Shown: one piece after another, positions 1 to 34,869 of the stretch
Layout: every line of letters starts with the position of its first letter
How positions within the stretch are numbered: the stretch's first letter is position 1
Assembly: GCA_016935335.1 (NCBI GenBank)
Contig: JAFGRE010000110.1
Coordinates: forward strand, 1-34,869
Origin: Deltaproteobacteria bacterium
GTDB taxonomy: Bacteria; Desulfobacterota; WTBG01; JAGOGO01
Reading direction: 5' to 3'
DNA: 34,869 nt
Notes under the pieces: generated by a model
Told to the model about the DNA's origin: nothing
Seen by the model: only the letters and a program-made list of their open reading frames with translations
Databases searched by the model: none
Made by a program: the position numbers and the translations under genes

Positions 1-1
1 T

Positions 2-67
2 GATCTGCAGCTGATCACCGGCGACGAGAAGATGCTCCTCTATCCCCACGTCCGCACCATATGGTGA
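2..67 (+). CDS. C-terminal end of an upstream CDS (partial, unknown product)
   Basis: Frame 2 reads DLQLITGDEKMLLYPHVRTIW* and its stop overlaps the ATG of the next gene (ATGGTGA). Confidence 0.4.
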   Translation, partial: DLQLITGDEKMLLYPHVRTIW

Positions 68-846
68 CCACCGAAACGACTTCCAGTCAGGCCATCAGGC
101 TCTACCGCGACCTGGCGGACTGGTATCCGCTGTTGACGCCGGTGGGCGACTACGCCGAAGAGGCCGCCTTTTACCGGCGTTTGTTCGAGGCCCACTGTCA
201 GCGGCCTCCTCGGACCCTGTTCGATCTCGGCAGTGGTGGCGGCCACAATGTCTCCCATTTGAAGGCAGCGTTGACCTGTACTCTCGTCGACCTGGAACCG
301 GCCATGCTCGCGCTGAGCCGCCGACTGAATCCGGAGTGTGAGCACATTCAGGGTGATATGCGGTCGATCCGGCTCGGGCGCGTCTTTGATTGCGTCCTCG
401 TGCACGACGCGGTCAGCTATATGACCTCGCGCAGCGATCTTGCCAGCGCCATTGCGACGGCCTTCGCACACACCGTCCCCGGAGGGGTCGCTATGTTCCA
501 GCCGGATTTCGTCTCGGAGACCTTCGAGCCGGGAACCGAGACAGGAGGCAGCGACGGGAACGGGCGCGGCTTGCGCTACCTCGAATGGCGGTGGGTTCCC
601 GACTCAAAAACCGACATGTACGTGACCGATATGGCATACCTCTTGAGAGACGTGAACGGAGCCGCCAAGGTCATTCACGACCGTCACTTCATGGGTCTGT
701 TCCCGAGAACCGTGTGGTTGGAGCTGATCTCAGCCGCCGGCTTCGAGCCCCTCGTGGTCCCCTTTGAGCACAGTTCATACAGCGACACTGGACACGAGGT
801 TTTCCTCGGGCTGCGGCCTGTCGCCGACGAAAGAGGTACGACATGA
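61..846 (+). CDS. Class I SAM-dependent methyltransferase
   Basis: Motif I-like LFDLGSGGGHNVSHL, followed by CTLVDLEPAMLALSRRLNPECEHIQGDMRSIRLGRVFDCVLVHDAVSYM. Confidence 0.88.
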   Translation: MVTTETTSSQAIRLYRDLADWYPLLTPVGDYAEEAAFYRRLFEAHCQRPPRTLFDLGSGGGHNVSHLKAALTCTLVDLEPAMLALSRRLNPECEHIQGDMRSIRLGRVFDCVLVHDAVSYMTSRSDLASAIATAFAHTVPGGVAMFQPDFVSETFEPGTETGGSDGNGRGLRYLEWRWVPDSKTDMYVTDMAYLLRDVNGAAKVIHDRHFMGLFPRTVWLELISAAGFEPLVVPFEHSSYSDTGHEVFLGLRPVADERGTT

Positions 847-1607
847 ACGAACCCTCGCCGCGCTTCTGGCCGATCTTTTTCGAGCTTTATAAGTCGCTCC
901 CCAGGCAGGGGCCGGGCAACCGCGCCTGCGCCGCAAGGGCCCTTGCTCTTTGTCGCGATCTGCCCCCTGCGCCAGCGGTGCTCGATCTGGGCTGCGGCGT
1001 CGGCGGGCAGACTCTTCATCTCGCCGATCTCATATCAGGGTCCATCGTGGCCCTTGACAGCCATGCCCCGAGCATCGAGCGGCTGCGCGCGACGGTCGCT
1101 GTGCGAAGGCTGGCCGCGCGGATTCAGCCTACGGTTTGCGACATGGCCGAACCCGGGCTGCCGCCTGCGAGCTTCGACCTCGTCTGGTCCGAGGGGGCGC
1201 TGTACAACATCGGCATCGAGAAAGCTTTGCAGATCTGCCATGGACTGTTGCGCCCCGGCGGCTACCTCGCCTTCACTGACGCGGTCTGGCGCACGGAAAA
1301 CCCGCCGCCCGACGTCAAAGCGAGCTTCGAGGGTGACTATCCGACCATGGGGCGGGTTCCGGACGTCCTGGCTTCAATCGAGAGATGCGGCTTCTCGCTC
1401 ATCGACCACTTTACCCTGCCGGACGAGGCATGGTGGGATGATTTCTATACGCCGATGGAGATTCGTATCGAGGAGCTGCGCGGTAAATATAGAGCCGACG
1501 ACGAAGCGCTGGCCGTGTTGGATCAACTTGCGCAAGAGCCTGAAATGCACCGAAGGTATTCGGACTACTACGCCTACGAGTTCTTTGTGGCGCGTCGGGT
1601 GGAGTGA
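843..1607 (+). CDS. Class I SAM-dependent methyltransferase
   Basis: Motif I VLDLGCGVGGQTLHLADL, then SFDLVWSEGALYNIGIEKAL and LLRPGGYLAFTDAVW; ATGA overlap with the preceding methyltransferase. Confidence 0.9.
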   Translation: MNEPSPRFWPIFFELYKSLPRQGPGNRACAARALALCRDLPPAPAVLDLGCGVGGQTLHLADLISGSIVALDSHAPSIERLRATVAVRRLAARIQPTVCDMAEPGLPPASFDLVWSEGALYNIGIEKALQICHGLLRPGGYLAFTDAVWRTENPPPDVKASFEGDYPTMGRVPDVLASIERCGFSLIDHFTLPDEAWWDDFYTPMEIRIEELRGKYRADDEALAVLDQLAQEPEMHRRYSDYYAYEFFVARRVE

Positions 1608-1771
1608 AGGAACCCATAGTGCCGGAGAAATATGATTCAACGCCGCTTCCACCTCACCGGGAACGGTTTGCTCTTTGATAAGCCGTTGATATTGAATGTT
1701 TTCGGTTTACTGCGGGAGAAAGAGAACGGTTATGAAAAGGGTTGCACATGGGGAGCCAAAAACACCCAGAA

Positions 1772-1809
1772 AATAGGGACTTAAGAAAGCTTGAGTCCCT
1801 ATTTTTTTG
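1772..1809 (+). terminator. Intrinsic terminator downstream of the methyltransferase pair
   Basis: AATAGGGACTTAAG-AAAG-CTTGAGTCCCTATT (14 bp stem, one G.U) followed by a T run. Confidence 0.8.
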
Positions 1810-2164
1810 CCTCAATCCTCGTGGGAGCACTATGGGAGCAGTTCGCTGGTCACGCCCTAATATTTTCAAGTACTTACAGGGAGAGTTTTGGGGTACCCCA
1901 CATTTCATCTAATTCTAAAATACCAATAATTTTAATATGTTGTCTGAACCTGCATCCTCTGTCAAGTTTCGTTACAGCCATCCTCCCCCAATGAAAATCC
2001 GCACCCCTGCGCCGCAAAACAAAAAGACCGATCGCTGTTTTCGGACAATCCGGCCCTATGATCTAAAAGCATTCACGATAGTAACTCCTCCATCTCCCGC
2101 TCCCACGTAAAGAGCTACCTTCCTCTCTTCTTAAAACCAAGTCATCAAAACTTTTTGTATCGGA

Positions 2165-2854
2165 CTATTGAGTATCAATCCGAATATGTACCCGAAGCTG
2201 GAAGTCGCGGATACCCAAGCCCCGAAGAGGAACTTCAAATACGGTACCATCTGGAACCATCGGAGGAATTCTGATTGTGACAACCTCCTCATCCTCCACC
2301 ACACCTTGCTCCTGGCAATGGATACAGGGAAAAACCCAATCGTGCCCTGATCCCCCGCAAAACCGACAAGTATGAAAAACCGGCACACCAATAGGCACAG
2401 CCCCTCCTCTTCTTGCTTCATCAGGAGAAAGGATGACCTCTACATTCAACTTCTGAATGCCCTCCCCTTTTGGAATCCTAATGCCGCTGAAATTTCTAAC
2501 AATCCGGTCAAACAACTCGCCACGAGAAGGGCTGATTGTTTCAAACCCTCTTGTGACTGATATGGACTCAGGTATTAAAGCTTCGGGTTTCCCTTTCTCC
2601 TGCGTCTCCACCGGTCTCACGTCAATTTTTATATTCTTTTCGGCAGCACAGAGGCTGGCATTATATTCTCTTCTTTTTTCCGGATCAGAAAGGACACTGT
2701 ACGCCTCAATGATTTCCTGAAAATTCCGTGTTCCCCTTGGTCCCACTCTATCCGGATGGTAAGACTTTGCCAGCTCTCGAAAGGCTCTACGAATCCCAAT
2801 TTCACTCTCTGTATTGGGTACCCCAAGAATTATGTAATAGTCTTTCCTCTCCAT
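2165..2854 (-). CDS. DnaJ-like co-chaperone with J domain and shortened zinc-finger region
   Basis: N-terminal J domain with HPD (RELAKSYHPDRVGPRG), AYSVLSDPEKRREY, CRFCGGSG...CIHCQEQG, and a DnaJ C-terminal-like segment (VTIRIPPMVPDGTVFEVPLRGLG). Confidence 0.85.
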   Translation of the reverse strand: MERKDYYIILGVPNTESEIGIRRAFRELAKSYHPDRVGPRGTRNFQEIIEAYSVLSDPEKRREYNASLCAAEKNIKIDVRPVETQEKGKPEALIPESISVTRGFETISPSRGELFDRIVRNFSGIRIPKGEGIQKLNVEVILSPDEARRGGAVPIGVPVFHTCRFCGGSGHDWVFPCIHCQEQGVVEDEEVVTIRIPPMVPDGTVFEVPLRGLGIRDFQLRVHIRIDTQ

Positions 2855-2937
2855 CGCTATTTCCCTTCCTTACAAAGCCCATCAGTACATGAGAAAGGAG
2901 ATAGCAGGGGGAGTAAAAACTCCCCCTCTTTTATCGA

Positions 2938-3360
2938 TCATACCGTAACAGGTATCTTTCGTGGTTTTGCCGCTTCCACTTTTGGTAAGGTCAACCGCAA
3001 AACACCATCGGTTAGTGAAGCTTCAATTTCGGACTGATTAATTACATCTGACAGGGTAAACTGTCGGTAATATCGCCCCGTCCGATACTCCCGCAATACG
3101 TCTGCTTCATCTGAGCCCTCCGGCGGTGCAACGTCCCCTATTATGGTAAGTACATTATTATCAAGGTCAATGTTCAGATCGTTTTTTGCAACCCCGGGCA
3201 AATCAGCTACCACCGTGAGTGCTTTCTCAGTTTCAAAAATATCTACGGCTGGAGTAAACACCAGACCGGGCCTGGTTTGTTCGGCCGGCGTGGCCAGCTC
3301 CTGTTTCTCTTTCACTTGAAGATCTTTTGTTTCTTTTTCAGCCATATCTAATCCCTCCAT
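2938..3360 (-). CDS. Hsp20/alpha-crystallin family small heat-shock protein
   Basis: PAVDIFETEKALTVVADLPGVAKNDLNIDLDNNVLTIIGD and C-terminal GVLRLTLPKVEAAKPRKIPV. The start may be the internal Met (MAEKETKD). Confidence 0.9.
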   Translation of the reverse strand: MEGLDMAEKETKDLQVKEKQELATPAEQTRPGLVFTPAVDIFETEKALTVVADLPGVAKNDLNIDLDNNVLTIIGDVAPPEGSDEADVLREYRTGRYYRQFTLSDVINQSEIEASLTDGVLRLTLPKVEAAKPRKIPVTV

Positions 3361-3379
3361 GCAAAATATCAGGTTTTTT

Positions 3380-3844
3380 TCATGATACTCTTACGGAAAT
3401 CTGCTTTGGCTTCGCAGCTTCTTTCTTAGGCAAAAGGACCGCCAGGACACCGTTCGTGCTTTTTGCCTCTACCTTGTCGGTATCGATTTCATGGGGCAGC
3501 TTGATCATCCGGCGAAATTTTCCCGCTTCCCGTTCCCGACGGTGATATTTTACCTTTTCATCCTCAGCCGCAATCATGCGTTCTCCCGAAATCGAAATAC
3601 TGTTGCCGGTTATCGATATCTCCACACCCTTTGCCTTTATTCCCGGGAGCTCGGCACGAAGATAAAAGTTGTTTTTATCTTCGGTAATATTGGTCAAAGG
3701 GAATACCCCCCGGGGTACCTCCCCGGGCCATGTCCGAGGAAACTCTTCAAAGGCTCTTTCAAGATCCCTTCGCATCCGGTCCAATTCCTCGAACGGACTT
3801 CTCCACCATAGGGTTGGCGTGTCAAAATATCTTTTGATTATCAT
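3380..3844 (-). CDS. Hsp20/alpha-crystallin family small heat-shock protein
   Basis: NITEDKNNFYLRAELPGIKAKGVEISITGNSISISGER and NGVLAVLLPKKEAAKPKQISVRV. Confidence 0.92.
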   Translation of the reverse strand: MIIKRYFDTPTLWWRSPFEELDRMRRDLERAFEEFPRTWPGEVPRGVFPLTNITEDKNNFYLRAELPGIKAKGVEISITGNSISISGERMIAAEDEKVKYHRREREAGKFRRMIKLPHEIDTDKVEAKSTNGVLAVLLPKKEAAKPKQISVRVS

Positions 3845-4976
3845 ACTGCATCCCTCCTTGCTTGTACTATGTAGGTTGTTGGTTTATGATTGAAAGTGTA
3901 ATAAACCTTGTATGTCTATAGATAAAAATGGGATTGCAGGTATTCAGGGCGGAGGCTTCGTCAAGAACCCTTTTGAATGCAAGGTATTGCGGAGCGAATC
4001 GTAGAAAGCGGTTTTTTTGCTGTCATGAGTAACCATCCTTAAACTTCCTCTAAGACAATTCGAGTGGTAATTACCATCAAAAAGGAGTTGAAAAGTGGTT
4101 TTATATTCCTCCTCGAAATTTCCGTTTACTCTAATCAAACACCGATTATCTATTTCACTTTTTTTGAAAAAATAATTCAACCTTTTGACCTGTCAAGAGG
4201 TACATCAATTTTTTCATTGAAAGCAAAATAAAAACCAGCGTTACAGCACGCCAGGGAAGGCCGTGTAAGATCTCATGCGGCTTTGGCTTCTGTGCAAAAA
4301 TGACTGAAAATGCACCGCCCTCAAAAACAATAATTCATGCCGCTTTTGTTTTTATCTCCGCCCCCCCCTTCACCGATCCTACTTTCCCACGTCTGCGTGC
4401 AGTAATTGCCTGCAGCCAAAACGAAAAAACTGGAGCACCGATGCCCTTTAAATCCAACCGGAAAATGGGAAAAACGATCAAGTAATTTTGCAGTACATTT
4501 GCAGTGAATTCACAGAAATTTCGAGTAGAATGCAGTATCTTCCGGTATACCCTGGAACACAGCAAATCGTAACTGACTATTCGTTTAAATCCTATAAATC
4601 TAATAACCAAAGAAACTTTCGGGCGTTGCCAGTTCCCGTTCTGAATTTCATTAAACCAACCTTCCTCAGGTCAAATCATAAGCCTTGCATTTGGAAAGCA
4701 GTTGTGCCAGTCTAAATTAACAGACTTGCTTGCGGCACGGAGAAGACGGCGTTTGCGCGCCACAGGATAGAGCATCATCTGGATGCAATTGACATCCTTG
4801 GTAGCACTATAACAAAAGAAGGATCTCTTAAGGATAGGGGAAAACTCTTACAGACCTGTCATTGTTTCGGGCGGGAGATACTCTCGTAGTACAATTTATT
4901 GAAGGAGGAAGTGCCTGAAGCGGGTTCCGCCCGGTTCCCAGAGACACTGCACGGCGAAAGAAAGGAGAACCTGATC

Positions 4977-6305
4977 ATGCCTGGAAAAGTCAAGGAGCTT
5001 GAAGCAGATGTCGTTGTTGCCGGTTCGGGGCCCGGCGGGGCAACCGTGGCTCGTGAACTGAGCAAGGGAGGAAAGAAAGTTATCGTCTGTGAGGCGGGCA
5101 AGTATTTTACCTCCCTCGGCAAGTTCTACAGTGCCGGTTTGATGATGAAAAAAGGGGGACTGACATTTTCCAAAGAGGGCTTAATGCTCAATATCGGCAA
5201 CACGGTGGGCGGGCAATCAATGGTTTTCGCCGCCTCGGCCTTCCAGCCCCCGTCCTGGCTCAAGGACAGGTACGGCGTTGATCTTCAGCAGGAAATAGAT
5301 GAGTTATACAAGGAAATCCCGATCCGGCCGCTCTCCGATCCCCTCCTTGGTCCCGGAGTTCGCCTGTTAATGGAAACAGCCCAGACGTTGGGGATGGACT
5401 GGAAGCCCGCGGATAAATTCATCCGTTCGGAAAAATGCGTGCCCAATTGCGGCAAATGTTCTCTGGGTTGCACCACCGGGGCGAAATGGACCGCCCGCGA
5501 ATTCATTGATGAAGCCACACAGAATGGGGCGGATCTCCTTCCTCAAACCAAAGTCGAAAAAGTCGTCACCAAGAGCGGTAAAGCGGCAGGTGTCGAGGCT
5601 GAGGGAGCAGGCGGCAAGATAGTCATTAAAGCCGATATCGTTATCCTTTCTGCGGGCGGACAGGGGTCGCCGATCATCCTCCAGCAGTCAGGTCTCCCTG
5701 AGGCGGGTGATGGTTTTTTTGTAGATCCGGTCCTGATGGTGTGGGGAATCGCACCGAAAGGTGGCAACATGCATGACATCCCACTCTCAGCGGGAATTCA
5801 CCTAATGGAAGACGGGATCTTGCTGATGGATGTTTCTTTTCCGCTTCTGCTTGCCTTAGGGCTTGTTGCGTATACAGGAACCGGCGGGCTGGCTTACTTG
5901 CGCAAAGCGATTCATCACAACAAACTACTTGCCGTCATGGTGAAAGTGAGAGATCAGCTTTACGGGCAAGTCCATGTTGATGGTTCCATCTCCAAACCCA
6001 TTGATGATGCGGCAAAACAGAAGCTGAATAAGGGTGTGGGCATTGCCAAGGAGATCCTCAGGAAGATAGGGGTGAAGGAAAACGATATCTTTGTCAATAA
6101 GCCCCTGGGAGGCCACCCCGGCGGGTCGGTGCGCCTTGGCGACCATCTGGATACCAATTGCCAGACAAAAATCACCAATTGTTACTGTGTGGACAACTCT
6201 ATTATCCCCGAACCCTGGGGCCAGCCGCCGGTCGTTACCATCGCGGCCATGGCAAAACGGTTGGCAAAACACTTGATGGCGGATAAAAAACCGAACAACC
6301 GATAG
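4977..6305 (+). CDS. GMC-family FAD-dependent oxidoreductase with CxxxCxxCxxxC-type cluster
   Basis: N-terminal Rossmann motif VVVAGSGPGGATVARELSKGGKKVIVCEAG; CVPNCGKCSLGC; C-terminal LGGHPGGSVRLGDHLDTNCQTKITNCYCVDNSIIPEPWGQPPVVTIAAMAKRLA. Start moved to 4977 because AAAGGAG precedes that ATG. Confidence 0.88.
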   Translation: MPGKVKELEADVVVAGSGPGGATVARELSKGGKKVIVCEAGKYFTSLGKFYSAGLMMKKGGLTFSKEGLMLNIGNTVGGQSMVFAASAFQPPSWLKDRYGVDLQQEIDELYKEIPIRPLSDPLLGPGVRLLMETAQTLGMDWKPADKFIRSEKCVPNCGKCSLGCTTGAKWTAREFIDEATQNGADLLPQTKVEKVVTKSGKAAGVEAEGAGGKIVIKADIVILSAGGQGSPIILQQSGLPEAGDGFFVDPVLMVWGIAPKGGNMHDIPLSAGIHLMEDGILLMDVSFPLLLALGLVAYTGTGGLAYLRKAIHHNKLLAVMVKVRDQLYGQVHVDGSISKPIDDAAKQKLNKGVGIAKEILRKIGVKENDIFVNKPLGGHPGGSVRLGDHLDTNCQTKITNCYCVDNSIIPEPWGQPPVVTIAAMAKRLAKHLMADKKPNNR

Positions 6306-6383
6306 TTATTTTGCGAATTTTGATTGCGGCTCGATCGGAGAAAGGGATGGTGCACCTTCAGGACACCCGGCTTACTATGGTGA

Positions 6384-6460
6384 CTATCGCTGGGTCGACA
6401 CCCCAAGCTCCCGGGCTACCCCTACTAACCGCATTCCCTTCTCTTCCAAGAGTTTTTCTT
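6384..6460 (-). pseudogene. Possible remnant of a helix-turn-helix (transposase-type) C-terminus
   Basis: Minus strand reads EIEEKLLEEKGMRLVGVARELGVSTQ*, resembling the terminal HTH of RAYT/transposase-like proteins; no intact gene around it. Confidence 0.3.
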
Positions 6461-6800
6461 CGATTTCATCATGACCGACCGTACGGGTAAATGTTCCGTT
6501 GTCCCTGTTTGTGCCAGTTTCACGAGTAAGTGTCGAGGGAGTCGTCCTTGAAAAAGCCGGGAATTCGGAATCGCTCACCGATGGTATCATTTCTTGTTTC
6601 GCCCCTTCCCTGCCCGCGCTGCGAGGCAGCGAGCGGCTTGGTTTTCGTTCCGTCTTGTTTAGCAGACCGGTTGCATCAAGTAACCCAATTGATGCTCTGT
6701 ACGGATATCGCCAAAGCGAAACAAATTCGGAATTCCAGCGACTCATCAAAAAGCGACTTGACATGGAGCTACAATCGTATTAAATTATTATCTAAGTATG

Positions 6801-6819
6801 ATTATTAAATAGGAATAAT
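6801..6819 (+). promoter_or_regulatory. Candidate Fur/PerR-type operator upstream of the PerR-like gene
   Basis: ATTATT-AAATAGG-AATAAT, a 19-nt AT-rich inverted repeat ending 5 nt before the ATG at 6825. Confidence 0.4.
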
Positions 6820-6824
6820 ACGGC

Positions 6825-7271
6825 ATGAAAATTTCCCCGGAAGAACTGAAGCAACGGATGAACCGCTTTAAGGAGGGTCTCAAACGATCAGGGATTAAAC
6901 TGACCCATCAACGGCTGGAGATCTTCCGCGAAGTGGCGGAGTCCGGCGATCACCCCGATGCAGAGACGATTTACAGGGGCGTCCGGGAGAGAATTCCCAC
7001 CGTATCGCTCGACACAGTCTATCGGACGCTGTGGTTACTTCTTGACCTCGGGCTGATAGCCACGCTCGGCCCATCCCGGGAACGATCGAGGTTTGACGCC
7101 AATATGAGCCCTCACCACCATTTCGTGTGCTCGAGATGTGGCATGACCTACGACTTTTGCAGCCCCGAGTTCGATCAATTGAACATCCCGGATAGTGTCA
7201 TGGAGTTGGGTAACGTAGAAAAACTGCAGGTGGAGGTCAGAGGCATCTGCCTGCAATGTTCAAAAAAATAG
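6825..7271 (+). CDS. Fur-family transcriptional regulator, PerR-like
   Basis: Fur winged helix (LTHQRLEIFREVAESGDHPDAETIYRGVRERIPTVSLDTVYRTLWLLLDLGLI), HHHFVCSRCG...CLQC zinc site, Asp in MTYDFCSP at the position PerR uses (Fur usually has Glu). Confidence 0.92.
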   Translation: MKISPEELKQRMNRFKEGLKRSGIKLTHQRLEIFREVAESGDHPDAETIYRGVRERIPTVSLDTVYRTLWLLLDLGLIATLGPSRERSRFDANMSPHHHFVCSRCGMTYDFCSPEFDQLNIPDSVMELGNVEKLQVEVRGICLQCSKK

Positions 7272-7309
7272 GGGAAGTTTAGGGGAAATAATTTAACAAG
7301 GAGGGTGTC

Positions 7310-8821
7310 ATGACAAAGGACAAAAAAACGCTGACCACCGGTTTTGGGAAGCCGGTAGAGAATGACCTCAACTCAATGAGCGCGGGCCCGAAGGGACCAC
7401 TGCTCCTGCAGGATGTACATCTGCTGGATAAGCTGGCCCATTTCGACCGCGAGCGAATTCCCGAGCGCGTGGTGCACGCCAAGGGAACAGGCGCGCATGG
7501 TTACTTTGAAGTGACCCACGACGTCACCAAGTACACCCGAGCCAAGTTCCTTTCGGAGGTGGGAAAGAAAACCGAGGTCTTCGCACGGTTTTCCACTGTG
7601 GGCGGCGAAAAAGGCTCCGCCGACTCGGAGCGCGATCCTCGCGGATTCGCTCTGAAATTTTATACCGAAGAGGGAAATTATGACATGGTGGGCAACAATA
7701 CCCCCGTATTCTTCATCCGCGACACGATGAAGTTTCCAGACTTTATCCACACCCAGAAACGCAATCCGGCCACCAATCTCAAGGATGCGGATATGTTCTG
7801 GGACTTCCTGTCCCTGACTCCCGAATCCATCCACCAGGTCACCATCCTCTTTTCCGATCGCGGCACGCCCAAAACCTACCGCAATATGAACGGATACAGC
7901 AGCCATACCTACATGTGGTACAACGAGAGAGGCGAATACTACTGGGTACAACTCCACTTTAAGACCGAGCAAGGGATTCGGAATTTCACCGGCGAGGAAG
8001 CGGAACGCATGCGCGGCATTGATCCCGACTGTGCCACCCGGGATCTTAATGAAGCGATTGCGAACGGTGAGTACCCTTCCTGGCGGCTTGAGGTTCAAAT
8101 CATGACGCCGGAGCAGGCAAAGAACTACCGTTTCGATCCCTTTGACATCACCAAGGTCTGGCCCCATGGTGACTTCCCGCCCATGGACGTTGGCCGTTTG
8201 GTGTTGAACCGGAATCCGGAAAACTATTTTGCCGAGGTGGAACAGGCCGCTTTCTCTCCCGGCAATTTTGTTCCCGGAATCGGCCCGTCTCCGGACAAAA
8301 TGCTGCAGGGACGTCTCTTCAGTTACCACGACACTCATCTTCACCGGCTCGGCCCGAACTACCATCTCCTCCCGATCAATGCCCCCAAGGCCTGTCCCAT
8401 GAACAGCTATCAGCGGGACGCCTCCATGCGGGTTGACAACAACGGCGGAGGTGGACCGAACTACTGGCCGAACAGCTTCGGAGGACCAGCTCCGGATCCA
8501 GAGATGGCCCCTCCTCCCATCGACGTATCCGGAATGGCAGACCGCCACGCCTACGAGCTTGGTGATGTGGACTTCCTCCAGCCGGGCGATCTGTATCGCA
8601 AGGTTATGACCGATACGGACCGAGAGCACCTGGTGAGTAATATTGTTTCGCACCTGAAGAACGCGCAAAAACGCATTCAGCTTCGGCAAACAGCCCTGTT
8701 CTACAAAGCAGACCCGGACTATGGGCAGCGCGTCGCCAAAGGTCTCGGCCTCGATGTGGAAGAGGTCAAGCGCCTCGCCGCCATGTCCCAGGAGGAGCGC
8801 GTAAAGGCAACGGCAAAGTAA
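7310..8821 (+). CDS. katA: Monofunctional heme catalase
   Basis: [112 protein letters not shown]. Confidence 0.97.
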
Positions 8822-8911
8822 GAGAATTTCATATTTTATTGACCGGCCAATGGGTGGCTTTCGATATGGTAATAAAATCAGGCTCAACCCTTAAAACAAG
8901 GAGGTGCCGTT

Positions 8912-9628
8912 ATGGTAGAGGAAATTAAAGCTGGTTGTGCCCGACCGACCGGGGGGCCGGTCGGTGAACCTAAAGAAGCGGAGACTCAGAAAGAAGAACC
9001 TAAAAAGGAGGTCGCTACCATGATCAAAGTCGGACGAAAAGCCCCGGATTTTATTGCCCCGGCGTATTTCAAGGGGAAATTTGTCAACATAAAGCTATCG
9101 GACTATCTGGGGAAATGGGTTGTCCTGTGTTTTTACCCCGGTGACTTCACCTTTGTCTGAGCAACGGAAATTTCAGCAGTTGCTGAAAAATTTCCTGAAT
9201 TCCAAAAACTCGGCGTCGAAGTCTTTTCAATGAGCATTGATAGTGTTTTTGTCCACAAGATGTGGAATGATCATGAATTATCAAAAATGGTTTCCGGGGG
9301 CGTTCCCTTTCCGATGTTATCCGACGCAGGCGGAAAGGTAGGAACCGTTTACGGTGTTTATGACGATGAAGCCGGCGTGGAAACCAGAGGACGATTTCTC
9401 ATCGACCCGGACGGCGTCGTTCAGGGATTGGAGATTTTAACACCTCCCGTGGGCAGGAACGTCGCCGAAACATTGAGATCCATCCATGCGTTTCAGCTGG
9501 TAAGGAACAGCAAAGGAACCGAGGCGACACCGTCGGGATGGAGACCCGGCAAAATGACCCTGAAGCCGGGTCCGGATCTCGTAGGAAGGGTTTGGGAAGT
9601 GTGGAAGACCGAGATGGCGTTTGATTGA
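8912..9628 (+). CDS. Selenocysteine-containing peroxiredoxin (1-Cys/AhpC-TSA type; in-frame TGA 9158..9160 = Sec)
   Basis: ORFs 8912..9160 and 9230..9628 are in the same frame with a single TGA between them; readthrough gives [42 protein letters not shown], with the TGA at the peroxidatic Cys position (FTFVCPTE). AAGGAGG precedes the ATG. Confidence 0.9.
9166..9195 (+). promoter_or_regulatory. Bacterial SECIS-like hairpin
   Basis: GGAAATTT-CAGC-AGTT-GCTG-AA-AAATTTCC immediately 3' of the TGA; apical loop starts 17 nt after the UGA and contains a G. Confidence 0.75.
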
Positions 9629-9747
9629 TGGAATCGGTTCCTGACAAAATCTGACGGAAATTTCTTTCTTGCCTTGTGAGCGTGAAGAAGAAGGGGACAC
9701 AAAGAGGAAACGCATGGTGAAAGAAGGCGGTTTCGAGGAACCTTCCG

Positions 9748-9781
9748 GAGGCCGTTCCTGAATTTTCAGGGACTGCCTCCT
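9748..9781 (+). terminator. Strong stem-loop downstream of the peroxiredoxin (possible 3'-end element, no T run)
   Basis: GGAGGC-CG-TTCCTGAA-TT-TTCAGGGA-CT-GCCTCC. Confidence 0.4.
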
Positions 9782-9883
9782 GAAAGCTCTCCTGGGGGCA
9801 CGCCGGTCGAATGATCCGAATGCGATTTTGACGGCTTCGCTTGCCTTCTCTTTATGGAGGAAGTCGGCACAGTCACGACTTTT

Positions 9884-10108
9884 CTATGGCTGATTTTCCA
9901 ACGCCTCCACCACCAAGATATATTTTTCATGGATCATCTTTCTGTCGAATTCCCAAAATTCATGGAGCAGGGCCTGGTCTTCAGCTTCGGTAAAATACCC
10001 TCTGGCGGCCGGAAAACAGACCTTGTCCTCCTTCTCGACGTTCTCCGAATAAAGATCCGCCAGTGAACGAAGAGCGGCTACGAGTCGATGAGGGACATGC
10101 TTCAACAA
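9884..10108 (-). pseudogene. C-terminal fragment of a hemerythrin HHE-domain protein
   Basis: ALRSLADLYSENVEKEDKVCFPAARGYFTEAEDQALLHEFWEFDRKMIHEKYILVVEAL matches the C-terminal half of hemerythrin-like proteins (HIEKEDxxFFP...EFxxFDxxxxHEKY); no Met start (TTG only) and the N-terminal half is absent because the next gene abuts. Confidence 0.7.
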
Positions 10109-10159
10109 AAGGAACCGACCGTTGTGCGCCTCCGCTCGAAAGTTGCGCTGCTCCCTCCC

Positions 10160-11032
10160 CTAGATATCAATCCCCAGAAACGTACGCATCAGGAAGCCTA
10201 TCAAGAAACTAAAGGCTGCAACACCCAGACTCAGTCCTGCCATCTCAAAAAAACGCCGTCTGAAAGGTTCATCCTTCGCAACCGAGATGTAGTAGTTGAA
10301 CAAAGCGATTATCGAGACCGCACCTGCCAGCGTGCAGCTCAAACTCAGGTAATAGTTACTCAGAACCAGAAAGGGCAGAACAAGAAGCAGCACTGTGACA
10401 AGATACGCACTCCCGGTATAGACGGCAGCCTTGAACGGGCTTTTGACGGTTGGTTCCGTCTTGGTTGAGAGATACTCGGAAGCCCCCATAGATAACGCAG
10501 CAGCGATCCCCGTGATCGAACCGGTCAAAGCGATCAGCTTCGTGTCTTGTAACGCCAAGGTCAAACCCGCCAGCACACCGGTCAGTTCCACGAGTGCATC
10601 ACTCAGACCCAAGACCATTGAACCGGTATATCGGAGTCTTTCTTCATCGAGCATTTGAAGCAAAGCAGCCTCATGCTCATTTTCCTCACGCATGATGGTC
10701 TCTGCTTGGGGAATCACTTGTATCAGTTCCTCATACCCGGCCTGGGCATCTTCCTCCCTTCGCTCCATCAGCTTGAGGCCGAACGTAAAGCCCAAAACCC
10801 GACTGATCCAATAGTATTTCCGGATTGCCCATTGATCAGGAGATACATCCTGCTGGGTATGATTCTGCCAAATGTGGTGGTGGCGGAGTTCCTCCTGCGC
10901 GATCTTCTCCAGTATTCGCCGGTTCTCAGGATGTCTGAGCCCCCTCGACAACTTACCGTAGAGGTGATACTCGGTGATTTCATTCTTTTGATGAACCAGG
11001 AGCCTCTCGCGCATTTCTTCACTGATATACAT
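10160..11032 (-). CDS. Rubrerythrin-VIT1/CCC1 fusion protein (MbfA-like iron transporter)
   Basis: N-terminal diiron ferritin-like domain (KNEITEYHLYGKLS...IAQEELRHHHIW...REENEHEAALLQML) fused to VIT1 membrane domain (GLSDALVELTGVLAGLTLAL...SITGIAAALSMGASEYLSTK). Confidence 0.92.
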   Translation of the reverse strand: MYISEEMRERLLVHQKNEITEYHLYGKLSRGLRHPENRRILEKIAQEELRHHHIWQNHTQQDVSPDQWAIRKYYWISRVLGFTFGLKLMERREEDAQAGYEELIQVIPQAETIMREENEHEAALLQMLDEERLRYTGSMVLGLSDALVELTGVLAGLTLALQDTKLIALTGSITGIAAALSMGASEYLSTKTEPTVKSPFKAAVYTGSAYLVTVLLLVLPFLVLSNYYLSLSCTLAGAVSIIALFNYYISVAKDEPFRRRFFEMAGLSLGVAAFSFLIGFLMRTFLGIDI

Positions 11033-11408
11033 GATTCGCTGCCTTTCTCGCAGGTATTCAGGTTGTTATCGCTGGGGGAACCGGCACAAAAACTCCCCTC
11101 CCCCGGCCACAGTTTCTTCTTCGTATCATTAAGCAGCCGGGAATAGACCCTCTGTCAGATGGCTTTATTATCCGACAGGGCACGACGTCAGGTATCAATC
11201 CTCCCCACCTTTGGATTCGGGATACAAGGGTCCTCCCCAATCGGGGCAAAGACTGCGGACAACTTCTGTTTTAGAACAGTCGCTTATCTAATTCGCTTTG
11301 CACCCAGTACCCGCGGTCACCACTCGTTTTCTCGAAGATAAAAAACCTTGTCCCCGAATCGAAATTCCGGATCAGCATCATTAGCTTACTGGTTGATACC
11401 CGGGCATA

Positions 11409-11711
11409 TTACTTTAATTTTCCGATTTCTTCTTCGACTTCCTCCGCTCCTACCGCATAGAACTTGGCTTCATCAGGAGCCAGTTCGTGGAGGAGTCTCA
11501 TAAACTCTCCTGCGTGAACCCGTTCCTCATCCGCAATGTCCTTAAGGACCTCAATGGCGAGCTTATTGTCGGTTGATTCGGCAAGCTGCATGTACAGCTG
11601 AATCGCTTCGTACTCCGCAGCGATCATGAACCGAATCGCCCGGATAAGTTCCTCATCCGTCAATTTTCTGTCCTTTGCCAATCCCGAAAAAGGCGATCCA
11701 AACTCTGGCAT
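11409..11711 (-). CDS. Small ferritin-like/rubrerythrin-domain protein (resembles encapsulin-associated ferritin-like proteins)
   Basis: RFMIAAEYEAIQLYMQLAESTDNKLAIEVLKDIADEERVHAGEFMRLLHELAPDE: E-x(6)-Y diiron helix and DEERVHAGEF. Confidence 0.88.
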   Translation of the reverse strand: MPEFGSPFSGLAKDRKLTDEELIRAIRFMIAAEYEAIQLYMQLAESTDNKLAIEVLKDIADEERVHAGEFMRLLHELAPDEAKFYAVGAEEVEEEIGKLK

Positions 11712-12435
11712 GACTATCCTCCTTTCTTTGCTTTTGTCCGATTTTCAAACCACCGTGTTTTTAGCGATCCGAATAAGCCCCCACAAGGGGCACCCAATCC
11801 GTATAATCCATCTATGAATGCAAATTTAAAGCGCATTTCAAGTGTCATTTACACCGTCTCAATTGCAAGGATACTCCCACCAAAAACAAGACCGGTCATC
11901 CTTTCCTTCGGCGATCCGGCCTTATTATCTCCAAGCATTCATGATGTTATCCCCCCAAACATTGCCTGCTCGCAACAGAAGGGCTCTCTCTTTGGCTGGA
12001 GCTTATTTTACGACAATCGCCTCTGGAGGTCAACCAATCAGATACCGCCAGGAATGCTGTCCCGCCAAACCAGGATAATGGTATTTTAAAACCGCCTCGG
12101 CAAAACATTTTGATTCCTCATCCCCGGGTCGAACCTTGACCTTGTGTCCGGAAATGAATGATTTCACCAAGCGAGGGTGATCCACACAGGCGTTTTTCTC
12201 TTCGGTATCCCCGATGATCCCTTTATTCTTGCTGCCGGGCGGCACCTGGTCCCGCATGGAGACATCGGAACTACCTCAAGGGCATGGGGTTCGGCATCGA
12301 AGCGCCGCCGGCACAACATCGCTGACCGATTCTATCGTGATGGTCATATCGGAGCCTAACGGGGATATCCGAATTTTCCGTTGCGACACGCTTTTTATGG
12401 AAATTGAAAAAAGAAAGCGATAAACTTATAAAGCT

Positions 12436-12798
12436 ATGAACGAGACCTGGACAAAAGATGATTTGGAAAAAGAAATAGAACGGCAAAATTTTGTCAGGGC
12501 CGTTGAAATAGCGGCATCGCTCGGCTTATCGACAAATGAAGTAAGAGATCTGCAATTTGAAGCCCTGTGGCAAATGGCGGCGCTGAACCGAAACGCAGGA
12601 GGGACAAAAATATTGGCCCAAGCGTATGGGGTGCCGAAACAAGAGCTAATAAAGTTCCTCGAAGACAAAGCCGCACGGTTCAGAGAAAATGGAGACGCCA
12701 AGGTCATCTCAACGCACTTTGATCCCGCTACCGGAAAATACTTTACCTTTGAGGGATGGGTGGCGTTTCACATTGAGAAGTGGAAGGACAATAAATAA
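12436..12798 (+). CDS. Conserved hypothetical protein
   Basis: 120-aa ORF with protein-like composition and a helical N-terminus; no recognised family. Confidence 0.55.
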   Translation: MNETWTKDDLEKEIERQNFVRAVEIAASLGLSTNEVRDLQFEALWQMAALNRNAGGTKILAQAYGVPKQELIKFLEDKAARFRENGDAKVISTHFDPATGKYFTFEGWVAFHIEKWKDNK

Positions 12799-12809
12799 AT
12801 CCCTTGTTA

Positions 12810-14345
12810 TCAAAATCCCAAAAGATCGACCTCCTTTGAATCATCGATGATTGCGTAACGCCCCACGTTGCGCAATCCATCAAGGAGGACCCGCATGGCG
12901 ATGCAGTCGTCTTCGTTGTAGTCTAGAATTCGTTGGCGAAGCAGAACGTCGCCGGTTGCAACCCACCGATGATACCATTCTATGGAAGCAGCCCCCGAAG
13001 GTTCCGTGTCCCGCCATTTAAATCCCAAATAGGTCGCCAGGGTCTTTATGGAATAATCATTGATGGGCCATTCGGTTTTCTTTTTGACGAATTCAGTATA
13101 CAGATCCACAGCAGCGCCCGGAGAAAAAAGCGTTTCGATATCGGCTTCCGAAGCAACCTCGGGAAACCGCCTTTGCAGTTTTCGCACTGTCGTCTTCTCG
13201 TAAGGAGAGTAATAATATACGACACAAGGTTGACGGCGTCTCAGGTAATCCATCGCCTGTTTAAACGCCCTTCGCTCCTGTTCCTCTAACGGCTTATCGG
13301 CAAAGAAAGCATGGTATTTTTCACAACCCCTGGCGGACTGATCACGCTCCAGGAACCCGTGAAGGTAGCAGCAATCCCTGAAAGGATCTGTTTCAACGTC
13401 GAAAAATATCTCGATATCAGCATCCGGCAAAACAATGGATTCCGTGATGTATGGTTGGGCATTGGGGGTGGATAAAAGCCCGGCACGGGCCTGAAAGCGT
13501 CTGAGCGTCGCAGCGCTGATACCGGGAAAGATCGTTTTCTTCCCTTGAATCACGGCAGCTAAGTCGGATTGCGCCAAGTCGCGGACGGTTTTAAAACGGC
13601 GCGACATGGTATCCCTTTTTGCCCTTCCCAGTTCCGGTATGAGCGTCAAGTCATTGTGGCGGTTTAATTGGGAACGGCAATACGAACGCCAGTGGCATAG
13701 CTTACACGCGGAGCATAAAGCCGGAAGTGTCTGTTCCTCTCGTCTTTGGATACGTAATACGCTTTTTAAACAGTCTTTATAATAATTCCAGCAACTGCGT
13801 CCATCCCGTTTACCTACCAACGACTCCAAGTCATAAGCAATTTCCTGGCCGTGAACATCCCAAATAAAAGGGAGACGGTCGGGGGACAAAAATCTGAGTT
13901 TATCGAGGATATCGGTATAGAGCGCAAGCTGGACAGCATAATGTTTCTTGAGCTTACCATCGGTTTTATCGTTTATACCTTCCCTCCCTGCCCCGCTCTT
14001 TATATCGCCGGCAACGTAGCCGTTCCCCCTGCGAACCAAAAGGTCCGGTTCCCCAAGAAGCGTCTCGGTTCGTACCCTGCCGCCATAGATGATTCCTTCG
14101 CCGTTCTGGATTAATTGCAGTGTCCGACGCTCTTTTTCTTCCGAATCAAGAAGATGAAGATCTGCGAAGAGAACAGCCAGCTTTCCCATAGTCTCATGCT
14201 CAAAGGAATTGCCTCTTTCCCACAATAGCTCGACAAAGGGACTAACACGGTCTTTTTCCGAAGGATCACCGTAAAAATCAAGGTAAACCCTCTGGGGGCA
14301 TTGAACATAGTTATATAAAATTGAGGCGGTGATGGGGGTGTTCAT
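12810..14345 (-). CDS. TM0106-family RecB-like nuclease with RNase H-like domain
   Basis: TASILYNYVQCPQRVYLDFYG, GEPDLLVRRGNGYVAGDIKSG, CSACKLCHWRSYC, IEIFFDVETDPFRDCCYLHGFL, and DYNEDDCIAMRVLLDGL. Confidence 0.9.
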   Translation of the reverse strand: MNTPITASILYNYVQCPQRVYLDFYGDPSEKDRVSPFVELLWERGNSFEHETMGKLAVLFADLHLLDSEEKERRTLQLIQNGEGIIYGGRVRTETLLGEPDLLVRRGNGYVAGDIKSGAGREGINDKTDGKLKKHYAVQLALYTDILDKLRFLSPDRLPFIWDVHGQEIAYDLESLVGKRDGRSCWNYYKDCLKSVLRIQRREEQTLPALCSACKLCHWRSYCRSQLNRHNDLTLIPELGRAKRDTMSRRFKTVRDLAQSDLAAVIQGKKTIFPGISAATLRRFQARAGLLSTPNAQPYITESIVLPDADIEIFFDVETDPFRDCCYLHGFLERDQSARGCEKYHAFFADKPLEEQERRAFKQAMDYLRRRQPCVVYYYSPYEKTTVRKLQRRFPEVASEADIETLFSPGAAVDLYTEFVKKKTEWPINDYSIKTLATYLGFKWRDTEPSGAASIEWYHRWVATGDVLLRQRILDYNEDDCIAMRVLLDGLRNVGRYAIIDDSKEVDLLGF

Positions 14346-14664
14346 TTTTCAGGAAGTCGTGAATGAACAATCGGGGCACCCTGTGATCTATATTTATTTG
14401 ACTTTACAATCAGTTTTAGAAAATATAGCATGAATTCCGGTCAAGCACTAGAGGTTGGTTTTGAGATTTAGACACCTACACGTTCCCAAGCGTTTTGAGA
14501 AAGCATAACGGTTGCAAAGAAATGGCGCACGGGGGGACTTGTAACTTTTTATCCGGCTTAACGACTATAATAATGGAAAATCGCAGCAACCATCCTGTCT
14601 TATGCCTTTTAGGGGTGACATCATGAAAACCAATATCGAAGGGAGGGACGACATTCGTTAGACG

Positions 14665-15936
14665 ATGGAACGTACTGAAAACAAAGGTAAGAATAGAATA
14701 AAGAAAATCATCTGGATTCTTGGGGTCATTATCACGGTCTTCATTCTCGCAGTGATTGCCTTCCATAGATCGAACGGTATCGCTTCCCTTCAGTTTAAGA
14801 CCGCTGAAGTAAAAGATGGTGACCTCACCGTCACCGTGTCCGCTACCGGACAATTAAAGCCGGTAAACCAGGTTGAAGTCGGCACCGAGGTCTCAGGAAC
14901 AATCGAAACCGTCTTCGTTGACTATAATGATCGCGTGAAAGCGAATCAGGTCATGGCAAAGCTGGACACCGCCAAACTTGAGGCGGAAGTCCTGCAATCT
15001 CAGGCTGCACTCGAATCGGCCCGGGCACAGCTTCACCAGGCGGAAGCGGATCTCTTTGAAGCCCGCAATCAGTTGAAGCGCTTAGAACACGTGCTCGAAC
15101 TCAGCGGCGGCAAAGTACCGTCACAGCAAGATTTGGATGCAGCGGAAGCGGCGTTCAAACGTGCTCAAGCGAAACAGGCTGTCGCCACAGCCGACATTGC
15201 CAGAGCCGAGGCTAACCTCAACTTCAACAAAACAAACCTGGATAAAGCCATTATTTACTCCCCCATCGATGGCATTGTCCTCGAGCGTGCCGTGGAGCCC
15301 GGCCAGACAGTGGCCGCCTCGCTTCAGACCCCGGTACTTTTCTCGCTCGCCGAGGATCTTACCCAGATGGAACTCCATGTTGATGTCGATGAGGCCGATG
15401 TGGGTCGCGTCAGGGAGGGGCAGGAAGCGAGCTTTACCGTTGATGCTTACCCGGATAGGACTTTCCCGGCACAAGTCCTCCAAGTTCGCTACGGGCCCCA
15501 GACCATCGATGGCGTGGTAACCTATACGACCGTGTTAGCTGTCGATAACTCGGATTTACTGCTACGTCCCGGCATGACCGCCACTGCCGACATCATCGTC
15601 AGGAAGGTCGAAAACGTTACCCTGGTACCGAATGCGGCGTTACGCTTTACTCCACCCGAGGAAAATGCCAAACAGAATGAGAACGTGCCCCCGGAACGAG
15701 GCAATATTTTGAGTAAAATCATGCCACGTCCGCCCCGCCATGTGAAGCGTTCGTCAAATCAGCGCCCTGAAGGATCAGCTGACTCGGGGCAACGCGTCTG
15801 GACACTGGAAAACGGAAAACTCGTTCCCATTCCGGTGAAAACCGGTGCGACCGACGGTGTCGTAACCGAACTAATCATTTGTCCTCTCAAACCAGGAACG
15901 GCCATCGTCGTTGGCGCAGTGAGTATCAACCAATGA
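14665..15936 (+). CDS. HlyD/MacA-type periplasmic adaptor subunit
   Basis: N-terminal TM helix, VSATGQLKPVNQVEVGTEVSGTIETVFVDYNDRVKANQVMAKLD, long coiled coil, IYSPIDGIVLERAVEPGQTVAAS. Confidence 0.93.
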   Translation: MERTENKGKNRIKKIIWILGVIITVFILAVIAFHRSNGIASLQFKTAEVKDGDLTVTVSATGQLKPVNQVEVGTEVSGTIETVFVDYNDRVKANQVMAKLDTAKLEAEVLQSQAALESARAQLHQAEADLFEARNQLKRLEHVLELSGGKVPSQQDLDAAEAAFKRAQAKQAVATADIARAEANLNFNKTNLDKAIIYSPIDGIVLERAVEPGQTVAASLQTPVLFSLAEDLTQMELHVDVDEADVGRVREGQEASFTVDAYPDRTFPAQVLQVRYGPQTIDGVVTYTTVLAVDNSDLLLRPGMTATADIIVRKVENVTLVPNAALRFTPPEENAKQNENVPPERGNILSKIMPRPPRHVKRSSNQRPEGSADSGQRVWTLENGKLVPIPVKTGATDGVVTELIICPLKPGTAIVVGAVSINQ

Positions 15937-16649
15937 GTAGACCAACCGGCCACCCCCTCATCAAACTGGCTGAAGTCACCAAGGTATACGGTGAAGGCAG
16001 TATAGCCATGCACGCCCTGCGGGGAATTGATATGGTCATTGAGAAGAATGACTTTGTAGCCGTCATGGGCCCCAGCGGATCGGGCAAGTCCACCTTTATG
16101 AATATCCTGGGGTGTCTAGATATGCCCACCTCCGGCACATACCGGTTTAACGGCGTTGATGTCTCGAATCTGTCACGTAATCAACGAGCGCTGCTTCGCC
16201 GACACCATATTGGCTTCGTTTTTCAAGGATATAACCTGTTGAAACGCACCTCGGCATTAGAAAACGTTGAATTGCCGCTGATCTATCGTGGAATTCCCCG
16301 TCGTGAGCGGCACGCAAAGGCGCACGCAGCCCTCGAGGCTGTGGGATTGAGAGGATGGGAAACTCATACACCCAGCGAACTTTCCGGCGGACAACAACAG
16401 CGCGTCGCCATTGCACGGGCTGCGGTGGTCAAGCCCACAGTGCTCATGGCGGACGAACCCACCGGCAATCTTGATTCCACCTGCAGTTGCGAGATCATGG
16501 AGCTGCTCTCCAACCTCAACCTCGAATATGGTATCACCATCGTCATGGTAACCCATGAACCCGATATGGCTCTTTATTCCAGACGCACCATTCGTTTTCT
16601 TGACGGGCTTATTGATGCCGAGGAACATAACGGAGGCACCTTATCATGA
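15933..16649 (+). CDS. ABC transporter ATP-binding protein (MacB/LolD-like)
   Basis: Walker [10 protein letters not shown], signature [14 protein letters not shown], Walker [17 protein letters not shown] overlap with the adaptor gene. Confidence 0.96.
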
Positions 16650-17857
16650 TATGGGAAACCATCTTACTGGCCCTCAGGGATATCCGTCGCAACGCGCTTC
16701 GCTCATCGCTCACTATCCTCGGCATCGTCATGGGGGTGGCGGCCGTCATTACCATGGTCACCCTCGGAAATGGGGCCACTGTTCAGGTAGCCGCCGATAT
16801 TTCAAGGCTCGGCAGTAATCTCCTCCAAGTACGGCCAGGACAAGGTATTCGGGGACCCGGCGGAATACGGTCAACTGCCGAGCTATTCGACGTGCATGAT
16901 GCCGAGGCGATCAGCCGCGAAATCTCGGGTCTTGAGGCCGTAGCACCGGTAACGTCACGCACCACCCAAGCCATCTATGGCAACAAGAACTGGTCCACTG
17001 CGATCGTCGGCAGCACCAATGCCTATTTCCAAGTGCGGGACTGGGACTTGCAGACCGGACGCATATTCACCGAGAGTGAATTGAGGTCCGGAAAGGCGGT
17101 GTGTCTGCTCGGGTCCACCGTCCGGAAAGAACTGTTCGATGATCAAGACCCCGAGGGAGAAACGATCCGTCTGGAAAAGCTCTCCTGCAAAGTGATCGGG
17201 GTTCTTGCTTCCAAGGGCCAGTCGGGATTCGGCTCTGACCAGGACGATTTTGTCCTGGTCCCGCTGCGGCTGGTACAGCGCCGTGTCGCTGGCAATACTG
17301 ATGTAACCGCCATTTACGTTTCGGCCCTCAACGGCGTTTCCACAACTACCCTCCAGGAAGAACTTGAACGATTGATGCGCCAGCGGCGTCGCATTGCATC
17401 GGGGGAGGACGACAATTTTCACGTTCGCGACATGCAGGAGATCGTTAGTACTCTTACCGGCACCACCCGCTTACTAACCGCCCTGCTCAGTGCGGTTGCG
17501 GCGGTGAGTCTCTTGGTAGGGGGAATCGGCATCATGAACATCATGCTGGTCTCCGTCACCGAACGAACACGCGAAATCGGCATCCGCATGGCCATTGGCG
17601 CCTTGGAACGAGAAGTGCTGACCCAGTTTCTGGTCGAGGCGGTCATTCTTTCCTCCTTTGGTGGGGTATTCGGCATTGTTCTGGGGCTTCTGGCGTCAGT
17701 TTTTAGTGCCGACAAGCTCGGCGTACCCTTTATCGTAAAACCGGGAATTATCGCCATTGCCTTTGGGTTTTCAGCCGCCGTCGGCGTGCTTTTCGGGTTC
17801 TTTCCCGCCCGCCAAGCTGCACGGATGGACCCTATTGACGCCCTGCGCCACGAATAA
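16646..17857 (+). CDS. ABC transporter permease (MacB/FtsX-like)
   Basis: RDIRRNALRSSLTILGIVMGVAAVITMVTLGNGA, GGIGIMNIMLVSVTERTREIGIRMAIGA, C-terminal FPARQAARMDPIDALRHE. Confidence 0.96.
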   Translation: MIWETILLALRDIRRNALRSSLTILGIVMGVAAVITMVTLGNGATVQVAADISRLGSNLLQVRPGQGIRGPGGIRSTAELFDVHDAEAISREISGLEAVAPVTSRTTQAIYGNKNWSTAIVGSTNAYFQVRDWDLQTGRIFTESELRSGKAVCLLGSTVRKELFDDQDPEGETIRLEKLSCKVIGVLASKGQSGFGSDQDDFVLVPLRLVQRRVAGNTDVTAIYVSALNGVSTTTLQEELERLMRQRRRIASGEDDNFHVRDMQEIVSTLTGTTRLLTALLSAVAAVSLLVGGIGIMNIMLVSVTERTREIGIRMAIGALEREVLTQFLVEAVILSSFGGVFGIVLGLLASVFSADKLGVPFIVKPGIIAIAFGFSAAVGVLFGFFPARQAARMDPIDALRHE

Positions 17858-17902
17858 TGTGCCACCTTTGGGTCGGAATTTTAAGGAGATAGGCAAATTC
17901 AC

Positions 17903-19357
17903 ATGCACAATCATGCTTCAAAACTCTTTACCTTCCTGGTGATAGCAATATCATTTGCAGGATGTATCACCGTCGGGCCACAGTACGTACCTCCCGACAC
18001 CACAGCACCTGATCAGTGGATGACCGATGCGCAAAAGAGCGAGAATTACGAGCCGATAAATGCTCAGGCGCTTTCCTCCTGGTGGGAAACCTTCAATGAT
18101 CCGATCCTCACCGGTCTGGTCAAGGAAGCCGTGAAGGGCAACCTTGACCTCAAAGAAGCTCGAGCTCGAATCCGGGAGGCCCGAGCGCGGAGAGCCCGTG
18201 CACGCGCAGACCGCTTTCCCGTGATCGACGCCACCGGTACCGCCACCTCGCATCGTTCCAGTGAGGATACAGGAAGCGGTGAACGAAACGAGCTCTTTAC
18301 CGTGGGCTTCGATGCGGGGTGGGAGCTGGATGTCTTCGGCAAAGTTCGGCGTTCCGTCGAAGCGGCACAGGCTGATCTGGAAGCAAGTAGAGAAGATTTT
18401 CGCGACGTGCTGATAACGCTGGTCGCCGAGGTCGCCCTCAACTACGTGGAAGCACGCACGTTTCAAACCCGGCTTACCGTGGCGGAGGCAAATCTAAGCA
18501 CTCAGACCGAGACTTACAGCCTCGCAACGTTTCGTTATGATGCAGGTCTGACAACCCGGCTCGATGTGGAACAGGCCACCTACACTATGAACGCTACCCG
18601 TTCACAGACTCCCCCCTTGCGAAGCAGCTTCACGGAGGCGTCAAACCGCTTGGCGGTGTTGCTGGGAACCTACCCCGGCGCGGTGGAAGAAAAGCTTTCG
18701 GATCCCAAACCGGTCCCGTTGGCCCCGTTTGAAATCGTCGTGGGAGTACCGGCAGAGGTCCTACGACGCCGTCCTGATGTGCGCCGTGCCGAACGGGAAG
18801 TAGCCGCCCAGACTGCGCGGGTGGGCGTAGCCACGGCAGAGGGCTACCCCTCGTTTACCTTGCCCGGGTCAATCGGTCTCGAAGCGTTTCCGTTTGGAGA
18901 TCTGTTTTCCCTTGCAAGCAGGACGTTCAGCATCGGCCCCAGGTTTTCCTGGAACATTTTCGATGCCGGTGCCGTCCGCCACAACATCGCTGTTCAGGAT
19001 GCCCTCCAGGAACAAGCCCTGATACGATATGATGCCGCCATTCTCACCGCGCTTGAGGACGTGGAAAATGCGCTCACCGCTTATGCACAAGAGCAGCTTC
19101 GTCGCACATCATTAACAGAGGCGGCCCAAGCTGCCCAACGAGCCGTTGATTTGGCGCGCGATCAGTATTCAGCGGGATTGATCGACTTTCAGAATGTGCT
19201 GGAAGCCCAACGATCGTTGCTCTCCTTCCAGGACCAATTGGCAACCAGTGAAGGATCCGTTACTTCCAACCTGATTCGACTGTATAAGGCTCTCGGCGGT
19301 GGGTGGAGTCCCGAAGAATCGCCCGCCACAGTGTCATCGGATGAGGGGCAAGGATGA
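17903..19357 (+). CDS. Outer-membrane efflux lipoprotein (TolC/OprM/NodT family)
   Basis: Lipobox-like SFAGC; VGPQYVPPDTTAPDQW; VPAEVLRRRPDVRRAEREVAAQTARVGVA; two OEP repeats. Confidence 0.95.
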   Translation: MHNHASKLFTFLVIAISFAGCITVGPQYVPPDTTAPDQWMTDAQKSENYEPINAQALSSWWETFNDPILTGLVKEAVKGNLDLKEARARIREARARRARARADRFPVIDATGTATSHRSSEDTGSGERNELFTVGFDAGWELDVFGKVRRSVEAAQADLEASREDFRDVLITLVAEVALNYVEARTFQTRLTVAEANLSTQTETYSLATFRYDAGLTTRLDVEQATYTMNATRSQTPPLRSSFTEASNRLAVLLGTYPGAVEEKLSDPKPVPLAPFEIVVGVPAEVLRRRPDVRRAEREVAAQTARVGVATAEGYPSFTLPGSIGLEAFPFGDLFSLASRTFSIGPRFSWNIFDAGAVRHNIAVQDALQEQALIRYDAAILTALEDVENALTAYAQEQLRRTSLTEAAQAAQRAVDLARDQYSAGLIDFQNVLEAQRSLLSFQDQLATSEGSVTSNLIRLYKALGGGWSPEESPATVSSDEGQG

Positions 19358-19564
19358 AAACCGGGGTCATGTGGGTTGCCCCCATGTATCTGTCCGTGTT
19401 CGCGCAAACAAAGGCCGTCCAACGCACCCTTCCCCTGATTCCTCCGATCCTAAGCTTCTCGCCTTCCATTGTTGGGAAGCGCAATTGAACACCGACTCCC
19501 CTTCCACCACTTGGAATCGTCCCCAAAGCCGAGGCAAATTAAGACGCCCATCACAACTAATTTT

Positions 19565-20794
19565 TCATAAATACAGTTGTGCCCGTATTCCGAACACCCA
19601 CACGTCATCGTTGCCATTGTCGCCATTGGGATCCTTCACCCACTGAATGTCGGGTGAGATATTCAGGTTGTCGTTGACTTTCATATTATAGTAGAGTTCC
19701 ACGTGATGCTCGTCACCCGAGGTGATTCCGTTCGCCCGGTCAACATCTTTCCAATCATCCCCAATGATTGCCATCCCGTAACCCAAACCAAAGGTGTCAT
19801 CCTCCCGGCCGTAGAATTTCCCGAAACATTGAAGACCAGCACTCCAGGCGTGCTCAACCTGGGAGACACTGCCGCGTTGCCATCCATACCTGGTGAACAG
19901 AGTCATAATCTCGGTGATTTCCTGGTCGAATGACAAGCCGAAACCATAATTTCCCCTCCTGGTCTCGGCCGGGTCTTGCAGTTCCTCATGATCCTTATCA
20001 TTGAACCATCCGTAGAGCCGATATGTACCCCGGCGCTTCCCGATTTCCGGCTTAAAATCTAGCTCCACCATTGAGAACAGATCCTCGAATACGCGATCAC
20101 CACCTCCCTCAGCATCTGCAATCCCAATACCAAGACTCCACCAATCATTGGGTGAAGCCCATAGCATCGCCCCGAAGCCGTTTTCATCTGGAAATTCCAG
20201 GGCCAGATTGTTTACGAATCCGCTGGAAAGAAACTGATCTATCTCGCTGTTGGCAACCGCGCTAGCATCGAAATCCGTCGTGAGATCAACCTTGCCGCCA
20301 CGAAACCGCAAACGCTCACCGAACCAGATATGTTCATACCATATCTCGGTGAGTCTGATATTTTGATCGTCATCCGCATCGTCGTTGAAGCCTGAAAGGG
20401 TTGGTATGTCGCCATCGATACCATCTCCTGCTCCGGCCTCAAAATGCGAGTAAAATTTACCATACTGTACAACCGGTACAGTCAATTCCAAATCGAATGA
20501 CAGGGAACCATCGGTTACATCTCCCTCAGTACTCAATCGTTCTTTCGCTCCCGAGGAACTTTGGAGGATGCCGGTTGCTCCAACCACGATATCGATCTTT
20601 TCGCACCATTGTATTTCGTCTTCTTTTTCTGAAGTAGGCTCAGCCTTTTGCACAACGGTTTTCTCGAGACGTTCAAGTTTGCTCTTCATGGCGTCAAGCT
20701 CTTCCCGTGAAACGATGGATTCCTCCCCGAACGTTGCGCCAGCTACAAGCAAAATCAGCAGTCCTCCCATCAATGACATTCCGAGTTTATTCAT
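19565..20794 (-). CDS. Outer-membrane porin, carbohydrate-selective OprB-like
   Basis: Signal peptide, coiled-coil N-terminus, alternating beta-barrel pattern, C-terminal aromatic/hydrophobic strand WVFGIRAQLYL. Confidence 0.75.
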   Translation of the reverse strand: MNKLGMSLMGGLLILLVAGATFGEESIVSREELDAMKSKLERLEKTVVQKAEPTSEKEDEIQWCEKIDIVVGATGILQSSSGAKERLSTEGDVTDGSLSFDLELTVPVVQYGKFYSHFEAGAGDGIDGDIPTLSGFNDDADDDQNIRLTEIWYEHIWFGERLRFRGGKVDLTTDFDASAVANSEIDQFLSSGFVNNLALEFPDENGFGAMLWASPNDWWSLGIGIADAEGGGDRVFEDLFSMVELDFKPEIGKRRGTYRLYGWFNDKDHEELQDPAETRRGNYGFGLSFDQEITEIMTLFTRYGWQRGSVSQVEHAWSAGLQCFGKFYGREDDTFGLGYGMAIIGDDWKDVDRANGITSGDEHHVELYYNMKVNDNLNISPDIQWVKDPNGDNGNDDVWVFGIRAQLYL

Positions 20795-20828
20795 TGCTTC
20801 ATTCTCCTTTCAGTCGTTGTGAACAAAC

Positions 20829-20876
20829 AAAAAGGGCGTAACGACTTCGGCATCTCCAGCCGGTCTCATCACACCC
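20829..20876 (-). terminator. Intrinsic terminator of the feo operon, or attenuator in the porin leader
   Basis: Minus strand GGGTGT-GATGA-GAC-CGGC-TGGAGAT-GCCG-AA-GTC-GTT-ACGCCC followed by TTTTTGTTTG. Confidence 0.65.
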
Positions 20877-20882
20877 TCACTT

Positions 20883-20901
20883 CCCAGCGCCTAGCGCCGG
20901 G
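20883..20901 (-). other. GC-rich stem-loop preceding the terminator
   Basis: Minus strand CCCGGCGC-TAG-GCGCTGGG, 8-bp stem with one wobble. Confidence 0.5.
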
Positions 20902-20926
20902 CCGTAGGACCTATTTTCTTTCAAGG

Positions 20927-21193
20927 CTAAGCGGTTTCCGCCAAGACCTCGATCAACTTTTTCCTCAGCGCCTCAAGTTGCTTGGACTTGAATGCTTTCC
21001 TTGACTCCTCTAGTACCTGGATGGTTTCCAACACTGTTTCTCTTAGCTTCTGCTTGTATGGGCACGCTGAATCGCATTGGGGCAGAACCGGCACACCACC
21101 TCCTTCCCTCAAGCAATTCAGAAGATACCCGTGGTTTTCAAGTATTCCCTGGATGTCTTCAATATTCTTGGCAAGCAATTCGTAAGCTGTCAT
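20927..21193 (-). CDS. Small conserved protein encoded downstream of feoB
   Basis: 88-aa ORF with ATGA overlap to the upstream FeoB-associated gene; CDSACPYKQKLRETVLETIQVLEESRKAF. Confidence 0.75.
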   Translation of the reverse strand: MTAYELLAKNIEDIQGILENHGYLLNCLREGGGVPVLPQCDSACPYKQKLRETVLETIQVLEESRKAFKSKQLEALRKKLIEVLAETA

Positions 21194-21366
21194 ATTTCAG
21201 CACCCTGCCCTTGATCAATTTTCGTGAAATCCTTGCAGGCGCAACTGTGGCAGTTGCCGCTGCATCCGCACCCGTCATTCTTCCCAGTCATGGTTCGGTA
21301 AAACGATCTTCCCCCCATGACAGCGACGATGACAACGATTGCAAATACAATAACGGTCTCCAGCAT
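21190..21366 (-). CDS. FeoB-associated Cys-rich membrane protein (58 aa, absent from ORF track)
   Basis: Translation MLETVIVFAIVVIVAVMGGRSFYRTMTGKNDGCGCSGNCHSCACKDFTKIDQGQGAEI*: one TM helix, then a CGCSGNCHSCAC cluster, directly after feoB. Confidence 0.85.
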   Translation of the reverse strand: MLETVIVFAIVVIVAVMGGRSFYRTMTGKNDGCGCSGNCHSCACKDFTKIDQGQGAEI

Positions 21367-21379
21367 GACAACCTCCTAT

Positions 21380-23590
21380 TCAAATCCCGACGCCAAGCAA
21401 ACTGCCCGTTTGAAAAACGAGAACGGTCACTACGTATGCCAGAAGCGTGAGCCCTCCAAGCTGAAACAATGCCCACCGCCATGAGTTGCTCTCTCGCTTT
21501 GTTACGGCTATGGTTGCCATGCACGGAGCGCTGATAAGACAAAAGAGCATGATGCAAAAGCCGGCCAATGGGGTATAGGTGTTCTTGAGTTTGCCCCTGA
21601 GCGTTTCGGATTCCTCGTCCGCTTCACCCACGGAGTAGACGATTCCCATCTGGGCTACAAAGACCTCCTTGGCGGCGAATGCGCCGATGAGGGCGGTGCC
21701 GATTTTCCAATCAAACCCCATCGGCTTCAGAAGCGGCTCTATGCCATGCCCGATGCGGCCGGCGATGCTGTTGCGAAGCGCCGCTTCCGCTTCTTCATTG
21801 TCAATGGAGGCAAGTTGCTCGGCCGTTTCTTCTTCCCCTAGACTTCCTGTCTGGATTTCTTGCCGTGCCATCTCAAATTTTGCTGCTTTGTCAGCGGGCA
21901 AACCGGGGAAAGTTGTCATCGCCCACAACAGAATCGATATGCCGAGAATGATTGTCCCGGCTTTCTTTACATACAGCCACCCGCGCTCCCACATATGGAT
22001 CAGTACACCCCTCAGTGTGGGCATCCGATACGGAGGCAATTCCATAACAAACGGAACCGACTCACCCTTTAATATCGTACCGCGAAGAAGCTTCGCACTT
22101 AGGACTGCCAGGGCGATGCCAATCATGTAGATAATCCACAACATAGGCGCGTACCAGACCTGCGGGAAAAAAGCTGGGATAATAAGCGCGTAAATCGGCA
22201 GCCGGGCGCCGCAGCTCATAAGCGGGGTCACGAGCATTGTCGTCAGTCTGTCCCGCCGGTTTTCCAGTGTCCGGGTTGCCATGATCGCGGGAACGGAGCA
22301 GCCGAACCCGATAAGCATCGGGATGAAACTCTTGCCGTGCAAACCGATTTTGTGCATCAGGCGATCCATGATAAAGGCCGCCCTGGCCATATAGCCGGAA
22401 TCCTCGAGGATTGCGATGGCCAAGAACAGCAGCAGAATATTCGGCAGGAACACTATTACGCCGCCGACACCGCCGATGATGCCATACACCAGGAGAGATT
22501 TCAGCAAGCTTTCCGAGCCTTCCGGCCACCAGCCTTCGACAGCCCCGCCCAACCAACCGAAGAACCCCTCAATCCACCCCATGGGAGGATCTCCCAGGGT
22601 GAAGGTTAAGTGGAAAACGAGGTACATCAATCCAAGGAACACCGGGATGCCAAGAATTCGATTTGTGACTACGGAGTCTATCCTGTCCGAGATCGTATGG
22701 CGGATCTCTATGGTGGAACGTACCGCTTCCTGGCAAGCGCCGGAAATGAATCCATACCTGCGTCCGGCGAGGGCGGTCTCCGGGTTCTCCCCGAGTATCT
22801 TCTCGATGTTCGAAGCACTTCTCTCGATCTGATCATTGACTTCGGGAGATACGACCGCGGCCCGTAACTCCTTGTCGTTCTCAAGAAGCTTCACAGCCAG
22901 CCATCGCGCATCGTCTTTCTCCGTGATCGAACTATTTGTTCTGATTAGGGACTCTATTTTGGCGACCTCTTCCTCGATCTCCCGCCCGTAGTTGATCACC
23001 GGGACTTGTTGGCGAGGTCCTCGAAGACTGGTTCTGGAGGAAAGATTGCCTGGCGATGTTCTTTCCCCGCTTTGGTTTGCCTTCTGCGCACCTTCTTTTA
23101 CCGTTAAGATAATGGCGGCGAGAAGCCCCTTCATCCCCGCACCCTTGTGCCCGACAGTCGGCACAATACGGACCCCGAAAAACCTTGAGAGCTTCTCGAT
23201 ATCGAACTCGTACCCGCGCGCTCTGGCCATATCGCTCATGTTGAAGGCCAGCACGAGAGGTACGCCGAGTTCCATAAGTTGAACCGCGAGATACAGGTTC
23301 CTCTCGAGGTTCGAGGTGTCGAGGATATCGACAACAACATCAGGTTTTTCGTCGATGATGAAGTTTCGGGCCACCAATTCCTCCGCCGAGTAGGCGGTCA
23401 GGCTGTAGGTTCCGGGCAGGTCGACGATCTGCAGTTCGGTATCGCCGTGCCGGCAGAACCCTACCTTGCGCTCCACCGTCACACCCGGGTAATTCCCGAC
23501 ATGCTGGCGAGCGCCTGTTAATTCATTGAATATGGTGGTCTTCCCGGAGTTCGGGTTGCCCGCAAGGGCGACTACTATCTTGGGCTTCAT
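21380..23590 (-). CDS. feoB: Ferrous iron transport protein B
   Basis: G1 ALAGNPNSGKTTIFNELTGARQHVGNYPGVTVERK, DLPGTYSLTAYSAEE, NMSD, nucleoside-recognition/gate motifs (FIPMLIGFGCSVPAIMATRTLENRRDRLTTMLVTPLMSCGARLPIYAL). Confidence 0.98.
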   Translation of the reverse strand: MKPKIVVALAGNPNSGKTTIFNELTGARQHVGNYPGVTVERKVGFCRHGDTELQIVDLPGTYSLTAYSAEELVARNFIIDEKPDVVVDILDTSNLERNLYLAVQLMELGVPLVLAFNMSDMARARGYEFDIEKLSRFFGVRIVPTVGHKGAGMKGLLAAIILTVKEGAQKANQSGERTSPGNLSSRTSLRGPRQQVPVINYGREIEEEVAKIESLIRTNSSITEKDDARWLAVKLLENDKELRAAVVSPEVNDQIERSASNIEKILGENPETALAGRRYGFISGACQEAVRSTIEIRHTISDRIDSVVTNRILGIPVFLGLMYLVFHLTFTLGDPPMGWIEGFFGWLGGAVEGWWPEGSESLLKSLLVYGIIGGVGGVIVFLPNILLLFLAIAILEDSGYMARAAFIMDRLMHKIGLHGKSFIPMLIGFGCSVPAIMATRTLENRRDRLTTMLVTPLMSCGARLPIYALIIPAFFPQVWYAPMLWIIYMIGIALAVLSAKLLRGTILKGESVPFVMELPPYRMPTLRGVLIHMWERGWLYVKKAGTIILGISILLWAMTTFPGLPADKAAKFEMARQEIQTGSLGEEETAEQLASIDNEEAEAALRNSIAGRIGHGIEPLLKPMGFDWKIGTALIGAFAAKEVFVAQMGIVYSVGEADEESETLRGKLKNTYTPLAGFCIMLFCLISAPCMATIAVTKRESNSWRWALFQLGGLTLLAYVVTVLVFQTGSLLGVGI

Positions 23591-23691
23591 GGACTTTATT
23601 TGTCCTCCTGTTCTATCTTTAATAGGTTCCTACGGCTCCTTTTGGAGAGCCGCATGTTTTTAGGCCCGCCGAAAACGCACTGCAAAAAAAA

Positions 23692-23907
23692 TTACTCGAC
23701 CACGATCTTCCGGGCCATTCCGCGGCCCAGCATGATCCGACTGCCCTTTACCGCAATGAGAAACGGTCCATGCGGGGAATTCCGGAGCACTTCAATCTCT
23801 ACGCCCGGGACCAACCCCATGGAAACCAATCTACCTTGGAGTCCATGTCCGGCGTCCACGGCGACGAACCGTACCCGCCTGCCGGCTTGCACAATTGTTA
23901 ATGGCAT
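23692..23907 (-). CDS. feoA: Ferrous iron transport protein A
   Basis: 71-aa SH3-like FeoA fold: RLVSMGLVPGVEIEVLRNSPHGPFLIAVKGSRIMLGRGMARKIVV. Confidence 0.93.
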   Translation of the reverse strand: MPLTIVQAGRRVRFVAVDAGHGLQGRLVSMGLVPGVEIEVLRNSPHGPFLIAVKGSRIMLGRGMARKIVVE

Positions 23908-23982
23908 TGCTAATACCTCTCAATCCGATTTGACTACCATCCGTATAGAACAACCAATTTTACCGGTGCGATGGAGCGAAAT

Positions 23983-24002
23983 TGTCGTCCGGTGGGACGA
24001 CA
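23983..24002 (-). other. Perfect inverted repeat between the small membrane-protein ORF and feoA
   Basis: TGTCGTCC-CACC-GGACGACA on the minus strand: 8 bp stem with tetraloop, no T run. Confidence 0.5.
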
Positions 24003-24016
24003 CGTTAGATCTGTTT

Positions 24017-24217
24017 CTATTTCTTCTTATTCGTCAACTTTTTCGCGATAAATCTGAAAAACAGTCTCCAATCCTGAATGCAAAGAGAAAGGAACGCTCC
24101 AACTGTTCCTGCTGATGCCAACCCAACGGGGCATCCCTGCTGACCACAGAAGGGACAAACAGCGAATGTCGCATAAAGAGTGCTAAATCCAAACCACCAT
24201 CCTATCAATCTGAACAA
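24017..24217 (-). CDS. Small membrane protein with CPFCGQQGCPVG motif, upstream of feoA
   Basis: 66-aa ORF with two hydrophobic stretches and a Cys-rich motif; same strand as the feo genes. Confidence 0.5.
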   Translation of the reverse strand: MFRLIGWWFGFSTLYATFAVCPFCGQQGCPVGLASAGTVGAFLSLCIQDWRLFFRFIAKKLTNKKK

Positions 24218-24302
24218 ATAGCCAAATGGTGATAGTATCCGCTCATGGTGTTCTCCATGATCTAACTGGGATTTGACTTTATTGTCTCTATATTATTATT
24301 CA

Positions 24303-25064
24303 TTACGCTAACGTTTCGATCTCGATCCCATCGGCCTCCTCTTTCCGCAAAGAAAGATGATAGCCTTTCACCTTGATATCAATAGGGTCGCCCAGCGGGG
24401 CCACGCGCTCCACTTCAATGACCGCCCCAGGGGTGACTCCCATCTCGACAATCCGCTTGTTTGTTTCTCCTCGGGCATTGATTTTCAGCACTTTGCCCTT
24501 TTGGCCTGGTTTTAAATCCTTCAACTTTGCTGTTGCCATCGCTTTCCGACCTCCTTGCTGCCTTCGTTGTCTTACTTCTTCAAGGGCGACCGAGATACAT
24601 TTTTCACAGTTGTCCTGTGTATCGCCCCGATCACAGTGGTAACCAAATCCCGCGATCCACTTCGACCCCCCACGGGGGCATACCTCGACGAATTCGGCAA
24701 ACTGTACAAACCGCTCCAAGATGACTTTGGGGATTGAATGCTCCATTTTGCAAGCCGCCTTGTCGGCATCCGTTTCTTCCACCGCGAGAACCTTAATAAA
24801 AAAATCGCGGAGGACCTCATGGCGCCGGACCACATCCCTAGCGGCGTTCTTCCCGGTCGGGGTCAAGGAAATCAAATCATAAGGCGCATAGTTGATAAGT
24901 CCTTTATCGGCGAGGGAACGAAGAGCGCCCGTTACCGATGAGTTACTGACCTTCAAACGTTTAGCGATATCCTTGGGCCTTGCCGCCCGTTTTTCCACGA
25001 TGATGTGAAAAATAGCCTCCAAATAGTCCTCTAAACTGGCTGTCAATGTATCAGTCAATATCAT
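24303..25064 (-). CDS. DtxR/MntR-family metal-dependent regulator with C-terminal FeoA-like domain
   Basis: SLEDYLEAIFHIIVEKRAARPKDIAKRLKVSNSSVTGALRSLADKGLINY, dimerisation helix DADKAACKMEHSIPKVILERFVQFAEF, C-terminal LKDLKPGQKGKVLKINARGETNKRIVEMGVTPGAVIEVERVAPLGDPIDIKVKGYHLSLRKEEADGI. Confidence 0.93.
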   Translation of the reverse strand: MILTDTLTASLEDYLEAIFHIIVEKRAARPKDIAKRLKVSNSSVTGALRSLADKGLINYAPYDLISLTPTGKNAARDVVRRHEVLRDFFIKVLAVEETDADKAACKMEHSIPKVILERFVQFAEFVEVCPRGGSKWIAGFGYHCDRGDTQDNCEKCISVALEEVRQRRQQGGRKAMATAKLKDLKPGQKGKVLKINARGETNKRIVEMGVTPGAVIEVERVAPLGDPIDIKVKGYHLSLRKEEADGIEIETLA

Positions 25065-25086
25065 TTCTCACCTCTCAGGCCGTTAG

Positions 25087-25121
25087 TTTCGTCATGCCTA
25101 AAACTATACGGCATGACGAAA
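25087..25121 (-). promoter_or_regulatory. Candidate operator upstream of the DtxR-like gene
   Basis: Perfect 12-bp inverted repeat TTTCGTCATGCC-N11-GGCATGACGAAA just upstream of the start at 25064. Confidence 0.65.
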
Positions 25122-25540
25122 GTCATGTCAAGCTTTTTTTAAAAAATGCCTCCAAAAGTGCGTACACCCTCCTCTTAGTCACGACGCGGTCCGCCGTGGT
25201 CTCATCGACACGACATTCCAGAAGAATTTTCTCAAGAGACTGCAGGCCCGTGCTCGTGCTGCTTTAGGGTAATGCACCCTACCCATCGGCGAGATGGTAA
25301 TAATGTGGTTTTGCGCGCAACTCCAGAATGCGTCTCATCATTTCATCTGCCTAAGCAACAGCCCAACATCAGCTTGTGAAGAAATTTCCGCTTTCGCAAT
25401 TGCTGCCACGCTCGAAAAATTACACAATGGGAGTATTGATGACTCGCGAGAACAGAAACGACAAAGAAATACCGATTCTCAAATCAATCCTAAGCGGGTT
25501 AAACACACCGTAAAAATTACTCAATAAGCGGCTATGCCGA

Positions 25541-26677
25541 TCAGCGACGGAAGCCGGAGCAGAACCAGATCAACACCACGTTAATGAGAAGAAAGACACC
25601 CAAACCGTCCAGAATTCTGTTGACACCTAATATCTCCGCCGCCGGTCCCGTCACTAGGATAACCAGTCCTCCCACTCCCCAGGCAAATCCTCCCAGCAGC
25701 GATGAAACAAGTGCACGGTGTTGGGGGGCATGTTGCTGCCCGAAATCAATAATGATAGAATACGGAAACATGAGGGCGACGCCGAGAAAGAAAAAAACCG
25801 CTCCCTTCACCTCCACCTGCTGCACATGAACAAAGCATGGTAACAGTATGAGTGAGAGGACGGTCGCGAGCAAAATCACCTTTTTCTCTCCGATTATCTC
25901 GGCCAACCGTGCTCCCATGACCGGACCCGCAGCACACCCAAGCGTGAATACCGATAAGAGCGTCCCGATAACTACGACTGAATACCCTTGTGTGCTCCAT
26001 ACAATCGGTGTGAAGCAGAATAGGTTCATGGTGATGATGGTTATGCACGTTGCGAACATAAAAAGGGCCCTGATCGACTGTATGGTTTGCACCATCCCGG
26101 AAACAGTATAATCTGAGTGTCCTGTTATGGTTTCTCTCTTGGCCGCGAGGCTCCGCAACAAGGCTAACGTAATGGCGGCCCCCGGCAGCAGGAGAAACCA
26201 GGATTTGCCGATACCCGCAAAATCTGTAAAAAGAGAAACAGCAAGGGGTCCGGCGACAAATCCGAGTGAACCCCACAAAAGAAGGAGCGAAATAGCGTGG
26301 CTGTTATTCCGTGACGGTAGACTTCCTATGTAGCCGAAGACCGCTGGATGAAAAGCCGAGATCCCCAGACCCGCAACTGACAAGCATAGCGCCAACAGGC
26401 CGTAACTGTCGCAGAAACCAAGCATGCCAATGGATGCTCCGACCCAGAGAGGCGACCATTCTATAAAAACCTTGTAACCGATCCTGTCTGCTATCCACCC
26501 GAACACGGGCTGCAGCAAAGACGTGAAGAGGGAAAAGACGGAAACCAGGGATCCGGTCAACGCCAGGGAAAGATCAAGATTTTTCATAAAGAGAGGAAGA
26601 AGAGGCGGGAGAAGACCGGTATATAAGCTGATAAGAAACCGGGCACAATAAATCGCAGCATTTTGCATTCTATTCAA
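25541..26677 (-). CDS. MFS transporter, fosmidomycin-resistance (Fsr)-like
   Basis: 12-TM pattern; LLQPVFGWIADRIGYKVFIEW, LGISAFHPAVFGYIGSLPSRNNSHAISLLLLWGSLGFVAGPL. Confidence 0.88.
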   Translation of the reverse strand: MNRMQNAAIYCARFLISLYTGLLPPLLPLFMKNLDLSLALTGSLVSVFSLFTSLLQPVFGWIADRIGYKVFIEWSPLWVGASIGMLGFCDSYGLLALCLSVAGLGISAFHPAVFGYIGSLPSRNNSHAISLLLLWGSLGFVAGPLAVSLFTDFAGIGKSWFLLLPGAAITLALLRSLAAKRETITGHSDYTVSGMVQTIQSIRALFMFATCITIITMNLFCFTPIVWSTQGYSVVVIGTLLSVFTLGCAAGPVMGARLAEIIGEKKVILLATVLSLILLPCFVHVQQVEVKGAVFFFLGVALMFPYSIIIDFGQQHAPQHRALVSSLLGGFAWGVGGLVILVTGPAAEILGVNRILDGLGVFLLINVVLIWFCSGFRR

Positions 26678-26780
26678 TCACAATGATGGGGTTTGCGCAT
26701 CAGTGGAGCATCCACGTCGCTGTCAAATTTTGAAACGTATTAAAATCATTCTTCTATCTACAATACCATGTGATGGAATC

Positions 26781-26815
26781 AAAAAAAAGCACGGAGTTAC
26801 TGGTCCCCGTGCTTT
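26781..26815 (-). terminator. Intrinsic terminator of the ubiD-containing cluster
   Basis: Minus strand AAAGCACGG-N12-CCGTGCTTT running into an 8-T run; about 95 nt after the ubiD stop. Confidence 0.8.
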
Positions 26816-26910
26816 CGTAGGAGGAGAAGAGATACGTTACGAAATACCGGCAAATTTCATCGTGACAGTTCAGCATGGAACGGTGCTGATTTTGTCGGTT
26901 TTAGTATGAT

Positions 26911-28353
26911 TCAGCGCACGTATTTCATGAGGTCACACGTACCATAATTACAGACATCCGTTTTTAAACACCGCTCCCGCTCGTACGGATCAACGGTGGC
27001 ATCTATTCCCATTTTTGTTACCGGATCCTCCTTGGATTTCCTGCTGGGATCCATGACAAACCCCCAGATTCTTTCGACCACCAAAAGGTCTTCTGCAAGA
27101 TCAGCCCGTGTGGAAATGGCCCAGTTCACCTCATTGGGGTCATCTATGTCGACATCCTTGTTGACGACGACTGCGTACTTTATCCACGGTTCTGATAATG
27201 CGGAAAGAAGTAAATTCTTCCCAAGGCCCCTCTGTACCGGAGGGTAGTCATCCACCTGGATGACACAATTCATAAAGTTGGGCAGTAAATTAATGTTTAC
27301 CACCCTGGAGGAAACGTTTCGCAACATTTGCAGAACCCGGGCTTCCATTGGGACGGCTAGGAGCGATTGCTCCTCTACGGTGCCGGGAAGTATATTTTGG
27401 TAGATCGGATCTTTTCGATGAGTGACACAACTGATGGTGATGACGGGCAGTTCACCTTGGGGGCCGTATATTCGCTGATTTTCTCCCATCGGCCCCTCAA
27501 GACCTGTCTCCTGCCACGATACCGCGCCTTCAAGGATGAATTCCGCGTTTGCCGGCACATAATGATCCACCGTCTTGCAATGGACAACCTCTATTGGTTC
27601 CCCTTTCATCGTGCCCGCGTATTCGAACTCATTTTCTTCATATGGTATGCCCGACTCCGAGGCAAACATCATATACGGGTCCGCACCGATAATGATGGCA
27701 ACCGGCATATCCTGCTTGAGAACTTTGTACTTATTGAATATCATCCAGTTGTGCTGCATCGGTGCGAAAAAAATATTCAAGTGCCGCCCTTCCCGATACA
27801 TCATCCGGCAAATTGAGGAATTTACCTTTCCCGTGTCGGGATCTTTCGTTACCACAATCCCTGCGGTGATATAGTAGTTCGCGTCTTTCTCATAGTTCCA
27901 GGGAATCGACATAATTTCCCGGAGATCTGAGAGTTTTTCGTGCACGACTTCCTGACACGGTGCGGCGTCAACAGCCTTGACCGGCAGTCTTTGGGCATTT
28001 TTAAATGAAGTCACCTTTTTGACCAACTCCTGGGGCTTAACATCGAACATGTACGCAATCATCTTTCGAGAAATATAAATATTCCCCAACATCTTCCGCC
28101 CTTGGCCATCCACGTCCGTAAAAAGGACGGCTTTGTCCATCTCCTTGAGTATCTTCATTTGAACCGTCGCAGCTTCATGCTTACTGCTTACCGCTTTCTC
28201 AACCGTAACAAGCTCACCCTTCTGATCAAGGAAGTCTATAAACCCACGGAGATCGTCGAACGCACGTGCTTGCTGACTTCCCAAAAAGCTAATCACGAAA
28301 AACGAGGCCAGCACCAGAAAACAATATTGCTGTTTGCCCCAAAAACCAACCAT
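26911..28353 (-). CDS. UbiD-family (prenyl-FMN-dependent) decarboxylase with N-terminal Sec signal peptide
   Basis: UbiD motifs VNSSICRMMYREGRHLNIFFAPMQHN, PVAIIIGADP, ENEFEYAGTMKGEPIEVVHCKTVDHYVPANAEFILEG, LEGPMGENQRIYGP, VTHRKDPIYQNILPG. N-terminus MVGFWGKQQYCFLVLASFFVISFLGSQQARA/FDDLRGF is a signal peptide; AAAGGAGG SD precedes this ATG. Confidence 0.93.
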   Translation of the reverse strand: MVGFWGKQQYCFLVLASFFVISFLGSQQARAFDDLRGFIDFLDQKGELVTVEKAVSSKHEAATVQMKILKEMDKAVLFTDVDGQGRKMLGNIYISRKMIAYMFDVKPQELVKKVTSFKNAQRLPVKAVDAAPCQEVVHEKLSDLREIMSIPWNYEKDANYYITAGIVVTKDPDTGKVNSSICRMMYREGRHLNIFFAPMQHNWMIFNKYKVLKQDMPVAIIIGADPYMMFASESGIPYEENEFEYAGTMKGEPIEVVHCKTVDHYVPANAEFILEGAVSWQETGLEGPMGENQRIYGPQGELPVITISCVTHRKDPIYQNILPGTVEEQSLLAVPMEARVLQMLRNVSSRVVNINLLPNFMNCVIQVDDYPPVQRGLGKNLLLSALSEPWIKYAVVVNKDVDIDDPNEVNWAISTRADLAEDLLVVERIWGFVMDPSRKSKEDPVTKMGIDATVDPYERERCLKTDVCNYGTCDLMKYVR

Positions 28354-28509
28354 TTCTACCTCCTTTAGTAATTGATTACCCTTACAGTAGGGACTTCTAC
28401 CCGCCTTCTTCGACTTTCAATCCGGTTTGCCCTTATCTTTCACCCGCCGGACTGCAACAATCGCTGGTTATCGTGAATCCCATTCTCCAGTCTTAACCAT
28501 CTCTCTTTT

Positions 28510-28551
28510 GGTCATAGGCACCATGCGTATGGCCGGATGGCGTCTATGACC
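28510..28551 (-). other. Intercistronic inverted repeat between the DUF1329 and ubiD genes
   Basis: Plus strand GGTCATAGGCACC-N16-GGCGTCTATGACC: 13-nt arms with one wobble and one mismatch. Confidence 0.55.
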
Positions 28552-28586
28552 ATCATCTCGCATTCTTTGGCTTATTGCTTTACCGC

Positions 28587-29906
28587 TTATTTCCCAAGCG
28601 ATAACAACTTTTGGAGGCTGTAACTCTTCGGGTCTGAGCCCCGATCATAGGTAATTGTATCCGCAAAAAATCGAGAAGAGTGTCCCGTCTGCAAATCGTG
28701 CATCGCAAATCCATACCATTGCGCGTAGTTTGAACCATCAACTTGGAAATATCCTCCCCGGTGCGCAATGTAAGCCTTATAGATTTTTCCTTGCCGATCG
28801 TAAATATCCCCTACCTGAACCTGAAGGATCGGAGACCAGCACTCCGGAGCCGGCACATAAAGGACTCTCTTGCTATAAACATGTTTTTCTTTGGGGGTCC
28901 CTTCCAAAATATAAACCGGGGTTACCGCCCACCATACCCGTAAGAATTTCTTGCCCACATCGTACTGCACTCTGGATGGATCCGGATATCCGTCTTCACC
29001 CGATAGCGGCGAGGGATCATCTTCGGGGAAGGGAACTTTGGTGGCGGGCGTCAGAATATACTTCTTCCCCAGCAGCTTAAAATCCCAGTAGGCGAAAGGG
29101 TCGTTTGCAAGACCGGGGTCGCAACTGAGGATATCTGATCCGCCAATGTTATCCTGATATGTAGTAGCGCTAACCCGCAAGGTTCTCTTGAAGGCCGGCA
29201 AATAGGCAAACCCCGTATCAATATTCTTCGTGTCATCATAGTAACGGATACTGAACTGACCAAGCCCCTTCATGTTGAGCGGCTCGAGAAATACCGCTAC
29301 TCTCCGATAATTCTCATTATCGAGACCAGGATACGAACCAAGGGGTTCGTTTTTCAATCTACCATTGCAGCGCACGTAGCTTGCACGGTATTTGTAAGTC
29401 TTATAATTTTCTCCCTCGCTGTTATTGAAAATGAGCCATTGATTCGGGAAATAATATTCATCTGCAGCCCATCCGAATTTCAAATTGGCGAGGACATCAC
29501 TCGCAGTTTTCGGATCGGTAGAAGGCAATCCCCCCGGCCAGGGCGAACCATCCTGGAGATAAACGGTACCATTTTCATCGATTACCGCTTTACCTTTATT
29601 CTTTTCGGTAGCATCCAGGAAATGTTTGGGTGCGAGTTTGTCTGTGGGAAGATGCTCACCCATAATCAACTTCATTCCCTTCTGGACGCACTCACACACG
29701 CCTGCCGAGAGATAATCTTTTACAAGATCGACATTGCTACTATCTATGACGTCACCAAGTTTTACCTTCCCACCGGTGAGCTCTTCAATGGTCGGAACTT
29801 TTTCGTCGCCAAATGCGGTTTCGACCCCGGAGACCAGAACAAGATTCATGCCGGAAAAAACCAAAAAACCTATCAAAAATGCGATTGTTTTAGAATATGA
29901 TCTCAT
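28587..29906 (-). CDS. DUF1329-family exported protein
   Basis: Signal peptide; PNQWLIFNNSEGENYKTYKYRASYVRCNGRL, GFAYLPAFKRTLRVSATTYQDNIGGSDILSCD...FAYWDFKLLGKKYILTP, C-terminal DTITYDRGSDPKSYSLQKLLSLGK. Confidence 0.88.
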   Translation of the reverse strand: MRSYSKTIAFLIGFLVFSGMNLVLVSGVETAFGDEKVPTIEELTGGKVKLGDVIDSSNVDLVKDYLSAGVCECVQKGMKLIMGEHLPTDKLAPKHFLDATEKNKGKAVIDENGTVYLQDGSPWPGGLPSTDPKTASDVLANLKFGWAADEYYFPNQWLIFNNSEGENYKTYKYRASYVRCNGRLKNEPLGSYPGLDNENYRRVAVFLEPLNMKGLGQFSIRYYDDTKNIDTGFAYLPAFKRTLRVSATTYQDNIGGSDILSCDPGLANDPFAYWDFKLLGKKYILTPATKVPFPEDDPSPLSGEDGYPDPSRVQYDVGKKFLRVWWAVTPVYILEGTPKEKHVYSKRVLYVPAPECWSPILQVQVGDIYDRQGKIYKAYIAHRGGYFQVDGSNYAQWYGFAMHDLQTGHSSRFFADTITYDRGSDPKSYSLQKLLSLGK

Positions 29907-29961
29907 TATGCTTCCTCCTATGCATTAAATTCCTCCTGCCCTTCCATGTGTCTTGCAACCA

Positions 29962-31470
29962 TTAAAACTGAAACGTCACCCTCCCGTATAGGGTATCGGC
30001 CCAATACATACTGCCGAATCTGGCCGCTCTTCTCTCGCTCCCGGCGAGAAATACGGCGTAGATGTCGAAATACCAATCATCACCATATTGATATCTGAAT
30101 TGAGGTTTGATCAACCAAGCATCATCGGTATCATAAATGAACTGGCAGGCGACATAGTAATCGTTGTGCCAGAAGGGCTGTTTGAATTGAAAAGTAAGGT
30201 TCTCTACCGTCTTATCGATCTTACTGTTTCCTCCCCCTAAAATCCTATTCTCATCACCTTCAACCACTGTCTGAGTAAACTGGAACTGAAGATTACACAT
30301 GCTCGAGTGGAGGAACTGCTTTGGCACAATTTGTGTTAATCGATCAACCCTAATCGCATACTTCCACGTCCCTTGGTCCTTAATTTCAGGCCTGCTGGCG
30401 CCTGTTGCCGCATCTCCGTATGGTTGATTCGGAATCCATGCGCCTTCAAATGTGACGACGGCGTTTAAAGGGTCTCCCAAGTCGTAGTTCATTGACAATC
30501 CGTAGAGGTCAATAGGCTCGTATTCTCCGGTTACAATCATGGCGTAACGGGTAAAATCCCCGGCACCTGCTCTCAAGGGGACCCCGCGGATCGGATCAGG
30601 CGTAAGCCGCTGGTACCTAAAGTTTGATCCCTGATTGTGCAAATGCATATAATTGAGAGTCGCATAGAACCCGCCAACCATCCCTCCCACTCGCATTCCA
30701 TACTCCATCTTCCCTCGGTTGTCTCTTGGCACGACCCGCAGGAATCCGGGTAACGCACGAAGATTAAATGGTGATCCTGACTCCGGGTCGATAGTCGGAA
30801 CAACATCCCCAGGGTTCAAATAACCCTCTACGGTCAAGTCATTCAACCACGAGACAAGATTTCTCTTGATATTGTAACTAGCGCGTATCGACCACACGGG
30901 AATTCGAATATTTTCAAACTCCTCGGGCTCAAAGAGAAAATTCCAGCTTCGATCAAGATTGTTGGCGGCATCAAGGATTCGTCCTCCGATCATTTCACCC
31001 CACACAATCTGTTGCTTTCCAAGTCGAAGCCATAAATCTTTTATAGTGAAATCAGCGTACAATTCCCATATTTCAAAACGATAATCGTCTTTGCTGGCCT
31101 TGAGCATCGTCCAGTCATCGTCAGGCACATCCACCGGAAAGGCGTTGTATTTCGCGATCTCGTCATCCCACCGGTATGTCTGATCTCCGGTTATCCGCAT
31201 GTTCGAATAGATCTTAAAAGAGTCACACGGCTTGTAAGTCCATTCCATCTGAAAAAAGGACCTGGCCAAATTGAGGTCATTGTTATCGCGGCCAAACTGG
31301 GCATTATTAGGATTTTTTTGGGCAATGTGCAGGCCCAGTTCATAGCGGAGGAATCCCGCAACGGAAAGACTATCGGTGAGTTGGATCTCACACCTGGTCG
31401 GCTGAAATGTTCCCGCCGCTAAAACCAGCACTATCATGCAAATTACCGATGCGAATATTTTTCTCTTCAT
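29962..31470 (-). CDS. DUF1302-family outer-membrane beta-barrel protein
   Basis: LYADFTIKDLWLRLGKQQIVWGEMIGGRILDAANNLDRSWNFLFEPEEFENIRIPVWSIRASYNI; signal peptide after MKRKIFASVICMIVLVLAAG. Start set to 31470, which follows AGGAGGAGG. Confidence 0.88.
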   Translation of the reverse strand: MKRKIFASVICMIVLVLAAGTFQPTRCEIQLTDSLSVAGFLRYELGLHIAQKNPNNAQFGRDNNDLNLARSFFQMEWTYKPCDSFKIYSNMRITGDQTYRWDDEIAKYNAFPVDVPDDDWTMLKASKDDYRFEIWELYADFTIKDLWLRLGKQQIVWGEMIGGRILDAANNLDRSWNFLFEPEEFENIRIPVWSIRASYNIKRNLVSWLNDLTVEGYLNPGDVVPTIDPESGSPFNLRALPGFLRVVPRDNRGKMEYGMRVGGMVGGFYATLNYMHLHNQGSNFRYQRLTPDPIRGVPLRAGAGDFTRYAMIVTGEYEPIDLYGLSMNYDLGDPLNAVVTFEGAWIPNQPYGDAATGASRPEIKDQGTWKYAIRVDRLTQIVPKQFLHSSMCNLQFQFTQTVVEGDENRILGGGNSKIDKTVENLTFQFKQPFWHNDYYVACQFIYDTDDAWLIKPQFRYQYGDDWYFDIYAVFLAGSERRAARFGSMYWADTLYGRVTFQF

Positions 31471-31616
31471 GACCCTCCTCCTATTGTTATTCATCTTCCA
31501 AACTTTTTTGAGGGGAGCCCCATGCCCCAAACCTCACTCACAAAGATCCTTCCTGCAGCCGTCTCACCTCCATTCTCCAGTCTATTTTGTTGTTTGGTAA
31601 TGTACCACTCTCATGA

Positions 31617-33944
31617 TTAGGCTCTTCCAAGAAATTTTGGTTTAAAAACATATACCAGCGCAGGGATTAGTAATAGTGCCCCGATCATATTGATGAACAT
31701 GATAATCCCCAGGAGTAATCCCATTTCGGCCTGGAATCTCATACTCGAGAGAAAATACCAGAATATTACTCCCGCGATCATGGCTGCGGTTGTGAAAAAA
31801 ATGGCTTTCCCCGTACTCCTCACGGCTTTCGCGGCTGTATCATAGCTATATCCGCCCATAGCTTTATATTCCTCGCATAGACGGCTGAGGAGGTAAACCC
31901 CATAGTCAATACCAACACCGACACCCACGGAGATTATCGGGAGAGTGTTAATATTAAGTCCGATACCCATAAATTTCATTATGCTCAGCGTTACCAGATT
32001 AGCAAGGTTAAGGGGGATCATCAGAATCAAGGCGGCAACGATGGACCGATAGGTAAGCGAGCAAAGTAAGAAGATAGCTGTAGTAACGAGGAGTATATTG
32101 AGAAACTGGGACTCCTTCACCGTTTCATTTATCGCCGCCAACATTCCTATCGTGCCTGAGGCCAACTCCATGGTGACATTGTTTTCTCCCAGCAGATCTT
32201 TAGATTCTTCCCCGAATCTCTTTGCCCACGACAACGCGTCCCTGATGGTATCACCCATATGGTCCTTGAACCACACAATGACATTCGCGCTGCTCCTTTC
32301 TCTGCTAAAGTAAAGATCGTAATCTTCCGGGGCGGACTTGGCCACAAGAAGATAAAAAAGCTGCGTGACCCCCCGCTGCTCCACGGGGAACACCTGCCAC
32401 TTAAAGTAGCCTCCGTAGATACTTCTCTGAATACGGGGTAAAAAGTCCTGTACGGAGAGCGTAGTTGCCACTCTCGGATTTTGCTCCATATGGCGCTGAA
32501 ACGATTCCAGCACATTGAGAAAATTGGTATCTTCGATCGAGTTTTTATCTTGCCCTTCAAAAATTACATACAGCTCTTCCGTCCCGGGAAAGTTCTTATT
32601 GATCTGATCAATGGCCACATTGTATTCTGAATCCGGCCAGAGAATCGGAGTGCCGGGATTCACATCGCCGATTTGGATCTTGGTGGTAATCCAGCCGCCT
32701 ATGACAAAGAGAATAATTGCCGTAATAAAAACACCCCAGCCGGCTTTGCCGAAGCCCAATCGTGCCAGGGGTGCCAACGCGTGATGTATTAACCCTTTCT
32801 TGGGATTTACAATGTCTTCCACATTCCCTGGCGCCTTAAAGAATGAAAGCATAAGTGGCGTGAAGATGATTCCATTAAAAACAATGGTGATGGCCCAAAA
32901 AGAACAGACGTAGGCAAGCTTCTCCATGATAGGTATTGGCGCGACTGAAATGAGCAGAATCCCCAGCGCATCGGTAGTAATTCCTAAAATCCCCGGTGCT
33001 AGCATTGAACTCGAACAATCGACTGCGGCTTTCCTTACATCCCTTGATTCAACGTAGCATTCGAAGTATCGCTCGGTAATCTGGACGGAATGACAGAGAG
33101 CTCTGGCAGCGATTAAGAGCGGAATCACCAAGGTGAGAGGCTCTAAATTGTACCCCAGGAAACCTGCGAAACCCAGCCCCCAAATTGCTCCGATCATCAT
33201 CGCCAATGTCGGTACGATCATTCCAACAAGGTTCCTGAAATAGAGATAGAGTAAAACTATCAGGGTGAAAAAGGTGATTCCGAAGATCCAAAAGGTCTCA
33301 CTCTGATAGCTGAAAATCCATCCCGACAGCATTGGCTCGCCAGCTACAAAAAGTTCATGATTTGAATCCGTAACTTCATCTTTCAAGTCCTGAATATTCT
33401 TAAAAAGCACCTTCGGATCAACCAAGCGGGGGATGAAACTGGCGGAGAATAAAAGGGAGGTTTCATCGCGGGATACCCAGACCCGATAAACCGAGCCGGT
33501 TCTTCGAACCGTCTTCTTGAACTCCTCCATCTCCTCTGCGGTCGAAGGAACGACATCCATAAAGTTTTCAGTTATGATGCCGTCAGCGGTTACCCTTGTT
33601 TTTTTAATTTTCCGTGAAGCTATCGAATAAATCTGGTTGTGATTGACACCCGGAATCAGATCGAGATCATCGGTTATTTTTTGAGCCTTTTTCAAAGTCT
33701 CTTGATTGTAAATGTCCCCCCCTTTGACCTTCAGCATCAATAAAACCTTGTACGGAGCTCCCAGTTGCTCTTCGTATTTCTTATGCGTCTTTACATAGGG
33801 ATGATTCTCAGGCAACAAGTCTTCAAACTGTGTTTCTACTCGCAGATGAACCATCTCCCAGGCAAACAAGGCAGTCACCACAAGCATGGCAACGATCATC
33901 ATCACGCGATGGTCAATCAACCAAATACTAAGCTTTTTCACCAT
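31617..33944 (-). CDS. RND/MMPL-family transporter permease
   Basis: Two 6-TM halves with large extracytoplasmic loops; FEDLLPENHPYVKTHKKYEEQLG, GVGVGIDYGVYLLSRLCEEY. The ATG at 33944 is preferred over the alternative TTG at 33968. Confidence 0.9.
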   Translation of the reverse strand: MVKKLSIWLIDHRVMMIVAMLVVTALFAWEMVHLRVETQFEDLLPENHPYVKTHKKYEEQLGAPYKVLLMLKVKGGDIYNQETLKKAQKITDDLDLIPGVNHNQIYSIASRKIKKTRVTADGIITENFMDVVPSTAEEMEEFKKTVRRTGSVYRVWVSRDETSLLFSASFIPRLVDPKVLFKNIQDLKDEVTDSNHELFVAGEPMLSGWIFSYQSETFWIFGITFFTLIVLLYLYFRNLVGMIVPTLAMMIGAIWGLGFAGFLGYNLEPLTLVIPLLIAARALCHSVQITERYFECYVESRDVRKAAVDCSSSMLAPGILGITTDALGILLISVAPIPIMEKLAYVCSFWAITIVFNGIIFTPLMLSFFKAPGNVEDIVNPKKGLIHHALAPLARLGFGKAGWGVFITAIILFVIGGWITTKIQIGDVNPGTPILWPDSEYNVAIDQINKNFPGTEELYVIFEGQDKNSIEDTNFLNVLESFQRHMEQNPRVATTLSVQDFLPRIQRSIYGGYFKWQVFPVEQRGVTQLFYLLVAKSAPEDYDLYFSRERSSANVIVWFKDHMGDTIRDALSWAKRFGEESKDLLGENNVTMELASGTIGMLAAINETVKESQFLNILLVTTAIFLLCSLTYRSIVAALILMIPLNLANLVTLSIMKFMGIGLNINTLPIISVGVGVGIDYGVYLLSRLCEEYKAMGGYSYDTAAKAVRSTGKAIFFTTAAMIAGVIFWYFLSSMRFQAEMGLLLGIIMFINMIGALLLIPALVYVFKPKFLGRA

Positions 33945-33957
33945 AAGACTTCCCCTG

Positions 33958-34869
33958 CTACTGCTCAAGGTTAACAGATAGCGACATCTTCCTTATCAAG
34001 CCACTTCCACCCACCACCAGTTCGGTAGGACAGCTATTAGCCGTTACCGCGATATCACCGAACCATGGATAGGGTGGCGGTATATTCAGTTCTACTGAGG
34101 TCCATGACCTTCCGCTGTTGCAGGTTTGAAGAATTGTGGCTTGATCGCCGACTATAAATCCCTCTTGTCCGCATAGAAAGATCCTATGGAGACTTGCTTT
34201 TGTAGGAACGTCTATCTGACCCCAATTTTCTCCTCCGTCATTGGTATAGAGGAGCAAACCATTTTGCCCGGCTGCCCAACCTTCATTTGCACCAACAAAA
34301 AAGACAGTGAAAAGCGGTGCCAACTGACCGGCTCGTAAGAGATTCCAGCTTGTTCCGCCATCCGATGTGGCTAATACTATGCCGTAATCACCGACCATCC
34401 ATCCCTTGAGATCGTTGATAAAAAAGAGATCATAGAGGTTAGGCGCAATCACCCCCATTTCAATCAGGCACTCCGGCAACACTGAAAACCAGTCTATTTC
34501 GACGGGTACCCAAGAATTCCCTCCATCATCCGTTTTTAAAATTGTTCCCGTCTCACCGATGGTAATCCCCTTAGCTTCATTAAGAAAAATCACTTGCATG
34601 AGTGACGGTTCAATGCCACTCTGTTGCGGAGTCCATGTCCGGCCGCTGTCTTCAGAATGTAGAATCACGCCCCCCTGACCCACGATCCATCCCCTATTCC
34701 CCCTTAAAATCACATCATTAAACGAATGAAACGTATTCGAATCGATCTTGGTCCAGTCCTGTCCAGCATTAGTTGTCCGAAGAATGAGTCCCCTGTTGCC
34801 CACGGCAACCCCAGTGTTGCTATCGACGAAACTCAGGCCGAATACTAAATCCCGGCGGCTCATTTTGCA
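33958..34869 (-). CDS. YCF48/BNR-repeat (photosystem II assembly factor HCF136-like) protein, 5' end outside window
   Basis: Repeated GWxVGxxGxIL..T.DGGxxW motifs (GWIVGQGGVILHSEDSGRTW, GITIGETGTILKTDDGGNSW, GWMVGDYGIVLATSDGGTSW, GWAAGQNGLLLYTNDGGENW); no signal peptide visible, so the N-terminus is probably truncated. Confidence 0.85.
   Translation of the reverse strand, partial: CKMSRRDLVFGLSFVDSNTGVAVGNRGLILRTTNAGQDWTKIDSNTFHSFNDVILRGNRGWIVGQGGVILHSEDSGRTWTPQQSGIEPSLMQVIFLNEAKGITIGETGTILKTDDGGNSWVPVEIDWFSVLPECLIEMGVIAPNLYDLFFINDLKGWMVGDYGIVLATSDGGTSWNLLRAGQLAPLFTVFFVGANEGWAAGQNGLLLYTNDGGENWGQIDVPTKASLHRIFLCGQEGFIVGDQATILQTCNSGRSWTSVELNIPPPYPWFGDIAVTANSCPTELVVGGSGLIRKMSLSVNLEQ

Follow-up and report, generated by a model that had tools for sequence, protein, structure and literature searches.

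To our knowledge, UbiD enzymes have been treated as cytoplasmic and their cofactor, prenyl-FMN (prFMN), as made in the cytoplasm and difficult to mature. The best solved match for the UbiD protein described here is 6h6v/6h6x, which we take to be an HmfF-type decarboxylase of Pelotomaculum. Like our protein it has three UbiD domains and retains the active-site residues. Unlike our protein it starts at the domain, without a signal; the relationship is distant, with a long branch in the tree, and the substrate is not transferable. The closest described gene neighbourhood is AmeABCD of Castellaniella defragrans, which gives monoterpene tolerance (PMC6394551). There, as here, a DUF1302 outer-membrane protein, a DUF1329 LolA-like periplasmic protein, a Ycf48/COG4447-like periplasmic protein and an HAE3 RND transporter are found together, and the paper describing AmeABCD makes no mention of UbiD (PMC6394551). 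A literature search that covered papers other than subscription ones found none linking prFMN or UbiD to a periplasmic or Tat location.

The window is a stretch of 34,869 nucleotides (contig JAFGRE010000110.1, assembly GCA_016935335.1, a Deltaproteobacteria bacterium). Reading its ORFs, we found a UbiD-family gene encoding a complete protein of 480 amino acids (Table 1). Its position and N-terminal sequence agree with those given in a first-pass annotation, to which we add the strand. UbiD_N (residues 39-115, 56 bits), UbiD (128-325, 199 bits) and UbiD_C (331-452, 75 bits) were all matched above the Pfam cut-offs, which places the protein in the UbiD (de)carboxylase family, and TIGR00148 scored 318 bits where its cut-off is 245. 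The nearest solved relative, 6h6v, aligned with residues 34-455 (E 7e-64). The UbiD domain begins at about residue 33-39, behind a leader of 31 residues, so that the leader is indeed joined where UbiD proteins usually start. The strong Shine-Dalgarno sequence reported ahead of the ATG was also found (AAAGGAGG, 5 nt spacing).

Table 1. Positions of the features discussed, in the window and in other contigs.
Feature	Contig	Position	Strand	Basis
UbiD-family decarboxylase CDS with export signal	window	26911..28353	-	ORF, Pfam, solved-structure match
Shine-Dalgarno sequence	window	28359..28366	-	5 nt upstream of UbiD ATG
Predicted Sec-type signal peptide of 31 residues (MVGFWGKQQYCFLVLASFFVISFLGSQQARA), with cleavage predicted at A31|F32	window	28261..28353	-	sequence, n/h/c rule, -3/-1 Ala invariant with L011
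Mature UbiD, which keeps the metal-prFMN phosphate site (N178/H201/E255) and the catalytic triad (R183/E286/E291)	window	26914..28260	-	alignments
C-terminal CX10C (C462, C473), past UbiD_C; candidate disulfide	window	26935..26970	-	conserved in L011
Ycf48/BNR-like protein (AmeC-like), 5' end cut by contig end	window	33958..34869	-	Pfam
HAE3/MMPL-type RND transporter (AmeD-like)	window	31617..33968	-	domain models, PMC6394551
DUF1302 outer-membrane protein (AmeA-like), probably starting with MKRKIF near 31470	window	29962..31530	-	Pfam, PMC6394551
DUF1329/LolA-like exported protein (AmeB-like)	window	28587..29906	-	Pfam, PMC6394551
Rho-independent terminator-like hairpin, 12 bp stem and T tract, downstream of UbiD	window	26785..26816	-	
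MFS transporter beyond terminator; position identical in L011	window	25541..26677	-	Pfam, comparison with L011
Sec-type UbiD	L107	2043-3602	+	
Sec-type UbiD	L108	1137-2708	+	
Sec-type UbiD	L109	2890-4482	-	
UbiD with Tat signal	L110	7034-8695	-	
UbiD with Tat signal	L113	5958-7724	-	

The leader of the window UbiD consists of a positive n-region, a hydrophobic core and A-R-A, and the protein passed a rule test for the n/h/c-regions and A-X-A of a Sec-exported protein. Of the 77 UbiD ORFs examined only 5 passed this simple rule, each belonging to one of the exported lineages A, B and C described below, and thus the signal of the window UbiD stands above chance. We sought a twin-arginine motif in this protein and in its close relative L011 and found it in neither. 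This agrees with the earlier remark that a Tat motif is absent, and it points to Sec as the route for lineage A.

A scan of the genomes' contigs gave one close relative of the gene, L011 (the same contig as G002). It comes from a Deltaproteobacteria digester MAG that belongs to the family of the window's genome. The L011 UbiD is 76-77% identical to the window UbiD overall; it begins MYSFLPKHRLFGAAITLPVLMIVAIIMMMDSSNAYA, followed by FEDLR, and AAGGAGG lies ahead of its ATG. We found that the two proteins share 9 of 31 residues in the signal and 354 of 449 in the mature sequence, and that both signals have a hydrophobic core and alanines at -3 and -1. Judged from the two sequences, this pattern of divergence, in which the signal has changed and the -3/-1 alanines are kept, is that of an evolving cleaved signal peptide. 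Between the mature parts dN was 0.135 with synonymous sites saturated, and by this measure the mature part is under strong purifying selection; the comparison is shallow, with two species only. A profile of the pair found matches at E<1e-90 in 2 of 396 phylum genomes, these two only. The first-pass annotation would have taken homologues lacking the N-terminal extension as evidence against export; the sole close homologue carries the extension and more distant UbiDs are without it.

The draft genome is split into 246 contigs, one of which is the window, and a signal peptide could have been joined to a cytoplasmic UbiD by assembly or binning. However, the independently assembled MAG, with a UbiD 76% identical, shares both the fusion and the gene order. 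For the fusion, L011 rules out an assembly artefact, and we regard artefactual joining of either kind as extremely improbable. UbiD would also remain in the cytoplasm if its signal were non-functional or if a downstream start were used. The characterised UbiDs that we know of are all cytoplasmic (or mitochondrial in yeast), and potential later starts exist as a TTG late in the hydrophobic stretch in the window and as ATGs in L011. In both species, however, a Shine-Dalgarno sequence is found ahead of the upstream ATG only, the frame and the signal features are retained across diverged sequence, and the cassette neighbours are envelope proteins, which makes a cytoplasmic location very unlikely. 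The window TTG lies 7 codons before the cleavage site and is without a Shine-Dalgarno sequence, in keeping with the earlier view that a cytoplasmic isoform is not to be expected.

The leader might instead be an uncleaved anchor that tethers UbiD to the inner membrane, facing the periplasm. The hydrophobic run of about 14 residues might also act as an anchor, and the positive n-region would leave the C-terminal domain outside. We consider this quite unlikely, because the A-X-A directly ahead of the domain is retained in both species despite divergence elsewhere. The Sec signal that had been described from its n-region, h-region and A-R-A is thus supported both by the rule test and by the diverged but retained signal of L011, and, judged by sequence, it is very likely that the window UbiD carries a working export signal.

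We found in an alignment of 76 UbiDs that the mature protein has both the Arg-Glu-Glu triad (R183, E286, E291) and the Asn-His-Glu metal/phosphate site (N178, H201, E255). The complete active site claimed for this protein was therefore found, with one residue reassigned. The glutamate of GTMKGEP, which had been taken for the metal ligand, is E252; it is not conserved in the alignment and is lysine in L011. The conserved metal glutamate is E255, in PIEVV; its counterpart in E. coli UbiD is the glutamate of TEVVKC. With R-E-E and N-H-E present the window UbiD appears catalytically competent, as had been judged by eye. Both lineage A proteins carry the CX10C pair, against 0 of 46 cytosolic UbiDs; this candidate disulfide would be consistent with an oxidising compartment. 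An AlphaFold run on the two-row alignment gave a pLDDT of 30 and was not used.

From upstream to downstream, on one strand, the cassette consists of the Ycf48-like, HAE3 RND, DUF1302, DUF1329 and UbiD genes, and L011 has the identical five-gene order. The RND protein matched the HAE3 model TIGR00921 over its length with 161 bits, below the curated cut-off. The occurrence of DUF1302, DUF1329, Ycf48-like and HAE3 RND genes together makes this an AmeABCD-type cassette; it differs from that of Castellaniella in its order, C-D-A-B, and in having UbiD as the last gene. Since a strong terminator-like hairpin directly follows UbiD in the window, UbiD closes the cassette unit. Identity between the window and L011 is 55-76% for the cassette genes and 48% for the MFS gene. 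Ame-like cassettes are common across the class, and among the others that we read none was seen with a UbiD beside it. The cassette suggests a hydrophobic compound as the substrate. A paralogous cassette in G002 (L150, 4768-6158) ends at DUF1329, where the contig ends. In L160, L163 and L164, Ame-like cassettes are followed by tandem runs of several FAD-dependent oxidoreductase-like genes.

We consider it reasonably likely, from these sequence features, that the window UbiD is an active prFMN enzyme outside the cytoplasm within an AmeABCD-like system. A prFMN-type UbiD (de)carboxylase would be exported by Sec and trimmed after ARA, and the mature periplasmic protein would then serve as the enzyme module of an envelope transport system of the AmeABCD type. 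That system would handle a hydrophobic acid, probably an aromatic or unsaturated one, or the product of its decarboxylation. The gene, its signal features, the conserved residues, the cassette and the second species are observed, whereas export itself, the loading of prFMN outside, the direction of the reaction and the substrate are points that we infer.

Sec translocates unfolded chains, so the Sec form of lineage A would need prFMN outside. The UbiX proteins of the window genome and of G002 have no signal, and a search for an exported UbiX found nothing beyond normal UbiX and some weakly matching, longer proteins that are probably CoaBC-like. Thus prFMN would be made by the single cytoplasmic UbiX and would be received by the apo-enzyme in the periplasm through a putative flavin exporter, by analogy with the known export of FAD by Bfe for periplasmic use (PMC5655446). 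In the Bfe/ApbE assembly of periplasmic flavoproteins a flavin from the cytosol is likewise used outside, but this flavin is FAD and not prFMN, and ApbE transfers FMN covalently (PMC5655446). For its maturation prFMN depends on an oxidant, which is an unsettled question in anaerobes (PMC10865409), and for PhdC ferricyanide can stand in for oxygen (PMC13040415). An envelope location may help anaerobes to oxidise prFMNH2 to the active form with envelope oxidants.

Alternatively, the UbiD fold may be exported but repurposed; in the envelope it would then serve the transporter as a binding or accessory protein without cofactor, and not as a prFMN enzyme. There is no known prFMN route into the periplasm, the UbiX of both lineage A genomes lacks a signal, the gene forms part of a transport cassette, and the Tat lineage has lost the metal histidine (threonine in L110 and L113). 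Lineage A, however, keeps all six active-site residues at 76% identity and under purifying selection, and we find a repurposed fold doubtful. The first-pass annotation had left three options: export of the holo-enzyme without a Tat motif, export of the cofactor, or a repurposed fold. Proteins pass through Sec unfolded, and purifying selection has kept the active-site residues, so for the window gene these options narrow mainly to periplasmic loading of the cofactor, with the repurposed fold as a less likely rival.

We surveyed the UbiD ORFs of all 17 genomes of the class and of the phylum and read their N-termini. Three lineages have leaders: A (the window and L011), B (L107, L108, L109) and C (L110, L113); in the remaining UbiDs surveyed a signal was sought and none was found. 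The three genes of lineage B have Sec-type leaders. Two of them, L107 and L108, fail the strict signal rule, yet their leaders are clearly hydrophobic. The leader of lineage C, SRRNFLTTGAVGVAAVTAGC, is a canonical Tat signal (SRRNFL) found in two genomes from two families of the class; the Pfam Tat-signal model in L110 falls just below the cut-off, and both genomes encode TatC. UbiD of the Tat form could leave the cell interior already loaded with cofactor.

In the UbiD tree lineage A lies far from B and C, which indicates that export arose at least two times; by parsimony UbiD export involved three changes in total. Lineages B and C form a class-specific 'PYDSLRDY' subfamily that, like the window UbiD, has export signals and belongs to the same class, but it is a separate branch of the tree and was not seen in an Ame cassette. 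In the alignment of 76 UbiDs, L109 keeps all six active-site residues, as do L107 and L108 in a separate alignment, whereas the Tat members, unlike the window UbiD, have threonine in place of the metal histidine. Plasmid UbiDs, matched from about query residue 16, were rejected as exported forms; their N-termini are hydrophilic and have no signal.

Tentatively, and with slightly less than even confidence, we suggest that UbiDs of one class moved to the periplasm at least two times, by Sec and by Tat, together with a route for prFMN export or for periplasmic loading and oxidation, giving extracytoplasmic prFMN chemistry. If these UbiDs are exported, then either prFMN or the loaded holo-enzyme crosses the inner membrane. 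They would provide tests of prFMN trafficking and of oxidative maturation without oxygen, which earlier work left open (PMC10865409, PMC13040415), and decarboxylation of hydrophobic acids would be placed beside an envelope transporter.

We also noted several features of the surrounding genes. The UbiD genes of L108 and L109 adjoin MamH-like MFS genes. In L107 a ferredoxin-dependent bilin reductase-like protein (PF05996; 794-1495, minus strand) is encoded next to the exported UbiD, and a partial ORF (4618-5148) resembles one near an Ame-like cassette in L154. Elsewhere in the window, a fusion of a DtxR-type iron repressor with a FeoA domain (24303-25064, minus strand) is encoded upstream of a FeoB-like gene (21380-23590), and the ORF at 12810-14345 (minus strand) encodes a PD-(D/E)XK and RNase_H_2 nuclease of 511 amino acids.
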